This document shows positions 1-64,000 of a stretch of DNA of 64,000 nucleotides, piece after piece. Source of the stretch: an uncultured delta proteobacterium (GTDB lineage Bacteria; Myxococcota_A; Polyangia; Polyangiales; Polyangiaceae). The notes below the pieces were generated by a model. The model searched no databases. It was not told where the DNA came from and worked only from the letters and a program-made list of their open reading frames with translations. The stretch lies in the NCBI GenBank assembly GCA_903892415.1, contig CAITIQ010000230.1, positions 49,399-113,398 of the forward strand, read 5' to 3'. Positions within the stretch are counted from its first letter, which is position 1, and each line of letters starts with the position of its first letter. A program made the translations under genes and the position numbers.

Positions 1-888
1 CTCGAGGCGCTGATCGCCGGCGGTGCTTTCGACGCAACGCTCGCCAGCAAAGGGGTCTCTCGCGCGAGGGCGTTTGCTTCGGTCGAGCGCGTGCTCGAGC
101 GCTCGCGCAACGCCAGCCGCGACCGTGAGCGCGGGCAGACCTCGCTGTTCGGCTTGTTCGCCAAAACCGAGGTCTCGAACAAAGCGGCCTCCGAGGACTA
201 CCCGATGGTCGAGCCGTGGGACCTCAAGGAGACGCTGGTCCGCGAAAAAGAGGCGCTGGGCTTCTACGTTTCGGGCCATCCGCTCGATCGTTACGGCGTC
301 GAGCTCTCACGCTTCGAGGTGACCAAGACCTCGGCCCTGGCAACGATGGAGAATTGGGCTCGGGTGCGCGTTTGCGGCATGGTCGAGGAGTACCGCTGTC
401 GCATCTTCAAAGGCGGAGGCGGCAAGCTTGCGTTCTTCGTGCTCGAAGACCCAACCGGGCGCGTCGAGGTCAAGGTCCGCGAGAAGCAGATCAACCTGTA
501 CGAAGGCATTCTGCAGTCGAAGGAGGCCGTGCTGGTCAGCGGGAAGCTGAGCTTTCCGATGACCGAGGACGGGGAAGCGGAGTCGAGCGGTCCGCGCGAG
601 CCTACGCTGCTGCTGGACGAGGTGGTGCTGCTCGCCACCGTGCTGCGAGACCAAGCGCGCTGGGTTCACCTGCGGCTGCAAGAGTCGCGACACAGCGTGG
701 AGGCGACGCGCAAGTTGCGCGGCGTGTTGGATGCTTGCCCGGGGGCGTGCCCCGTGCAGATCACCGTGGAACTGGAGGGCGGCTCCGAGGTGAGTTTGAG
801 CGTTCCGGGGCTCAAGGTCGAACCAGGCGAGGGGCTGTTCTCCGGCGTCGAGAAGCTGTTGGGATCGCGCGTGCTCGAGCTGCGTTAG
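1..888 (+). CDS. dnaE: DNA polymerase III alpha subunit, C-terminal part (5' end outside window)
   Basis: This is the 3' end of the replicative polymerase catalytic subunit. The frame is open from base 1 and begins LEALIAGGAFD, the helix-hairpin-helix region that follows the polymerase core in DnaE. It continues with the conserved LGFYVSGHPLDRY motif and then an OB-fold segment (VRVCGMVEEYRCRIFKGGGGKLAFFVLEDPTGRVEV), the usual C-terminal order. The ORF track starts at 91 only because it demands an internal start codon; the gene continues upstream of the window. About 295 residues are visible. Its stop overlaps the stop of the converging LysR gene by 4 bp. Confidence 0.93.
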   Translation, partial: LEALIAGGAFDATLASKGVSRARAFASVERVLERSRNASRDRERGQTSLFGLFAKTEVSNKAASEDYPMVEPWDLKETLVREKEALGFYVSGHPLDRYGVELSRFEVTKTSALATMENWARVRVCGMVEEYRCRIFKGGGGKLAFFVLEDPTGRVEVKVREKQINLYEGILQSKEAVLVSGKLSFPMTEDGEAESSGPREPTLLLDEVVLLATVLRDQARWVHLRLQESRHSVEATRKLRGVLDACPGACPVQITVELEGGSEVSLSVPGLKVEPGEGLFSGVEKLLGSRVLELR

Positions 889-1772
889 CGCAGCGGGGAT
901 TGGCGCAAGGCCTCGGCGAGCGCCGCTAGCTCGTCTGCTCGCACGTGGTCGCTGCGATACACCAAGCGAAAGTAATCCGACGAAAGCCGCGCTTTGGGCA
1001 GCGGTTCCACCAGCGTCCCGCGCGCGAGGTCCCGCTCGATGAAGTAGCGTGGGAGCACTGCGACGCCGCGCCCGCGCAGCACCTCGCGGGCGACCGCCGC
1101 GATCGTCCCCAGGCGAACGACCTCAGCGAAGGTCCACTGTTCTCCAGGGGCTCGGCCATCGAGGAAGTAGCGAAAGAGTGGGCGGTCGGGGTGCAAGTCG
1201 AGCAGCCGCCAGGCGCCAGCATCGTTGGCGGAGCGAAGGCCCTGCTTCGCCAGCACGGCCGGTGCTGCAACCAGCGCGTACTTCTCTTCATGCAGCACCG
1301 CGAACTCGACGCCTTGGCGCGAGAACCGGGCGCTGCTGATCAGCGCGTCTACCTCGCCGCGGTCGAGGGCGGCCAGGAGTGCTTCGGTATCGCCGAAGTA
1401 AAGATGCAAGCGGCGATCGGGCCGAGCCTTTTCGAGCGGGCCAAGCTGCGGCAAGAGCCAGGAGAGGCCAAGCTCGAAGCGGGTCCCGAGCACCAAGTCA
1501 AAAGGCTGTGGAGTCGTGGTGAACGCCGCTTTGCAGCGCAGCGCCGCGGCGAGCGTCTCCTTGGCGTGAGGCAACACGCGCTCGCCGGCCAGACTCAAGC
1601 GCGACGAGCGAGTGGTACGAACGAACAGCCGCTCCCCAACGTCATCCTCGAGTTTGCGGATGCGATCGGAGAAGGCCGCGGGAGAGAGCCCGACCTCGGC
1701 CGCCGCGCGGCGGAAGTTCTTGTGATGGGCGCACGCCACGAAACAGCGCAAACTCTCGAGATCAGGAAGCAC
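885..1772 (-). CDS. LysR-family transcriptional regulator
   Basis: A 295-residue regulator of ordinary LysR length. The N-terminal winged helix-turn-helix is clear (LESLRCFVACAHHKNFRRAAAEVGLSPAAFSDRIRKLEDDVGERLF), followed by a periplasmic-binding-protein-like effector domain. Its start lies inside the end of the upstream MoxR ATPase gene (11-bp overlap on the same strand), so the two are probably translated together. LysR genes usually sit divergent from their target, so riding behind an AAA+ gene is less common. The effector and targets cannot be told from the sequence. Confidence 0.9.
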   Translation of the reverse strand: MLPDLESLRCFVACAHHKNFRRAAAEVGLSPAAFSDRIRKLEDDVGERLFVRTTRSSRLSLAGERVLPHAKETLAAALRCKAAFTTTPQPFDLVLGTRFELGLSWLLPQLGPLEKARPDRRLHLYFGDTEALLAALDRGEVDALISSARFSRQGVEFAVLHEEKYALVAAPAVLAKQGLRSANDAGAWRLLDLHPDRPLFRYFLDGRAPGEQWTFAEVVRLGTIAAVAREVLRGRGVAVLPRYFIERDLARGTLVEPLPKARLSSDYFRLVYRSDHVRADELAALAEALRQSPLR

Positions 1773-2796
1773 CTGCGACCTCGTCGAAGCTCGCGGCTGC
1801 GCTGCGCGCCTGCTCTTGGTCCTCCTGGAACTTCACGAGGACGCCCAGCGTTTCGACCACGGTGGCTTCGTCGAGACGGCTGCGGCCGAGCACGAGCAGC
1901 GCGCGCGCCCAATCGATGGTCTCCCCGACGCTGGGCGCTTTGCGTAGCGCCAGCGCGCGCAAACGGCGGGTAAACTCGACGATCGACGTCGCTAGTTGCT
2001 GGTCGATATCAGGGAGCCGGCTACGCAGGATGGCGAGCTCACGTTCAGGGCTCGGATAGTCCACATAGGCGAACAGGCATCGTCTGCGCAGCGCCTCGGT
2101 CATGTCCCGCGTGCCGTTCGTCGTTAGCAAGACGAACGGCCGCTGTTTCGGCGTGACGGGGCCCAGTTCAGGGATGGTGATGGTGAAATCAGCGAGCAAC
2201 TCGAGGAGAAACGCCTCGAACTCGGGATCGGCGCGGTCCACCTCGTCGATCAAGAGGACGCAAGGGGTCTCCGACTCGAGCGCCTGGAGCAGCGGCCTTG
2301 CGACCAAGAACCTGCGGTCGAAGAAGCTCGCTCCAGCGCTGCTGACCCGATCGATCGCCTCCGAAAGCGAGGCCGCACCCGCTGTTTCGACCGAGATCCG
2401 CTCGCGCACCAGCTGCGTGGTGAGCATCTGCTTAGCGTAGTCCCAGTCGTAGAGGGCCTTGCTCTCGTCCAGCCCTTCGTAACAAGAAAGTCGGATAAAG
2501 CTGCGATCCGTGGCTCGAGCGACAGCGCGAGCGAGCTCGGTTTTACCGACCCCGGCCGGGCCTTCCACCAGCAGCGGGCGCTCGAGACGCAGCCCAAGCC
2601 AAACCGCCATGGCGGTTTCGGAGTCGATGATGTAGCCGTATTCCGCCAAGGTCTGGGCCAAAACCGCGGCGGATGCTGGTCCGGAGGCAAAAAGCTCAGT
2701 CACTGGCGGCAGAAGGTAGCCCACGCCAAGCGCGGAAGTTAGGGAACTTTGTTGATTCGGCGAAGCACTCAAGGCGAACTTCGCGATGGACTTCAC
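1762..2796 (-). CDS. MoxR-type AAA+ ATPase
   Basis: A 344-residue AAA+ ATPase of the MoxR/CoxD type, predicted to remodel or activate partner proteins using ATP. The Walker A motif is GPAGVGKTE near residue 84, Walker B is LLIDEVDRADPEFEAFLLELL, and sensor-1 is the LLTTNGTRDM stretch. The C-terminal lid follows. The first 30 or so residues look unconserved, so the true start may be a GTG or ATG further in. MoxR proteins normally pair with a vWA protein, but here the next gene is a LysR regulator, so the partner is not obvious. The gene is divergent from the DUF4388 gene. Confidence 0.85.
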   Translation of the reverse strand: MKSIAKFALSASPNQQSSLTSALGVGYLLPPVTELFASGPASAAVLAQTLAEYGYIIDSETAMAVWLGLRLERPLLVEGPAGVGKTELARAVARATDRSFIRLSCYEGLDESKALYDWDYAKQMLTTQLVRERISVETAGAASLSEAIDRVSSAGASFFDRRFLVARPLLQALESETPCVLLIDEVDRADPEFEAFLLELLADFTITIPELGPVTPKQRPFVLLTTNGTRDMTEALRRRCLFAYVDYPSPERELAILRSRLPDIDQQLATSIVEFTRRLRALALRKAPSVGETIDWARALLVLGRSRLDEATVVETLGVLVKFQEDQEQARSAAASFDEVAGAS

Positions 2797-2829
2797 CAGA
2801 CGGCCCGTTAGAAACTATGAAAGGTTTGG

Positions 2830-4104
2830 ATGTCTGAAGAGCGAACGGACCTGGTGCGGGTAGACCCCACGGGAACTGCACATCCCGTCGGCCGCGTCGC
2901 GAGTCAGATGATGCGGCTCCGACAGGGCACGTTCCGCGTTATGCCCGGGCCCACCCATTTGCTGTTCATGCGGCACGTGGGGGAGGACGGTAAGCGCGAC
3001 GAGCTGGACGGCGCGGTCTGTCGCTTGGCCGGTGAGGTGACTTCGCCGGGCGCGATTTGTGACGTGGTGTCGCTGATCGGTCAGGCCGCCTGGCGCGGCG
3101 AGCTGATCGTGATGAGCGGCGGTTCGCAGCGCTCGGTCTTCTTCGACAACGGCCAGGTTATTTCGGCTTTTTCGAACGTGGAGGGGGAGCGGTTGGGCGA
3201 GGTGCTCTATCGCTATGGCGCGCTCACCCGCGAGCAGGTGGAGGTCGCGGCCAAGTCGGTCAACGCTGAGGTGCGCTTCGGTGAAGCGGCGGTCAAGCAG
3301 GGGTTTGTCTCGCGTGAGCGGCTCTTTCAGCTGATCGGCAGCCAGACGGAGGAGGTCGTGTATGCGGTGCTCCTCGTGTCCGACGGCATGTTCTACTTCC
3401 TCGACAACTTCGATGAGCATCGGCTGGCGGCACACCTGAACCTGAGCGTGAATTCGCTGCTGATGGAGGGCGTGCGTCGGATGGACGAGACGCGCTACTT
3501 CCGCGAGCGAATCCCGAGCGAATTGCACGTCCCGGCGCGGGTACCTGGACGGTCCACGCCGCCCGAGGAGAGCTCTGAAGCGTTGGCGCCGGTCTTCGGC
3601 GCGATCGACGGGCAGCGCAGCGTCGCCGAAATTTGCCGGGTGGTCGGCAAGGGCGAGTTCGAGGTGACCCACGCCTTGTTCCAGCTGTTGCAAGCCGGTG
3701 TGGTCACAGTGCATCCACCTCGGCTCACCGGGCCGCTGGCGATCGTGGCTCGTTTCAACGAGGCCATGCAACACCTGCTTCAGTCGGTGGATCAGTTGGG
3801 GAAAGGCGCTGAGCTTCGTGACCAACTCTCGAGTTTTGCTACCGGCGCCGGCATCTATGACGCGCTGTTCATGGGCGGCGCAGGCCCTGCAAAAGACGGC
3901 ACGCTGATCGGCGACAAGATCGTCGACAACATCGCGATGTTGGCTGGGCCGGGCGAGGCCGGCGCGCAAATGCTGTCCCAATGGCTCTACGACTACGCCT
4001 CGTTCGCCGTGTTCATCGCCGAGCCGATGTTGCGTTCGACCGAAAAGCAGGGAACCACGGCGCGCAAGGTCGGCGAGCTGATCGCCCCACTCGCGCCAAA
4101 GTAG
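2830..4104 (+). CDS. DUF4388 (PatA-N-like) domain protein
   Basis: A 424-residue soluble protein. The first 90 residues are unassigned. The segment from about residue 60 to 230 (AICDVVSLIGQAAWRGELIVMSGGSQRSVFFDNGQVISAFSN...LGEVLYRYGALTREQVE) is the DUF4388/PatA N-terminal domain common in myxobacterial signalling proteins. Repeats of the type FGEAAVKQGFVSRERLFQLI resemble the GSPII_E N-terminal-like helical units. No output domain is visible. The ATG is preceded by AAAGG at suitable spacing. Family function is unknown; in Myxococcota such proteins occur with response regulators and small GTPase systems. Confidence 0.85.
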   Translation: MSEERTDLVRVDPTGTAHPVGRVASQMMRLRQGTFRVMPGPTHLLFMRHVGEDGKRDELDGAVCRLAGEVTSPGAICDVVSLIGQAAWRGELIVMSGGSQRSVFFDNGQVISAFSNVEGERLGEVLYRYGALTREQVEVAAKSVNAEVRFGEAAVKQGFVSRERLFQLIGSQTEEVVYAVLLVSDGMFYFLDNFDEHRLAAHLNLSVNSLLMEGVRRMDETRYFRERIPSELHVPARVPGRSTPPEESSEALAPVFGAIDGQRSVAEICRVVGKGEFEVTHALFQLLQAGVVTVHPPRLTGPLAIVARFNEAMQHLLQSVDQLGKGAELRDQLSSFATGAGIYDALFMGGAGPAKDGTLIGDKIVDNIAMLAGPGEAGAQMLSQWLYDYASFAVFIAEPMLRSTEKQGTTARKVGELIAPLAPK

Positions 4105-4123
4105 CGAATCAGGGCGCGATGCC

Positions 4124-4142
4124 GATCAACCGAGGGTTGATC
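4124..4142 (+). terminator. perfect 8-bp hairpin, possible terminator of the DUF4388 gene
   Basis: GATCAACC-GAG-GGTTGATC forms a perfect 8-bp stem with a 3-nt loop 20 bp after the DUF4388 stop. It has no T-tract, so it could be a Rho-independent terminator of the weak kind seen in high-GC genomes, or an operator for the next gene. Confidence 0.35.
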
Positions 4143-4198
4143 CAGCTGATAGAAGTCACTTTGACGCGGCAGGAGCAAGGGACTAAACGGTCGCCCCG

Positions 4199-5173
4199 AT
4201 GGTTGATCGCCGCAGCGCCGTGTTGCTCCTCGCACTGACCGTGCAAGCCGTAGGCTGCGACATCACTACCTCCGGTGGTCCGCCGAAGCAGCTGACCTAC
4301 ACCGAGGACGCCCGCAAAGCCTACGCCGAGGCGATGCTCTCCTTCCAAGCGAAGGACTGGGAGTCGGCCAAGCCGCTTTTCGCCGACGTGAAGAAGCGTT
4401 TTCCGCAGACGCGGGAGGCGCGCATGGCCGAGCTGCGGCTAGCCGATATCGACTTCGCCACCGAGCGCTACACCGACGCGATCAGCGCCTACCGAACCTT
4501 CGTCACCACCTACCGCACGGATCGCGACGTTGAGTACGCTCGCTACAAGCTTGCGAAGGCGCTCTACTTCGACATCAGCGACACCTTCCTGCAACCGCCG
4601 GCAGAAGAGCGAGATCAGGCCACCACGGCCGACGCCAATCGCGAGTTGAAAGCCTTTTTGAAGGCCTTTCCGAAGAGCCGTTATCGCAAAGACGTCGACT
4701 ATATGTTGGAGGTGGTGACCGGCCGTTTGGTGCGTCATGAACTCTACCTCGCGCGTTACTACCGCAAGCGTGCGAACTACGACGCGACGCTTGCCCGCAT
4801 CGATTACGCGCTCAAGAGCTACCCGAACTCTGGGCTCGATCCGGAGGCGATGGTGCTCAAAGGCGAGACGCTGATGATGATGAACCGCAAACAGGAGGCG
4901 CGCATCGTGTTCGATGCGGTCGTCGCTGATTGGGGCGGTCCCTTCGCCAATGACGCTAAGGCTTTTCTGCAGGAGTTGGGAGCTCCTAGCCAGCCCGCAG
5001 CGCAGATCCGACGACCCGCGGATCCTGGCCCTAAGCCGGCGCCCACTGATCCCAAGGCACCAGCCGATCCCAAGGCGCCGGCCGATCCCAAGGCGCCGGC
5101 CGACCCCAAGGCACCAGCCGATCCCAAGGCGCCGGCCGATCCCAAGGCGCCGGCCACGCCGACTGGGCTTTAG
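4199..5173 (+). CDS. bamD: outer membrane assembly lipoprotein BamD-like (YfiO)
   Basis: A 324-residue lipoprotein predicted to anchor in the outer membrane and act in the BAM complex. The N-terminus has a short signal sequence ending AVGC (lipobox). Tandem TPR units follow (AYAEAMLSFQAKDWESAKPLFADVKKRFPQTREARMAELRLADIDFATERYTDAISAYRTFVTTY), the BamD signature of five TPRs. The last 55 residues are a low-complexity tail containing six copies of ADPKAP, absent from Escherichia coli BamD. No strong Shine-Dalgarno sits directly upstream (AGGAG lies about 24 nt away), so the start is less certain than the identity. Confidence 0.82.
   Translation: MVDRRSAVLLLALTVQAVGCDITTSGGPPKQLTYTEDARKAYAEAMLSFQAKDWESAKPLFADVKKRFPQTREARMAELRLADIDFATERYTDAISAYRTFVTTYRTDRDVEYARYKLAKALYFDISDTFLQPPAEERDQATTADANRELKAFLKAFPKSRYRKDVDYMLEVVTGRLVRHELYLARYYRKRANYDATLARIDYALKSYPNSGLDPEAMVLKGETLMMMNRKQEARIVFDAVVADWGGPFANDAKAFLQELGAPSQPAAQIRRPADPGPKPAPTDPKAPADPKAPADPKAPADPKAPADPKAPADPKAPATPTGL
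5048..5155 (+). repeat. six tandem 18-bp repeats at the 3' end of bamD
   Basis: Six head-to-tail copies of an 18-bp unit (consensus GATCCCAAGGCGCCGGCC, with third-position A/G variants) encode ADPKAP. The unit length is a multiple of three, so copy-number change would lengthen or shorten the tail without a frameshift. Confidence 0.95.
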
Positions 5174-5174
5174 C

Positions 5175-5483
5175 GTGCTCGAGGGGCAGCCTTCCGCCGG
5201 TGTTCGGCTCGAGCTCGTGTTGGTCGAGCAGCGCGCAGATGAGGCCGTTTATCAAGGCCATGCGCACCTGCCGACGAGCTCGCTCGGGCTTTCGGTCGTG
5301 TCCAACCTCAAAGGTGCCACGGCCAGCTTCAGCGACGGTGCGGGCGCGAGCGAGGTGGTTCAAGCGGCGATCGTTCGCTTGGCAACGACGTTGGTGAGAG
5401 CTGCAACCAAGCGCGAGCTCGAGAGTGGTGAGCCGCCGCCAAAACGAATCGTGCGTTGGCGCCCCCTCGACGTTGGCGGTTGA
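5175..5483 (+). CDS. small conserved-looking hypothetical protein
   Basis: A 102-residue reading frame starting at a GTG one base after the bamD stop. The product begins VLEGQPSAGVRLELVLVEQ and includes VSNLKGATASFSDGAGASEVVQAAIVRLATTLVRAATKRELESG, an alternating beta then amphipathic helix pattern. I support it because it fills the gap between bamD and the M50 gene, has normal high-GC third-position composition, and is not a shadow of another gene. The ORF track shows it only as the tail of the 4914-5483 frame. No family recognised. Confidence 0.55.
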   Translation: MLEGQPSAGVRLELVLVEQRADEAVYQGHAHLPTSSLGLSVVSNLKGATASFSDGAGASEVVQAAIVRLATTLVRAATKRELESGEPPPKRIVRWRPLDVGG

Positions 5484-5514
5484 CCGATCGCGATCGGCAA
5501 CCCAGGATTCGCTT

Positions 5515-6183
5515 GTGGGTTCTTCTTGGAAACTCGGTTCGCTGTTCGGTGTGCCTATTCGCATGCACTGGACGGCGATCGTTGGTGCGCTGTTCTTCAG
5601 CGGCTTTCGCATCGCGCCAGGAGCGTGGCTGGGCTTTCTGATCGTCATTCTCGTGCATGAACTGGGTCACGCCCTGGTAGTGAAGGCCACCAAACAGCGC
5701 GTGCTCGGCGTCGAGGTTCACGGTTACGGCGGGCACTGTGAATGGTCGGGCAACCCTACGCCGCTCGGGCGTGCCTCCATCGCTTGGGGTGGCGTGTGGG
5801 CGCAAATGGGCTTGTTCGTGCTCGCCCTTCCGCTCGCTGTGATGTTCTCGGGAGGCGGCAGCTCTCACCTTGACGATCTTTTGCGTGCCCTCACGGTCAA
5901 CAACCTGTTCCTTGCCGGAATCAATCTGATCCCGGTACGGCCGCTTGACGGCGCTGAAGCGTGGAAGCTGTTTCCACTGTTGCGGGCTCGTTGGAATGCG
6001 TCTCGTCGCAGCGCACCGCGGCGCCCAGTGATTGAGGTGAAGGGGCCCGTTGGGGCACCCAAAGCAACCGCGCCCAAGGTGGTGAACCCGCCCGCGCAAG
6101 GTGGCGACCTCTCGCCCGAGCTGCGGGCGCTCTTCGCTAAAGTCGCAGCTGACGCGCGGGACGCTCGCCACAAACGCAACTGA
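5515..6183 (+). CDS. M50-family site-2-protease-like metallopeptidase
   Basis: An intramembrane zinc protease of the M50 type. HELGH is at the end of the first hydrophobic segment (GFLIVILVHELGHALVV) and the second metal site is LIPVRPLDGAEAW, matching the family's NPLDG motif. At least three membrane segments are visible. The ORF track starts at 5425, but those extra 30 residues overlap the preceding small gene; the GTG at 5515 (VGSSWKLGSLFGVPIRMHWT) gives the usual M50 N-terminus. The C-terminal 60 residues are a Pro/Ala/Lys-rich tail. There is no PDZ domain. The substrate is unknown. Confidence 0.85.
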   Translation: MGSSWKLGSLFGVPIRMHWTAIVGALFFSGFRIAPGAWLGFLIVILVHELGHALVVKATKQRVLGVEVHGYGGHCEWSGNPTPLGRASIAWGGVWAQMGLFVLALPLAVMFSGGGSSHLDDLLRALTVNNLFLAGINLIPVRPLDGAEAWKLFPLLRARWNASRRSAPRRPVIEVKGPVGAPKATAPKVVNPPAQGGDLSPELRALFAKVAADARDARHKRN

Positions 6184-6208
6184 GCGCTGCGAGCCAACCC
6201 CGCAGCGC
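6184..6208. terminator. hairpin between converging genes
   Basis: GCGCTGCG and CGCAGCGC form a perfect 8-bp stem with a 9-nt loop in the 44-bp gap between the M50 gene (plus) and the aconitase-like gene (minus). The position suggests a bidirectional terminator; there is no long T-tract. Confidence 0.45.
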
Positions 6209-6227
6209 CCAGACCGAGCTACGTCGC

Positions 6228-8039
6228 TTACGACGACTTTTTGGTGCTAGCGGGGCGCGAAGTCCCAGCGACGAGCCACTGCGCCTCTACGCCGCGCGTA
6301 GCGGGCTTGAGCGTCGCCTTGCCCTTCGCCAACGTGAGGGCGATGCCGTCCCCCCACTTCGAAAGCGGCGGCAAGGCGAGCGTCTTTTGGCCTTTGATCG
6401 CCTTCATTCCGGCGTCGTCCACCAAGAAGCAGGCGATGCCTTCCGAGGCAAGCGTGGTAACGACCTGCCGGGGTAGCGTGACCGCAACGAGGCCGCGGAC
6501 GTGTTCACGAACGAGGTGAGTATCTCCAGCGCGACGAACGGCATCCAAGCTGTCGAGCACCCAGATGAAGCCCTCCGTCTTCTCGGTGCGAGTGGCCGGG
6601 ATGGCGGCTGACTCGAGCACCTCGAGGTTGAGCGCCTCTTTGTAACCATCCGCGGGGGTAGCGCCTGAAGGCTTCTTGGTTCCCTGCGACTCCGTGCCTT
6701 TCTTGTCGCGCAAGACGAGCACGTCGTCTGTCGGCAGGGCGCGAGGCACTGTCACGCGCACCGGGCGCTTGAAGCTGCGCGGGTCCCCGACGGTTCCTGT
6801 TGCCACGGCGTAGGCGAGCGTTTCCGCCGAGCCAACCACGAAGCGAGGCCTTCCGGGCTCCGGATCCGCGGTGCGCAGAGAAACGGTGCCTTTGGGCGGC
6901 GGGTACACCTCGGACGAGATAACCCGTAGATCCGGCTCGACGATGCGGGCGCCGGTCGCCACGAGATCCACGAGCGCGCCCGATTGAGCGAGCACCTCGA
7001 GTACTTGCCTCGAAGGCGGTGAAACCAACAGATCGAGCCGCGAAGGAACCCGCTTCGACTTGAGCAGCATGGCTGCCGCGAGCATGTCCCGCAAGGTCGC
7101 GCCGCTGTCCCCGCCGAGCACCACTTGCCCGACCGGTTTGCCTTGCAGATCACGCACCGGACGAACCACGCCATCCTCATCCATGATCAGCGGATCCACA
7201 GTGCCGAGATCCAGGCTGATAACCTCCTCGCAGGGGGCTCCCGGATCCGGAACGATGGCGCGATGCGCTTTGCTGCGACGCTGGTCACGAAGGAAGACCT
7301 CGGTCTTTTCGTCGCTCACGAAGATGGCCGCAGCAGCGCCAACTTGCGGCGCAATGCCTGCGAGCACGGCGCGCTCTGGAACGGAGAGCAAGCGCGCGCT
7401 CGGCCCAGCGAACTCGAGCACGACCGGCGCTTGATGCTCCGCCTCGATCCGGCGCACCACCTCATCAAGGCCGCGTCGCAACAGCTCGAGCGCGACGTCG
7501 CGGGCGCAGATGAAGGGCCGAGCCCGGCCGCCGAGATGAATCTGCACGCTGCGCGGTGGCCGCAACCAAACGCTGCCGGTTGCGAGGGCTTGCCCGAGCA
7601 TCGCGGGCGACACCACGAGCGCCAACATGCCGACGCCACCAACCGTGGCGAGCCTAGGGTCATCCGTCAAACACAGCCGAGCCGGCGCTGCGAAGCGCTC
7701 GAGGTGCACCGGGCCTGGAAAGCCGATGCCGGGCCGAGCAATCTGGATGTTGAACCCCGGCAGCTCGGCCGGTGTGCTGCGCGGTCCGCGATCCTCGGCG
7801 TCTTGTAGCGAGGCAGCGTCCGTCACGCACGTCCCGTCGTAGGCAATGGCGACCTCGATCGAGGTCTTCTTCATGCCCAGGGCCAGCGCCTCTCCAAGCG
7901 CGCGCCCCGCGGAACGCGAGAGCACCACCTGGTCCACTTTCACTTGCACCAAATCCCCTCGCAGCTGCGGATCAGCAGCCCGGCCGGCGAGGATCTTCTG
8001 AGGCATCGTGCGGGGAGGGTCCCCAGCTCGTGCACGCAT
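6228..8039 (-). CDS. aconitase-superfamily protein lacking the Fe-S cluster ligands
   Basis: A 603-residue protein collinear with bacterial aconitate hydratase. Shared landmarks include QKILAGRAADP, VKVDQVVLSR, GGVGMLALVVSPAMLGQALATGSVWL, EFAGPSARLLSVPERAVLAGIAPQVGAAAAIFVSDEKTEVFL and LVSPPSRQVLEVLAQSGALVDLVATGARIVEP. The residues that define the enzyme are gone. The GSCTN cysteine motif reads GGDSGA, the CGPC motif reads PDLRVIS, and the SDSHTPT catalytic motif reads TDDPRLAT. It should therefore not bind a [4Fe-4S] cluster or act as aconitase. The C-terminal swivelling domain is hard to recognise. The ATG at 8039 has AAGGA about 10 nt upstream; an internal ATG at 8006 is possible. The role is unknown, perhaps regulatory or a scaffold. 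The frame is intact, so this is not simple decay. Confidence 0.85.
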   Translation of the reverse strand: MRARAGDPPRTMPQKILAGRAADPQLRGDLVQVKVDQVVLSRSAGRALGEALALGMKKTSIEVAIAYDGTCVTDAASLQDAEDRGPRSTPAELPGFNIQIARPGIGFPGPVHLERFAAPARLCLTDDPRLATVGGVGMLALVVSPAMLGQALATGSVWLRPPRSVQIHLGGRARPFICARDVALELLRRGLDEVVRRIEAEHQAPVVLEFAGPSARLLSVPERAVLAGIAPQVGAAAAIFVSDEKTEVFLRDQRRSKAHRAIVPDPGAPCEEVISLDLGTVDPLIMDEDGVVRPVRDLQGKPVGQVVLGGDSGATLRDMLAAAMLLKSKRVPSRLDLLVSPPSRQVLEVLAQSGALVDLVATGARIVEPDLRVISSEVYPPPKGTVSLRTADPEPGRPRFVVGSAETLAYAVATGTVGDPRSFKRPVRVTVPRALPTDDVLVLRDKKGTESQGTKKPSGATPADGYKEALNLEVLESAAIPATRTEKTEGFIWVLDSLDAVRRAGDTHLVREHVRGLVAVTLPRQVVTTLASEGIACFLVDDAGMKAIKGQKTLALPPLSKWGDGIALTLAKGKATLKPATRGVEAQWLVAGTSRPASTKKSS

Positions 8040-8377
8040 GGGCGTCGTTTTCCTTTGTTCCGATGGTCAGAAGCGAGGTGCTTTGACCCGAGATTCCCTC
8101 GACGTCCTCCGAAGCGGTGGGCGCGAGAGGCTCAGCCGCGCCAGAGTGGCTCTCGGGAGATTACTCCTTGGAGGCTCGGGCGATCAGTCCCTCGGTCAAC
8201 TGAGCGAGTGCACGTTACCCGCTCGAAACGGATAGGGTCAAGGCGCAACTAGAGGCCGGGCGCACGTGCCGTATCCACCGAATTCCGCCGGGACGCAAGA
8301 CGTAAACCTGCGAGGATTTACGCGCGATCAACCCTGTTCTTTACCTGCGCACCCTTTCGCCGATAGAGTTTGAAGCC
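8040..8377. other. 338-bp intergenic region between divergent genes
   Basis: This gap separates the aconitase-like gene (minus) from the roadblock gene (plus) and must hold both promoters. I see no convincing ORF or tRNA. The one clear structure is CGTAAACCTGCGAGGATTTACG at 8301-8322, a near-palindrome (CGTAAA/TTTACG outer arms) 56 bp before the roadblock start and without a T-tract, so it may be an operator. Confidence 0.5.
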
Positions 8378-8743
8378 ATGTTCCAAACCCTGCTGAAGGA
8401 AGTCGTCGACAACGTTGATGGTGGTCTCGCAACGACCGTCATGGACTTTGAAGGCATCGCGGTGGACACCTACGCCAAGCCGAACGCGCCTGTCGACTTC
8501 GACATCAACACCATCGGCGCCGAGTTCAGCGTGGTGCTCAAGGCGATTCAACGAGCTTCGCAAATGCTCGAATCCGGTGAGCCGGCTGAAGTGACGATTC
8601 AGGCAGAGAAGGTGATCACGTTGATCCGCGTGGTCTCGGACATCTACTTCGTCGCCATCACCATGACCCCGGGCGGCAACCTCGGTAAGGCGCGCTACAT
8701 GTTGCGCACGCGCGTGCCTGCGTTGCTCAAAGAGCTTTCGTGA
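8378..8743 (+). CDS. roadblock/LC7 domain protein (MglB-like)
   Basis: A 121-residue single-domain roadblock/LC7 protein. The fold pattern is clear: MFQTLLKEVVDNVDGGLATTVMDFEGIAVDTYAK, then a central helix (INTIGAEFSVVLKAIQRASQML), then strands (EVTIQAEKVITLIRVVSDIYFVAITMTPGGNLGKARYML). Roadblock proteins such as MglB bind Ras-like GTPases and control cell polarity or motility in myxobacteria. No GTPase lies next to it here, so the partner is unknown. It ends 4 bp before the dehydroquinase TTG/GTG start and may share its transcript. Confidence 0.9.
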   Translation: MFQTLLKEVVDNVDGGLATTVMDFEGIAVDTYAKPNAPVDFDINTIGAEFSVVLKAIQRASQMLESGEPAEVTIQAEKVITLIRVVSDIYFVAITMTPGGNLGKARYMLRTRVPALLKELS

Positions 8744-8753
8744 GCGGTTGGTC

Positions 8754-9245
8754 GTGAGTTCCAGCAAGGGCACGCGCTTTCGCGTGCTCGTGCTCTCGGG
8801 GCCCAACCTGGCTGAACTCGGGCGGCGAGAGCCAGAGGTCTACGGGACCGAGAGCTATCAGACGATCATGACGGAGCTCGTGGCGGTGGCGCGAGAGACC
8901 TGCGCTGTCGAGTGCGTCGCCAGACAAAGCAACCACGAGGGCCAGTTGATCGATTGGATCGCGAGCGCCGCCGAAGACGGTTTCGCCGGCATCGTGATCA
9001 ATCCGGGGGCGCTGACACATACGTCGATCGCCTTGCTTGACGCTGTGCGTGGTTGCGCGCTGCCTTGCATCGAGGTGCACCTGTCGAACCCGGAGGCACG
9101 GGAGGCCTTTCGTCGCCGCTCGTACGTTGGGCGCGCTTGTCTAGGAAAAGTCGCTGGTTTCGGAAAAGAGTCGTATCTGCTCGGTGTGCGCGGGCTCCTG
9201 GCCCATCTCGAGCGAACAACGACGACGAAAGCTCGTCACGCGTAG
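8754..9245 (+). CDS. aroQ: 3-dehydroquinate dehydratase, type II
   Basis: Catalyses 3-dehydroquinate to 3-dehydroshikimate in the shikimate pathway. Diagnostic motifs are VLVLSGPNLAELGRREPEVYG (containing the catalytic Tyr), QSNHEGQLIDWI, INPGALTHTSIALLDAV and EVHLSNPEAREAFRRRSYVG (containing the catalytic His). The family usually has GPNLNLLG; here the second Asn is Ala. Length is about 163 residues, slightly longer than typical (about 150). The ORF track uses a TTG at 8748; the GTG at 8754 is equally plausible. The trimer-of-tetramers fold is expected from the family. It sits just upstream of accBC. Confidence 0.9.
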   Translation: MSSSKGTRFRVLVLSGPNLAELGRREPEVYGTESYQTIMTELVAVARETCAVECVARQSNHEGQLIDWIASAAEDGFAGIVINPGALTHTSIALLDAVRGCALPCIEVHLSNPEAREAFRRRSYVGRACLGKVAGFGKESYLLGVRGLLAHLERTTTTKARHA

Positions 9246-9400
9246 CGTCAATGCGTCAAAGCGTGGCACAGTGCGTCTCGCATTCGTGGTCCAGCGCTTC
9301 GGTAATTGAGCCTGGCGTTCCGATTTGCTAGCAGGGTGGGAACGGGTGTTCTCTACCGTGAGGTCGGGTCCACACGAAAACTTCCGGAGGATTCCCCAGC

Positions 9401-9880
<480 letters not shown>

Positions 9881-9894
9881 GGTCGAACGCCACC

Positions 9895-11241
9895 ATGTTC
9901 AAAAAGGTCCTGATTGCGAATCGCGGCGAGATCGCGATGCGTATCCTGCGCGCATGCCGCATGCTCGGCATCCGAACGGTAGCGATTCATTCGACCGCGG
10001 ATGATGAGGCTCTGCACGTCCGTTTCGCTGACGAGGCTGTGTGCGTAGGGCCTGCGGACGCGGCTAAGAGCTACCTCAACGTGCCGGCGATCATCGCGGC
10101 AGCCGAGGTCACCAACGCCGACGCCATTCACCCTGGCTACGGCTTCTTGAGCGAGAACGCGGCCTTCGCCGAGCTGTGTCGCAAGTGCCGTTTGACGTTT
10201 ATCGGGCCGACGCCCGAGGCGATGCGGCAGTGGGGTGACAAAGTCACCTCGCGCACCAACGCGGCCAAATTCGGGCTGCCGCTTTTGCCGGGTACCGGCG
10301 TCTTGGCGGACGCGGATGAGGCGGCTGCGCGAGCCGCGGAGATCGGCTTCCCGGTCATCCTCAAGGCCTCCGGCGGCGGCGGTGGGCGAGGCATGCGCAT
10401 CGTTCGCAACGCCGACGAGATCCACCGTGGCTTCGAGACCTGCCGGCACGAGGCCCAGGTCGGCTTCAAGAATCCCGACGTCTACCTCGAGCGCTATGTT
10501 GAAGAGCCGCGCCACATCGAGTTCCAGGTGCTGGCGGATCACCACGGCGGTATTTGGACACTCGGGGAACGCGAGTGTTCGCTGCAGCGCCGGCACCAAA
10601 AGGTGGTCGAGGAGGCGCCCAGTCCGGCGATGACGAATGAGCTGCGGGCGTCGCTCGGAGAGAAGATCCGCAACGCCATCGGGTCGACGGGCTACACCTC
10701 GCTCGGCACGCTCGAGTTCCTGATGGATGAGCGCAAGAACCTCTACTTCATGGAGATGAATACGCGCGTCCAGGTCGAGCATCCGGTGACCGAGATGACC
10801 ACCGGCGTGGATCTGGTGGAGATGCAGATCCGCGCTGCTGCGGGCGAGAAATTGCAGCTGGCAGACACCCGCCCGTGGAGCTTCCGTGGCCACGCGATCG
10901 AGTGCCGCATCAACGCCGAAGACCCGAAGACCTTCGCTCCTTGGCCGGGGAAAATCACCAGCTATCACCCGCCGGGCGGTGGTGGCGTGCGGGTGGACTC
11001 GGGCATTTACGGCGGCTTCCGCGTCCCGCCGAATTACGACGCGCTGCTAGCAAAGGTGATCGTCCATGCGCCCACGCGCGAGGAGGCCATGCAGAAAATG
11101 CGGGTCGCGCTCGACGAATTCATCATCGACGGCATTCGCACCAACATCCCGCTTCACATCGCCTTGCTCAACGAGCCAGCCGTGATCGCCGGGGACATGA
11201 GCACCCGAACCATCGAACGAGTGGTGGCGCGAGGCTTCTGA
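9895..11241 (+). CDS. accC: biotin carboxylase subunit of acetyl-CoA carboxylase
   Basis: A 448-residue ATP-grasp enzyme that carboxylates the biotin of AccB using bicarbonate and ATP. The start MFKKVLIANRGEIAMRILRACRMLGI is the classic biotin carboxylase N-terminus. The Gly-rich loop is KASGGGGGRGMRIV, and the ATP-grasp and active-site stretches are FLMDERKNLYFMEMNTRVQVEHPVTEMTTGVDLV and ECRINAEDP. Length matches AccC (about 450). Nothing is missing. It is co-transcribed with accB and followed by a good terminator hairpin. Confidence 0.97.
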   Translation: MFKKVLIANRGEIAMRILRACRMLGIRTVAIHSTADDEALHVRFADEAVCVGPADAAKSYLNVPAIIAAAEVTNADAIHPGYGFLSENAAFAELCRKCRLTFIGPTPEAMRQWGDKVTSRTNAAKFGLPLLPGTGVLADADEAAARAAEIGFPVILKASGGGGGRGMRIVRNADEIHRGFETCRHEAQVGFKNPDVYLERYVEEPRHIEFQVLADHHGGIWTLGERECSLQRRHQKVVEEAPSPAMTNELRASLGEKIRNAIGSTGYTSLGTLEFLMDERKNLYFMEMNTRVQVEHPVTEMTTGVDLVEMQIRAAAGEKLQLADTRPWSFRGHAIECRINAEDPKTFAPWPGKITSYHPPGGGGVRVDSGIYGGFRVPPNYDALLAKVIVHAPTREEAMQKMRVALDEFIIDGIRTNIPLHIALLNEPAVIAGDMSTRTIERVVARGF

Positions 11242-11247
11242 GCGGTG

Positions 11248-11290
11248 GGCTCGGTCGTCTTTGTTGAAGGCGGCCGAGTCATTCTGTTTA
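11248..11290 (+). terminator. intrinsic terminator after accBC
   Basis: The arms GGCTCGGTCGTC (11248-11259) and GGCGGCCGAGTC (11269-11280) pair over 12 bp, with three G-U wobbles and a 9-nt loop, and are followed by ATTCTGTTT. The position, just after the accC stop, fits transcription termination. Confidence 0.65.
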
Positions 11291-11326
11291 CCGCTCGTTC
11301 GACTGTGCTAGAGCGAGGGCGGTCAG

Positions 11327-14300
11327 ATGTCCGCTCAAGCAGAAATCAACGGAAAGTCCCACGGAATCTCGCACTCTTCTACGCCGCTTGGTAGCCAAGC
11401 AGCCGGTCCGCTACAGCGGGACTTCGAGCGTTGGAAGCAAGCGACCAAGGACCCCAGCGAGCTGAAGCTCGGGGTCAGCGGCTTCGCGTATCCGGACCTC
11501 TTCGACGCGGCCAAGCTCAGCGAGCTGATGAAGCTGTTCGAGGTCGGGCTGGCCGAGTCTGATCCAACGGCCTGGCAGCTGCTCGAGGCCTATCGCGCCA
11601 AAGGCGCAGAGCTCGGGCCGCTGGAGGTGAGCCGCGCGCTGCTCGCGGTTGCGCCGCACGTATCGCGTTTCATCGGTCGACTGTTCAACGTGCAAGACGA
11701 GTTGGAAGCGCGCCTCAACGCCGTTAACGAGCGCAAGCCGCTGTGGGACTTCAAGCGTGACTTCGTCAAGAAGCGCGTCCACAAAGCCAACGCCGCACAG
11801 AGCTTCGGCCAGCGCGTCGCAGCGTTGTCTCCCGCCGAGCAAGCAAGCTTGGCCAGCGCGGTGCTCGCTGCTGCAGTCGAGGTCGCGGCGCCGGGCAAAG
11901 CGACGCCGGTGCCCGGGAGCTCCGATGAAGAGGACCTCGTCGCGCGGGCCGTGCTGTTCGTGCTCGAGATCGATGAGACGGGGCGCAAGGCAGCCAAGGC
12001 TGGTGGTGCAGTGTGGACGGAGGAGCTCCACGCTCGCGTGGCGCGGCTCCGCGAGAAGTTGGCGCCGCTCAGTGGCGTACCCAGCGAGGTGCTGCAGTTG
12101 GCTGCGAGCGTCCCCTCCGACGCTGAAGATCTCGCGGTCACAGCCTTCGTGCTCGAGGCCGCAGAGGCCGCGTTGGCTTGGCGTTCACGTGACCACCATG
12201 ACCCCGTGTCGAAGTGGCCGTCTTTGCGCGCCGCCCACACCGTCGAGCCGACGCAGCTCGTGAAGTTGCGAAGGCCGGATGAAGCGTTGCCCGAGCTCTT
12301 CGTCGGGCCCGAAGATGAAGTGCGTGCGCGTGACGGCTTTGCGTTGACCGATCGTCGCCGAGACGGCCGCGCCGTCGAGCAAGAGGTGGACTACTGCCTG
12401 CTCTGTCACGACCGCGACAAGGACTCCTGCTCGAAGGGCCTGCGCGAGCCGAAGACGCAAGCGATCAAGAAGAACGCCCTCGGCGTATCGCTCGATGGTT
12501 GCCCGCTCGAGGAGAAGATCTCCGAGATGCACACCATGCGCGGGGCAGGGGATTCACTCGCGGCGCTCGCGCTGATCTGCGTGGACAACCCGATGTTGCC
12601 CGGGACCGGGCATCGCATCTGCAACGATTGCATGAAGGGCTGCGTGTTCCAGAAGCAGGAGCCGGTGAACATCCCCGAGGTGGAGACCAGCGTCCTCACC
12701 GACATCCTGAGTCTGCCCTGGGGCTTCGAGATCTACGGCTTTCTCACGCGCTGGAACCCGCTCAACATCGCGCGGCCAACGATGCGCGCGTATAACGGCA
12801 AGAACGTATTGGTCGTGGGCTTGGGCCCGGCGGGCTACACGCTCTCGCACCACCTTTCGCAAGAAGGCTTCTTCGTTACCGCGGTGGACGGCTTGAAGAT
12901 CGAGCCGTTGCCGGTCGAGCTGACCGGGGACGAGCAGCACTCGCCCCGGCCGATCTTCGACTTCCAGGGTCTGTACGAGGAGTTGGACGAGCGCATCTTG
13001 CTCGGGTTTGGCGGCGTCAGCGAGTACGGCATCACCGTGCGCTGGGACAAAAACTTCCTCTCGGTGCTCTACATCACGCTCGCTCGTAGCCGTAACTTCA
13101 AGGTGTTCGGCGGGGTTCGCTTCGGCGGGGCGATCACGCTCGAGGACGCTTGGCGGCTCGGCTTCGACCACGTGGCGATCGCCGCCGGCGCCGGCCGTCC
13201 GACCATCATCGACATCAAGAACAACCTCGCGCGCGGGATTCGCAAGGCCTCCGACTTCCTGATGGCCTTGCAGCTCTCCGGCGCTGCCAAGCGCAGCAGC
13301 CTGTCGAACCTCGAGGTCCGGCTGCCTGCGATCGTGATCGGCGGTGGGCTCACCGCCATCGATACAGCGACCGAACTGATCGCGTATTACCCGATTCAGG
13401 TCGAAAAGACCGCCGAGCGCATCGCCGTCCTGATCACCGAGAAGGGGGACAAGGCGCTGGTCGAAATGTTCGACGACGAGGAGCGGGCGTTCATCGCCGA
13501 GCAGCTTGGTCATGCGGCGCTGATTCGCGAGGAGCGAGCCAAGGCTGCAGCCCAGGGTCGCACGCCCAACTTCCAGGAGCTGATCGCCTCGTGGGGCGGT
13601 GTTTCCTTGGTGTACCGCAAGCGGGTGGTGGACTCGCCGGCCTACAGGCTCAACCACGAAGAGGTCGCCAAGAGCCTCGAAGAAGGCGTTCGCTACTTCG
13701 AGAACCTCTCGCCCGAGGAGGCCGTGCTCGACCGCTTCGGCGCGGTGAAGGCGATGAAGTTCGGCCGCCTCAAGCGCAACGAGGAGGGCAAGTGGGTGGA
13801 CGCCAAAGAGACGCTGGAGCTCCCGGCACGTACGGTGTGCGTCGCCGCAGGCACCCAGCCGAACGTCACCTACGAGCGTGAATACCCGGGCACCTTCATG
13901 TTCGATTCGCGCGGTCAGTTCTTCCAGCCGCACACGGCGCGCACCAACGACCAAGGCGAGCTCGTGGTGGAGAAGGCAGAGCGCGCTCGCGACGGCTTCT
14001 TCACCAGCTACAGCGACGGCAAGCACGCGGTGAGCTTCTACGGAGACAACCACCCTCACTACGCAGGCTCGGTGGTGAAGGCGATGGCCAGCGCGAAGGA
14101 CGCTTACCCCAAGGTCGCTGAGCTCTTCCGGCTGCACCTAGCGACGCTCGATCAGGAGCCGCAGGCCGCTCGCAACGCCCGGCGCGCCCGCTTCGTGCGC
14201 ACGCTGGAGGAGGAGTTCGGCGCGGTGGTTTACGAGGTCAACCGGCTGACTCCGACCATCGTCGAGGTGATCGTGAAAGCCACGGCCGCCGCCGCCAAGT

Positions 14301-15208
14301 TCGAGCCCGGCCAGTTCTATCGGTTGCAGAACTTCGAATGTTTGGCGCCGATCGTTGGCGAAGAAGAGGGCGGGCTCGGCACCCGGCTAACGATGGAGGG
14401 CATCGCTCTCACCGGCGCCTGGGTGGACAAGGAGAAGGGCCTGCTCTCGCTGATCGCGTTGGAGATGGGCACGAGCTCCAAGCTGCTCGCGAGCCTCAAG
14501 CCTGGCGAGCCCGTCGTGGTCATGGGGCCGACCGGCACTCCGACCGAGATCCCCGAGAACGAGACGGTGCTGCTGGCCGGTGGCGGCTTGGGCAACGCGG
14601 TGCTGTTCTCGATCGCTAAGGCGCTCCGTGCGCGCAAAGCCAAGGTGATCTACTTCGCGGGCTACAAGAAGGGCGAGGACCTGTTTAAGCAAGAGGATAT
14701 TGAAGTAGCGACTGACCAGGTGATCTGGTGCACCGACTCCGGCGTCGAGATCGCGCCGCGCCGCGAGAGCGACGTGCACTACCGGGGCAACATCGTTCAG
14801 GCGATGCTGGCCTACGCCAAGGGCGAGCTCGGCAAGCCGATCATCAAGCTGAAGGAGGTGCACCGCATCATCGCCATCGGCAGCGACCGCATGATGAACG
14901 CCGTTCGAGACGCGAGGCACGCGGTGCTAGCGCCGTTCTTGGATCCACGCCACGTCGCGGTCGCCAGCATCAACTCGCCGATGCAGTGCATGATGAAAGA
15001 GGTCTGCGCGCAGTGCCTGCAACGCCATGTCGATCCCAAGACCGGCAAAGAGAGCTTCGTCTTTACTTGCTACAACCAAGATCAAGATCTGGACGCGGTG
15101 GACTTCGAGAACCTGCGGGCCCGGCTCAAGCAATCGAGCACCCAGGAGAAGGTCTCCAACGCCTATTTCGACCACTTGGTCTCGGCCTACCATCTCGCTC
15201 GCGTTTGA
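11327..15208 (+). CDS. large flavoprotein fusing GltD/NfnB-like and PyrK/NfnA-like modules
   Basis: A 1293-residue oxidoreductase. Residues 1 to about 330 match nothing I recognise. Cysteine clusters then follow (YCLLCHDRDKDSCSKG and ICVDNP...RICNDCMKGCVF), as in the N-terminal [4Fe-4S] domain of GltD/NfnB. Next is a two-dinucleotide-fold oxidoreductase with VLVVGLGPAGYTLSHHL near residue 495 and IVIGGGLTAIDTATEL near 670. From about residue 965 comes a ferredoxin-reductase/PyrK-like part (GQFYRLQNFE, VVVMGPTGTPTEIP, LLAGGGLGNAVLFSIAKAL) ending in a Cys-rich stretch (PMQCMMKEVCAQCLQRH...FTCYNQD) like the PyrK/NfnA [2Fe-2S] site. The two modules match the two subunits of NfnAB/SudAB transhydrogenases, here in one chain. 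The reaction is inferred, not shown. Confidence 0.8.
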   Translation: MSAQAEINGKSHGISHSSTPLGSQAAGPLQRDFERWKQATKDPSELKLGVSGFAYPDLFDAAKLSELMKLFEVGLAESDPTAWQLLEAYRAKGAELGPLEVSRALLAVAPHVSRFIGRLFNVQDELEARLNAVNERKPLWDFKRDFVKKRVHKANAAQSFGQRVAALSPAEQASLASAVLAAAVEVAAPGKATPVPGSSDEEDLVARAVLFVLEIDETGRKAAKAGGAVWTEELHARVARLREKLAPLSGVPSEVLQLAASVPSDAEDLAVTAFVLEAAEAALAWRSRDHHDPVSKWPSLRAAHTVEPTQLVKLRRPDEALPELFVGPEDEVRARDGFALTDRRRDGRAVEQEVDYCLLCHDRDKDSCSKGLREPKTQAIKKNALGVSLDGCPLEEKISEMHTMRGAGDSLAALALICVDNPMLPGTGHRICNDCMKGCVFQKQEPVNIPEVETSVLTDILSLPWGFEIYGFLTRWNPLNIARPTMRAYNGKNVLVVGLGPAGYTLSHHLSQEGFFVTAVDGLKIEPLPVELTGDEQHSPRPIFDFQGLYEELDERILLGFGGVSEYGITVRWDKNFLSVLYITLARSRNFKVFGGVRFGGAITLEDAWRLGFDHVAIAAGAGRPTIIDIKNNLARGIRKASDFLMALQLSGAAKRSSLSNLEVRLPAIVIGGGLTAIDTATELIAYYPIQVEKTAERIAVLITEKGDKALVEMFDDEERAFIAEQLGHAALIREERAKAAAQGRTPNFQELIASWGGVSLVYRKRVVDSPAYRLNHEEVAKSLEEGVRYFENLSPEEAVLDRFGAVKAMKFGRLKRNEEGKWVDAKETLELPARTVCVAAGTQPNVTYEREYPGTFMFDSRGQFFQPHTARTNDQGELVVEKAERARDGFFTSYSDGKHAVSFYGDNHPHYAGSVVKAMASAKDAYPKVAELFRLHLATLDQEPQAARNARRARFVRTLEEEFGAVVYEVNRLTPTIVEVIVKATAAAAKFEPGQFYRLQNFECLAPIVGEEEGGLGTRLTMEGIALTGAWVDKEKGLLSLIALEMGTSSKLLASLKPGEPVVVMGPTGTPTEIPENETVLLAGGGLGNAVLFSIAKALRARKAKVIYFAGYKKGEDLFKQEDIEVATDQVIWCTDSGVEIAPRRESDVHYRGNIVQAMLAYAKGELGKPIIKLKEVHRIIAIGSDRMMNAVRDARHAVLAPFLDPRHVAVASINSPMQCMMKEVCAQCLQRHVDPKTGKESFVFTCYNQDQDLDAVDFENLRARLKQSSTQEKVSNAYFDHLVSAYHLARV

Positions 15209-15223
15209 CGCGACGGCAGCCTA

Positions 15224-15382
15224 GTGCAGCGCCTTCGAGATGGCATCAAGGGATCTGCCGATGATCGAAGGCGAGACCAAGGCGCGCCGACGAAGGACTA
15301 GCAGGGCTAATTCGAGGAGGCGGAACGATGGCATTGCCTTCGAGCGCGGCAGAAGATTGATGCCATCTCGAAGGCGCTGCAC
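15224..15382. repeat. perfect 26-bp inverted repeat around a 107-bp core
   Basis: GTGCAGCGCCTTCGAGATGG... (15224-15249) returns as its exact reverse complement at 15357-15382, a 26-bp perfect match. Inside, the symmetry continues imperfectly: CTGCCG and TCGAAGGC in the left arm face their complements in the right arm. The element fills the gap between the fused flavoprotein and the next gene. It could be a MITE-like mobile remnant, a repeat family of this genome, or a long transcript hairpin. No target-site duplication was confirmed. Confidence 0.85.
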
Positions 15383-15431
15383 CAGGGCGCAGGCCTTGCG
15401 CGGATGGGCCTCGGACCCCTAGGCTGCGCCG

Positions 15432-15734
15432 ATGCTGCTCCACATCACCTTGTCGGTGCGACGTTCCGAACTCGAAGCCTTTCGCACCTTCGAGCATCAC
15501 GCGGCTCGCGTGATGTCCAAACACGGCGGTGCAATCGAGCGGGTGCTGGTGCTCAAGACGCGGGAAGACGAGCCTCATAAGGAGGTGCACATCTTGTCGT
15601 TCCCTTCGGAGGACGCCTACGCGGCCTACCGCGCCAGCCCCGAAATTGCGGCCTTCCAGCCGATGCGCGAAGTCTCGGTGGAACGCACCGAGCTGGCGGT
15701 GGCCACGCCCGGACCGAACTACGGTGCAGCTTGA
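15432..15734 (+). CDS. small protein, probable dimeric alpha/beta-barrel (DUF1330/ABM-like)
   Basis: A 100-residue protein: MLLHITLSVRRSELEAFRTFEHHAARVMSKHGGAIERVLVLKTREDEPHKEVHILSFPSEDAYAAYRASPEIAAF. The beta-alpha-beta-beta-alpha pattern, and the closing phrase on expected score-like residues (FPSEDAYAAYRASPE), resemble the small ferredoxin-like barrels of the DUF1330 and ABM families, which often act in oxidation or stress roles. The exact family is uncertain. A start ATG ten bases after TAGGCTGCGCCG has no strong ribosome site. Confidence 0.65.
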   Translation: MLLHITLSVRRSELEAFRTFEHHAARVMSKHGGAIERVLVLKTREDEPHKEVHILSFPSEDAYAAYRASPEIAAFQPMREVSVERTELAVATPGPNYGAA

Positions 15735-15744
15735 GCTAGGGCTG

Positions 15745-15813
15745 CGCGGCCGTTCGGCGAGGTCGCAGCGCGCGGCCGTTCGGCAAGGTCGCAGCGCGCG
15801 GCCGTTCAGCGAG
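15745..15813 (+). repeat. 26-bp tandem direct repeat, 2.6 copies
   Basis: CGCGGCCGTTCGGCGAGGTC and six more bases make a 26-bp unit present twice (15745-15770 and 15771-15796, one mismatch), with a partial third copy to 15813. It lies in the gap between converging genes. Nothing suggests a coding role. Confidence 0.85.
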
Positions 15814-15822
15814 AGAGGCGAG

Positions 15823-16698
15823 CTAGTGCGCCTTGCGCCCGACGTGCTCGGCGTTGAAGGCGTTGGGGCAGAGGGTTTGAACGCCGCAGGCTGCGCAGGC
15901 CGGCCGTTCGGCGCCGCATACGCGGCGGCCGTGGAAGATCAGCGTGTGTGAAAGCGGATCCCAATCTTCCCGCGGGAACAGCGAACACAGCGCCTGCTCA
16001 ATCTCTTCCGGGGTGTTCTTGCGCGTGAAGCCGAGCCGTTGCGCGAGCCTGAGCACGTGGGTGTCCACCACCACGCCGTCGGGAGTGCCCCAAATCACCC
16101 CGAGCACCACGTTGGCCGTCTTTCTACCGACTCCCGGTAGTGCAACCAGAGCGTCGATCGAGCGCGGCACCTCGCCAGCGTGGTTTTGCACCAAGGCGGC
16201 AGCGAGCTTGACGATGTTCTTCGACTTGACGTTGTACATGCCAAGCCCTCCCGCCTTGAGCAGCTCCCCGACCTGTTCGGCGTTGGCGCTCCCGAGCGCC
16301 GCCGCCGTGGGGTAGGTCTCGAAAAGACGCGGCGTGACCTTGTTGACGGCCTTGTCGGTGGTCTGCGCCGAGAGCACCGTGGCCACGAGCAGCTGGAACG
16401 GCCCGTCGTGATCGAGCTCACAGTGCGCGTCGGGGTGGAGCTTTTTTAGTTCGGCAAAGGTGTTGCGCGCCTTGGCCGAACGCTCGGCGAGCGTGGGCGG
16501 GCGACGCGGGGATGCGCCCGCGTTGCTCTCGCTCTTTGCTTTGCTCTCGCTCGTTGCTTTGCTGGCCGAGGGATCGCTCTTGACCGCGATTTTCGCGGTC
16601 TTGGCTTTGGAAGGAGCGGCCTTGGCCTCAGATGAGGTTGCTGGGGCGCTTTTTCGTGTCTTGTTCTTCGAAGAACTTTTCGATGCTTGAGAGGCCAT
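15823..16698 (-). CDS. nth: endonuclease III (DNA glycosylase/AP lyase) with Lys/Ser-rich N-terminal extension
   Basis: A base-excision repair enzyme that removes oxidised pyrimidines and cleaves abasic sites. The helix-hairpin-helix with catalytic Lys is LPGVGRKTANVVL, the catalytic Asp is in VVVDTHVLRLAQRLGF, and the four cluster cysteines fit C-x6-C-x2-C-x5-C (CGAERPACAACGVQTLC). The first 70 or so residues are a low-complexity Lys/Ser/Ala tail not found in the minimal enzyme (about 210 residues). The ORF track starts at a TTG (16716); I prefer the ATG at 16698. The start lies inside the 3' end of the upstream Fic-like gene (71-bp overlap). Confidence 0.92.
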   Translation of the reverse strand: MASQASKSSSKNKTRKSAPATSSEAKAAPSKAKTAKIAVKSDPSASKATSESKAKSESNAGASPRRPPTLAERSAKARNTFAELKKLHPDAHCELDHDGPFQLLVATVLSAQTTDKAVNKVTPRLFETYPTAAALGSANAEQVGELLKAGGLGMYNVKSKNIVKLAAALVQNHAGEVPRSIDALVALPGVGRKTANVVLGVIWGTPDGVVVDTHVLRLAQRLGFTRKNTPEEIEQALCSLFPREDWDPLSHTLIFHGRRVCGAERPACAACGVQTLCPNAFNAEHVGRKAH

Positions 16699-17893
16699 CT
16701 TCCACCGAGTCTGCAACGATCCGAAGGATCTTGTTGGGCTCTCCTTTGAGGGCCTCGTAATAGGCCTGACGCTCTTTGGCGTGGATGATCGCTGGGGGAT
16801 AACCGGCCCGGTAGAGCAACAGGTTCATGAACAGCCGCGCGATCTTGCCGCTGTCGATCGGGAAGGGGAACACCCGCAAGAGGTCATAGTGGGCGCGTGC
16901 TGCGATGCGCACGGCGTTGCGGGTCTTGCGCGTCTCCGGCTCATTCAGCCAATCCACCACCAAGCGAACCTTGTAGGCGATCTTGTCCGGGGCGGCGTAC
17001 TCGTGGAAGTAGAGCCGGTGCTGCGGGATGTCTTTGCGGTATTTGACCGTCTTGAGGTCACCCTCGCTCGGGTGGAGGATCAGGTACAGCTTGCGGATGG
17101 CGTCCACGGTGACTGGAAGCCGCTTGCGCAGGCCGAAATCCCGAACGTACTCGATGGCCTCGCGGTGACGCCGAATCTCGTCGGCGGCGGGCTGTAGGCT
17201 CGAATCCGCGAGGTTGGGCTCTTTGGCGAAGCCGGCTTCAATCTCTTCACGGGTGTAGACGGTGCCCTCGAGCGCGCTGTCATGGCTGACCCAAGCTTGG
17301 TCATAAAGCCGGTAGAACTGCGCCTTGAACTCTTCGTCCTTCCCCTCGATCTTCGCGTCGAGCCGCTGAAAGCGCTCTTCGATCGAAAGAGAGGGCTCGA
17401 GCTTCCGCACCGGGATGGGCATGGAAGCTTGAATGAAGCCTGCGGGCGGACGGTCACTGGCGGTGCGAGTCAGCGTCAGCGGGCCTTTTTGGCCTGCCTT
17501 CCCCGCGGCACCTTTGCCAGGAACCGACTTTGCCGGGGCAGGCACCCCTGCGGACGAAGGACGGGGTGCGCCCAGGCCCGAGGAGCGAGCGGGTAGCAGC
17601 GTCAGGCTCTCTCCCGACTTGGTCCTGACGACCGTGGCCTCGCTCTTCGGCGGGGGCTTGGGCGGAGCGCCTTTGGCAGGCTTGGTCAGCGGCTTCGGCG
17701 CGACGACCTTGGCCGCCTTTGCGTCTTTTCCGCCTTTTGCGTCTTTAGGCTTTTCCACCGATTTTGCGCCTCTTTCGGCGGCCTTGGGCGCCGCTGACTT
17801 CTTTGCCCCGGCAGCCTTCTTGGCCGGCGCCTTTGCGTTGGCGCCTGATTTCGAGTTGCTCGAGCCGCTTTTAGAGGTGCGTTTCGCCGCCAT
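16628..17893 (-). CDS. Fic-fold protein with degenerate active-site motif
   Basis: A 421-residue protein. Residues 1-150 are a Lys/Ala/Pro-rich, histone-H1-like disordered region. The rest resembles Fic domain proteins: an N-terminal helix with DSALEGTVYTREEIEAG, like the SxxIEGT motif, and a helix-turn (AARAHYDLLRVFPFPIDSGKIARLFMNLLLYRAGYPPAIIHAKERQAYYEAL) in the position of the HPFxDGNGRxxR core. At that core the catalytic His is Phe and the DGNGR is IDSGK, so classical AMPylation is not expected. It is the first gene of a pair with nth, which it overlaps by 71 bp. The assignment rests on pattern only. Confidence 0.65.
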   Translation of the reverse strand: MAAKRTSKSGSSNSKSGANAKAPAKKAAGAKKSAAPKAAERGAKSVEKPKDAKGGKDAKAAKVVAPKPLTKPAKGAPPKPPPKSEATVVRTKSGESLTLLPARSSGLGAPRPSSAGVPAPAKSVPGKGAAGKAGQKGPLTLTRTASDRPPAGFIQASMPIPVRKLEPSLSIEERFQRLDAKIEGKDEEFKAQFYRLYDQAWVSHDSALEGTVYTREEIEAGFAKEPNLADSSLQPAADEIRRHREAIEYVRDFGLRKRLPVTVDAIRKLYLILHPSEGDLKTVKYRKDIPQHRLYFHEYAAPDKIAYKVRLVVDWLNEPETRKTRNAVRIAARAHYDLLRVFPFPIDSGKIARLFMNLLLYRAGYPPAIIHAKERQAYYEALKGEPNKILRIVADSVEDGLSSIEKFFEEQDTKKRPSNLI

Positions 17894-18043
17894 GTTTTGG
17901 TCTCAGGGAGGATGCGATGAAAATGCGGGCAAATTGGCCCCGACCCCAGTGAAAGGGCGCAGGTTAGCCATCCCGCCCATCAGAGGGCGCCCACAGTCGC
18001 GCGAGACTAGTAGGGCGCCCAGTGTTTCGTCAATGCAGACCCA

Positions 18044-21000
18044 TCAAGAATCGATGGCGATTCCCAAGCGTGTACGCAGAGTGAAGAACTCTTCTGTGGC
18101 CGTAAACAGCAGCAATTCCTTCTGCCGCTCGCGGTTTTCATCCTGCGACTTCACCATCTCGAGCGCGATTTCGAGGTCGTTGGCCAGGATTAGGCCTGCG
18201 CGATCCGACGAGTGATCCACGCCGATCACCCAGCGCTTCAGGTCGATGGCCCCGGATTGCAGCAGCTTGGTGACCGAGCTGGTGAGCTGATCCCGTTGCG
18301 GGCCGTGGATCGACTTTTCGAGCAGGGCGAGGTTGTCCCCGACCGGCCCTTCGAGTTCGGGGGCGACAGGGAAGGCCGATACGACCAGCCGAATCGCCGC
18401 GAACAGCCACGCTCGCAACCCGGTGCCGGTGGGCACGAGGTGGCGGATGTACAGGCCCGGCCGGTAGTAGGTGAGGTGCTTGGCCGCGATGAACGCTGCG
18501 GGCTGTTGCGGCAGCTCCAGCGCCAACGCTGCTTGGCCCAGGACGACGGCCGGGGTGTGCGCGTGAAGGAAGGCCAGACCGCCGCCGTCTTCCGGGTTCT
18601 GAAAGGTGAGGGGAGGCTCCATGCCGAGCACGCCGGCGGCGTAGTAGAGCGTCTGCGACATCGGGTAGGGGTGACGCAGCAGGTCGAGCGCGTAGGCGGC
18701 CTGGAAGCCCAGTGCCTCGAGCGGCTGGCCGTTGCGCTTGAGCACCGCCGGCTCGATCAGCTGGAAGATGTGCGTCAGCAACGGATCGGCGTCCGAGTGC
18801 ATCAGCAACTGCCAATCCTCGTTGCTGAGCCGGGATTGCGCTGCGGCCGGACCTTCTGGCCGCATGCGACGGAAGAAACGCTCTTCGTCGGGCTCGGCCA
18901 GGTTCATGTTGACCAGCGCCTGACACAAGCACCAGGCCGCGTCGGCGCGCTTCGACTCGGTGTACAGCTTGCGCAGCAAACGGTACGGCTCCGGCTTGAG
19001 CGGGTTCTTGCGGATGATCGGCTTTTGCGCCGCGACAGCCTTGTCGAGGTACTGGGCCGGGTCGCTGGCGTACAAGGTCGCCAAGAGCTCGTTGCGGGCG
19101 ACGTTGTCGGGCTCGAGCGTTTGGGCCGCCTCGAAGGCGTCGATCGCCTCCGACGTCCAGCCCAAGTTGTCGTGGTAGAGCTTCCCGAGCTGCTCGAAGG
19201 TCGCGAGGATCTTGTCGCGGTCATTGGCCTCGGTCGCGCGGTCGAGCTGGATCTTGAGCAGCCGATCCACCGACTCGAAGTCGCGCATCTGGCCGCGAAT
19301 GCCGATCGCCTCGAGCAAAGCCTTGTCCAGCGACGGGTCGAGCTCGAGCACCTCGTCGTAGAACTTGGCGGCGCGCTCGAGGTCCCCCATCTGCCGGCCG
19401 GCGACGATCGCGGCGGTGTGGAGGTATTTGGCCTTCTGCTTGGTGTCACCGACCATCGAGGCGAGCTTGAGCACCACGTCCACCAGGCGGGACCAGTCCT
19501 TCTCCTCGCTGTAGAGCTGCATCAGCTTGGTGAGCACGCGGCGATCTTCCGGACGCTCGTCCAAGGCGGCCACGTAACTCTTGCTGGCGCGAGTGCGGTC
19601 GTTGAGCTTCTGCGAGTAGATGTCGCCCACCTCGAGCAGCAGGTTGGTGCGCGCCTCGCCGGTGAGTGAATCGAGCCGGCGCATCTTCATGCGGATCAGC
19701 TCCTCCCAGTCGCCGGTCTGCTCGTACACGCGTGAGAGCGCATCGAGCGGCGCGTTCGACTCGGGATCGATGTCGTGGGCCTCGGCGAGGGGAGCCACGG
19801 CCTCCTTGAGTTCACCGAGGGCGATGCGGGCGTTACCGAGGCCGAGCAAGGCGTCGGAGCGCATGCGCATGGTGAGCTTGTCGTCGAAGCGCGTGAGCAC
19901 GTCTTGGAACAGCACCACTGCGCGTTTGTGATCCCCGGAGCCGTCGGTGACGCGGGCCGAAGCCATCAGCGCCTCGGGCGAGTCGGGGGCGAACTTGAGC
20001 AGCGTCTCGACGTGCGATTTGGCCTTCTCGGTCGAGCCGGTCTTGGACAGCGACTCGATGTAGCGCATCACCACGCGTTGAGCGTCGGCGGGCGGCAGCG
20101 CGTCGGCGCGACCAACCACCACGTCGTAGGACTTGGCAGCCTCGATGAAGCGGCCTGCCTCGAAGGCTGTGTCGGCGGTGACGGTGTGACCCAAGAGCGA
20201 CGTCGGATCGAGGTCGACAGCTTTGGTAGCGGCCTCGAGCGCGCGCGTGCTCTCCTTCAGCCGATCCCGCAGCAATACGGCCATTTCACCGTAAAGGCGG
20301 GCCTTGGTGATCTTGCCGTCGGTGACTTCGATCTCGCGGGCGATCAACTCGACGGCGCTGGCCGCGTCGCCGCGGGCCAGATACGCCTGGCGCAACGCGA
20401 GCGCCGCGATCGTGTTCTTGGAGGAGGCATCGAGGGCGGCCTTGTAGCGTTCGATCGCCCCGTCCTTGTCCCCCTTCTCCTCGAGCATCTTGGCCGCGCG
20501 AACCCAAAGATCGCTCTTTTGTTCGGGCTTTTCGGCCTTGCTGGCGAGCGATTCGACAGCGGAGATCGCCTCTTCGGCGTCGCCGGTGGCGATGCGAACG
20601 TTGGCCAAGGACTCGAGCGCTCCCGCATGGTTCGGGTCGATCTCGAGCACGCGCTCGTAGGCCGTCTTGGCGCGCAGCGGCGAGCCGACCTGCTCGACGA
20701 GCACGCGGCCGAGGGCGAGCAACGCGTCGACGCGAGCCTTGTCCTCGGTGATCAGCTTGAGTTGCTTCTCGTAGCCGGCGACAACGTCCTCCCAGCGATC
20801 GAGCGCGCGGTAGTGACGCATCAGCGACACGAGCGAAGCAAGATGCGTCGGGTCGATCGCCAGGATGCGCTCGAGGGTTTCAGCCGACTTGGTGTGGTCG
20901 AGGAACTCCTCGTCCTGGATACCGGCCATGCGCTCGAGCAGGTTGATCTTCTGCCGGGGCGTGGCGGCGATCGCCAACTGTCGCTCGAGGATCTCGAGCA

Positions 21001-23311
21001 GCTCGCCGTAGCGACCTTGACGATTGAGGATGCGGTCCACACCGCGCAGGGCGGTCAGGCTGCCGGGATCCACGTCGAGCGCGGACTCGTAACGACGTTG
21101 CGCCTCGGGCAGGTTGTTGAGCTGATCTTCGTAAAGCTCGGCCACGCGACAGATCGCCTCGACGCGCGCTTCACCGCGCAAAGCCTCGCTGCGTTTCTCG
21201 AGGATCTTGGCCAGACCTTCGGTGTCGTTGAGAGCTTGATAGATGCGGGTGAGCGCATCGCAAGCGGCGTCATGCCCGGGGTCTTCGGCGATGATCTGCT
21301 CGTACAAATCACGGGCGCGACCCGGATCGGAGAGCTTGGTCTCGAGCAGGTCGGCGGCCTCGGCGCGGATGCGGCGAGCCTTCTCCGGGGTGGCCGCGCG
21401 ATCGGCGCGACGGAGGAGCACCTGGCCGAGCTCATTCCATTGCTGTGCTCGGCGATAAACCTGCGTCATACCGCTGAGTGCGCCCTCGTTGGCTGCGTCC
21501 AGTTGGAGCACGGCCTGGAAGCAGGGCAGACCCAAGTCGGGGCGGGCGATCTTCTCCGAGTACCAAAGGCCCAAGCGGGTGAAGAGCGTGACCTTCGTCT
21601 CGGTGGGCATCCGCGGGTGGTTGGTCGCCTCGGCCAGGATCTGCAGCGCCTCGCCCCAAAGCTTCATGTCGGTGCCAGCCGCTCGCTCGAGATCGGCCGC
21701 GTACTCGTCGTTCTGAACGTCCTGCGCTGCCGCCTGCGCGTAAGCGAAAACGCCCTGCTCGTGATCGTCGAGCTCACGCACGTACAAATGCGCGATCTGG
21801 TTGAAGCAGCGCGCACGCTCGCTGTGGCTCTCGCTCTTTTCGCTGCGCTCGAGCAGCATCTCGATCAGCTCTTCATGTTTGCCGAGGTTGCGGCGCAGAT
21901 CCTCGAGCGCCGTCTGGGCGATCGGATCATTCGGGTCGAGCTCACAAAGCTGCTTGAGCGTCTCCTCCGCGGCGTCGTGTTGTTTGGCGCTCTCGAGGAT
22001 GCGCGCGGCTCGGAACAGCAGCGACTTCTTCGCCTCGATCGCCTTGTCTTTGCCTTCCTCCTCGGGCACTTCCACGCCCTCGGCGGCCATCGCGAAGGCC
22101 TCGGCGACCTTGGTCGGCTCGGCGCCCTCTTCGATCGAGGACTCCAGCGCGAGCGCCGCGTCGTGATCGTTCGGGTCTGCCACGAGGGCGTCCACGCGCG
22201 CCTCGAAGTCGGAGGCCGCTAGCGTCTTGGCGACAGCCGGCTTGCCGATGCCGCTCAACAGCTCGAGCACCGCCGCAGCTGACTTGGGGCGCTTGTCCGC
22301 CGTCTTCTCGAGCAGCTTCAAACAAAGCTCATCCACCTCTTTGTGGATCCAGCCTTTGGGCGCGACGCTCGACGGTGCAGCCGGCGGAGAAGCCAGGTGC
22401 GCCGCGACGAAATCAGCGCTCGAGGTGCCGGTGAAGGGCGGCTTGCCCGTCAGCACTTCGTACAAAATCACGCCGAAGGCGTAAAGATCGCTCGCTACGT
22501 CGGCGGGCTTACCGCGCAGTGATTCGGGGCTGGCGCTCTTGGCCCAGCCCGCGGCAGAGAGGGCTCCACCGAGCCGATCCGCGCCGGCGTCGGTCAGGAT
22601 GGCCTCTTGCGTACCGGCGGCCGTTCGCGTCACGAGCACGTTCTCAAGCTTCAGGTTGCCGTGCGATAGCCGAGCTTGGTGCAGCGCGACCAAGCCTTGA
22701 AGCACGCCCTTGAGGAACGGCTTGGCCTCGTTCAAATGCAGGGCGCCGGAGCGGCTGATGCGCGCCGAGAGCGGTTGCGCCTCGGACAGGCGGTAGCTGA
22801 CGAACACGGTGCCGTCCAAGCTGCCGCTGTCTAGCCCGGCGGCTAGATTGGGGCTCTCGACCTTGGCGAGCAGGCGCGTGTAGGCGATGAAGCGGCGGGC
22901 CACACCGGGGTGAGCCGTTAGGTCCCGGCGGATCAGCCGGAGCACGCGATCTTCACCGTCGCGCTTGGCGAGGTAGGTGGTGGCCCGTGCGCCATCGGCG
23001 ATCTTGCGCACGATGGTGAAGCGGCCAAAGCTCGCCCCGGGCTTGAGCTCCGGATCGGCCGGCATGCCGTTCTTCAACAGGTCACGCACCTTCGCGTCCA
23101 GATCCGGCCGCGAGCCGACCATGGCGTCCACCAAAGCCAGCGTGGAGCTCGTCTCCTGACAACGCTCCACCAACGCCTTTGCGAAGGAGGCTTTTGACGC
23201 CGTCCCGCCTACGTCGTCGGGCGGGAAACCCAGCAGCTCATCGGAGAGAAGCAGAAGCTCTTCGAGCGAGAAAAGCCTCTCTAGCTCGCCGCGAACGATC
23301 TCAGTCGACAT
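18044..23311 (-). CDS. giant pseudokinase-TPR protein
   Basis: A 1755-residue protein. The start used is the ATG at 23311, which has GAGGAGG 4 nt upstream; the track's 23332 start adds seven residues. After about 90 N-terminal residues comes a Ser/Thr-kinase-like domain (FGRFTIVRKIADGARATTYLAKRD...). The catalytic loop reads HGNLKLENVLV instead of HRDLKPEN, the metal motif reads TDAGAD instead of DFG, and the VAVK lysine appears as Arg (VLRLIRR), so it should be catalytically dead. From about residue 400 onward there are some 25-30 TPR-like repeats (for example AEETLKQLCELDPNDPIAQTAL and ARDLYEQIIAEDPGHDAACDAL), usually protein-binding surfaces. No membrane segment is visible. Confidence 0.85.
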   Translation of the reverse strand: MSTEIVRGELERLFSLEELLLLSDELLGFPPDDVGGTASKASFAKALVERCQETSSTLALVDAMVGSRPDLDAKVRDLLKNGMPADPELKPGASFGRFTIVRKIADGARATTYLAKRDGEDRVLRLIRRDLTAHPGVARRFIAYTRLLAKVESPNLAAGLDSGSLDGTVFVSYRLSEAQPLSARISRSGALHLNEAKPFLKGVLQGLVALHQARLSHGNLKLENVLVTRTAAGTQEAILTDAGADRLGGALSAAGWAKSASPESLRGKPADVASDLYAFGVILYEVLTGKPPFTGTSSADFVAAHLASPPAAPSSVAPKGWIHKEVDELCLKLLEKTADKRPKSAAAVLELLSGIGKPAVAKTLAASDFEARVDALVADPNDHDAALALESSIEEGAEPTKVAEAFAMAAEGVEVPEEEGKDKAIEAKKSLLFRAARILESAKQHDAAEETLKQLCELDPNDPIAQTALEDLRRNLGKHEELIEMLLERSEKSESHSERARCFNQIAHLYVRELDDHEQGVFAYAQAAAQDVQNDEYAADLERAAGTDMKLWGEALQILAEATNHPRMPTETKVTLFTRLGLWYSEKIARPDLGLPCFQAVLQLDAANEGALSGMTQVYRRAQQWNELGQVLLRRADRAATPEKARRIRAEAADLLETKLSDPGRARDLYEQIIAEDPGHDAACDALTRIYQALNDTEGLAKILEKRSEALRGEARVEAICRVAELYEDQLNNLPEAQRRYESALDVDPGSLTALRGVDRILNRQGRYGELLEILERQLAIAATPRQKINLLERMAGIQDEEFLDHTKSAETLERILAIDPTHLASLVSLMRHYRALDRWEDVVAGYEKQLKLITEDKARVDALLALGRVLVEQVGSPLRAKTAYERVLEIDPNHAGALESLANVRIATGDAEEAISAVESLASKAEKPEQKSDLWVRAAKMLEEKGDKDGAIERYKAALDASSKNTIAALALRQAYLARGDAASAVELIAREIEVTDGKITKARLYGEMAVLLRDRLKESTRALEAATKAVDLDPTSLLGHTVTADTAFEAGRFIEAAKSYDVVVGRADALPPADAQRVVMRYIESLSKTGSTEKAKSHVETLLKFAPDSPEALMASARVTDGSGDHKRAVVLFQDVLTRFDDKLTMRMRSDALLGLGNARIALGELKEAVAPLAEAHDIDPESNAPLDALSRVYEQTGDWEELIRMKMRRLDSLTGEARTNLLLEVGDIYSQKLNDRTRASKSYVAALDERPEDRRVLTKLMQLYSEEKDWSRLVDVVLKLASMVGDTKQKAKYLHTAAIVAGRQMGDLERAAKFYDEVLELDPSLDKALLEAIGIRGQMRDFESVDRLLKIQLDRATEANDRDKILATFEQLGKLYHDNLGWTSEAIDAFEAAQTLEPDNVARNELLATLYASDPAQYLDKAVAAQKPIIRKNPLKPEPYRLLRKLYTESKRADAAWCLCQALVNMNLAEPDEERFFRRMRPEGPAAAQSRLSNEDWQLLMHSDADPLLTHIFQLIEPAVLKRNGQPLEALGFQAAYALDLLRHPYPMSQTLYYAAGVLGMEPPLTFQNPEDGGGLAFLHAHTPAVVLGQAALALELPQQPAAFIAAKHLTYYRPGLYIRHLVPTGTGLRAWLFAAIRLVVSAFPVAPELEGPVGDNLALLEKSIHGPQRDQLTSSVTKLLQSGAIDLKRWVIGVDHSSDRAGLILANDLEIALEMVKSQDENRERQKELLLFTATEEFFTLRTRLGIAIDS

Positions 23312-23387
23312 GGTCCTCCTCGTCGGCGCCACAGGCGCTCGGGGCGCGGATGGTACTTACTGGAGCTTTTGCGCGGAAGAGGAACCT

Positions 23388-24386
23388 TCAGTCAATCAAC
23401 CGACTTAGGCCGAACAGGCCAAGAATCAGCAACAACGCCGCCAAAAGCAGCAGCGGCAGCCAGCGGCGGCGGCCCGGGGAGTTGCTCGGCGCCGGTTTGG
23501 AGTCGGGGAGGGCCGCCAAGATGGGCAAGAGCGCTGCTTCGGCTTGGCCGGCGTCGGCGAAGCGTTGGCTGGCCTCTCGGTTGACCGCCTTGGCGAACCA
23601 GCCGTCGAAGGCTGGGCCAAGCTGTTTTGCTCCGAGCTCGCGGCAGCGAACCGAGGCTGGGGCGATCGGCTCACGCAGCATCTCCACGGCCAAATCGAAG
23701 GCGGTGGCTCCCTTGGCGTTCGCGCCGCGCCAATAGATCTGGCCGCTCAAGAGCCGAAAGGTGAGCAGGCCAAGCGCCCATACATCGGCGGCCGGTTTGA
23801 TGATCTGGCCCTCTTTGCCTTGTTCCGGCGCTGTCCAGAGCGGGGTTCCCAAGCCCGGTGCAGTACCGCCGTGGGTCGTCTCTCGAACGACCTTTGCGAC
23901 CCCAAAATCCAAAACCTTCAGCTCGGTACGCTGGCCGGGACTCGTGGTTTGGCACAGAAAGAGATTCTCCGGCTTCAAGTCGCGATGCACGATGGCCGCT
24001 TCATGTGCTTTGGCCAAGGCGCGGAACAGCTCTTTGACCAGATACACGGCCTCGGACGTGGGCAACTGCGGCTCTTGCGCGAGCCGTTGCTCGAGGTTGA
24101 TGCCGGTCAGCAGCTCCATGGCGAAGTACGGTTGGCTCTTCGGGTCTTGCGACCAACCGGAGTCGAAGACGCGCGCGATGTGCGGGCTTTGGATGCGTTC
24201 ACCTACGAGCGCCTCCGATTGAAAGCGCGCTACGAAGCTCGCGTCGCCGGCCAGGTCCCTGTTCATCAGCTTGAGCGCGCAAGCCCGCTGACCGCGTTGG
24301 TCGGTCGCTTCGTAGACGATGCCCATTGCCCCTTGGCCGAGCACACGATGGATCGTGTACCTTCCGTTGAAGACGCTGCCGGGCAT
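23388..24386 (-). CDS. Ser/Thr protein kinase with C-terminal membrane anchor
   Basis: A 332-residue eukaryote-like kinase. All catalytic motifs are present: GQGAMGIVYEA (P-loop), CALKLM (Lys), HRDLKPENLFL, DFGVAK and APE-like APEQGKEG. A single hydrophobic segment ends the protein (WLPLLLLAALLLILGLFGL), so the kinase faces the cytoplasm with almost no extracytoplasmic part. The track begins at 24716, but that extension covers the divergent lipoprotein gene; I use the ATG at 24386 (MPGSVFNGRYTIHRVLGQ), with the ATG at 24434 as an alternative that would overlap the next gene's start. Confidence 0.88.
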   Translation of the reverse strand: MPGSVFNGRYTIHRVLGQGAMGIVYEATDQRGQRACALKLMNRDLAGDASFVARFQSEALVGERIQSPHIARVFDSGWSQDPKSQPYFAMELLTGINLEQRLAQEPQLPTSEAVYLVKELFRALAKAHEAAIVHRDLKPENLFLCQTTSPGQRTELKVLDFGVAKVVRETTHGGTAPGLGTPLWTAPEQGKEGQIIKPAADVWALGLLTFRLLSGQIYWRGANAKGATAFDLAVEMLREPIAPASVRCRELGAKQLGPAFDGWFAKAVNREASQRFADAGQAEAALLPILAALPDSKPAPSNSPGRRRWLPLLLLAALLLILGLFGLSRLID

Positions 24387-24432
24387 CAAACGGTGGCTGG
24401 TCACGGTCGCCGAGAGTACCTCGTTTCGCTTC

Positions 24433-24861
24433 ATGAAGCCGTTCACAGCAAGAGTGACTCGCAGTGTTGGTTTGGTTGGGCTTGCTTGGCTCGTTGCGGC
24501 CTGCGCGAGCTCGAGCTTCGAGCCGGAGCGAATTAGCCGAGTACCGTCGCGCGTGCTGACGGCGGAGGATCTGCGGACACGCGTTGGCCGGTTGGGTCGC
24601 GAGTTGGGGGTGGTCACCGAGTCGGTAACGGTGCACGGCCAATGTTTGAGCGACTGTGCTCCCAGCTCGACCCCGGGCAAGTGCGTGGCGATGTTTGGTG
24701 AGCGTGAAGGTGGCAAGCCCTTCGCCGCGCTGCTCGATCAGCAGGCGGACCTCGAGCCGGGCACGCGGTATGTGTTGCAAGGCTCGGTCGAGCTGAGCCC
24801 GGCGGTGCGCGACCATTGGCTACTGCGCGCGGAGGTGCTGGCGGTGGTGGTGCCGGAGTAG
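24433..24861 (+). CDS. small hypothetical lipoprotein
   Basis: A 142-residue exported protein starting MKPFTARVTRSVGLVGLAWLVAACASSSFEPERIS, with a clear lipobox (LVAAC). The mature part (RVLTAEDLRTRVGRLGRELGVVTESVTVHGQCLSDCAPSSTPGKCVAMFGEREG...) contains four cysteines (CLSDC, GKC and one more) and has no family I recognise. The ORF track start at 24319 lies inside the divergent kinase; the ATG at 24433 makes a proper signal peptide. Confidence 0.75.
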   Translation: MKPFTARVTRSVGLVGLAWLVAACASSSFEPERISRVPSRVLTAEDLRTRVGRLGRELGVVTESVTVHGQCLSDCAPSSTPGKCVAMFGEREGGKPFAALLDQQADLEPGTRYVLQGSVELSPAVRDHWLLRAEVLAVVVPE

Positions 24862-24916
24862 CGAACGTGTTGCTGCGGGGTGGCGCTGCGCCCGCCCTCC
24901 CGCTATCGTTCGGGCC

Positions 24917-25888
24917 ATGCGCTTCTTCTCGGCCTCCCTGGTTTCGGCGGTGTTTCTTCTTGCTGCGTGTGGTGACGACAGCTCGAGCGGCGGAGGGGGA
25001 AGCGGGGCGACCGGTGGTAGCGGTGGAGAGACGAGCGGTGGGCAAGGCGGCACCGGCGGTGAAGTGGCGAGCGGTGGCAGCGGCGGCGGCGCGACGGGAA
25101 CCACGGTTGGTGGAGACCGCCCGGTGGAGGTGATCGTCCCCTCGAGCTACGACGAAGCGGTGGCGACGCCGCTAGTGATTTTGCTGCACGGCTATTCGGC
25201 CGATGGGCCGGTGCAGGACCTCTACTTTGGCTTCACCGAGATGGCCGAAGAACGCGGCTTTCTTTACGCCTACCCGAACGGCACGTTGGATCAGACCGGG
25301 GAGAACTTTTGGAACGCCACTCCGGCCTGCTGCAACTTTGGTGAGGAGCCGGTGGATGACTCGGCCTACTTGATCGGCCTTGTCGACGAGATCTCCAGCA
25401 AGTGGAACGTCGATCCGAAGCGCGTCTACTTCGTCGGTCACTCGAACGGCGGCTTCATGTCGCACCGCATGGCCTGCGATCACGCGGACAAGGTCGCGGC
25501 GATCGTCAGCTTGGCCGGCGCCAACTTCAATGACCCGGCCGATTGCACGGCCTCCGAGCCGGTCAGCGTGGTGCAGATCCACGGCACCGCCGACGACACC
25601 ATCGCGTACGAGGGTGGCAGCACGTTGGGCGGCGCCGCGACGACGTATCCGTCTGCCGCCGAGAGCGTGGCTGCGTGGGCCACGGTCGACGGTTGTATGG
25701 GCGAGCCTGTGGACGCAGGAACCAAGGACGTCAGCACGCAAACCACCAACGTGCTCAGGTATGAGGGCTGCGCAGCCGGTACCGACGTAGAGCTTTGGAC
25801 GATCGAGGGCGGCGGTCACATCCCGGCCTTCTCGTTTGGCTTTGGCCCGGCAGTGTTCGACTTCCTCGAGGCCCATCCGAAGCCGTAG
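24917..25888 (+). CDS. exported esterase, PHB-depolymerase/feruloyl-esterase-like (LpqC family)
   Basis: A 323-residue lipoprotein. The signal ends FLLAAC, followed by a Gly/Ser-rich linker of about 45 residues (GGGGSGATGGSGGETSGGQGG), typical of myxobacterial surface lipoproteins. The alpha/beta-hydrolase domain has the nucleophile elbow VGHSNGGFM, an oxyanion HGYSADGP segment, a catalytic Asp near GTADDTI and the His in GGGHIPAF. Family members hydrolyse polyhydroxybutyrate or feruloyl esters; the actual substrate is not shown. ATG start after a TATCGTT stretch. Confidence 0.85.
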   Translation: MRFFSASLVSAVFLLAACGDDSSSGGGGSGATGGSGGETSGGQGGTGGEVASGGSGGGATGTTVGGDRPVEVIVPSSYDEAVATPLVILLHGYSADGPVQDLYFGFTEMAEERGFLYAYPNGTLDQTGENFWNATPACCNFGEEPVDDSAYLIGLVDEISSKWNVDPKRVYFVGHSNGGFMSHRMACDHADKVAAIVSLAGANFNDPADCTASEPVSVVQIHGTADDTIAYEGGSTLGGAATTYPSAAESVAAWATVDGCMGEPVDAGTKDVSTQTTNVLRYEGCAAGTDVELWTIEGGGHIPAFSFGFGPAVFDFLEAHPKP

Positions 25889-26027
25889 TCGGCGAGCAGC
25901 GCACGCTGTTTCGCGTGCCTGCGTAGGCTTCGCGCTCGAGGCCGAGCGTCTGCGGGCTGGGCTCGCGTACTTCGGTGCGGTGAGGGCTGACGAAGCGTAG
26001 AGGCACAGCGGTTGCTCTACCGTCGGT

Positions 26028-26582
26028 ATGACTTACTCCCTTCGCACTTCGATTGATTGGACGTTGCGCGCTTTGCCTTCCTTCGCGGCCACGGCGCCGC
26101 GCGTCATAGCGTTCTTGTTCGCTTCTTTTTTCCTCACGGGCTGCAACGAGGTGGAGGCCGCGCGCTTCGAACTCTCGATACTGCTCGTCTGCGCGTTGAG
26201 CGTCTTCGGCCTGCAGGCCGTCGCGACAGGTCCCGCAGTTTTTCGGGTGAGTATCCGCGACACCTGGCGCGCCATTGCCTTCGTCGTCGGAGTCTTCGCT
26301 GCGATCGCCCACGCAACGCTGCTCGTCCTGGGGACCAACGTCGTTCAGGACGTGTCGATGAGCGCACGGCGCGAGCTGGCGACGCTGTATGCGCTACTTC
26401 TGTGGCCCGGCGTGTTTCATGTCGCGCTGCCGGTGCGGCTCCTGGAGACGCGGAACTCGACGACGCAAGACCAGCTCGTGGGCGTCCGGCGCCCGCAATG
26501 GAGCGTCTACGTCGGAGCGGCCTACGTGCTGATCGCCGCGTTCTTCGGCTACCACCTGCTTTACACGGGCCAGTTCGGCTGA
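26028..26582 (+). CDS. hypothetical integral membrane protein
   Basis: A 184-residue protein with about five hydrophobic segments (VIAFLFASFFLTGC, LSILLVCALSVFGLQAVA, AFVVGVFAAIAHATLLVLG, LATLYALLLWPGVFHVALPV and VYVGAAYVLIAAFFGYHLL). No catalytic motif and no family that I recognise. It converges on the vWA gene. Confidence 0.6.
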   Translation: MTYSLRTSIDWTLRALPSFAATAPRVIAFLFASFFLTGCNEVEAARFELSILLVCALSVFGLQAVATGPAVFRVSIRDTWRAIAFVVGVFAAIAHATLLVLGTNVVQDVSMSARRELATLYALLLWPGVFHVALPVRLLETRNSTTQDQLVGVRRPQWSVYVGAAYVLIAAFFGYHLLYTGQFG

Positions 26583-26634
26583 GGTCGACCTGGGCGCAAT
26601 CGAGCCCTCGGCGCAAGCGCGGTTCGCGCGTCTC

Positions 26635-27921
26635 TCAGCTCTTGGCCGCCTTGACGACCTCTCCAAGAGGCGAGGCCAGCCGACTCTTGTGACCGCCTTT
26701 GCTGACCTCTGCGTCGCCTGCAAACGCCGCGAGGTCGAGCCCTTTGATGGCGGCGGCCAACAGGTCGGGCAGCCGCTCGGGCGTACAGCCGAAGCAGGGC
26801 ATCCCGAGCGTTGCGAGCTTCTTGGCGAGGTCCTCGTTGTAGGCCGGTTTGCCTTGATCACTGATGGCTAGCAGCGTGACCGCTTTGACGCCGCTCTCGA
26901 GCAGTCCCTCCATCTTGCGCACGAAGCGCGCTTCGTTGGGGCTGGTGTCGTGCAGGTCGGCCAGCAAGATGTAGAGCGTCTTGGCCGGCGTGTGCATGAA
27001 GCGCTCGCAGTAGCTGGTCGCCATCCAGTAGTCCTCGGCGCCGCTGAGCTGAATGCCGAACAAGAGGTCGACCGGGTCGTGACAAAGCTCGGTTAGGTCC
27101 ACGACCTCTTCGTGATTGAACGCCACCACGTGGGTCTCGACCGCCGGGATGCTGGCGAGGATCGCCCCCATGATCCCGCCGTAGATCAGCGAGCCGTGCA
27201 TCGAGCCGGACTGGTCCATCGCGATGATGATGTTCCACTGGTTCTGCCGCTGTTGACGGCTGAAGAAGGACATCTCCGCCGGGACGATGGTTTTGAGCTC
27301 GGGCAGGTAGTTCTTCAAATTGCGCCGAATGGTGCGGGGCCAATCAAGGTTCGGCAGACTGCGAAACGGGCTGTGCCGGTTGCGGTCGAGCGCGCCGCGG
27401 ATCGCTTGTGCGAATTGGTTCTCGAGCTTCCGCCGGACTTCCTCGACGACCTTGCGCACCAAATCGCGAGCGGCCTCTTTGGCCTTCTCCGGCACCAGGT
27501 TCTTCAAGCTCAACAGCGTGGCTGCGAGATCCACCGACGGTTCGACCTGACACAAGAGCTCCGGCTCGAACAGCAGCTCCTTCATCCCGCGCCGTTCGAT
27601 CGCGTCGGTTTGGATCAGCGCGACGACGTCATTGGGGAAGAACGTGCGCACCTGGTGAAGCCACTTCGCCACTTTGGGCGTGACGCGGCCTTTGACCGTC
27701 CCACCCCCGCGGCGATCGCGCGAACGCTCTTCCCACTGCTCGCGCGAGAGCTCCTCATCGCCGTCGTCTCCGCCGTAAATAGCGTCGAGCGCTTCATCCA
27801 TCTCGAGCCCGTCGCCGGAGAGCGAGCACGGAAGGCCGCCGCTGCAGCTCGAGAGCGCCTCTTGCGCCTCCTTCCCGAGAATCAGACGCCAGCGTTGAAG
27901 TTGGTTCGGGTCCACGGCCAC
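26635..27921 (-). CDS. vWA-domain protein of the MoxR-associated system
   Basis: A 428-residue protein with an N-terminal helical domain and a C-terminal von Willebrand A domain. The MIDAS motif is DQSGSM (IIIAMDQSGSMHGSLIY), with an aspartate-containing motif ADLHDTSPNEARF further on. vWA proteins pair with MoxR AAA+ ATPases, which are thought to load or regulate metal-bound vWA partners. It is the last gene of the five-gene operon, starting 2 bp after the DUF5682 stop. Confidence 0.88.
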   Translation of the reverse strand: MAVDPNQLQRWRLILGKEAQEALSSCSGGLPCSLSGDGLEMDEALDAIYGGDDGDEELSREQWEERSRDRRGGGTVKGRVTPKVAKWLHQVRTFFPNDVVALIQTDAIERRGMKELLFEPELLCQVEPSVDLAATLLSLKNLVPEKAKEAARDLVRKVVEEVRRKLENQFAQAIRGALDRNRHSPFRSLPNLDWPRTIRRNLKNYLPELKTIVPAEMSFFSRQQRQNQWNIIIAMDQSGSMHGSLIYGGIMGAILASIPAVETHVVAFNHEEVVDLTELCHDPVDLLFGIQLSGAEDYWMATSYCERFMHTPAKTLYILLADLHDTSPNEARFVRKMEGLLESGVKAVTLLAISDQGKPAYNEDLAKKLATLGMPCFGCTPERLPDLLAAAIKGLDLAAFAGDAEVSKGGHKSRLASPLGEVVKAAKS

Positions 27922-27923
27922 GG

Positions 27924-30305
27924 CTACAGATCTCCAAAGTCGAATTCGTTGAGTTCGCCGAGCTTCTCCTCTTCGGCCTCGGTCATCGGCTTCTCCAAAA
28001 GTTCGGCCGCTTCATCTGCGCGAACTCCCCAGTGTTCGGCGAGATTCTCGGCTATCTGCCTTTTCTCGCGTTTGGAGAAGGCACCGAAGGCGCGCCGCAG
28101 GAACACCACTGCGCGACGGAACTCGGTCTCGTCGAGTGCCGCTACGTAGTCCGCCAGCTGCGTCCACAAGGCCTGCCTTGCCAAGAGCGCATAGCGGTTG
28201 CGCCGGGCCAAGCCTTGGAACCAGCCAGCGCCGAGATCGGCCGGCACGCCGGGAGAGAGCCTGCGTGAGACCTCGCGCGCCAGCTCCTCATTGGGCAAGA
28301 GGCCGCGTTCGAGCAAGATCGCGCAGGCGTAGCCGGAGAGCGTGGGGTTGCGATCGTCTGCGTCGGAGAGCGCCCGCAGCGCCTCGATCCAGCGCGGTTC
28401 ATCGACGCGATCGCTGAACTCGAGCGCGACGGCGTTCAGCTCATCCAGCCCAACGAGCATCGCCTTGGCGGCTTCGTCGTTGCAGCCGGCCGAGGCGTGG
28501 AGCGAAAGCGCGCCTTGCACGAACAGCTCCTCGATCAGCGGAACCAGCGGCTCGCCATCGAACTGGCGTACATCGCCGTAACGCACCGTTTGGCCGAGCG
28601 CGCGGGCGGCGTGCGCGATCGCCGCGAAGTCGGACGAGCCCGAGGTGAGCTCTTGAAGCCGCTTGCGGGCGGCCTCCATCGCCCGCATCAAACCGCACAA
28701 GCAAGCGTCGCGAACGACGTCCCCGGCCGCCGCGATGTTGGCGCAGTTCTCCAACGTTTGGTTGAAGCGGTAGCCGACGGCGAGCTCCACCGTCTCACCG
28801 AGCAACACCGATTCCACCAATTGGATCTCGCATTCGGGCGTCCAGCGGAGTGTCCATTTTTCGGCCCAGGTCGTCGACTGCTGCTTCGTCGCGAGCGGCT
28901 CGGAGAATTGAACGCCGAGCACGCGCAGGCGATGGAAGAAGCGCGAACGGTGGAGGTCGAGGAAGGCGGCCTCCTCGGTCTTCGCCTGGCGGTTCTCACG
29001 CAGATCGAGGCTGAGTTCTTCGGCGGCTTGCTTCTTGTACTTCTCGAGCTTGAGTCGCGTCAGCTCGCGCGCGAAATCGGCTTGGATCGAGGTGCGGCTG
29101 ACGCCGTCGGGGAGCGAGCCGATTTGGTCGCCGATCTCAACCTCTTTGAGCGCCCCTGCGATCGCCAGCACCTCTCCCTGGCCGAGCAAGGTGACTGCGG
29201 CTTCGCGCAGATCGCGCAAGGTCGGCGCTAGGCCGCCGTAGAAGGCCGACATCGTCTTGGCCAGGCGAACGCCCTCGATCACCTCGGCGGTCGAACGATG
29301 CGTGCCGGATGCGCGCGTGTGCCTCGCGATCAGCGACAGATACCGCGCAGGCGTCTCGCTCAGTTGATCGCGCTGCAAGGCGTCCCACATCAACTCGAAG
29401 TAGGCCGGGGCTTGATTGCCGGCGCCGTAGCCCGATTGTGAGGAGAGCTTGAAGTACGAGTAGGGCATGAGTGTCAGCTTGCCCGCGCGTCGCGGCAGCG
29501 AGGCCAGCTCCTCGTCGCTCATCGCTGGCTGCTCGCGCGTGAGCACCGGCGCATGGAAGGCACCAACCACGGCCACGATCTGTTCGGGCTTGTAGCCCTC
29601 GGCTACGTAGGCCTCGATCTGGCGGCGCATGTACGCTTCTCGCACCAGGTTCTCCGCTCGCCAGCGCGGTGAATCTTGTTCGAGCTCACGCAGCGCGGCC
29701 CCGTACTCGAAGGCCGCCAAACGGTAGCTGTCTTCGCTCTGGTTGTGCTCGAAGGCCCGCTCCCAATAGGTCTCGTGGTCGGGCTCCCCGGCCTGTTTGG
29801 CGACGAGCTCGTAGAAGGAAGGCTCGCGCTCCGGCCGATGCGATAGCGGGGCCTTCTCGTCCTTTGACGGGGCTGCCGCGCCTGCAGGGCCTTTCGCGCG
29901 CGCCTGCTCGGCTTCCTCAGCGGCCTCTTCGGCAGCTTGGCGCCTCGCTTCGACCCAGCGAGCCTCTTTGAGATCGGCCAGGCCCAGAAATACCTCCGAC
30001 GGCAAGTCGATGAACGCCGTGCGCACGCCCTTCTGCGCGGCCCACGTGAGCGCCTGATATTCGGGGCTGTAGTTCGCGAGCGGGTAGACGATCGTCCGCA
30101 CTGGGAGCGAGTCGGTGTAGGCCAGGATCGCGATCGGCGGCTTCGAGTCGCTGCGCACCAGATCCGCGATCAATCCGCCGGCGTCGGCGAGCCCTTCAAT
30201 CAACACGAGCTTCGGCTTGATGCGATCGAGGAAGCGACGCAGATGCCACGCTCCCATCGGCGATAGGTGCCGCACGCCAAAGACGTGGATCGAAGAATCG
30301 CTCAT
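27924..30305 (-). CDS. DUF5682 family protein (TraB/EreA-like motifs)
   Basis: A 793-residue protein. Its N-terminus (IHVFGVRHLSPMGAWHLRRFLDRIKPKLVLIEG) carries a G-x-x-H ... P-x-x-V-x-I-E pattern and later has EQIVAVVGAFHAPVLTRE, resembling the VVGAxHxxG motif of the TraB/Tiki/EreA-ChaN superfamily. That similarity is my inference; DUF5682 is a named family of unknown function that occurs with MoxR and vWA genes. The central part has a Lys/Ala/Glu-rich coil (EEAAEEAEQARAK), and the rest is mostly helical. It starts 4 bp after the MoxR gene's stop. Confidence 0.85.
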   Translation of the reverse strand: MSDSSIHVFGVRHLSPMGAWHLRRFLDRIKPKLVLIEGLADAGGLIADLVRSDSKPPIAILAYTDSLPVRTIVYPLANYSPEYQALTWAAQKGVRTAFIDLPSEVFLGLADLKEARWVEARRQAAEEAAEEAEQARAKGPAGAAAPSKDEKAPLSHRPEREPSFYELVAKQAGEPDHETYWERAFEHNQSEDSYRLAAFEYGAALRELEQDSPRWRAENLVREAYMRRQIEAYVAEGYKPEQIVAVVGAFHAPVLTREQPAMSDEELASLPRRAGKLTLMPYSYFKLSSQSGYGAGNQAPAYFELMWDALQRDQLSETPARYLSLIARHTRASGTHRSTAEVIEGVRLAKTMSAFYGGLAPTLRDLREAAVTLLGQGEVLAIAGALKEVEIGDQIGSLPDGVSRTSIQADFARELTRLKLEKYKKQAAEELSLDLRENRQAKTEEAAFLDLHRSRFFHRLRVLGVQFSEPLATKQQSTTWAEKWTLRWTPECEIQLVESVLLGETVELAVGYRFNQTLENCANIAAAGDVVRDACLCGLMRAMEAARKRLQELTSGSSDFAAIAHAARALGQTVRYGDVRQFDGEPLVPLIEELFVQGALSLHASAGCNDEAAKAMLVGLDELNAVALEFSDRVDEPRWIEALRALSDADDRNPTLSGYACAILLERGLLPNEELAREVSRRLSPGVPADLGAGWFQGLARRNRYALLARQALWTQLADYVAALDETEFRRAVVFLRRAFGAFSKREKRQIAENLAEHWGVRADEAAELLEKPMTEAEEEKLGELNEFDFGDL

Positions 30306-30309
30306 GGCG

Positions 30310-31449
30310 CTACTCGTTCATTTCGGAGCACGCTGTGTACAAGGCACGCCACTCGGAGCCGCGCTTCTTGAGCACGTTGGACAGGTACTCCTGCCACACC
30401 AGGCGGTCTTTCTCCTCGTCTTTGACCACGGCACCTTGCAAGCCGCTGGCGACGTCCTGCGAACTGACCGAGCCGTCGCCGAAGCTGCCGGCGAGCGCCA
30501 TGCTGTTGGCCAACACCGAGATCGCCTCGGCCGTCGAGAGCACGCCGCTCGGCTGCTTGAGCTTGGCCTTGCCGTCGAGGGTTTGGCCGGTGCGCAGCTC
30601 ACGGAAGATGGTGACCACCTTCTCGATCGCCTCGTCGGCTGGGATCTTGGCTTTGAGTTGCAGGTTGCTGGCGAGATCGTGGACGCGGCGGCGGACGATA
30701 TCGATCTCGGCTTCAATCGTTGCAGGCGTCGGTAGCACGACGATGTTGAAGCGCCGTTTGAGCGCGGCCGACATATCGTTGACCCCGCGATCACGCGTGT
30801 TGGCCGAGGCGATCACCGAGAAACCGCGAGTGGCTGGGGTCTCGGTCTCGAGCTCAGGGATCGAGATCCGCTTCTCCGACAACAAGCTGATCATCGCGTC
30901 CTGCACCTCCGATGCGCAGCGCGTAATCTCTTCGAAGCGCGCGAGTGTACCGGTCTCCATCGCGCGGAGGATCGGGCTGCGGATCAACGCGTCTTGGCTC
31001 GGGCCGTGGGCGATCAGCATGGCGTAGTTCCAGGAGTAGCGGATCGCCTCTTCGGTCGTGCCGGCCGTGCCTTGGACGACCTTGGTCGAGTCCCCGCTGA
31101 TGGCCGCGGCCAAGTGCTCGCTGAGCCAGCTCTTGGCGGTGCCTGGCTCGCCGATCAACAAGAGCGCGCGATCGGTCACCAAGGTGCTGATGGCGATCTG
31201 CACCAACCGCTCATGTCCGATGTACTTGGGGCTAATCGTCAGATCGCCGACCGTGCCGCCGCCGATATAGGTCTGCACGGCGCGCGGCGAGAGCTTCCAC
31301 CCGGGTGGGCGGTCGTAGGTGTCGGCTTTGGCCAGCGCTTGCAGCTCCGCTGCGAAGCCGACCTCCGCTGGAACGCGCAGCAAGTCGCTGTCTGGCTTGC
31401 TGCCCTGGGTCGTCGGGGGCGTCTCGGCGCCGTCTTTCTTCTTGGCCAT
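30310..31449 (-). CDS. MoxR AAA+ ATPase of the vWA operon
   Basis: A 379-residue AAA+ ATPase. Walker A is LIGEPGTAKSW (LLLIGEPGTAKSWLSEHLAAAI), the ssDNA-binding-like loop follows, and sensor-1 is SVIASANTRDRG. I use the ATG at 31449 (MAKKKDG) because GAGGAG lies 6 nt upstream; the track start at 31518 overlaps the previous gene. Its lid domain is complete. In such systems the MoxR ATPase switches the vWA partner; the client is unknown here. Confidence 0.9.
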   Translation of the reverse strand: MAKKKDGAETPPTTQGSKPDSDLLRVPAEVGFAAELQALAKADTYDRPPGWKLSPRAVQTYIGGGTVGDLTISPKYIGHERLVQIAISTLVTDRALLLIGEPGTAKSWLSEHLAAAISGDSTKVVQGTAGTTEEAIRYSWNYAMLIAHGPSQDALIRSPILRAMETGTLARFEEITRCASEVQDAMISLLSEKRISIPELETETPATRGFSVIASANTRDRGVNDMSAALKRRFNIVVLPTPATIEAEIDIVRRRVHDLASNLQLKAKIPADEAIEKVVTIFRELRTGQTLDGKAKLKQPSGVLSTAEAISVLANSMALAGSFGDGSVSSQDVASGLQGAVVKDEEKDRLVWQEYLSNVLKKRGSEWRALYTACSEMNE

Positions 31450-31480
31450 GGCTTTCTCCTCGTCTGCTCGCGTGGTCACG

Positions 31481-33271
31481 CTACTTCGCGGCCCGGTGCC
31501 TGTCTTTGAGTTGCTCAATCGCTCCCACCAACTGGTCGATGAGCCGCTCGTGCATCGTGGGTAAGAGCGCTTCGAGCGGGGCGATCGCCGTGGCCGGTAA
31601 GGCCGGAATCTCCCGAGCGATCAGCCAAACGTGCGTATGCGCGCGACCTTTGACGGCCTCCGCGTTCTTGGCCGCGAGCAAGCCGAGCACCGTCTCGACC
31701 AGCTTTGGGTGCTCGCAGCGAATCAGCGCTCCAAGCAAGTGAGGCCACCTGTCATCGGACTTCTCTTGGTCGGCCCTGCTGCTTAGATACGCGAGTAGGG
31801 CGGCATGCCCAGGCTGTGACACCGCTTCGACCAATGGCAGGTCCTCCAGGGCGATCGCTAGGTCGATCCAGCGCGTGTCGAGCACGGGCTGGTCGTCGGT
31901 TCGACGACTGCCGTAGTGCCAACTCGCTTGGCCACCCGCCCGGATCGCCGTTCGAATGGCTTCCCAGCGTTGTTGTTCCGCCGACTTCGCCCCAGTCCCG
32001 CGGCGCGCCGTTTCGGCGGTCGGCCCAAAGCGCTCGTAGACCTCCGCCGGGCCGAGCGTTCGGCGCGCAGCCAGGAAGGCGTGCTGCAGCGCGGCTCCGG
32101 TAAGCTCCGCCTGCTGGTCGATCAGCCGTTTGGCGAGCGCGGTGTCTCCGCTCCCCATGAGGAATGCCACGCGTTCATTGACGTCCGCTCCAGAGGGCGT
32201 GGTCTTGATCTTCGCGAGGAGCGCCCGTTTGTCGAATAGTTCGATCAGCACTGCAGAGGCGTTTGGATCCACGCGCCCAACAAACACGTGCAGCCACTGC
32301 AGCAACCTCAGGGTCTCCTTGCCTTGCTCGTCCTTCATGGCCAGCAATTGGGCGAGCTGTGCGCGGGTCTGCTCGACCAGCCAGGCGCTGAGGGCCGGCC
32401 AGGTCGCGTCGCGCAGCGGTTGGATCAGCGACTCGAGGTCCTTGGGTACGCGCGCCTTGAGCACCGAAAGCGAGGCTTCGGATTGGACCTGCATCAGCGC
32501 CGAAAGCGCCGCCACGCGCACGTCCTTGGCCTTGGACGTGGCCTGCTCCAAAAGGAAGCCGAGGTCCTCCTCGTCCGAGCCGAGGCAGGCGATCGCCGCG
32601 ACGCGCAGCTCCTTCGAACCTTCCTCGAGCGACTGCTTGACGATCGCTCTTGCAGCTTGTGGATCCAAGGAATGAAGCAGGCGCAGCCTGCGTGTGTCGC
32701 TTACGCGCCCACGCTTCGCCTCGAGCTGGGCCAAAAGCTCGCCGATGATCGCCCTGCCGTACTTGGGGAGCACCTCGCGTTGGATCCGTTCGGCGATCTC
32801 GGGGTACGGATCATCGAGCGCCCGCAACGCCGGTAGCACCAGGCGCAGGTCGTTGAAGACCCCCTGCTGGATCGCGTCGGCCACGATCTCCAAGCGGCCG
32901 CTGCCAGTGGTTGCAAGCGCCTCGAGCAACGGCTTGAGCGTGCGCGCGCTCGCTTGCGTCGGGGACGCGCGAAACTGCACCAACTCGATCGGCTCGAGGG
33001 CGCCCGCCGCTCCTGTCTCGCCCTGCGTGTAGAGGATCGCGCTCAGCAGCCCGGCGAGGTCGAGCAAGGCCTGCGGCGCGGTCTTCTCGTTGGCGTCCAC
33101 CACGGCCTGTGCAGCCTGCGCGACCTTGGCGAACACAGGCGCCTTTTCGCCAGCCTTTTCGAGCGCAGGGATCAGCTTCTTGAGGCGAAAGTCACCGGGC
33201 GCTACGGCGCTCCCGGCGATCGCCAGCCGCCGAGCTTCTTCCTGGGTTTGCGCCAATACAGCGATGCTCAT
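31481..33271 (-). CDS. HEAT-repeat-like protein (probably DUF5691)
   Basis: A 596-residue helical-repeat protein made of alpha-alpha units (for example AIACLGSDEEDLGFLLEQATSKAKDVRVAALSAL). The ATG at 33271 has GAAGGA about 9 nt upstream; the track's 33478 start adds 69 unlikely residues. It is the second gene of the operon SWIM-HEAT-MoxR-DUF5682-vWA. A close paralogue lies at 55216-56940, sharing the start EEARRLAISGSALAPGDFRLKQLIP almost exactly. Naming it DUF5691 rests on remembered gene order, not on a search. Confidence 0.75.
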   Translation of the reverse strand: MSIAVLAQTQEEARRLAIAGSAVAPGDFRLKKLIPALEKAGEKAPVFAKVAQAAQAVVDANEKTAPQALLDLAGLLSAILYTQGETGAAGALEPIELVQFRASPTQASARTLKPLLEALATTGSGRLEIVADAIQQGVFNDLRLVLPALRALDDPYPEIAERIQREVLPKYGRAIIGELLAQLEAKRGRVSDTRRLRLLHSLDPQAARAIVKQSLEEGSKELRVAAIACLGSDEEDLGFLLEQATSKAKDVRVAALSALMQVQSEASLSVLKARVPKDLESLIQPLRDATWPALSAWLVEQTRAQLAQLLAMKDEQGKETLRLLQWLHVFVGRVDPNASAVLIELFDKRALLAKIKTTPSGADVNERVAFLMGSGDTALAKRLIDQQAELTGAALQHAFLAARRTLGPAEVYERFGPTAETARRGTGAKSAEQQRWEAIRTAIRAGGQASWHYGSRRTDDQPVLDTRWIDLAIALEDLPLVEAVSQPGHAALLAYLSSRADQEKSDDRWPHLLGALIRCEHPKLVETVLGLLAAKNAEAVKGRAHTHVWLIAREIPALPATAIAPLEALLPTMHERLIDQLVGAIEQLKDRHRAAK

Positions 33272-33330
33272 AGACGTTTTTCCTTCGCAAACGTTGGACG
33301 CGGTGCAAGCGGGTCGGCCGAGTTCTCGCG

Positions 33331-34788
33331 CTACAGCGTCAAGCGAATCACCTGCTGCTCGGTCACCACCGAGAGCAGCTTGACCTGCAGCTTGCGCGTA
33401 TCGAGGTCTTGGCGGAAGCGAACGATCAAGGTCGGCGCGCTCAACGCTGCCTTCGGCAGCAGCGGGACCAAATGGCAACTCGGTGGCTCCTCCGACATGC
33501 CGCGATCGGTGAGCGTCAGGCGGTCCCCTTTCTCGTCTTCGATCACGAGCACGCCATTCACCTTGCCCAAGCGCTGGGTGCGCAAGGCGTAGATCGGCGT
33601 CTTGTCGGCCAGCGGTGACTTGAGCGTATTTTTGACCTCCTTGATGGTGCTGGCGAAGTCGGGGCGCGCGAGCTCACACACCCGCTGCAGATCGCCCGGC
33701 TCGATCGGTCGGCTGGTCATGCCGTCCCAGCGGATGCGGGGATTGACGTCGCCCGGGTAGATGCAAAGTTCGGGTGTCTTCGCGACCTGGAAGAAGCTGT
33801 CGTCGCTGTGAATGAACTTGGCGGCCTTGTACGGGCGGAAGTTCTGCGTCAGGCCGATGCGGCCGGTGCGGAGGTTCATCCACACGCCGGTGTCGACGAA
33901 CTCTTTGCGCGCTGTGTCGTTGTGCATGTTGAAGGAGAGTTGCAGCAGCTCGACCTCGCTCTCGACCAGGCCAGCGGCTTTGAGCTCGCTCAACTGCCAG
34001 GCGTGACCAAGCCACGCCGCGATCGGCGACTCGGTCTCCGGCTTGAGCTCCGGATCCTCGAGGCGCTTCTGCAGATAGGCGCGCCCTTGTTTGACGAGGG
34101 CGTTGAGGCGGGTGAGCTGATCGAGCGCCTCGCTGAACACCGACTCGCGCACGACGTTGGAGACGCTCGTATCGAACTCGCCGAGCTCGTTGGCGAACAG
34201 CTGGGTGTAGCGATGCAGCGCCGCTTGCGCCCCGGGGAGGTAGGCGTTGCCCAGCTGTTTGGCCTTCTCCTCGATCTCCCGTGCGGTCTTGGCGCTTATG
34301 TTGCCGATACCGAGCCGCATCAGATCCAGAGTGAGCGTCTCCAATAGATCGATGCCGTCGAGCTGGGCCGTGATCTTCTTGGCCAGCGCCGACTTATTGA
34401 CCTTGGTTGGCTTGGCCGCGGACTCCTTCTTTTTCTCCGACTTGTTCGCGAGCTTCTCGCGCTTCTCGAGCACGTCGGCGGGAACCTCCGCGACGGTGAA
34501 GGCGGCCCGCTTTTGCACGTAGGCGTACATCAAGCCGACGGTGTGTTTGCAGGGGAACTGCCGGCTCGGACAGTTGCAGCGATAGGTCGGCTGTTCGGGC
34601 CGCACGAAGTCGCACGAGCAAAGGTACGGATCTGCGCCGGAGCCCAAGCACTCGGCGAAAAGCAGCGAGCCTTCGGCGTCGAGGTGGAGCTTGGTGAACC
34701 TGCCCTTGAGCAAGAGCGCCCTCCCGTTCTTGGCGGCGTCGGCGTTGGGCGCTGCCGCCGAAACGAAGGCTTCGTCGATCGAGATCAT
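33331..34788 (-). CDS. SWIM zinc-finger protein, first gene of the operon
   Basis: A 485-residue protein with the SWIM zinc-binding signature CNCPSRQFPCKH (CxCx-n-CxH), preceded by CSCDFVRPEQPTYR. Behind it is a Lys-rich stretch (KREKLANKSEKKKESAAKPTKVNKS) and a long helical C-terminal half. SWIM domains bind nucleic acid or proteins. I use the ATG at 34788, with GGAG 6 nt upstream; the track start is a GTG at 34812. This leads the five-gene cluster. Confidence 0.82.
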   Translation of the reverse strand: MISIDEAFVSAAAPNADAAKNGRALLLKGRFTKLHLDAEGSLLFAECLGSGADPYLCSCDFVRPEQPTYRCNCPSRQFPCKHTVGLMYAYVQKRAAFTVAEVPADVLEKREKLANKSEKKKESAAKPTKVNKSALAKKITAQLDGIDLLETLTLDLMRLGIGNISAKTAREIEEKAKQLGNAYLPGAQAALHRYTQLFANELGEFDTSVSNVVRESVFSEALDQLTRLNALVKQGRAYLQKRLEDPELKPETESPIAAWLGHAWQLSELKAAGLVESEVELLQLSFNMHNDTARKEFVDTGVWMNLRTGRIGLTQNFRPYKAAKFIHSDDSFFQVAKTPELCIYPGDVNPRIRWDGMTSRPIEPGDLQRVCELARPDFASTIKEVKNTLKSPLADKTPIYALRTQRLGKVNGVLVIEDEKGDRLTLTDRGMSEEPPSCHLVPLLPKAALSAPTLIVRFRQDLDTRKLQVKLLSVVTEQQVIRLTL

Positions 34789-34912
34789 TCGCAGCTCCGG
34801 TGAGAGTCGCACAGCCGTGGCAAGCGGCCGCGATTGTTCGCGATGTAGCGGCGAAGTTCAACTGCGTAGCGGCGAGCGGGGAGGGGGGAGGGGAGAGCGG
34901 CAGCGCCGTCCG

Positions 34913-35320
34913 CTAGACGAAACGAACCCACGCCTGCGCGAGGGCTCGAAATGCGGCTTGCTTCGCCTTGAAATCGCTTCGGGCGCCGAGCGAGACGAGG
35001 CAACGGTCTTTCGCCATCCACTTCTCGATCAGGCCGGCGGGATCCTCGACTGGGACGCCTGTCTCAGCGGTCGCCTTCTTCTTGATACCGGTGAACAGGA
35101 TCAGCTGAAGCGAAGTTTCTGAGCGCAGATGCACCGTGGCGAAGAAGTCGTTCGCGTTGCAAAAGCTCACCGAGTTCCACTTGATCTCCTCGCGAATCGA
35201 CGGGCTCATACCGAGCATCAACTCGCGCAGCGCGTTGATCTCCGCCTCGAGCGGGTGGCCCTTGCTGGAGAGAAACGTGGCCACGTCGCTGCTCGCCCCA
35301 GTCGGTGGTTTCTTTCGCAC
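34913..35320 (-). CDS. DUF1801 family protein
   Basis: A 135-residue protein. The sequence VATFLSSKGHPLEAEINALRELMLGMSPSIREEIKWNSVSFCNANDFFATVHLRSETSLQLILFTG is the DUF1801 (YdhG-like) fold, a small domain of unknown function. I use the GTG at 35320 (VRKKPPTGASS); the track's 35401 start would overlap the divergent ferredoxin gene. It lies upstream of the SWIM gene on the same strand but separated by 124 bp, so it is probably not in that operon. Confidence 0.75.
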   Translation of the reverse strand: MRKKPPTGASSDVATFLSSKGHPLEAEINALRELMLGMSPSIREEIKWNSVSFCNANDFFATVHLRSETSLQLILFTGIKKKATAETGVPVEDPAGLIEKWMAKDRCLVSLGARSDFKAKQAAFRALAQAWVRFV

Positions 35321-35360
35321 GGCCTGGACTCTACCGCATGCATGGGACAAGACGTCACGG

Positions 35361-35690
35361 ATGAAGGCCGAGTACCAGCATTCAGACGGTGAGGTATTCA
35401 CGCTCGAGCTCTCGCCCGATCAGTCCCTGCGCGACGCGCTGATCAAAGCAGGTCGCCCGCCACACAACGCGACCCGCTTCGCGAGCTGCCAAGGCTTCGG
35501 CACCTGTGGGACCTGCGCAGTACAGATTGAAGGCGAGGTCGAGCCGAAGTCGCCTGGCGCCATTGAAGCGTGGCGTCTCAACTTCCCGCCGCACAAGCGC
35601 GAGAGCGGCCTGCGCCTCGCCTGTCAGGTGAAACCGTGCGGCGACCTCAAGGTCAAAAAGCACCCGGGCTATTGGGGGAACGAAGTCTAA
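35361..35690 (+). CDS. [2Fe-2S] ferredoxin, adrenodoxin-like spacing
   Basis: A 109-residue ferredoxin. Cysteines appear as CQGFGTCGTC (C-x5-C-x2-C), the adrenodoxin-like spacing, with the fourth in LACQVKPCG. The beta-grasp fold pattern is present (EVFTLELSPDQSLRDALIKAGR). It would carry electrons for an unknown reductase or hydroxylase. The start ATG at 35361 gives MKAEYQHSDGE; the 35136 start in the track is implausible. Divergent from the DUF1801 gene. Confidence 0.85.
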   Translation: MKAEYQHSDGEVFTLELSPDQSLRDALIKAGRPPHNATRFASCQGFGTCGTCAVQIEGEVEPKSPGAIEAWRLNFPPHKRESGLRLACQVKPCGDLKVKKHPGYWGNEV

Positions 35691-35700
35691 GGGCGGGCGC

Positions 35701-37403
35701 TCACGCGTCGGTAAGCCGCTCTCTGGTCCGCTGATGAAGGTCCTCTAAAACTCTCCAGCGCAAGGCCAAGAACGGCGTTCTTTCGGCATCGGCGCTCACG
35801 ATCGAGTCGCCGAGAATAGCAACCGTGCGTGCGCTTGGAGCCAAGCTCTCGTCGTTCGCGTTGGACATCCTTCTAAACTCTGCTCGAAGGCGAGGCAGAC
35901 GCGCTGGGTCGAGGCTCGCTCTCTTGACGTGCGTCACCAGAGCGCTGATCGAGGCCCAGTCGTCGGGTGCCCGAAGCAATGCATCGAGCGCTCCGTCGGT
36001 TGCGTGCCAACAGCACGCAAGTTGCCAGCGCAGGACCCAACGTATCGCGTCCTCACCAGGGGGAGGTATCGAGGGCGAGAGGACGAGATCCACGAGTTCC
36101 TCCTCGCCGATCCGCGCAGGGAAGGCGGATGCCACAAGATCCTGGGGACGTTCCAGTCTGATCGTCCACGCTTGTACAACGCGCACGAGTTCGCCGCTCA
36201 ATGCTCCAGGCACTCGCGAAGCGAGCTCCCCGTACTCCATTGAGCGAAGGCCCGAGCTTGCGTCGATCGCAGGCGAGCCAACGCCAGGCAACGATAGTCG
36301 CCACGTCGCGAGCGCGCTCGGACAGATTGGACGCTCCCCACGGATGTGGACCTTCGAGGGTTCGTCGTGTGAGCCGACGCGCTTGATCAGGTCTCTGATT
36401 ACCCCGATCAGAGGATCGGTTGGGTCTGGAAAATGGGCTCGATAGGCGAGGAGATCACGCTGCAGTAGCTGAGCAAATGGGGACGTAGCGCTGAGTTTTG
36501 AGTCCTCTGTACGATCGGCGAGGGCCCGCGCGTAGAGACCGAGCGCGCGCATATCGTCGGGGATCGGCTCGCTCGATGAGCGGGCTCGCTCGAATTCGTC
36601 CGCAGCTTGGCTGACGCAGCCGTTCGCTAGGAGTGCACGAGCGAGTCGGAGTCGAGTGGGGGCATCCTCGGGCCGTAGTACCGTTGCGCGTTGGCTCCAC
36701 TCGAGGCGCGCTCGCTCGTCACCGTTCTCCTGAGCTGCCTCGGCGGCTTCGACCGCAGCTGCCCAAGAGGCCGGTGGCGCTTGGCGCGCGATCCAGGCAA
36801 GTGCAGCCGACGGCCCGTCCAAGAGTCGAAGCAGCTTGGAGCCGGCGACAGGAAGCGACTCGTCGCTTGGACGCTCCGCGCTTACAGTACGGAGGACGAG
36901 CATTGCCGATTCGAGGTCGGATTTGTCTATCGATCGTTCGTTTGCGTCGGTCCGCGCAACCAAGCTCGCGATGCCACGGCATAGCGTGGAGGTGAGGAGC
37001 CGGTCGCGGTCCCGCTTCGACTTGGTCCAGCGCACGATCCAGCGAAGGTAGCCGGGCGATCCATCGAATGCCGCAGCTCGGAAGACGTGGTCGACGGCGT
37101 CGTCGATCATCCCGAGGCGAGCCAGCGCCCAACCTCGGACAGCGCAGAGCCCGAAAAACGCCCCATTGGACAGCGCAAGAACCTCGAGGGGGGCCTTGGT
37201 CGACGCGAGGATATTGTCCAGCTGGCGTTGTAGCGCCGCCGAATGTGGGTCCAGCGCGAGTGCACCCGCCATTTGCTCGAGGGCAAACCGCAGCTTCTTG
37301 GCCTCAAACGCCCAGTGAGCTGCACGCGCGTAGTCCTGGGCAGTCGGCTTCTCGAGCCAATCCGCGGCGCTCGGCGGCGTGTGCGAAAGAAGGAGCGGCT
37401 TCA
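35701..37403 (-). CDS. TPR-like helical-repeat protein
   Basis: A protein of about 567 residues of helical repeats, for example YARAAHWAFEAKKLRFALEQMAGALALDPHSAALQ and RLEWSQRATVLRPEDAPTRLRLARALLANGCVSQAADEFERARS, i.e. TPR-type units. No catalytic motif seen. The start is uncertain: the track's 37773 includes a Pro-rich stretch that is antisense to the Rhs gene; I use the TTG at 37403 (LKPLLLSHTPP), and an ATG at 37482 is possible. It is divergent from the Rhs toxin and might belong to that locus, but this is not shown. Confidence 0.65.
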
Positions 37404-37444
37404 ATGTTGATGCAGTTAACAGCGCAGCCAGTCTACCATCGAGC

Positions 37445-40400
37445 GTGGCCAGAACAGCACCCGTTCCCAATCTTCCCCCCATCCCTGGAATGTGCCCGAG
37501 CGTCGCGGTCCTTGGCGGAGGAGGGAACGGCGGCGGTGGCTCAGGAAACGGGGCTGGTGACGGAAACGGAAACGGCCCCGGAGACGGCGACGGAAGCGGG
37601 GACAACGCACAGAGTGATGGCACCGGAAGCGGCGCGTGCGGCACGGGAGGCGCAGGAGCCTGCTCCAACTGCGGGCACAACGTGGCGGTAGGCGATCCAG
37701 TCGATGTCGTGTCGGGCAAGGTCTTCACGGTCCCCGTGCGTGAACTGCGTCTCCCCGGCACTTTCACCCTCACGTGGCTTCGGTCCTATGGGGCCGACAA
37801 CCGTCGCGTGGACGTGGGCATGGGCTTTGGTTGGTCTCACAGCCTGGGATGGCGCTTGGAGGAGCATCGGGATCACGTGCTCGTTCGCAGCGGCGACGGA
37901 TCGCGCACGGTGATGCCGCTCCCTCGCCCAGGCGAGCAAGTGCGGCTCGGCGGCTGGGGAATCCTTCGCGCGGACGAGTTCTATGTCGTTCGGCCGGGCA
38001 ACGAGTTCATCCACTACTTCGAGCGCCAACCGGGGAGCGACTACTTCCGCCTCGCGTTCGTCAAGTACCGCAACCGCGGGGTGATCTCGCTCCAATACGA
38101 GGGCACGCGCCTCGCCCGCGTCATTGACTCGGTTGGCCGCGTTATCCTGCTCGAGCGGGGACCCAACGATCGCGTCGCGTCGATTGCACTGCCGGACGCA
38201 CGAGGAAACACAATCGTCTTCGCGCGCTACGGCTACGACTCGGAGGGCAACCTCGTAACCGCGGCGGATGCGGATGGCGCAGTCACGACCTACGCGTACG
38301 ACGACGACCATCGCCTCGTGCGGCTGCAGTACCCGAGCGGGCTCACGTTCCATTTTCGCTACGACGCGAACGGCCGCTGTATCGAGACGTGGGGCGAGGG
38401 CCCCGACCTACCAGCAGCGCTCGCCCAGGACCTCCCCGCGACACTCGTGGATGGGTCGGTCGCGCGCGGTATCTTCCACTGCAAGCTCGACTTCGGGGTC
38501 GATGGCTACAGTGAAGTCGTCGATTCGACGCGACTGCGCCGCTTCTTCGGTGGTCCGGGCGACGCGGTTGCCAAAGCAGTCGACCCGCGTGGTGGGGTAA
38601 CGACGCGAGAGTTCGACGACGCGGGGCGCGTCGTCAGCCAGACGGATCCGAACGGTTCGAAGTGGCTCTATTGGTACGATGACGTGGACGAGATCATTCG
38701 CGAGATCGACCCCGAGGGACGCGAGGTGACGCTCCGTCGTGACGGCGCGGGTCGGGTCGTCGAGATGGTGGATGCAGCGAAGGGCGTCGTCCGCGTCGAT
38801 CGCGATGACTCGGGAGAGATCGTCGCCATTCATGACCAAGCGGGCGCGACCAAGCGCTTCGTGCGTGACGCACGTGGTCTCGTCGTCGAATGCCACGACC
38901 AGCGCGGCGCCCGACATGTGTACGAGTACGATACGCACGCCAACTGCATCGCGAAGCGTTCGGTCCGCGGTGGCGTGTCCCGTGCGTCCTACGACTCGTG
39001 GGGGCGCCTCCTTCAGGAGACGGACGCGCTGGGGTTCTCGCGGAGCTACACCTATTCGAACGGCGGTAAGCTCCTCACGGGGCGCGACCGCTCGGGTGGA
39101 ATCACGAGCTTCACCTACGACAAGATGGGCAACTGTACCTCGCAGACCGAGCCCGACGGCACCACGACGAGCTGGGAGTTCGGTGGTCTCAATTGGTGCA
39201 TCCTCGAGCGCCTAGCCACCGGTGACGAGACACGGATCCAGTACAACCGCGAGGGCTTCGCGACGCGCCTCGTCAACGCACGAGGGCAGACATATGAGCT
39301 GGAGCGCGACCCAATCGGCCACATCGCGTCGGAGACGAACTTCTTCGGCCAGCGAATTCGGTTCGGGTACGACGCGACGAGTCGCGTCGTTTGGTACGAC
39401 GAAGGCAGCGGCAAGCACGTTCTAGAACGCGATCAAGTGGGCAATGTCATTTCGCATACGGCTCCAGACGGCGCCTCGCGAACATTCGAGTACAGCCCGC
39501 GCAACGAACTCGTCTCGGCCAAGAACGGCAAGACCTCGTTTCGATGGACGCTCGATCCGGTCGGTCGCGTCCTACGCGAAGAGCTGACGGTGGACGAGGT
39601 CACGTATACCGTCGAGTCAGAGTTCGATTCGACCGGAGACCGCGTCGGGGTGCGCACCTCGCTCGGTCATCGACTGCTCTTTCGCCGCGACGTAGCAGGT
39701 CAGGTCATGAGCGCGATGGACGCGCGCGGAGACGTGGTGTCGGTGCGCCGGAACGAGATCGGCTTGGCCGTCGAGAGCAACCTCTCGGCGGGTGGCACGA
39801 TCAAGGACACCTACGATCCGTCGAGGCGACTCCGACGACGCGAGGTCCTGCCCGCCAATCATCGCCCGGCGGCGGGCGCGGGTGAGCCCGACTGGATCGG
39901 CGGGACAGCGCCCGGCGTGAGCGATCATCAGTTCGACTACGGGGTAAACGAAGAGCTGGTCAGCGTTCGCGGTACCAGCGACGTCGACTACGAATACGAT
40001 TTGCTCAAGCACCTTAGGAAGGCGCGTCGCAACGGGCGAGTCTCGGAGTTTCGGAGCGACCCCAACGGAAACCATCACGAGGTGGGCTCCAGCGCGCTCG
40101 CACGGCACTACGACGACGGCGACCGGCTGCTCTCTCTCGGTGCGACCAAGTATGTCTACGATGCACGCGGTCGGCTTGTCGAAGAGAGCACCACCGAAGG
40201 CGGAAAGACCTCCACGAAGCGCTTCGCCTGGGACGACTTTGGCATGCTCCGCACCGTGGAGAAGCCGGACGGTTCGAAGGTCGAGTTCGAATACGACGCG
40301 TTCGCGCGACGCCTCGCCAAGCGCGTCACGCGACGCGGCAAGCGCGCGCAGACGCAGCACTACGTCTGGGATCTCGTGAGCATGGTGCATGAGGTGTCCG

Positions 40401-41446
40401 CGCGAAAGGCGGCACCGGACGTACGCACCTATCTATTCCTCGACAACGACGATGTCCGTCCGCTCGGACATCGCGATGCCGTCGCTGAGACTTCGGGCGA
40501 TTGGCGCTTCTACGTGACCGATCCGCTCGGTACGCCGGAGGCCATCGTCGACGGCGGGGGTCGGACGCTATCCAAGGCCGAGCGCGACGTGTTCGGTGTC
40601 ACCACGTTCACCGGGACGGAGCGGACGCCGTTTCGCTATCCGGGGCAGCAGGCGGACGATGAAACGGGACTCCACTACAACCGCTTCAGAACCTACGATC
40701 CAGTGACGGGTCGCTACCTCAGCGCCGATCCGATCGCGTTGGAGGCTGGCACCAATCTGTATGCTTACGCGCGCAACCCGGTCGGATGGATGGACCCTCT
40801 CGGTCTGCACGATCTCACGCACTCGAGCGACGATCCAGGCTTCAATCGCACGCAGGGTAGAACCATGCAGCGGGGCCCTCACGCCGGCGAGACGATCTAT
40901 CGCTCTGGGCGCAACCCCAACATGCCGGCTCAGCTCGCATGCACGGAGGGCATGGATGCCCGCACCCACACGGAGCAGCAGTTCGCGCACGATCTCATCA
41001 GCCAGCGTGGAAACCGTAGGGGCGCCCACACCACACACAACCTGGTCGGCACGTTCCCTCCGTGCCCCACCTGTCACGGTGCGATGATGCGTGCGGCGCG
41101 CGAAACGGGCGCGACCATCAACTACTCGTGGACGCAGAACGGCGCGACCCAGACCATTGAGTACACAGGCTCTGGGGCCCGCGCGAGGTCGGGCGAGCTC
41201 GCCAGACGGTTGGCTGGGGATGGCACGAACCCAGGAGTCTATGACCACACGCTCCGCAACCAGTGGGGGGGCATCAATCAGCCCGGTGACGGGGGCCAGA
41301 CCTACACGTCAGACAGCCGACAGTACTGGGGCTTCAACTCGAGCTCGAGCTGCGAAGCCGAGTACCAGGACATGCGCGATGCTCGCAAAGCTGGCGGCAC
41401 CTACAATCCGAGCACTCCGACCGCTCGTCGTCCCAATCCGCGATGA
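37445..41446 (+). CDS. Rhs/YD-repeat polymorphic toxin with C-terminal deaminase domain
   Basis: A protein of about 1333 residues. Order: start near MARTAPVPNLPPIPGMCPSVAVLGGGG, a Gly/Asp/Asn-rich linker, a DUF6531-like entry (VGDPVDVVSGKVFTVPVRELRLPGTFTLTWLRSYG), then about 20 YD repeats, and the Rhs core end GLHYNRFRTYDPVTGRYLSADPIALEAGTNLYAYARNPVGWMDPLGL. After DPLGL comes a 210-residue toxin with HTEQQ and FPPCPTCHGAMM. The start is uncertain (GTG at 37445 or 37379, ATG at 37490), because it faces the TPR gene. No signal peptide or PAAR domain is obvious, so the delivery route is unknown. Its stop overlaps the next gene's ATG. Confidence 0.85.
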   Translation: MARTAPVPNLPPIPGMCPSVAVLGGGGNGGGGSGNGAGDGNGNGPGDGDGSGDNAQSDGTGSGACGTGGAGACSNCGHNVAVGDPVDVVSGKVFTVPVRELRLPGTFTLTWLRSYGADNRRVDVGMGFGWSHSLGWRLEEHRDHVLVRSGDGSRTVMPLPRPGEQVRLGGWGILRADEFYVVRPGNEFIHYFERQPGSDYFRLAFVKYRNRGVISLQYEGTRLARVIDSVGRVILLERGPNDRVASIALPDARGNTIVFARYGYDSEGNLVTAADADGAVTTYAYDDDHRLVRLQYPSGLTFHFRYDANGRCIETWGEGPDLPAALAQDLPATLVDGSVARGIFHCKLDFGVDGYSEVVDSTRLRRFFGGPGDAVAKAVDPRGGVTTREFDDAGRVVSQTDPNGSKWLYWYDDVDEIIREIDPEGREVTLRRDGAGRVVEMVDAAKGVVRVDRDDSGEIVAIHDQAGATKRFVRDARGLVVECHDQRGARHVYEYDTHANCIAKRSVRGGVSRASYDSWGRLLQETDALGFSRSYTYSNGGKLLTGRDRSGGITSFTYDKMGNCTSQTEPDGTTTSWEFGGLNWCILERLATGDETRIQYNREGFATRLVNARGQTYELERDPIGHIASETNFFGQRIRFGYDATSRVVWYDEGSGKHVLERDQVGNVISHTAPDGASRTFEYSPRNELVSAKNGKTSFRWTLDPVGRVLREELTVDEVTYTVESEFDSTGDRVGVRTSLGHRLLFRRDVAGQVMSAMDARGDVVSVRRNEIGLAVESNLSAGGTIKDTYDPSRRLRRREVLPANHRPAAGAGEPDWIGGTAPGVSDHQFDYGVNEELVSVRGTSDVDYEYDLLKHLRKARRNGRVSEFRSDPNGNHHEVGSSALARHYDDGDRLLSLGATKYVYDARGRLVEESTTEGGKTSTKRFAWDDFGMLRTVEKPDGSKVEFEYDAFARRLAKRVTRRGKRAQTQHYVWDLVSMVHEVSARKAAPDVRTYLFLDNDDVRPLGHRDAVAETSGDWRFYVTDPLGTPEAIVDGGGRTLSKAERDVFGVTTFTGTERTPFRYPGQQADDETGLHYNRFRTYDPVTGRYLSADPIALEAGTNLYAYARNPVGWMDPLGLHDLTHSSDDPGFNRTQGRTMQRGPHAGETIYRSGRNPNMPAQLACTEGMDARTHTEQQFAHDLISQRGNRRGAHTTHNLVGTFPPCPTCHGAMMRAARETGATINYSWTQNGATQTIEYTGSGARARSGELARRLAGDGTNPGVYDHTLRNQWGGINQPGDGGQTYTSDSRQYWGFNSSSSCEAEYQDMRDARKAGGTYNPSTPTARRPNPR
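40810..41446 (+). other. predicted nucleic-acid deaminase toxin module of the Rhs protein
   Basis: This is the region after DPLGL. It holds a HxE zinc and proton-shuttle motif (HTEQQFAHDLI) and a PCxxC zinc motif (FPPCPTCHGAMMRAA) about 45 residues apart, the defining pair of the cytidine-deaminase superfamily used by bacterial toxins such as DddA-type enzymes. The C-terminal 100 residues (NQWGGINQPGDGGQTYTSDSRQYWG) are low complexity. The substrate, DNA or RNA, is not known. Confidence 0.75.
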
Positions 41447-43083
41447 GCACTATCGACTGGTCTTCGAAAGAGCATCTCTACGGCCCTGCGGACGACGTCC
41501 GAGAGCTGCTGGAGCTGCTGCTCTCGGATGACGAGGGTGCTGTCGAGGAAGCGTTCGACGGGATCTTCGAGCGATTCGTTGCTCGGGACGGCAGGTCGAC
41601 GAGCGCCGCTACGGACATGGTCACCGCCCTTTTGGATCTCCTCGCCGAGGTCGCGCATCCTGGCCCGGTGCTCCTGCTGATCGCCGAGATCCTGGGTGGA
41701 GACCACCTGCGTCAATGGGTCAGTCAAGAGCTCCTGTCCAGTGAAGGAGCGGCGATCGCCATCGCGAGGCACACAGCTTGGTTGCCGCTTCTCGAGAGCG
41801 ACGTCGGCTCTGTTCGGGCTTGCGCGACCGTTCTTGCATCGACCGTCCGGGCGTCGGGTGCTGTGGCAGCCCTCTCTGCGATGGCGACGCAGGACCCCGA
41901 CCCGATCGTGCGCGCGTCGGCCATCCTCGCGCTTGCTCCCTTCGAGAGCCCCGATTCCCGAGAGGCATGGGAGCGCGCCCGCGTCTCGGGCGAGCCAGTG
42001 CTGATCGGCGCGGTCGCGCTCGCCGCCCTTCGCGTGGACCCGTCGCGCAGCTTCGAGCAAGAGGTCGGCGGGCTCGAGGCGTGGCTTTCGTGGGATGCGC
42101 CACGCTGGTCGCCCGAGCGGACCGAATTCCCATGGTTCGAATGCGCCTGGGCGTCGACGTACGCCCTGGCCCGCCCACATGACGGACAATCTCGCGTGGT
42201 CGCCGAGCTCGCGCGACATCGCAACGCCACGCGCGAACTCTCGGCGCTGCTCCTTGCTCGTGCGGCCGCGACCGAAGCTGGCCCGTTTACGCGTCGAGCT
42301 GGGGCGCTCATCGCTGACCTCGGCGGCCTCATGGCCCGCTGGGTTCACTCCGATACGCCCGAGGTGGAGCCTTTCGAGGCGTTCACCGCAGAAGAGCAAG
42401 CGACGATTCGCGAACTTGCTGCGACCCCTCTGCTGCCCAACGCCACGCGCCAGATGCCTGCCGCAGGCCTTCCTCGACGCCGCTGGGCGGAGATGGATCC
42501 CTCTTCGCCATCGACTCCGGACCTTCTCGACCGATGGGAGTCAGCGGTGCAGACCTTCTCGGGTGCCTACGGGGGAATGGCCCCTGCACCTCGCCTCCCT
42601 CTGGAGGCAACGGAGCTTGCTCTCGCGGTTTCGGCGGTCGTCGATCCGACGAGGATGACCCCCGTCCTCGACGACATCGCGCTGCGGTTCACTCACAGTG
42701 AGCGGGAGGGCTTCGCGCCCCGGCGGAGCAGCGCGCTCACCGTCGTCGCGTTGCTTCCGCTCGTCCGCGCGGGAGTCTCTCTCTCTCCGCAGTGGGATGT
42801 CATCATCGCGCCATCGCTCGATCCGCTCGCGACGGAGGTGTTCTCGTCGCTCGAGCTCTCGCGTCGCGAACCAATTCTCTGGAGAGAGCTCTCTTCGCGC
42901 GGTGAGAGGGAAGTTGCGGGAACGAAGGAAGCTGTCGCGGCCGTGCACCTGGCGCCGTCCCCAAGGATCGTGGCAGCGCTTCGGGCGCGGTTAGCACACC
43001 GCGTGGTTGCCGGCTTCTTTGGACCCGGGGTCGAGGACCTCCGACGCCAGGTCGATGCCGCCGAGTCGATGCGTCAGTCTTAG
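41443..43083 (+). CDS. HEAT-repeat-like protein, candidate immunity protein
   Basis: A 546-residue protein of paired helices with Ala/Leu-rich units, such as EGAAIAIARHTAWLPLLESDVGSVRACATVLASTVRASGAVAALSAMATQDPDPIVRASAILALAPFESPDSREAW. Its ATG overlaps the Rhs stop by 4 bp (ATGA), so translation is coupled. In polymorphic toxin loci the gene immediately after the toxin is almost always the immunity gene, hence the call. It is larger than most immunity proteins, and it might also act as a chaperone or adaptor. Confidence 0.7.
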   Translation: MSTIDWSSKEHLYGPADDVRELLELLLSDDEGAVEEAFDGIFERFVARDGRSTSAATDMVTALLDLLAEVAHPGPVLLLIAEILGGDHLRQWVSQELLSSEGAAIAIARHTAWLPLLESDVGSVRACATVLASTVRASGAVAALSAMATQDPDPIVRASAILALAPFESPDSREAWERARVSGEPVLIGAVALAALRVDPSRSFEQEVGGLEAWLSWDAPRWSPERTEFPWFECAWASTYALARPHDGQSRVVAELARHRNATRELSALLLARAAATEAGPFTRRAGALIADLGGLMARWVHSDTPEVEPFEAFTAEEQATIRELAATPLLPNATRQMPAAGLPRRRWAEMDPSSPSTPDLLDRWESAVQTFSGAYGGMAPAPRLPLEATELALAVSAVVDPTRMTPVLDDIALRFTHSEREGFAPRRSSALTVVALLPLVRAGVSLSPQWDVIIAPSLDPLATEVFSSLELSRREPILWRELSSRGEREVAGTKEAVAAVHLAPSPRIVAALRARLAHRVVAGFFGPGVEDLRRQVDAAESMRQS

Positions 43084-43099
43084 GCTTGCTCTGCCGCTC

Positions 43100-43204
43100 T
43101 TCAAGATGCTGGCTTGGAGCGTGCTCGTCACGTCGCACCCGGATGAGCTGCTTGCGATCGATCCGACGTTGGGGGTCCAGCGGATTTACGACGGCGCCAC
43201 TTGA
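43100..43204 (+). pseudogene. 3' remnant of a PIN-domain (VapC-like) toxin gene
   Basis: The frame reads ...LAWSVLVTSHPDELLAIDPTLGVQRIYDGAT, the typical C-terminal end of a PIN domain. No start or catalytic N-terminal part is present. A very similar fragment (PVLTSDPDDLLAIDPTLKVQRTW) lies at 62845-62967, and the DNA matches closely over about 60 bp. It lies directly after the immunity candidate and antisense to the end of the RND pump gene. Confidence 0.65.
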
Positions 43205-46200
43205 TCCACGCCTCGCGTAGATCGTCGAGCCACACGTACATCACCGGCGTCGCGAGGAGGGTGAGCAGCAGGGCGAGCGTCTGACCGCCCACCAGCCCGA
43301 CGGCGATCGCCCGGTTTGTGCCCGAGCCTGGACCGCTCGAGACGACGAGCGGGAGGAGCCCGGCGACGAAGGCGACCGTCGTCATTAGGATCGGCCTGAG
43401 CCGCTGGACGTTGCCGAGGATCACAGCCTCTGTCCGCTCCATGCCGCGGGCGCGCAGCGCGATCACGTGGTCGACCTGGAGGATGCTGTTCTTCTTCACG
43501 ATGCCGAAGAGCACGAGGAAGCCCAGCGCAGAGAACAGGTTCAGGCTTTGTCCGCCGACGAGCAGCGATCCGAGGGCGAACGGAAGGGTGAGGGGGAGCG
43601 AGGCGAGGATGGTAATCGGGTGCAGCCAGCTCTCGAACTGCGCTGCGATCACGAGGTACATGAACACGAACGAGAGCAGGATCGCGGTGAGAAAGGCGCT
43701 CCCGGCCTTCTCCATCTCGCTGGCGTTGCCGATGACCTCGGCCCGATACCCGGCAGGGAGCTTCAGCTCGCGAAAGGACTGCTCGAGCGCTCCGACGACG
43801 GCGTCGTCGGAGGTGCCCGGCACCGTGTTCATGAACAGGGTCACCTGCCGCTGTCGGTTGGTCCTTCGAATGATCGGGGGCGCGGCGGAATCTCGAATCG
43901 ACCCCAGCTGGGGTAGGTACACCCGGCGGCCGTCCTCCGAGCGCGCCGCGATTGGTCGGCTCGTCTCGTTCGGCGGGCCGAGCGGGGTTCGGACCGAGAG
44001 GACGGCGGGGAAGGTGGCGTCTTCGGCCTCGCGCGGCGCACGTACGGCGCCGACGACGACCCCTTTGCGGCCAACGAGGCCGAGGGTCTCTGCGAGCTCG
44101 GCGTGAGAGACACGATGTTCCTTCATCCGCTCGCGGGTCCCGACGAACGCGAGGTCTCGAGCAGGCGGCGCCGAGGTCACCCCGTGGTCGGTGGTGCCCT
44201 GCAGCTTTCGGGCGTCGTCGAGCAGCGCCGAGGCGGCGACATCGAGGGTGCCGAGATCGTCCCCGCGGAGCACGAACTGCACGGCTGCGCCGTCGGGCCC
44301 CGCAGCCCCAAAGTCGCTGACCGGACTCACCATCACGAGCACCTCCGCCGGTAGCGCCTCAGCGAGCCGCGCGCGGAGGTTCTCGACCACCTCGCGCTGC
44401 ACGCCGCGTCGGTCGAGCGCGACGTAGATGGTTGCTTCGTGCGAGCCCCGAACCGGATCGTCTTCGGGGGCACCTGCCGCGGTCACGGTGCGCGCCACCT
44501 CCGGGTTCGTTCGCGTCAGCGCCGCGGCGCGCTCGGCCACCAGCGCGGTTTGCTCGACGACGGTGCCCGGCGGCATCCGCAGGTAGATCTCAAAGCGGGC
44601 CTCGTCCTCGTAGGGGAGGAAGGTCTTGGGCAGCGCGGCGCCGATCGGCAGGATCGCGACGAGCGAGGCGAGGCAAGCGAGCGCGACGATCTTCGGTCGA
44701 CGCAGCGCTGCCCGCAGTAAGACCTCGTAGCCTCGTTCGAGCGCGCCGCCGCCGTGCGCTGCTGCCGGTGCGTGCAAGACCTTCGGCGCCTTCAGCCAGC
44801 GCGCGCACAACATCGGCGTCAGCGTGAAGGCCACGACCAGCGAGAGCAGGATCGAGACCGACATCGTAAGCCCGAAGGACGAGAGGAAGCGCCCGACGAT
44901 GCCGCTCATGAAGCCGATCGGGAGGAACACAGCGACCAGCGACAGCGTCGTTGCAAGCACGGCGAGGGAGATCTCGCGCGTCGCCTCGAGCGTAGCGGCG
45001 ACTGGATCGAGCTGCTTCTCCTCCAAGACTCGATAGACGTTTTCGATCACGACGACCGCGTCGTCGATGACGATGCCGACCGCGAGGGTGAGGCCGAGCA
45101 ACGACAGCATGTTGAGCGAGATGCCCAGCCATCCCAGTACCGCGAAGGTCCCGATCACCGACGTAGGGATCGCGAGAGCGGCGATGACGGTCGCGCGACC
45201 ACTGCGCAGAAAGAGCAGGATCACGAGCGCCGCGAAGATCGACCCGAGTACGAGGTGCTCTTCGACGGCGTTGAGGGAGGCCTCGACGAAGACTCCTTCG
45301 TCGCGTACGACGGTGAGCTCGACGCCCTCGGGGAGGCCTGCTTCGGAGACCGACGCGAGCCGCGCGCGTACCTCTGCGAGCACCTCGAGGGTGTTCGCGC
45401 CCGACCGCTTGCTGACCGAGACGAGCACGGTCGGCCGCCCCGAGAGGGCGGCGAGCGAGGTCGGCGTCGCGCTCGCGTCTCGCAGCTCCGCCACGTCTGC
45501 GAGCTTCACGGGGTCGGCGTCGCGCGAGCCGATCACGACCTGCCCCAGTTGCTCCGGCGATCGAGCCTTCGCGTCGAGGCGCAGCTGCTGCTCTCGCTCG
45601 CCGATGGCGACGGCACCTCCCGGCGCGTCGAGGTTCTCGAGCTGGAGCGCCCTCGTGACGTCGGTCGGGGTTAGCCCCGCGGACTCCAGGCGCTCGAGCG
45701 AGAGTTCGACGCGGAGCGCGCGCTCGGAGCCGCCGCTGATGCGTACGCTGCCGACGCCGTCCACCGAGGCGAGGTCGCGCTTCAGGCGCCGCTCGGCGAG
45801 CTCGCTGAGCTCGACCGGGGTGTGCGAGCGTGAGGAGGTGAGGGCGATCACCAAGATCGGTGCCGCGTTCGCGTCGAAGAGCTCGGCGCGCGGGGTTCCC
45901 ACCGACCGCGGGAGCGAGACCCGGGCGAGCTTGTCGCGAGCCTCCTGGGCCGCCTCGGCGCCTGGCTTCTCCAGCGCGAACTGCGCCATGACGATGCTGA
46001 CGCCTTCCTGGCTGGTGGAGTCGATGCGATTGAGCCCGCCGATCGTTCCGAGCGCCTCTTCGATCGGGCTCGTTACGTCGGTCTCGACCTGACCGGACGA
46101 GAGCCCGTCGGCGATGGTGGTCACCGTCACGATCGGGACGTCCACCGAGGGGTAGCGCTCGACCGGCAGTCCGCGCAAGGTCGCGAGCCCAGCGACGACC

Positions 46201-46265
46201 ATCGCCAGCATCAGCACCCACGTGAAGACCGGGCGCGCCACGAAGACGCGGAGGGCGCTGCTCAT
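43128..46265 (-). CDS. RND efflux pump inner-membrane transporter (HAE-type)
   Basis: A 1045-residue proton-driven RND transporter. Two halves each carry a periplasmic porter domain and membrane bundles; clear pieces are [37 protein letters not shown] at the start, [28 protein letters not shown] (with the conserved Asp pair) and [23 protein letters not shown]. It is translated from an ATG overlapping the TolC gene stop. The last 25 or so residues are read through the antisense of the PIN remnant, so the 3' end seems to have been replaced. The substrate is unknown. Confidence 0.92.
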   Translation of the reverse strand: [1045 protein letters not shown]

Positions 46266-47593
46266 CGCGCACCTCCTTCGAGCTCGCGCCGAGCCAGCGC
46301 GAGACGGAGCTCGGTCTCGGCGTCGAGCTCGCCGAGCTCTGCCGCAAGGTGCGCCGACTCCGCAGCGATCACGTCGGTGATCGTCGTGACGCCGCGCTCG
46401 AGCTCGGCTCTCCGATGCTCTGCGAGCCTGCGCGCCAACTCCGACCGCGCCTTCGCCAGGCGCCGGAGTTCGTCGCTGGACCCGACGCGAAGCTCGGTCT
46501 CGCGCTTCGCCCGGCTCGACTCGGAGGTCGCCTGCTCGAGCCGGGCGCGTGCTGCAGCGGACTCCGCTTGTGCGCGGCGTCGGGCGCTGCTGCCTACGGT
46601 GAGGCTCGAGAGCGACCATTCGAGCTGCGCGGTCAGCTCCCACGTGGGTACCGCGGTGAGGTCGGTCGCACCAAAGGCCCGCGCGCTCGGAGCGCTGACG
46701 TCCCCCGCCGCGATGAGCGACACGCGCGGTACGAGCGCGAGCGAGGCCTCGGTTTCTAGCAACAGCGCCGCTTCGACCTGCGCGTTCGCCGCCCGGATCG
46801 ATGCGTCTTCGAGCGCGCTGCGTCGGGGCGCGAGCGCGTCCTCCGGGAGCGGACCAACGACGGGAAGCGGCGCTTGCGCCAGGCCGGGGACGAAGACCGA
46901 GAGCGCAGTGAGCCCGCTCTCGACCTCGACCGCTGCGCGAGCGACCGACTCCCTGCGATCGAGCGCGCTCCCGCGCAAAAGCAAGACGTCGGCGGGGGAG
47001 CTTCGGCCGGCCTCTAGGTCGAGCTCCGCGACGCGAACCTGCAGATCTGCGACGTCCCGCGCGCGCCCTGCGATCTCGAGCGCGAGCCACGCGCGTCGGT
47101 AGGAGAGGAACGTGACTCGCGCTTCGAATGCGACGCGATCGCGGATCGCCTGCTCGCTCTCTTCGCAAGCTTCTACGCTGAGGCTCGCCGCGGGCGCGCT
47201 GAGTGACCACCTCACGAGCGAGTCGGTCAGAGGAACGACGACGGTCGCGCGCAACGCGAAGTTGTCGAGCACTTGCGGCAGCGTCACCGCCGACTCCGGT
47301 GGTGCGCCGGGGAACGTCAACGTGCGGAATCGCTCGGGAAGGCTCGAGAGGCGGGTGTAGCGAGCTTGCAGCGCGACCTCGGGTACGGTGCTCCAGAGCA
47401 CGGCGTCTCGCTCGCTTTCTGCGATGGAGCATGCGGCGCGGGTCTCGCGGAGCGCCGGGTGAGCCGCAAGGACCGCCTCGACGTAGGCCTGCTCCGATAG
47501 CTCGGGGAAGGCGGCTTCGTCGGCGCGCGCGACCGGTGCGTGCGCCGCGTGGATGAAGAGACTCGCTGCGATCAAGAGCTGCGTCTTGTTCAT
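46262..47593 (-). CDS. TolC-family outer membrane efflux protein
   Basis: A 443-residue outer-membrane channel. N-terminal signal: MNKTQLLIAASLFIHAAHAPVARAD. Two TolC-like coiled-coil halves follow (EQAYVEAVLAAHPALRETRAACSIAESERDAVLWSTVPEVALQARYTRL and the later RRAQAESAAARARLEQATSESSRAKRETELRV). It sits between the adaptor and the pump, with ATGA overlaps on both sides, so the tripartite system is one transcript. Confidence 0.9.
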   Translation of the reverse strand: MNKTQLLIAASLFIHAAHAPVARADEAAFPELSEQAYVEAVLAAHPALRETRAACSIAESERDAVLWSTVPEVALQARYTRLSSLPERFRTLTFPGAPPESAVTLPQVLDNFALRATVVVPLTDSLVRWSLSAPAASLSVEACEESEQAIRDRVAFEARVTFLSYRRAWLALEIAGRARDVADLQVRVAELDLEAGRSSPADVLLLRGSALDRRESVARAAVEVESGLTALSVFVPGLAQAPLPVVGPLPEDALAPRRSALEDASIRAANAQVEAALLLETEASLALVPRVSLIAAGDVSAPSARAFGATDLTAVPTWELTAQLEWSLSSLTVGSSARRRAQAESAAARARLEQATSESSRAKRETELRVGSSDELRRLAKARSELARRLAEHRRAELERGVTTITDVIAAESAHLAAELGELDAETELRLALARRELEGGAR

Positions 47594-48726
47594 GGCATCA
47601 CCGCCCGGCCGTCAGCGACCTCGGAGCTGGGCGAGCGGACCACCCGCTCGCCTGGCACGGCGTTCCTCACTGCGAGACCGTCGGGGAGCTCGCGCTCGAC
47701 CTCGAGTAGTCGCTCTTCGACGCGGTCGTCGACCACGAAGAAGGCGCGGCTTACGCCGGCGAAGGTCCTCACGGTCTCCAGCGGCAGGACCACCAGGCCT
47801 TTTGCGTCGGTGTGGACGCGCACCCCGACGCGCGCTCCCATCGGCAGTCCAGACGACCGCGTGACCTCGGCCTCGACCCGCAGCGCGCGGGTCAGCGGAT
47901 CCACCTCGGGAGCGATGCGCGCGACCCTCGCTTCGAGCCCACGCTCTGACGATACGATCGCGCCCTCGGCGACCGAACTCAGCTCTTCCGGCGGCACGTC
48001 GAAGGAGAGGCGGAGTCCGCTTGGGTCGAGCACCCGCAGCGCTGGTGTGCCAGGCCCGAGCACGTCGCCGCGCTGCACGATCACCGCCGCGACGACGCCA
48101 TCGAACGGCGCGCGGAGCACGCTCGCCTCGACGGCGACACCGGTCTGCCGCAGCTCCACCCGTGCCTGTTCGGCCCGCGCTCGCGCGACGCTCGCTCCAG
48201 CTCGGGCCGACGTCCAGGCGGCGCGCGCGGCAGTCGCTTCGTGACGCAGGCGCGAGAGCTCCAGCTCCGCGACGGCCCCTCGCGCGGCGACCGACTCAGC
48301 GCGCGTCAGTGCATCCTGGGCCGTTTCCAGCGTCGACCGCGCTGACGTGACCTCGGGCGTCTCCCCCTCGTTGCCCGCACCCGCGAGCGCCGCCTCAGCC
48401 TGACGCAGCGCGAGGCTCGCGCTGGCGCGCGCAAGCTCTGCGTCCTCCGCCCGGAGGGTGAGGAGCGCGTCTCCGGAGCGCACCTTTTGCCCCAGGGTGA
48501 CGAGCACTCGCTCGACGCGGCCGCCCGTCGGGGAGGAGAGCGTCGCACCAACGGAGGGCTCGAGGGTCGCGACGTAGGTCGGTCCCATCGCGACCGTCCG
48601 TTGCAACACGACGTCGACCTCGACGGCCACCGGGGCTGCCGGAGCTATCGGCGCGGGAGGAGGGTCCGCACAGTGAAGGGACAGGATGAGCGAGAGGTAG
48701 AGTCCGACACGGCCGGCGACGGTCAT
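47590..48726 (-). CDS. RND periplasmic adaptor (membrane fusion protein)
   Basis: A 378-residue HlyD/AcrA-type adaptor. An N-terminal export sequence MTVAGRVGLYLSLILSLHC (a Cys follows but with His at -1, so lipidation is doubtful) precedes a lipoyl half (ATLEPSVGATLSSPTGGRVERVLVTLGQKVRSGDALLTL), a coiled coil (ETAQDALTRAESVAARGAVAELELSRLRHEATAARAAW), the second lipoyl half (VLRAPFDGVVAAVIVQRGDVLGPGTPALRVLD) and beta-barrel parts. The track's 49350 start includes antisense of other genes; the ATG at 48726 is used. First of the three pump genes. Confidence 0.9.
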   Translation of the reverse strand: MTVAGRVGLYLSLILSLHCADPPPAPIAPAAPVAVEVDVVLQRTVAMGPTYVATLEPSVGATLSSPTGGRVERVLVTLGQKVRSGDALLTLRAEDAELARASASLALRQAEAALAGAGNEGETPEVTSARSTLETAQDALTRAESVAARGAVAELELSRLRHEATAARAAWTSARAGASVARARAEQARVELRQTGVAVEASVLRAPFDGVVAAVIVQRGDVLGPGTPALRVLDPSGLRLSFDVPPEELSSVAEGAIVSSERGLEARVARIAPEVDPLTRALRVEAEVTRSSGLPMGARVGVRVHTDAKGLVVLPLETVRTFAGVSRAFFVVDDRVEERLLEVERELPDGLAVRNAVPGERVVRSPSSEVADGRAVMP

Positions 48727-48827
48727 GCGAATACCGTGGTCACTGCGTCTCTGCAGGGCCCGCCCTTCCCGACGAATGGTCCAGCCGCCCCGACGACTCG
48801 TCCCTCCGGAGGCACGAACCGGAGGCC

Positions 48828-49595
48828 TCAGTCCTCCCGTCCGACCCCGATCGACACTTCGAGCAGACGCTCCTTCACGAAGGCCAGGCGATCTCGGGCT
48901 ACCGGGACGCGGAGCTTCCCGGCCTCCCCAAGCGCGAGGGTCACCTCGCCGCCATCCCGAGTCAGCTCCCGCACGTGCTTCATCGCGACGAGCCAGCTGC
49001 GATGCGCACGAACGAACGAGGCCCCGAAGGCCGCCTCGAGCGCGGTGAGCGACAGATCGAGATCCAGCCTGCCTTCCGCGGTGTGGACGAAGGAGAGCCG
49101 CCCCTCGGCTTCGAAGGCCCAGACCTCCGACTCCCGCAGGAACCGCAGCGAGCGCTGTCGACGTGCGACGACGCGCCGCTCCTCTGCGACTGCTGGCGCG
49201 GGAGCCTGCGGCCGCGCCGCGCGCACGCGCAAGAGCGCCTCTCTCACGCGCTCCTTCGTGAACGGCTTGAGCAGGTAGTCGACGATGCCAAGCTCGAAGG
49301 CCGCGAGCGCGTGCTCGCGAGACGCCGTGGTCAGCACGAAGTGCGGGCACCTCGGCCTTGCGCGCGCGCTGCGCACGAAGTCGAGCCCAGCGGTCTCGGC
49401 ACGCTCGGCACCCACGAGGTGGACGTCCACGAAGGCGACGTCGAGCTCCACTCCCGAGGTCAGCACGAACTGCGCCTCGTCTGGATCCGAGACCGCCGCC
49501 TCGACGCGGGCGATGCCGACGGACTCGACGAGCTCCACGAGGTAGCTGCGAGCGGCCCGCTCGTCCTCGAGGATGAGGGCGCGGAGCGGGGTCAT
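48828..49595 (-). CDS. LytTR-family response regulator
   Basis: A 255-residue regulator: a receiver domain (MTPLRALILEDERAARSYLVELVES, phospho-Asp in DVAFVDVHL, signature Lys in YLLKPFTKERV) and a C-terminal LytTR DNA-binding domain (SEVWAFEAEGRLSFVHTAEGRLDLDLSLTALEAAFGASFVRAHRSWLVAMKHVRELTRDGGEV). The ATG at 49595 overlaps the stop of the kinase gene by 4 bp. It likely controls the efflux genes 100 bp downstream. Confidence 0.92.
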   Translation of the reverse strand: MTPLRALILEDERAARSYLVELVESVGIARVEAAVSDPDEAQFVLTSGVELDVAFVDVHLVGAERAETAGLDFVRSARARPRCPHFVLTTASREHALAAFELGIVDYLLKPFTKERVREALLRVRAARPQAPAPAVAEERRVVARRQRSLRFLRESEVWAFEAEGRLSFVHTAEGRLDLDLSLTALEAAFGASFVRAHRSWLVAMKHVRELTRDGGEVTLALGEAGKLRVPVARDRLAFVKERLLEVSIGVGRED

Positions 49596-50737
49596 GTGCG
49601 AGGCCGCTCCGGGAGCGTCACCTGTGCGCGCGTGCGGCCGGCGCCGGCCGTCCCCGACTCTTCGCGCTCGAACGACAGCGTCGCGCCTCCTGCTGGAAAG
49701 TGCAGCGCGAGGCGGCGCTCGACGAGCTCGATGCCCTGCCCCCCAGCGCGTCGCTCCCCCAGCGCCGGACCGTCGTTCTCGACGCTGACGCAGACCGCGC
49801 TCCCCATCGACTCGACCTTCACGTGGACCTTCCCGTGCTTCACTCGCAGCGCGCCGTGTTGCAACGCGTTCTCGATCAGCGGTTGGATCAAGAGCGCTGG
49901 TACCTCGCGCGTTCCCAGTGCCCGGTCGACCTCCCAGCTGATCGTCAGCTGATCCGGGAAACGCAGCTCGTAGATTGAGGCATAGCGACGAAGCCAGGCG
50001 ATCTCGTCGTCGAGCGGGCGCCACTCCTCGGTGCGGTTCGCGTCGCGGAAGAGATCTCCAAGGTGACCGAGCAGCTCCCGCGCTTGGGCCGGCTCGTCCA
50101 CGAGCATCCCGGAGATCGCGTTCATCGTATTCAGCATGAAGTGCGGCTCGAGGTGGCTGCGGAGGCGCAGCAGCTCCGCCTCGGCGAGCGCCTGACGCAG
50201 AGCCGCCGTGCGCTCGGCGTGGGCGCGCAAGACCGCCGGAAAGAAGAAGAGCCCGGTCCAGGCGGCGGTCAGCGGGATCGCGTCGGCGAGCGACGAGGAG
50301 ATCCCGTAGAGCAGCGTTTGGGGCTCGCTGCTGTCGAGCGCGCTCCACGAGGGAACCCTCAGCTGGATCATCACCGTGACGAAGTAGACCGCGATCGAGG
50401 CCAAGAGCGTGAGCCCGATCGACACGCCGATGGCCGTACGCAGCGCCACACGCCTGCGGAGCAGCGCGTGGAAAGACAACACCAGCGTGACCAGCGCGCC
50501 GGCGACCGTGAGCCCGAGCCAGAGTAGCGCCGCCAAGACAAGCTGCATGGAATAGACGTCAAAGTACGCTCGCACGAGGAGCGGTAACGCCACCAGTGCG
50601 AGCGTCAGCACGAACACGACCGCCGCGAGCCTCACCATCTGCCCGAGCGGGATCGGCGGCCCGTCGAGCGTCAGCCTTGCTTGGCGCACTGTCCCGTGAT
50701 CATGCTCGCATCCTACCGTTGCCTTAGCCTCCTTCAA
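49592..50737 (-). CDS. LytS-like sensor histidine kinase
   Basis: A 381-residue membrane kinase. Four hydrophobic segments make the sensor (LAAVVFVLTLALVALPLLVRAYF, LVLAALLWLGLTVAGALVTLVLSF, GVSIGLTLLASIAVYFVTVMIQL and LTAAWTGLFFFPAVL). The phospho-acceptor is in LEPHFMLNTMNAISGM and the HATPase N-box in LIQPLIENALQHG. This is the His_kinase (LytS/YehU) type. It pairs with the LytTR regulator; the signal is unknown. The true start may be the internal ATG (MVRLAAVVF) a few residues before the first membrane segment. Confidence 0.88.
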   Translation of the reverse strand: MKEAKATVGCEHDHGTVRQARLTLDGPPIPLGQMVRLAAVVFVLTLALVALPLLVRAYFDVYSMQLVLAALLWLGLTVAGALVTLVLSFHALLRRRVALRTAIGVSIGLTLLASIAVYFVTVMIQLRVPSWSALDSSEPQTLLYGISSSLADAIPLTAAWTGLFFFPAVLRAHAERTAALRQALAEAELLRLRSHLEPHFMLNTMNAISGMLVDEPAQARELLGHLGDLFRDANRTEEWRPLDDEIAWLRRYASIYELRFPDQLTISWEVDRALGTREVPALLIQPLIENALQHGALRVKHGKVHVKVESMGSAVCVSVENDGPALGERRAGGQGIELVERRLALHFPAGGATLSFEREESGTAGAGRTRAQVTLPERPRT

Positions 50738-50841
50738 GCGCTCGCTCAGCCGGCTTGAACGTCTTCAAGGTCCGCGTGCTCGTTTCGCAGTGTCAGGTTC
50801 TCGTCACCGCGGGGGCTCCAAACTTGCGAAGGCCCGGCGCC

Positions 50842-51821
50842 ATGCACCCCCGATCCTTGCTCGCCGTACTCCTCCTCGGAGCGGCCGCCCCAGCGTATGC
50901 GCAGCCCGTTGATTCGCAGCCGAGTGGGCCGCCGCCAGCTGTAGCCCCGCTGGCCCCGGCTGCGCCGCCGCAAAGTCTGCCTTCGGGCCCGCCGATGGAG
51001 TTCCCGTCGCACCTCGACTCGAGCTTGGCGACAGGCATCGTGGACCTCTCGCTCGGAGCTACGCTGGTCGGCTTGGGTGCGCTGCTAACGGATAAGCCCG
51101 AGAGAGGCTCGTTTCTCGGCGCGGGGCTTGGCACGCTCGCGGTTGGCGTTCCGATGCTCGTGGTCGGTACGCAGCGGGTAAAGTACCCGCGTAACAGCGA
51201 GCCGGTCTACGCGCTTGGGACGGCGCTTGCCTCGATGGGCGGAACGCTGAGCGGCCTCGGGATCGGCCTCGGGATTGGCCAGCGTCAGCGAGGGGAGGAC
51301 TACCTGGGGGACCCGTTCCGCGAGCCGAACTACGACGCTGCGATTGGCTGGGCATCAGCGGCGCGCTCCTTGGCCTCGCCGGTGCGGGCTTCATGACGCT
51401 CGGTGCGAACCGAGCTTCGCCTAAAGACGCGGCGCGCAGGCAGGAGGCGCGGCGTGAAGAGGTCGCGGAGCTCGTCGAAAATGCCGACGCGGACGGAAAG
51501 GTACCGCGCTCGGTTGCGCGCAGGACGGCGGGCCAAGTGCTCGTGACGATCGGCGGGGTCTCGTTCGTGGGCGCGCTCATCTCGGGTATCGCGCAGTCTG
51601 ATTGTTCGGGCGACCTATGCGGCTTTGGACAGCTGCTACTCACGGTGCCGCTGGCGGCTCAGGGCGTCATCACCACCACGATCGGTATTCCCCTATGGGT
51701 GAGTGGCGACTCGCGCGTGCTCCCCGAGGAACTCGTCGCTCAGGAAGGCGAGGCCCAGCCGACGTGGACGCCGGAGGTGAACATCGGCGCGGGAAACCTG
51801 ATGATGACGATGCGTTTCTGA
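50842..51821 (+). pseudogene. exported, membrane-rich protein gene split by a frameshift
   Basis: The first frame starts MHPRSLLAVLLLGAAAPAYAQPVDSQ (a signal peptide), contains Pro-rich and hydrophobic repeats (LSLGATLVGLGALLTDKP, LASMGGTLSGLGIGLGIGQRQRGEDYLGDPFREPNYDAAIGW) and stops at 51396. The continuation lies in another frame: WLGISGALLGLAGAGFMTLGANRASPKDAARRQEARREEV..., ending at 51821. The shift is near 51345, where one base less (or two more) restores the frame. Together they make an about 325-residue protein. It may be a true pseudogene, a sequencing error or programmed frameshifting. Function unknown. Confidence 0.75.
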
Positions 51822-51879
51822 TTCGGCGATGTGGCCACAAACCGCACCATACCGGCGCAGGCAGTAACCAGCGGGCCGC

Positions 51880-52695
51880 TCAGCGCGGCTTGCAGGCCGA
51901 AAGCACACCACCAGCGCAGGCCTTTGCCAGGAGGGCGCGCGCCTTCTCGGGGTCTTTTTTGAGACCGCCATTGCCATAGTGGTAGTCGTTGCCGAGCGTC
52001 TGGCAGCCGTACATGTCGCCACCATTGCAGCCGCGTTCGAGGTATTCTCGGTCATCGCTGAAGATGCCATAGCTCGAGCACAGGCTAGCATCCCCCTTAT
52101 CGCAGCCTTGCTTGCGTAGCTCCTGGGCCCGCTCCTCGAGCTGTTTGGCTTTGGCCTTGTCCTTCGGCAGGCCGTAGCCCCTGATGTGGGACGATGCCAG
52201 GTCCTCGCAGGCGCGCACCATTCCCTGTTCGCATTCGGTCAGCTCGAGCTTGACCGCCATTTCGGTGAGCGAAGCCGCCAGGTCGGGATCTTTCGGTACG
52301 CCGAAGCCGAATTCGTGCAATCCCCCGAGGTAGTAGCAGGCCGGGCCATGCTTCTTCTTTTTGCAGAGCTCGTCGACGATCGCCCGTGTCCGCTCGGGGT
52401 GCTGGCCTTGTTTGGTGTCGCCCACCTTGTTGTACATGCTGGCGAGGCGCATGCAGCTCTCGAGGTCGCCCGCGTCACACTTTGCTCTGCAGCCTGCCTC
52501 GTCGGGGTCGAGACAGGGCAGGCTCTTGGCGCTCGCGGTAGCGGTCGCGACGGCGCCACTCGACGCGTCCGGCAGCGCCGAAGCGGCTTCTGTCGCCGCC
52601 GAAGTGGTCGCGGTGACGCCGCTGCCGGCGCGGCTGCTCGAGCCACACGCGAGGCAGAGAACGACGAGCCCGGTGAGTGAAGTGAGACATCGCAT
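51880..52695 (-). CDS. Sel1-repeat lipoprotein
   Basis: A 271-residue lipoprotein: MRCLTSLTGLVVLCLACGSSSRAGSG (lipobox LCLAC), an Ala/Thr/Ser-rich linker, and then Cys-containing Sel1-like TPR units (GDLESCMRLASMYNKVGDTKQGQH, GMVRACEDLASSHIRGYGLPKDKAKAKQLEERA, GDASLCSSYGIFSDDREYLERGCNGGDMYGCQTLGNDYHYGNGGLKKDPEKARALLAKACAGG). These units carry paired cysteines at regular spacing, suggesting disulphide-linked repeats. The ATG at 52695 is used. A truncated copy of the 5' third and the upstream region lies at 58950-59230. Confidence 0.85.
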   Translation of the reverse strand: MRCLTSLTGLVVLCLACGSSSRAGSGVTATTSAATEAASALPDASSGAVATATASAKSLPCLDPDEAGCRAKCDAGDLESCMRLASMYNKVGDTKQGQHPERTRAIVDELCKKKKHGPACYYLGGLHEFGFGVPKDPDLAASLTEMAVKLELTECEQGMVRACEDLASSHIRGYGLPKDKAKAKQLEERAQELRKQGCDKGDASLCSSYGIFSDDREYLERGCNGGDMYGCQTLGNDYHYGNGGLKKDPEKARALLAKACAGGVLSACKPR

Positions 52696-52880
52696 GCTCA
52701 GCACTGTAGACGTCCCAGCCTGGGCTGTCCGGCGTTGTGCGACAGAGCCGCTATCGTCGAAGCAAGCGGCGCCCTGGCCTCGCGCGTTGCTGGCGGCCAT
52801 TCAGTTGGTGCACGCGCAGCGCGCGATAGCCGGGGCCCGTGAGCCCCTGTTTCGGGCTCGACCTGTTACGCTCGCGACCG

Positions 52881-54677
52881 ATGGGGATCGCATTTGAACA
52901 CGTAGCCTACGATGTCGATCTGCTGCCGGATTCGGGGACGGTGGGCATCGTCATGCAGGTGACCGTACGGGGCGAGGCGGCTCCCACCTCAGAGCTGGTG
53001 CTGTTGCTCGATGGCGGGATGCTGGTGTCGGCGGCCGACGTCGGCGGTACGCCCGTCTCACCGGTCGCAACCCCGGCCGGATCGTTCGTGAACGTTTCCG
53101 TACCGATCACGTTGGCGGTGGGCGAGGTCGCGACCGTCACCATCGCGTATGGCGGCGTTCCGCTTTGCGATACCTATGCGCCAGGATTTGCCTTCTGCGA
53201 AGGGATTCCTGCGGGCATGAGCCGCTTTCAATCCGGATCCGTTTTCCCCATCCTGCTCGAGTCGGATGGCTCACCAACGACCGACGTCGGAACGCAGCTC
53301 ATGGCGCTCCGCGTTCCGAGCGGTACCAGCTTGGTCAGCAACTACGACGTCACCTCCGAAACGGACGACGGATCCGTGCGCACGCTCGACCTGGCGATCG
53401 GCGAGCCGCGGGCGATCTTCACCGTTTTGCTTCCGGGTGTCTTCGAGATCGATCCCCTCTCGGCTTCACCGCCCGTCAGCACGCTCGCCTACGCAGGAGA
53501 GCCCCCGGCGTGGGAATCCACCGCGCTAGAGGCCGGGGCCGAGCTGGTGGCCTTCATCGAAGCTTCCTCCGGTGTCCCGTTTCCGTGCGACGTATTGACG
53601 TTCCTCGCGCTCGAGCCGGAGCATCGTGACGTTTCGTTCTCTTATCGGTGCATCCTGGGTGCGCACCCGGGCGATGTGCCGTCGGACTGGAGATTCGAGG
53701 AGTACGCGGCCCATGAGCTGAGCCATCAGATCTGGGGCATTGCCCTCGCACCCAGCGACTCTTTGCGCACGAAGTTGCTTCACGACGGGGCGGCCCAGCT
53801 CGCGATGTACGACTGGGCGCACGCGAGGCGATTTGCCTCCGTGCCCTACGACGAGTACCTCGGGTTCCGGCACCGCGAGGCCGACATCATGCTGCGCTAC
53901 CTGGCGCCGCTCGCGGAGGCGACGCCGGTGCTGGTGCCCACTGTGGGCGAGTCGATCGACGTTGCGACTCATGGCGCGACGGAGGCGTGGGGCTGGCAGT
54001 ACCTCAAGTCGAGCGCCGCTCACGATGGGCTCCGTATTCTGGTCGGCGATCAGCTCTTGCCCGGGCGAACGGCGTTCCTCTCTTCGTGCATCGGAAGCCC
54101 ATGCGTGACAGCGGACTATCGCGATGCCCTGGAGGAGGCATCCGGACTCGACCTCGGACCGTTCTTCGACGCGTTCGTTACGGACGCCTACGTGCCAGAC
54201 ATCCGCATCAGCTTTGCGGTAACCGAATCCGCGGGGGGCTTCACCACGACGATCGAACTTCAGCAGAACGAGCCGCGCCCCATTCCCATTGAGCTGCTCT
54301 TCGAACTGGAAGACGGGGAGCTGGCGCGCAGCATCGTCGAGATCGACCAACTGACCAATGAGCTGACGTTCGAGCACGCAAAGCGGCCCATCGTCGTGCG
54401 TCCCAATCCGCGGTTGACCCCGCTCCTGCGAGACACGTCCGCCGTGGAGGGCGATGTGAACTTCGACGGTCGGTCGGACGGGATCGATCTGGTCCGCTGC
54501 AACTTTGCCTACGAGCGACAAGCCCAGGCGGCCTATCCCCCAGCTCTCGAAGAAAACCTTGGGTTCTTTGGGGTCGACCTCTTCTTCGATCCACGTTGTG
54601 ACTTCGACGCGGACGGCGTCATCAGCGACGCCGATCTGAGCTACCTGCGCTCGATCGTCGAGGGAGGCGAGCAATGA
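52881..54677 (+). CDS. M1-like metallopeptidase-type protein with C-terminal dockerin
   Basis: A protein of about 598 residues from the ATG at 52881 (or 612 from a GTG at 52839). A beta-rich N-terminal region (VAYDVDLLPDSGTVGIVMQVTV) resembles the M1 aminopeptidase N domain; the zinc-site helix is AAHELSHQIWG (HExxH), but the third ligand Glu of WLNEG is replaced (LLHDGAA). The last 70 residues form a type-I dockerin: GDVNFDGRSDGIDLVRCNF and CDFDADGVISDADLSYL, two calcium-loop repeats. There is no signal peptide in this frame, which is odd for a dockerin protein. It overlaps the next gene by 4 bp. Confidence 0.7.
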   Translation: MGIAFEHVAYDVDLLPDSGTVGIVMQVTVRGEAAPTSELVLLLDGGMLVSAADVGGTPVSPVATPAGSFVNVSVPITLAVGEVATVTIAYGGVPLCDTYAPGFAFCEGIPAGMSRFQSGSVFPILLESDGSPTTDVGTQLMALRVPSGTSLVSNYDVTSETDDGSVRTLDLAIGEPRAIFTVLLPGVFEIDPLSASPPVSTLAYAGEPPAWESTALEAGAELVAFIEASSGVPFPCDVLTFLALEPEHRDVSFSYRCILGAHPGDVPSDWRFEEYAAHELSHQIWGIALAPSDSLRTKLLHDGAAQLAMYDWAHARRFASVPYDEYLGFRHREADIMLRYLAPLAEATPVLVPTVGESIDVATHGATEAWGWQYLKSSAAHDGLRILVGDQLLPGRTAFLSSCIGSPCVTADYRDALEEASGLDLGPFFDAFVTDAYVPDIRISFAVTESAGGFTTTIELQQNEPRPIPIELLFELEDGELARSIVEIDQLTNELTFEHAKRPIVVRPNPRLTPLLRDTSAVEGDVNFDGRSDGIDLVRCNFAYERQAQAAYPPALEENLGFFGVDLFFDPRCDFDADGVISDADLSYLRSIVEGGEQ

Positions 54678-55186
54678 ACCGCCGCTGCATCCTCGTCATG
54701 GGAGTTGGCCTGTTCACCGGATGCGGTGACGACGAGACAACGTCGCCCGCCACGTTCGACTTCACTCCCGAGTCGTTGGGCAGCGGCCCGGCGCTCGGCA
54801 TTCGGGAGGGCAGCTTCGAGGGAAGCTCACTTCGCTTGGTATTGGCAGCAACAGGCCTTGCTGACCTCTTTGGCTTCGCCATCGAGATCGCGCACCCGGC
54901 GGGTCTTCGTTTCGAGTCGTTCGTTCCGACCGAGCTGTTCCCGGTGGGCACGGATGTCGTTACCCGAAAGCTTACGGAGACGACGCTTCATCTTGCGGTT
55001 GCGCCACGGCGCTCGCCTCCGACACTCTCCGTCGCCGACTACGATCTTGGCACTCTAACGTTTACGCGTTTGGAAGACCCGTCGGGCGAACTCCAGATAT
55101 ACGGCGCGCGCAGCGAGGTCTTCGCGCAGAACGGCTTTCCGAGGCGTGATGTGGCGTACAGTGGTGGGCGGATCGAACGACGGTAG
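54674..55186 (+). CDS. lipoprotein with cohesin-like domain
   Basis: A 170-residue exported protein: MNRRCILVMGVGLFTGCGDDE (lipobox FTGC), then a domain of about 110 residues: SSLRLVLAATGLADLFGFAIEIAHPAGLRFESFVP...PTLSVADYDLGTLTFTRLEDPSGELQI. The pattern (short strands, a GxxGFxxxIxxxPxxLxF motif, later LGTLTFxxL) matches cohesin domains. It overlaps the dockerin-bearing gene by 4 bp (ATGA), so the two proteins are made together and probably bind. This is pattern-based and needs a structure check. Confidence 0.65.
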   Translation: MNRRCILVMGVGLFTGCGDDETTSPATFDFTPESLGSGPALGIREGSFEGSSLRLVLAATGLADLFGFAIEIAHPAGLRFESFVPTELFPVGTDVVTRKLTETTLHLAVAPRRSPPTLSVADYDLGTLTFTRLEDPSGELQIYGARSEVFAQNGFPRRDVAYSGGRIERR

Positions 55187-55215
55187 TGAGCGGGCCAACA
55201 TCCCACGCCGGCACG

Positions 55216-56940
55216 CTACTTCGCAGCACCGTGTTTGTGTTTGAGCACTTTGAGCGGCGAAGCCAGGTGCTCGCGGAAGCTTTCGTGAAGCGTTGGCAAC
55301 ACTGCCTCGAGAGGTTCGATGGCGGTCGCAGGCAACGCCGGAATTGCGCGAGCTACGGGGAACACTTGAAAGACCCCTCGGTCCTTGCGCTTGTTTGTCG
55401 CCTCAAGAAAGCTCATCAAGATCTCGACGATCTGAGGGTGGCCGGCCTCGAGCAGCTCTTCCAGAAAGTACCGCTCGGCTAGATAGGCGTCGAGCGCAGC
55501 ATGCCCTGGCCGCGCCAGTCGGAGGACGGCCGAGATGTCGTCCAGCGAGATCATGAGGTCGAGCCAGCGTGGATCGAGAGGCGGGTAACCGCAGCTGTTG
55601 TACTCGACACGGCCAAGGCCGCTGATGCAGTCGCGCACGACTTGCGGACGCGATTGGGCGCAATGCTCTGGCCTTTCAGCACGCGCATCAGGCTCGAAGA
55701 GCTCGTAGAGCTCCGAAGACTCGAGCGTCCGACGAGCCGCATGGAAAGCACTCGCAAACAACTCGCCCGTCAGGTCGGCCTGGATGGCGAGCAGCCTCCG
55801 CCCAAGCGCTGGAGCGCCCACTGCCATGATGCGCGCCAAGAAGGCCACGAGTTCACGCGCCTCAACCTCACACGCAAGCCGCGAAACGTCCTCGCGCCGA
55901 TCCCATAGTTCGTGGATCACCGCCGTCGTTTCCGGATCAGTGTGGCCCCACAGTGCATCAAGCCAGTAGATCAGCAGGTTGGCTTCCTTCTTCTGTTGTA
56001 GAGGCGCCTTCGCGGCCAGCAGCACTCCGAGTTGCGCGCGTACTCGCTCAACTACCCACGCTCGGAGCGCCGGCCACTCCACGTCGCTGAGCGTGTGGCA
56101 AAGCGCCTCGAGGTCCTTGGGGACGCGCGCCTTGAGCACCGCGAGCGACTGATCGGATTCGACACTCATTAGCGCGCCAAGAGCAGCGAGCCGCACCTTC
56201 TTGACCCCAGACTCCGCGTACTCGAAGAGAGCTGGATGGTCCTCGTCTTCGCCGCCCAAACAGGAAACGCCTGCGACGAACATGTCGAGGGAGCCTCCGT
56301 CGACCGCCTGCTTGACGAAACGTCTCGCCGCATAGGAGTCCAACTTGTGGAGCAACAGCAGGCGCCGCACATCGCCTCGTCCGCCACGCCGGACATCAAG
56401 CCCCACGGCCACCTCAGAAGCGATGGCCTTGCCGAAGTTTGGGAGCACCTCCTCGAACATCAAGTCGGCGACCGCCCGATTCGATACGTCCAGCGCATTG
56501 ATCGCAGGCCTGACCAATCGCAGATCTCTGAAGATCCCATCCTTGATCGCCTTCCAGATGACCGGCAAGCAACCTTCACCCTTGGACGCCAGGGCCTCCA
56601 ACACCAGCTGCAAGCGCGGCGCGCTGGCTTGCACTGCGCATGAAGACTCCACTGCCTCGATCGGCTCGAGTTCGCCCGCAGCGCCAGTTTCGCCCTGGGT
56701 GTGGAGGATGGCGTTGACGAGCGCGGCGAGGTCCAACAGGGCTTGCGGCGCTGTCGTTGCGTTGGCGTCGACGAGCGCCTGCGCGGCCAGTGCAACCTTG
56801 ACCAACACGGGGGTCTTCGCCCCCGCCTTCTCGAGCTCCGGGATGAGCTGCTTCAGGCGAAAGTCTCCTGGTGCAAGGGCGCTTCCGGAGATGGCCAGGC
56901 GTCGGGCTTCTTCTTGTGTTCGCAGCAACACCGAGGTCAC
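55216..56940 (-). CDS. HEAT-repeat-like protein, orphan paralogue of the operon gene at 31481
   Basis: A 574-residue helical-repeat protein that starts VTSVLLRTQEEARRLAISGSALAPGDFRLKQLIPELEKAGAKTPVLVKVALAAQALVDANATTAPQALLDLAALVNAILHTQGETGAAGELEPIE and is collinear with the gene at 31481-33271, including its C-terminus (YLAERYFLEELLEAGHPQIVEILMSFLEATNKRKDRGVFQVFPVARAIPALPATAIEPLEAVLPTLHE). I use the GTG at 56940 with GGAG 8 nt upstream. Unlike the operon copy it stands without MoxR, vWA or SWIM neighbours. Function unknown. Confidence 0.75.
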   Translation of the reverse strand: MTSVLLRTQEEARRLAISGSALAPGDFRLKQLIPELEKAGAKTPVLVKVALAAQALVDANATTAPQALLDLAALVNAILHTQGETGAAGELEPIEAVESSCAVQASAPRLQLVLEALASKGEGCLPVIWKAIKDGIFRDLRLVRPAINALDVSNRAVADLMFEEVLPNFGKAIASEVAVGLDVRRGGRGDVRRLLLLHKLDSYAARRFVKQAVDGGSLDMFVAGVSCLGGEDEDHPALFEYAESGVKKVRLAALGALMSVESDQSLAVLKARVPKDLEALCHTLSDVEWPALRAWVVERVRAQLGVLLAAKAPLQQKKEANLLIYWLDALWGHTDPETTAVIHELWDRREDVSRLACEVEARELVAFLARIMAVGAPALGRRLLAIQADLTGELFASAFHAARRTLESSELYELFEPDARAERPEHCAQSRPQVVRDCISGLGRVEYNSCGYPPLDPRWLDLMISLDDISAVLRLARPGHAALDAYLAERYFLEELLEAGHPQIVEILMSFLEATNKRKDRGVFQVFPVARAIPALPATAIEPLEAVLPTLHESFREHLASPLKVLKHKHGAAK

Positions 56941-57188
56941 GTCCTGCTCCGATGAGTCGCGCGCGATGGCACCAACGACCGGTTGAGCATGCCTAGCCCA
57001 AAGGCGACTTTCAACCATGCCGCTGACAATCTCGCGGCCGGGCACGACATTTCGTCGGACCTGAACTTCCAAGTCGAGGGCCCAGTGACCAACATCGGCC
57101 TCGTTCGCTTCTATGCGAGCGGCGAAGCAGAACTGACAGCGCGTGGCTCCACTCGCGGTGGATGGCGCTGGGCCGCGCGTATGCGGCT

Positions 57189-57881
57189 TCAGCAGATCAC
57201 GCCGACCTGGGTGAACTTCGCGGAAAATAGGCTGTTGCGCAGTGCGCGCAGCTGCGGATGGAGGCTCGCGGGTTTGCCGGTGTCCTCCGGTAGGTTCTTC
57301 CCGCAGTCGATCACCAGCGCGAAGCGGTGAAGCGTTTGGCCGCTCTCGAACGTCGCCGGGTCCTCACCACAATGGAGGCAAGCCGTGCGATAGAACGTCG
57401 GCTCCAGGATGTTTTTGCGCGGCAACGCGAGGTCCGCGCCGCACCCGCAGTGCCCACCAAATTCTGGCCCGTCGGCTTCGTCGGAAACGACGTCGCGGTA
57501 GTACTGGGACCAGTGAATCCCGAGCTCGTAGTAGAGGCCCTCGCGGTAGAAGGGGAGCGGCTCGACCGGGAACCGCCAACCGAGCTCGAGGACGTTGACC
57601 ATCGGCCACGCGAGCTCCAGCGAGGGCTTTTTGGAGCGTAGCCACTGGGCCGTTGGTGCGAACGGCGCCGGCTCCCACGTTTGTGCGGGCCCACGGAACA
57701 TCGCGCCGGGGCGACTGGCTGCCTTGGGCAGCCGCGAAGACGGCACCTTCTTCTCGCGCAACGTCTTCGGCGACGCGATCCATCCCGCTTCGGCCAGCGC
57801 CTGTGCGAACCGCGCGATGCGCTCGGCGGAAGGACGGTAGCGCCCTCGAACCAGCGCGATGTGTTGGTACTCGACGCCCAT
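57189..57881 (-). CDS. hypothetical protein with a Cys-rich zinc-ribbon-like motif
   Basis: A 230-residue protein: MGVEYQHIALVRGRYRPSAERIARFAQALAEAGWIASPKTLREK, then a central WxxP-rich region and, near residue 150, GHCGCGADLALPR...YRTACLHCGEDPATF, four cysteines in CxC and CxxC pairs that could hold zinc. No family recognised. No partner gene is close. Confidence 0.7.
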   Translation of the reverse strand: MGVEYQHIALVRGRYRPSAERIARFAQALAEAGWIASPKTLREKKVPSSRLPKAASRPGAMFRGPAQTWEPAPFAPTAQWLRSKKPSLELAWPMVNVLELGWRFPVEPLPFYREGLYYELGIHWSQYYRDVVSDEADGPEFGGHCGCGADLALPRKNILEPTFYRTACLHCGEDPATFESGQTLHRFALVIDCGKNLPEDTGKPASLHPQLRALRNSLFSAKFTQVGVIC

Positions 57882-58043
57882 GCGTGGGGATGAAAGCGAA
57901 GCGTTGGGGCAGGGTCAAGGTCGGCTGAGACACGCGGTTGGCGCCTTAGAGCCGGGATGCTTCGAACGTCGTCGGTGTATGTAACCGCAAGTAACCGCAG
58001 GATCCGACCGGCCCGCCGTAGATTCGTGCCGAGAGGACCACAC

Positions 58044-58769
58044 ATGCGAAGCTCGATTCTGATCGCGACGGCACTCTTCCTGGCCACCAGCTGCAAGGCG
58101 AAAAAGGAGATGCCCCCGGATGCCGATGCCATCGTCGCCGAAGCGCGCGCCGAGAAAGAGGCGCTGCAGAAGATTGCCAGCAAGGTCCCGGCCGCATTCG
58201 ACGCAAAGCTCGGCCCAGCGTGCGGCGAGCCTAAGAAGACGCTCGTCTTGTCACGAACCGATCTGGAGCGCGTGTTCGTGAAGAACCGCGAGACCTTCGA
58301 CTTCGCCAAAGACGGCCGCAAATACGAGTGCGACTACGCGCAAGAACCGAGCGGTTGGATCTTCCCGGCCAGCTTCTCCCCGAAGCGCATCGACATCTCG
58401 CTCGGCTACTGGGAGACCCAGCGCCACCCGGCCACGATCGCAGACTTGCGCAAGGCGCTCGACTCGCAACGACCGCACGAGCACGTGGCCGTCTACCTTG
58501 CCGACCAGGACACCACTGGTGGATGCGTGAGCTGTGGGCCGAACGGGACCTTTCAAGCCGCAACCCTGAATGCCTTGGTCGTCGTGTTCGACCGCAAGTC
58601 GACCGACGTGGTTTGCCAGCTCTCCCTGCAGGTCGAGAGCGACAGCAAGCTGAATTTCTCGGTCCGATCGGGGGAAACCGAGAACAGCGCCGCGACGCGA
58701 GCGCTCATGAACAACCTTCGAGACCGCCTGCGAGCCGCGGTGAAGAAGCGGTTCCGCGCCGAAGACTGA
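58044..58769 (+). CDS. hypothetical lipoprotein
   Basis: A 241-residue exported protein: MRSSILIATALFLATSCKAKKEMPPDADAIVAEARAEKEALQKI (lipobox ATSC), with AGAGGA upstream of the ATG at 58044 (the track's 57957 start is less good). The mature part has conserved-looking acidic and aromatic residues and the pair GGCVSCGPNG, but no known domain. It sits alone before the Sel1-fragment region. Confidence 0.7.
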   Translation: MRSSILIATALFLATSCKAKKEMPPDADAIVAEARAEKEALQKIASKVPAAFDAKLGPACGEPKKTLVLSRTDLERVFVKNRETFDFAKDGRKYECDYAQEPSGWIFPASFSPKRIDISLGYWETQRHPATIADLRKALDSQRPHEHVAVYLADQDTTGGCVSCGPNGTFQAATLNALVVVFDRKSTDVVCQLSLQVESDSKLNFSVRSGETENSAATRALMNNLRDRLRAAVKKRFRAED

Positions 58770-59292
58770 TCCTCTCACTTCGTGACGCCAAGCTCCACCG
58801 ACCGAATCGTTGTAGCGTTCGCAGGATGCTCGACAGGATCCATGTCGTGGGATTTGGGGTCGCCCTGAACCCCGTCTTCGCCGCCGCGCCGCCGCGCAGC
58901 GAAGTTTGATCGCATTTGTTGCGACGTGACCGCGACCCGATGGTCTGATGGCCTCCGTCGAGGTCGAGACAGGGCAGGCTCTTGGCGCTCGCGGTAGCGG
59001 TCGCGACGGCGCCACTCGACGCGTCCGGCAGCGCCGAAGCGGCTTCTGTCGCCGCCGAAGTGGTCGCGTTGCCGCCGCTGCCGGCGCGGCTGCTCGAGCC
59101 ACACGCGAGGCAGAGAACGACGAGCCCGGTGAGTGAAGCGAGACATCGCATGCTCGGCACTGTACGTCCCAGCCAGGTCTGTCCGGCGTTCTGGGACAAA
59201 GCCGCTCTCGTCGAAGCAGGCGCCCTGGTCCCGCTGACCTTGTTGCGGTCGTAGACCGCGATTGACGCCGTCGTGTAGGCTCCACCCCATTC
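58770..59292. other. 523-bp gene-free region holding a truncated Sel1-gene copy
   Basis: Between the lipoprotein at 58044 and the kinase at 59293 I see no intact gene. The region contains the duplicated segment described separately (58950-59230) and, before it, unassigned sequence on both strands. The kinase's promoter must lie near 59200-59290. Confidence 0.6.
58950..59230 (-). pseudogene. truncated copy of the Sel1-repeat lipoprotein gene 5' end
   Basis: On the minus strand the segment encodes MRCLASLTGLVVLCLACGSSSRAGSGGNATTSAATEAASALPDASSGAVATATASAKSLPCLDLDGG, nearly identical to the start of the gene at 51880-52695, then loses homology; the Sel1 body is absent. DNA identity runs from about 52495 to 52777 in the other copy, including about 80 bp upstream of the start. 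A short deletion near GTTGCCGCCGCTG separates the copies. It is a remnant of a duplication. Confidence 0.85.
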
Positions 59293-60858
59293 ATGCCTGG
59301 TTCATCGGAGATCGCCCCGGGCAGCGTCATATCCGATCGATATCGAGTGATTTCGATCTTAGGCGAGGGGGGAATGGGCGTGGTTCTCGAGGCCGTGCAT
59401 CTGGAGCTCGATGCACGCGTGGCCGTGAAGATTCTGCGTGGGGACGTCGCTCTACACGAGGAAACCACCGTCCGATTTCTGCGCGAGGCCAAGGCGGCCT
59501 CACTGCTTCGCAGTGAATTCGTGGCGCGGGTCACGGACTTCGGACGGAGCGATGGCGCGCCGTTCATGGTGATGGAGTTGCTCGAGGGCGTGGACTTAGA
59601 GCGCCAGCTGCAGCACGGGCCGCTGCCGATCGCCGATGCCGTCGACGCTGTGATCCAAGCCGCCGCCGGCCTCGCGGAAGCGCACGCTGCAGGCATCGTG
59701 CATCGCGACATCAAGCCCTCAAACCTCTTTCGCACCCAGCGCTCCGACGGCTCGATCTGCGTCAAGATCGTCGACTTTGGAATTTCCAAGCTGGTGCGCC
59801 TGCCGGGAATAGAAGGACCCCAGAGCCCTCTTCGCGCGATCACGGGGGATGCGCGTGTGATGGGAACGCCGCTGTACATGTCACCAGAGCAGTTGCGATC
59901 GGCGCGCGATGTTGATGAGCGTACGGATGTGTGGTCGCTCGGCGCAGTGCTGTACGAGCTTGTCACGGGCGAACCGCCGTTTCTTGCCGATGACGTCGCG
60001 CAGCTCGTCGCGCGTGTGATCGAGCAGGAGCCCGTTCGTCCCGAGGTGATTCGACGCGATTTGCCTAGCGAACTTTCCGACGTGATTTTGCGAGCGCTGG
60101 TCAAGGACCGCGAAAGGCGAACCGCGTCAATGACTGCGTTTGCCAGCGAGCTTTCGCCGTTTGGCTCTGCGGAGGGCACCATCGCTGCGCGCCGCGCAAG
60201 TTTGCCTGGGGGCCGCGGCGCGTCCGAATCCCTCGCCTCCGTGGCTGTTGCGCGCACGGTCGTCGCAGAGCTCGCCGCCGCTCCCCCTGCTTCGTTCGGG
60301 CCGTCGAGTTTGGCATCGACCTCCACGACGGACGAGTTCAAACCAGGCGCAGACGAAAGGACCCGACGCGCCTTTGCCTCGACGCGGCCGTCGGCGCCTC
60401 AGCCAGATGACGAACGCGTCGAACGAGCTCCGTCGCACCGTGGCGAGGCGAGTCGTGTCGACGATGCGCTCGATGCTACTGTGAAGCCACGCCTGCGCGG
60501 CTGGTTGATCGGCGCAGCTCTGCTCGCGGGGGGCGTTGGTGTGACAGCGTTGATTTGGAGTGGTGGGGCTTCGGGCACGGTCACGCCGGATAGCCGGCCA
60601 ACCCCCACAGCCTCGGTCGCCGGAGCAAAAACCGGAGCGCCGGAGCCCGATATTGCGCCCAAGCGAGATCAGGATGCTGGGCTATTGTCGACGAACTCCG
60701 GGACCAGCGCCCGAGCTAGCGCGCCGCGCACGGGTGAGCTGCCTCCTGTAAAGACGGCGGCTGCGTCCAGCATTTCAGCGTCGAACTCGACCAGCACGCC
60801 CACCGTAGTTGCCAAGCCCACAGCTCACGTAACCGCAAGCGGGAGAACCCTATGGTGA
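59293..60858 (+). CDS. Ser/Thr protein kinase with membrane segment
   Basis: A 521-residue kinase. Motifs: GEGGMGVVLEA, VAVKIL, HRDIKPSNLF, DFGISK, GTPLYMSPEQ. After the kinase (to about residue 290) there is a disordered linker, one membrane segment (RGWLIGAALLAGGVGVTALIWSG) and an extracytoplasmic Pro/Thr/Ser-rich tail. Complete and presumably active. The neighbour downstream encodes an exported TPR/PEGA-like protein, a pairing seen often with such kinases. Confidence 0.93.
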   Translation: MPGSSEIAPGSVISDRYRVISILGEGGMGVVLEAVHLELDARVAVKILRGDVALHEETTVRFLREAKAASLLRSEFVARVTDFGRSDGAPFMVMELLEGVDLERQLQHGPLPIADAVDAVIQAAAGLAEAHAAGIVHRDIKPSNLFRTQRSDGSICVKIVDFGISKLVRLPGIEGPQSPLRAITGDARVMGTPLYMSPEQLRSARDVDERTDVWSLGAVLYELVTGEPPFLADDVAQLVARVIEQEPVRPEVIRRDLPSELSDVILRALVKDRERRTASMTAFASELSPFGSAEGTIAARRASLPGGRGASESLASVAVARTVVAELAAAPPASFGPSSLASTSTTDEFKPGADERTRRAFASTRPSAPQPDDERVERAPSHRGEASRVDDALDATVKPRLRGWLIGAALLAGGVGVTALIWSGGASGTVTPDSRPTPTASVAGAKTGAPEPDIAPKRDQDAGLLSTNSGTSARASAPRTGELPPVKTAAASSISASNSTSTPTVVAKPTAHVTASGRTLW

Positions 60859-61027
60859 TCGAGCTTGCGGTCGTGCCCAATGAGACTGCAATTGAACGCC
60901 TGCTCGCGAACGAGCCAAGGCGTTGCATGCAACGTGGCACTTCGAGGGCGGGCTCGCGGCTGCCGAAAATCCGCTCAGCATAAAGGCTCGGGTTTCTGCG
61001 ACGTCTGGATCCTGTTACTTCTTCCGA

Positions 61028-62044
61028 GTGATTGCTTCTCCGGCCTCGAATTGGCGCCGCTGGTTTCCGCTGCTTGGGACCTTGGCGAGCTTGCTCGTTG
61101 TGCCGTTTTCGTTCGAGGCTATGGCTCAACCCGCGTCGGACGGAGCCGGGCGCGCCCAAGCTCTTTTTGTGGAGGGCGCCGCGCTGCTCGACAAGGGTGA
61201 AGTCGCCCTGGCCTGCCCGAAGCTTGAAGCCGCGGTCACGCTCACGCGTCGCGAGGCACTCGGCGGCATGTTGGTGCTCGAGGAGTGTTATGAACGCGTC
61301 GGGAAGCTCGCTAGCGCGTGGGGTCTCGCCAGCGAGATCGTTGGCAAAGCGCGAGCCAGCGGACAGACCGAGCGCGCGGATGAAGCGCAGCGTCGCTACG
61401 AGGCGCTCTCGCCCAGGCTTCACAAGATCGCGTTGAAGTTCGAACCAAAGACCCTTGAGCTCGATGGACTACGAGTGCTCGTCAACGGAGTAGAGCAACC
61501 TCGACAGGCACTGGAGAGTCCGATTCCCGTCGACGCCGGCGCTCTCGTGGTCCAGGTCAGCGCGACCGGCAGTGAGCCGGTGGAGACGCGCTTCGAGGTG
61601 CCAGAGGCACCCGGCGAGTCGAGTGTCATCGTCGCGGGCCCTGCGCCGCAAACGAAGAAGCAGCCGAGCGACGTCGTGCCTCAGACCAGCTATTGGGGAG
61701 CGCAGCGTATTGCTGGCGTGAGCATCGCTGCGGTGGGTGCACTGAGCAGCGGAGCGGGGCTGATTCTGGCCGGCGTGGCCGCGTCGAACTACGATGCAGC
61801 GTTCGAGGAACAACGTTGTTCGGGCGAGCCGCTGCTTTGCGACGACGTTGGACCGATCGACGCCGCACGCGGCCTTGGCGATCTCGCGACGGGATTTGTA
61901 TTGGCGGGACTCGGCTTGGCAACCGTCGGCGTGGTGGTCTGGCTAACGGGCAGCGATGCCGTCGAACTCGCACCTGCAAACGCCGCACGAGTGCAGCTGG
62001 GCTTTAAAGCGGGCGCCGTTTTCCTCGAGGTGAAGTCATGGTGA
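61028..62044 (+). CDS. exported TPR-like/PEGA-like membrane protein
   Basis: A protein of about 338 residues starting at a GTG (VIASPASNWRRWFPLLGTLASLLVVPFSFEAMAQPASDG), a signal peptide with cleavage after AMA. An N-terminal helical repeat region (ALFVEGAALLDKGEVALACPKLEAAVTLTRREALGG) is followed by a beta-domain of PEGA type (LDGLRVLVNGVEQPRQALESPIPVDAGALVVQVSATG) and two membrane segments near the end. The track start at 60923 is less likely. It overlaps the next gene by 7 bp. Confidence 0.75.
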   Translation: MIASPASNWRRWFPLLGTLASLLVVPFSFEAMAQPASDGAGRAQALFVEGAALLDKGEVALACPKLEAAVTLTRREALGGMLVLEECYERVGKLASAWGLASEIVGKARASGQTERADEAQRRYEALSPRLHKIALKFEPKTLELDGLRVLVNGVEQPRQALESPIPVDAGALVVQVSATGSEPVETRFEVPEAPGESSVIVAGPAPQTKKQPSDVVPQTSYWGAQRIAGVSIAAVGALSSGAGLILAGVAASNYDAAFEEQRCSGEPLLCDDVGPIDAARGLGDLATGFVLAGLGLATVGVVVWLTGSDAVELAPANAARVQLGFKAGAVFLEVKSW

Positions 62045-62718
62045 GACAGGTTGTGGTCGCATGCTTGTGCGCTGCTTCATTGCTTGGCTGCAATCTGCTG
62101 TTTTCGTTGGACGAGGCAGGGCAGCGGACCGCCTCGGGCGGCGGTGGCAGCGGTGCGACGGGCGCCGGTGCTACGGGCGCGGGCGCGGCCGGCGGCACCG
62201 CGGCTGAAGGTGGTGGCGGTGGCGGCTCGGTCGGCGGTGCTGGTGGCGGCGGGATGGGAGGCGGCACGGGTGGCTGCGATCCGAACGAGACGGAGCTTCC
62301 GGGGAGGGATGTGTTGTTCAACGGCTCGTTTGAGAGCAACAGCTTTTGGAGCAGTGCGCCCTACTCGTTGGTGGATGACGCGCGCTGCGGTTGCACCTCG
62401 GGGCAGATGAACGCGACCGCCTATGACGAACTTCGTCAGAAGATCAATCTGGCCGGTCCCGGCAAGATTCACCTGTTTGCTGCGCTAAAGGCGCCGATGT
62501 TCGTCGATACGTCGGTTGTCATCCGGGAGGAGACAGGTCCAGAGGTCCAACCGCCGGTAGGTTTTGGGTCGCCTGGCCCGGATGGGTGGCGGGCAGCCAA
62601 CGCCGTGTGGGACTACGACGGGCCCGCCAAGGAATTGACTTTCGCCTTTATCTTTCACTCTCGGGAAGCGCAGGACATCCAACTCGATTGTGTACGCGTC
62701 ACCTTCGTGCCCGACTAA
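62038..62718 (+). CDS. lipoprotein with Gly-rich linker
   Basis: A 226-residue exported protein: MVRQVVVACLCAASLLGCNLLFSLDE (lipobox SLLGC), a Gly/Ala/Ser-rich linker of about 55 residues, and a beta-rich domain (LPGRDVLFNGSFESNSFWSSAPYSLVDDARCGCTSGQMNATAYDELRQKINLAG...) like galactose-binding/CBM-type folds. Its ATG overlaps the previous stop. Surface exposed by inference. Confidence 0.7.
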   Translation: MVRQVVVACLCAASLLGCNLLFSLDEAGQRTASGGGGSGATGAGATGAGAAGGTAAEGGGGGGSVGGAGGGGMGGGTGGCDPNETELPGRDVLFNGSFESNSFWSSAPYSLVDDARCGCTSGQMNATAYDELRQKINLAGPGKIHLFAALKAPMFVDTSVVIREETGPEVQPPVGFGSPGPDGWRAANAVWDYDGPAKELTFAFIFHSREAQDIQLDCVRVTFVPD

Positions 62719-63076
62719 CGGGAGTCTGCTCAAATGCCGCGCACGGGTGCTGTCCGTCGTCTGCGCCACATCACTGCGCCCGCGAGCATCAATCCGAGCC
62801 CCGCTCCCTCGCGAGAGCTGCCACCGTCGGGCGCGGCACGAGCAGCCAGCCGCGCGCACGTTGCTTTGCTCGCGCGGCAGCGGGGCTGGCCGGTGCTCAC
62901 CTCGGATCCGGATGACTTGCTTGCGATCGATCCGACGCTGAAGGTTCAGCGGACCTGGCTTGGGTAAGGTTGGGGCGCGCGGGCTTGGGTTCGCTAAAAG
63001 CTGCTCTCCGCGAAGAGCGCGGCACCAGCGCCCAGGCGTCGAGCTGCGCCCGCGCTCGAGCGCCCCGACCTCGAAC
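62719..63076. other. 358-bp gene-free region with a PIN remnant
   Basis: The region between the lipoprotein and the VapC-like gene has no intact gene. It contains the PIN-domain fragment (62845-62967); the rest shows no clear feature. Confidence 0.6.
62845..62967 (+). pseudogene. 3' remnant of a PIN-domain (VapC-like) toxin gene
   Basis: The frame reads AHVALLARQRGWPVLTSDPDDLLAIDPTLKVQRTWLG and stops at 62967, the end of a PIN domain; the upstream two-thirds, including the first catalytic Asp, is not recognisable. It matches the fragment at 43100-43204 in DNA over about 60 bp, and it sits 110 bp from the intact VapC-like gene, which it does not match closely. Confidence 0.7.
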
Positions 63077-63469
63077 TCAGATGGACTCCACCTCGAGCGA
63101 CGGATCGAGGTGGAGCAGATCCCCGGCATCACTCGAGACGACGAGCGCGCGGTGCTTGCGTGCGGTAAGCACGACCGAAGCATCGATCACATCCGAGGTT
63201 CGCGACCGGCCGCACAGGGTACCTGCTGCCTCTGCGGTGAGCAGGTCCAGCGGCAAGACCGTTGTTTGGGGACCTCTCAGGAGCGCTCGTAGCGGCACCT
63301 GGCGCGCCCCATCGCGGGAGACCTGACCCACGACCCCGGCGGGAACCACCAGCGCAATGCGTCCGCGCAGAGCCTCCGCGACCAACGCTCGCATGCGCGG
63401 GTCTGCACGCTCGAACGCGATCAGCGCGCCTGCGTCGAGGACGATCGTCGGAGTACTTTTTTTACCCAT
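63077..63469 (-). CDS. VapC-like PIN-domain ribonuclease toxin
   Basis: A 130-residue PIN-domain protein, toxin of a type II system. Catalytic acidic residues appear in VLDAGALIAFE (first Asp), DVIDASVVLTA (third) and SSDAGDLLHLD (fourth). The start is inside the antitoxin gene (49-bp overlap). Expected to cleave RNA; its target is unknown. Complete. Confidence 0.88.
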   Translation of the reverse strand: MGKKSTPTIVLDAGALIAFERADPRMRALVAEALRGRIALVVPAGVVGQVSRDGARQVPLRALLRGPQTTVLPLDLLTAEAAGTLCGRSRTSDVIDASVVLTARKHRALVVSSDAGDLLHLDPSLEVESI

Positions 63470-63669
63470 TGTCGTGCCGCTAGGTCAGGCTTGCCGTGCT
63501 CGCGGTCCATGGTGGCGAGGATGTCGGCGAGCTCCTCGTGACGGAGCTTCTCGTCGACCGCCTCCGTCACGAAGGCACTCAGCGACTTCGCCCGGCCCTC
63601 GCGGACCTTGCGCTTGGCGAGCGATAGGACCTCACTCGGCATGGAGATGGCTACCTTCGACGTGGTCAT
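63421..63669 (-). CDS. VapB-like antitoxin (ribbon-helix-helix)
   Basis: An 82-residue protein: MTTSKVAISMPSEVLSLAKRKVREGRAKSLSAFVTEAVDEKL is an RHH-type DNA-binding start, followed by an acidic/amphipathic tail (LRHEELADILATMDREHGKPD) that should bind the toxin. It lies upstream of, and overlapping, the VapC-like gene. Such antitoxins repress their own operon. Confidence 0.82.
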   Translation of the reverse strand: MTTSKVAISMPSEVLSLAKRKVREGRAKSLSAFVTEAVDEKLRHEELADILATMDREHGKPDLAARQWVKKVLRRSSSTQAR

Positions 63670-63724
63670 ACTTTTATCCTACCCTCGTTGCAGCCTTCGT
63701 CAAGCGAGCGCTCGCCTCATTGAT

Positions 63725-64000
63725 TTACAGACACGCGGTTGGCACCTCGAGTGTCTCTGCATTCGGCGAGCGAATCCACGTAACGCTGATCCTGTCGGAG
63801 GGCGCGACCGAGGTGAGCTTGAAGGCGGCCCATTGTCGGGTGTTGCCGTCGATGGTGCGCACGACGTAGGTGTGATTCACGAGCGCCTGCAGGTCGTCAT
63901 GTTCACCCCAATTGCCGGTCGGATAATCGGCAGCGTCGAGCTCGGTTGGCACCGCATCCAGCGGCAAGTCTCCCAGATCGACGATGAAGGACTCGTCGTC
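63725..64000 (-). CDS. partial gene cut by the window end (HmuY-like?)
   Basis: On the minus strand the frame is open past base 64000 and ends at 63725. The visible C-terminal part (DESFIVDLGDLPLDAVPTELDAADYPTGNWGEHDDLQALVNHTYVVRTIDGNTRQWAAFKLTSVAPSDRISVTWIRSPNAETLEVPTACL) has the YVVRTxDGxxxxxFKL strand seen in HmuY-like lipoproteins. The track start at 63967 is an internal TTG, so the real start is outside. Confidence 0.5.
   Translation of the reverse strand, partial: DDESFIVDLGDLPLDAVPTELDAADYPTGNWGEHDDLQALVNHTYVVRTIDGNTRQWAAFKLTSVAPSDRISVTWIRSPNAETLEVPTACL

Follow-up and report, generated by a model that had tools for sequence, protein, structure and literature searches.

A Polyangiaceae Rhs toxin with a BaDTF3-type cytosine deaminase domain and an overlapping HEAT-solenoid gene as its candidate immunity partner

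The two overlapping genes described here probably form an interbacterial weapon, in which an Rhs protein borne by the T6SS carries a BaDTF3 deaminase and a HEAT solenoid acts as the binding immunity protein. They lie in a window of 64,000 nucleotides, the whole stretch of DNA analysed, from a soil myxobacterium, an uncultured delta proteobacterium of the Polyangiaceae (Table 1). The sequence shows the Rhs shell with its deaminase tip, the catalytic motifs and the overlap of the two genes, as well as a conserved link between the HEAT gene and deaminase Rhs genes in particular. In the proposed mechanism, the Rhs shell would package the C-terminal BaDTF3-type cytosine deaminase and ride on a T6SS spike whose gene would lie in another part of the genome. 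Injection would bring it into adjacent cells, and the deaminase, once released, would convert cytosine to uracil in the DNA of the target cell. The acidic HEAT solenoid would remain in the cytoplasm and neutralise the toxin by binding the deaminase domain directly and blocking its activity, and through it the producer and its kin would survive.

Table 1. Features of the Rhs/HEAT gene pair, with positions in the window
Feature	Position	Strand	Basis
Rhs polymorphic toxin, 1333 aa	37445..41446	+	RHS_repeat 5.3e-59, DUF6531 1.2e-14, Rhs_assc_core 4.6e-25
Short conserved N-terminus (ARTAPVPNLPPIPGMCPS) and Gly-rich linker before the DUF6531/Rhs shell	37445..37690	+	N-terminus recurs in other Rhs proteins of the same and related genomes
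DUF6531 and YD-repeat Rhs shell up to DPLGL	37691..40810	+	Pfam/NCBIfam; DUF6531 region from ~37691
Pput_2613-like (BaDTF3/DddB) cytosine deaminase toxin domain, C-terminal 211 aa	40811..41446	+	PF14427; phmmer; AF2; Foldseek
Catalytic HxE (H-T-E)	40967..40975	+	H53/E55 invariant in 7 relatives; start of model helix 54-67
Zinc-binding CxxC (C-P-T-C)	41063..41074	+	C85/C88 invariant; start of model helix 86-99
ATGA, overlap of Rhs stop and next-gene start	41443..41446	+	Sequence; 4 bp
HEAT/ARM-like all-helical solenoid, 546 aa, candidate cognate immunity	41443..43083	+	AF2; linkage to deaminase Rhs

The upstream gene has the build of an Rhs polymorphic toxin, with a YD-repeat shell, the Rhs-associated core motif at its end and a variable C-terminal domain; the toxin domain of the window is missing from 60 other Rhs proteins of related genomes. 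Shell and toxin are both of already known kinds. Comparison with homologues identifies the GTG at 37445 as the correct start: homologous Rhs proteins begin with MARTAPVPNLPPIPGMCPS and the window protein with VARTAPVPNLPPIPGMCPS, and MARTAPVPN is the N-terminal start of the homologues that fixes the start codon. The conserved N-terminus may be a loading signal. The shell ends at DPLGL (residues 1117-1121), where an earlier note on this DNA had placed its end, and the frame continues from there to 41446.

By sequence and in a low-depth model, the domain that follows is a BaDTF3 (Pput_2613-like) deaminase. Among deaminase profiles this was the best family, with a match to PF14427 (2.6e-12, 47 bits, against a curated cut-off of 25), so the HxE and PCxxC motifs, from which the earlier note had proposed a deaminase-type domain, are not a chance occurrence. 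A phmmer search of the PDB with the toxin domain returned 9k3e, 9pw0, 9pw1 and 9pw2. The low-depth AlphaFold2 model (pTM 0.71), in which the extra C-terminal stretch (residues ~136-211 of the domain) is poorly modelled, supports the deaminase fold: its best match in Foldseek is the solved BaDTF3 structure 9k3e, ‘DddB(BadTF3) dsDNA deaminase’ (E 1.3e-4, probability 1.00, TM 0.60 on the target), which is also the sole PDB match at E < 0.001. HxE and CxxC, the zinc-site motifs, each open one of the two core helices. The calculated pI of the toxin is 9.0. The SCP1.201 (DddA), DYW and YwqJ families were considered for the window toxin and were not the best match in Pfam. A YwqJ-type deaminase Rhs is present elsewhere in the same genome. 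A tblastn search of plasmids with the toxin gave no match, and a scan of the genome contigs with the single toxin protein found nothing. A mixed toxin alignment (A1) held no usable conserved stretch, but a closer subset (A3) did work; one first-pass match (L039/G244) proved to be a TPR protein matched by chance, and another (L111/G316), an ordinary housekeeping-type deaminase, was omitted.

Activity of the toxin on DNA would be expected by analogy with characterised family members. A Taylorella equigenitalis member of BaDTF3 causes C-to-T changes in Escherichia coli DNA at 5'-HC (PMC7901873), and the structure nearest to the window toxin, by sequence and by fold, carries a dsDNA deaminase annotation. 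Both points weigh against RNA or another molecule as the substrate, which is unlikely though deserving of thought, given that substrates vary even among related deaminase clades (PMC7901873) and that the window subfamily is a distant relative of the solved BaDTF3 domains (23% in the fold alignment with 9k3e), with a C-terminal extension of ~70 residues and a YWG motif that they lack.

The next gene overlaps the Rhs stop by 4 bp, as the earlier note had read, and from this arrangement translational coupling is expected. The 4-bp overlap is also found at a locus of the same genus (L100), and the spacing is 23 bp or less at L101, L104, L105 and L108. The HEAT-like nature that the earlier note gave to the 546-residue product agrees with a low-depth AF2 model, which supports an all-helical solenoid of ~29 helices (pLDDT 78, pTM 0.75) of the sort found in HEAT-repeat immunity proteins, and with its top PDB matches in Foldseek, which are HEAT/ARM proteins (AP complexes, beta-catenin ARM, PP2A PR65); the Pfam HEAT_2 match, at 22 bits, is under the cut-off of 27.7. 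The protein does not resemble Imm10, being all-helical in the model and giving no Imm10 match in Pfam. An AlkD-like HEAT glycosylase repairing the damage is unsupported, since Pfam gives no DNA_alkylation match and the pI is acidic (5.0), and anti-phage defence models gave no match. The pairing of a basic toxin with an acidic HEAT protein was counted towards the immunity reading.

The strongest argument for that reading is linkage. Seventeen deaminase loci in related Polyangiales genomes were selected by toxin homology alone, with 60 other Rhs genes of the same genomes as the control. The earlier note had suggested looking for the HEAT protein beside other deaminase Rhs genes, and there it is: a homologue lies directly downstream at 10 of the 17 loci (the window and nine others) and at none of the 60 (Fisher p 1.8e-8), as a recurrent downstream immunity gene should, the remaining seven loci being without one. 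The HEAT profile was made from linked proteins, which renders its match ranking partly circular and leaves the control unaffected. Homology extends over the full length, the best homologue showing 30% identity over 567 aa (E 1e-52), and the linkage holds across toxins that differ at more than 60% of positions. HEAT partners are found in all the main toxin clades, and at sister loci their place is taken by FGE-like or LRR genes or by small ones; such swapping of partners is the behaviour of immunity genes and supports the HEAT protein as one. On these sequence grounds the HEAT proteins are a probable antidote family for BaDTF3-type toxins. Toxin and HEAT distances correlate (Mantel r 0.94), which is no proof of co-evolution because shell and HEAT distances do so too (0.95) and one near-identical pair dominates. 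The earlier note would have discarded the pairing had the gene been kept elsewhere with no toxin partner, and orphan HEAT homologues without a toxin do exist, two of them full-length in the same genome (G000:C368, G000:C129). Orphan immunity genes are common, and these copies do not overturn the association with deaminases.

Could the HEAT protein instead serve the toxin? A role as toxin chaperone or loading adaptor, with immunity supplied by another gene, is rather improbable. HEAT solenoids are general binding scaffolds, and at five loci an FGE-like gene, belonging to a class reported to confer T6SS immunity, comes after the HEAT gene, so the HEAT protein may not be the sole protector there. 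A chaperone of the shell, however, would be expected beside other Rhs genes whose shell is the same, and it was found with none of the 60; the HEAT gene is the sole recurrent neighbour, with no FGE-like gene within 3.6 kb, in the window and at L040, L102 and L108; and it occurs as orphans, as immunity genes do. It is quite improbable that the overlapping gene encodes a broad polyimmunity factor against the deaminases of other strains, with one of the two full-length orphans in the same genome as the cognate immunity, since the gene expected to be translationally coupled to the toxin is the overlapping one and L100 has an equal 4-bp layout. That the module targets eukaryotic prey or is decaying, next to a random or unrelated HEAT gene, is very improbable: HEAT-like genes are common in the order (some match in 102 of 184 genomes), but both genes are intact and the association is specific and kept across divergent toxins.

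HEAT immunity, the preferred reading, has company at other loci. An FGE/SUMF1-like gene is found at 8 of the 17 deaminase loci and at none of the 60 other Rhs genes, and also at L064; it is mostly convergent with the Rhs gene, not co-directional. One locus has an LRR protein gene as partner. A search of all six frames of the window with profiles for HEAT, FGE and the toxin gave no FGE-like gene. FGE-like proteins have been reported as T6SS immunity proteins (Lopez et al., 2021, J Bacteriol 203:e00281-21, as cited in PMC9765294 and PMC13340143). We tentatively entertain, while leaning against it, a scheme in which the BaDTF3 toxins of the Polyangiales are held under exchangeable, structurally unrelated immunities (HEAT, FGE-like, both as a dual immunity, or LRR at one locus); because HEAT proteins tolerate toxins so different from one another, what they bind may be some part of the deaminase that is conserved, and their protection may be broad and not limited to one pair.

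How would the toxin be delivered? No PAAR/PIPY domain was found on the Rhs protein by Pfam, and among the annotated genes of the window no PAAR-like, VgrG or secretion gene was found beside it; the earlier note had seen no PAAR, VgrG or secretion gene in the window at all. The route, which that note left open, is probably the T6SS, judging from the genome and from the neighbours of related genes. A genome search covering the sheath family and DUF2169 found VipB/TssC matches at C63 and C194 and 38 DUF2169 matches. Among the relatives, L101 has a PIPY/DUF4150 (PAAR-like) gene 3 bp ahead of its deaminase Rhs gene, and L063 has a DUF2169 gene directly upstream; DUF2169 is a chaperone for T6SS PIPY spikes (PMC11883445).

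If the immunity reading is true, the HEAT protein would be a natural off-switch for BaDTF3 deaminases and a useful tool, and would reveal a solenoid neutralising a mutagenic enzyme. BaDTF3 deaminases are used in DNA footprinting, as is DddB in FOODie according to a passage of PMC12698189. One toxin family gains and loses at least two candidate immunity families that are unrelated to each other. These occur together at some loci, and those with both HEAT and FGE, such as L101/L226 of Sorangium cellulosum So ce26, are a direct setting for the study of dual immunity, described as rare (PMC13392607).

With the BaDTF3/Pput_2613-like toxins (PF14427; DddB of T. equigenitalis, 9k3e) the window shares HxE, PCxxC and the deaminase core, as well as a YD-repeat carrier and an adjoining immunity gene, a candidate in this case. 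For Pput_2613 toxins the predicted partner is the mostly beta Imm10 (PMC3482391), whereas here it is a HEAT solenoid. SsdA-SsdAI and DddA-DddAI likewise join a cytosine deaminase toxin to a neighbouring immunity gene, although SsdA and DddA belong to other clades (BaDTF2 and BaDTF1, respectively). The FGE-like T6SS immunities have their counterpart beside the same toxin type in the relatives, and not in the window. HEAT-like helical-repeat proteins beside polymorphic or T6SS toxins are known from Imm-HEAT, predicted for Tox-REase-7 and Ntox34 (PMC3482391), and from Tdi5a, solved together with the Tde5 DNase toxin that it occludes (PMC13392607); the window-type proteins (520-630 aa) are set beside them for their similar helical-repeat build. 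The earlier note had thought a large helical-repeat immunity unusual and the pair perhaps new. HEAT immunity is thus already known for nucleases, but the literature searched gave none for deaminases, and a large HEAT solenoid paired with a BaDTF3 deaminase appears to be new.

The carrier is an Rhs protein of an already known kind (Table), and its start as first read is borne out when the N-termini of related Rhs proteins (MARTAPVPNLPPIPGMCPS) are set beside that of the window protein (VARTAPVPNLPPIPGMCPS). Elsewhere in the same genome, a short ORF (L051) encodes this N-terminal tag together with its Gly-rich linker (71% identity) but lacks the Rhs shell; it may be left over from a truncated Rhs, or the tag may be attached to a different cargo. 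Beyond DPLGL, the shell end recognized by the earlier note, lies the deaminase that the note had predicted. It belongs to a known family: PF14427 (Pput_2613-like deaminase) scores 47 bits against the last 211 Rhs residues (Pfam cut-off 25), and both motifs are located. The nearest solved structures by sequence (9k3e, 9pw0, 9pw1 and 9pw2) are titled YD repeat protein or BaDTF3. An AlphaFold2 model of the toxin, built from a shallow alignment of seven sequences (the window's and its relatives'), has a pTM of 0.71 and a core pLDDT of 80-89, with HxE and CxxC each opening a helix in deaminase-like fashion; a YWG-containing C-terminal extension, common to several of the nearest relatives, is poorly modelled. 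The single PDB match of this model below 0.001 in Foldseek was 9k3e, 'DddB(BadTF3) dsDNA deaminase' (E 1.3e-4, TM 0.60 on the target). Toxicity in E. coli has been seen for a Taylorella equigenitalis member of BaDTF3, which also introduces C-to-T changes into E. coli DNA in a 5'-HC context (PMC7901873); from this we infer that the window toxin would act on DNA.

Features of the window and of comparison loci (L-numbers, loci in related Polyangiales or in the window's own genome, G000)
Feature	Position	Strand	Basis or remark
Rhs protein, 1333 aa	window 37445-41446	+	Pfam and NCBIfam: DUF6531, YD repeats, Rhs-associated core
DPLGL, end of Rhs shell	residues 1117-1121 of Rhs protein	+	sequence
HTE (HxE)	window 40967-40975	+	sequence
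CPTC (CxxC)	window 41063-41074	+	sequence
HEAT-like gene	window 41443-43083	+	start inside Rhs stop, ATGA
Conserved-looking cluster, three proteins	window 26635-34812	-	
DUF5682 protein	window 27924-30305	-	E 8e-149
HEAT_2-like protein, 665 aa	window 31481-33478	-	
Protein with SWIM-like CxC..CxH motif	window 33331-34812	-	
Short ORF with Rhs tag	L051 (G000:C226:4416-4601)	-	
Second Pput2613-like deaminase Rhs	L045:2546-7218 (G000:C417)		
Rhs with YwqJ-type deaminase C-terminus	L046:7527-13108 (G000:C106)		
LRR protein, 225 aa	L109:5902-6579	+	
Rhs with possible deaminase-like end	L159:1572-7595		APCTQKNGC
HEAT-positive deaminase loci	window, L040, L063, L100, L101, L102, L104, L105, L107, L108		L063 cut by contig end
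FGE-like matches in 3.6-kb count	L100, L101, L103, L104, L105, L106, L110		

The downstream gene does overlap the Rhs stop by 4 bp, as noted before. Its product matches Pfam HEAT_2 at 22 bits, below the cut-off. From a shallow alignment of five sequences, AlphaFold2 gave an all-helical model of about 29 helices (pLDDT 78, pTM 0.75). In the PDB this model is matched best by HEAT/ARM solenoids, among them AP complexes, beta-catenin and PP2A PR65; because the TM-scores are low, only the repeat class is claimed, and at that level the HEAT-like call holds. With a pI of 5.0 the protein is acidic; the toxin, at pI 9.0, is basic.

Does the HEAT gene accompany the deaminase or the Rhs shell? A toxin-alignment search of 184 genomes of the order, together with loci found earlier, gave 17 deaminase loci, picked without regard to the neighbouring gene, and the genes 3' of each toxin were read. 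At 10 of them a HEAT homologue lies directly 3' of the toxin. It starts at -4 bp relative to the Rhs stop in the window and L100, at 4 bp in L101 and L104, at 18-64 bp in L105, L107 and L108, and at 410 bp in L040; homology is full length (window and L107, 30% over 567 aa, E 1e-52). As a control, 60 other Rhs genes from 12 of the same genomes were followed for 3.6 kb past the shell end (less at contig ends), and neither a HEAT homologue nor a toxin-profile match occurred at any of them. The Fisher p for HEAT, 1.8e-8, overstates independence, because linked proteins went into the HEAT profile and some of the loci belong to genomes that are related to one another; case and control loci were both drawn from related genomes. 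It is thus the deaminase domain, not the Rhs shell, that the HEAT gene accompanies, and the product of this gene is a candidate immunity partner.

A second recurrent neighbour is a gene with weak FGE-sulfatase/SUMF1-like similarity, near 7/17 deaminase loci, or 8/17 with L107, where it lies beyond the 3.6 kb counted, some 1.9 kb after the HEAT gene; it was absent from the 60 control Rhs genes of the 12 genomes and from the window. It follows the HEAT gene in L100, L101, L104 and L105, and the toxin, without a HEAT gene, in L103, L106, L110 and the fragment L064. Relative to Rhs it is co-directional in L100 and convergent in L101, L103, L104, L105, L106, L107, L110 and L064. FGE-like proteins are described as a widespread T6SS immunity family in passages of PMC9765294 and PMC13340143 that cite Lopez et al. 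(2021); the genes beside the deaminase Rhs match this class, which suggests dual immunity at some loci. Other partners are a leucine-rich-repeat protein overlapping the preceding deaminase-like Rhs by 4 bp (L109, where CxE replaces HxE in the toxin), an overlapping 195-aa neighbour in L045 and a 122-aa protein in L099. The toxin tree does not sort by partner type: every main clade includes toxins with a HEAT neighbour, and L105/L106 and L040/L099 are sister pairs whose partners differ; such intermixed, apparently switched partners are immunity-gene behaviour. Separately, the YwqJ-type Rhs of L046 is followed by an overlapping gene for a helical-looking protein of about 565 aa, which matches neither Pfam nor the HEAT profile.

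The earlier note had counted conservation of the downstream gene without a toxin against the pairing. Toxin-less homologues do exist, in the same genome (G000:C368, G000:C129) and elsewhere (L142, L145, L146, L150), which partly bears out this objection, but the controlled association with the deaminase stands. Orphan immunity genes are well known. An FGE-like gene adjoins the toxin-less homologues L142 and L150, and more distant HEAT proteins with a DW..HAYGPA N-terminus are common, standing alone. In L159, two HEAT-family genes come after the Rhs gene, the first of them in convergent orientation.

The window is part of a 10.85-Mb draft genome. The conserved-looking three-protein cluster of the window resembles MoxR/VWA ternary conflict clusters. 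The window Rhs lacks a PAAR-like domain, and, in line with the first reading, its neighbourhood yielded no secretion gene. T6SS delivery is nonetheless likely, because the T6SS sheath family (VipB/TssC) is matched at C63 and C194 of the genome and DUF2169 at 38 places, the deaminase Rhs of L101 starts 3 bp after the end of a PIPY (Tox-PAAR-like) gene, a DUF2169 gene lies upstream of the deaminase Rhs in L063, and DUF2169 proteins serve VgrG-PIPY spikes of the T6SS as chaperones (PMC11883445). The DUF2169 matches far exceed the sheath loci, suggesting a large T6SS cargo repertoire.

HEAT-type immunity was predicted earlier for Tox-REase-7 and Ntox34 (PMC3482391), and for the HEAT-like Tdi5a there is a structure together with its DNase toxin, whose active site it covers (PMC13392607). 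The window protein is likewise HEAT-like, but here the toxin is a deaminase, a pairing for which no report was found in the literature searched. The immunity predicted for Pput_2613 toxins, Imm10, is mostly beta (PMC3482391), whereas the window protein is all-helical. The pair would join a known toxin family to a new putative immunity class within one bacterial order.
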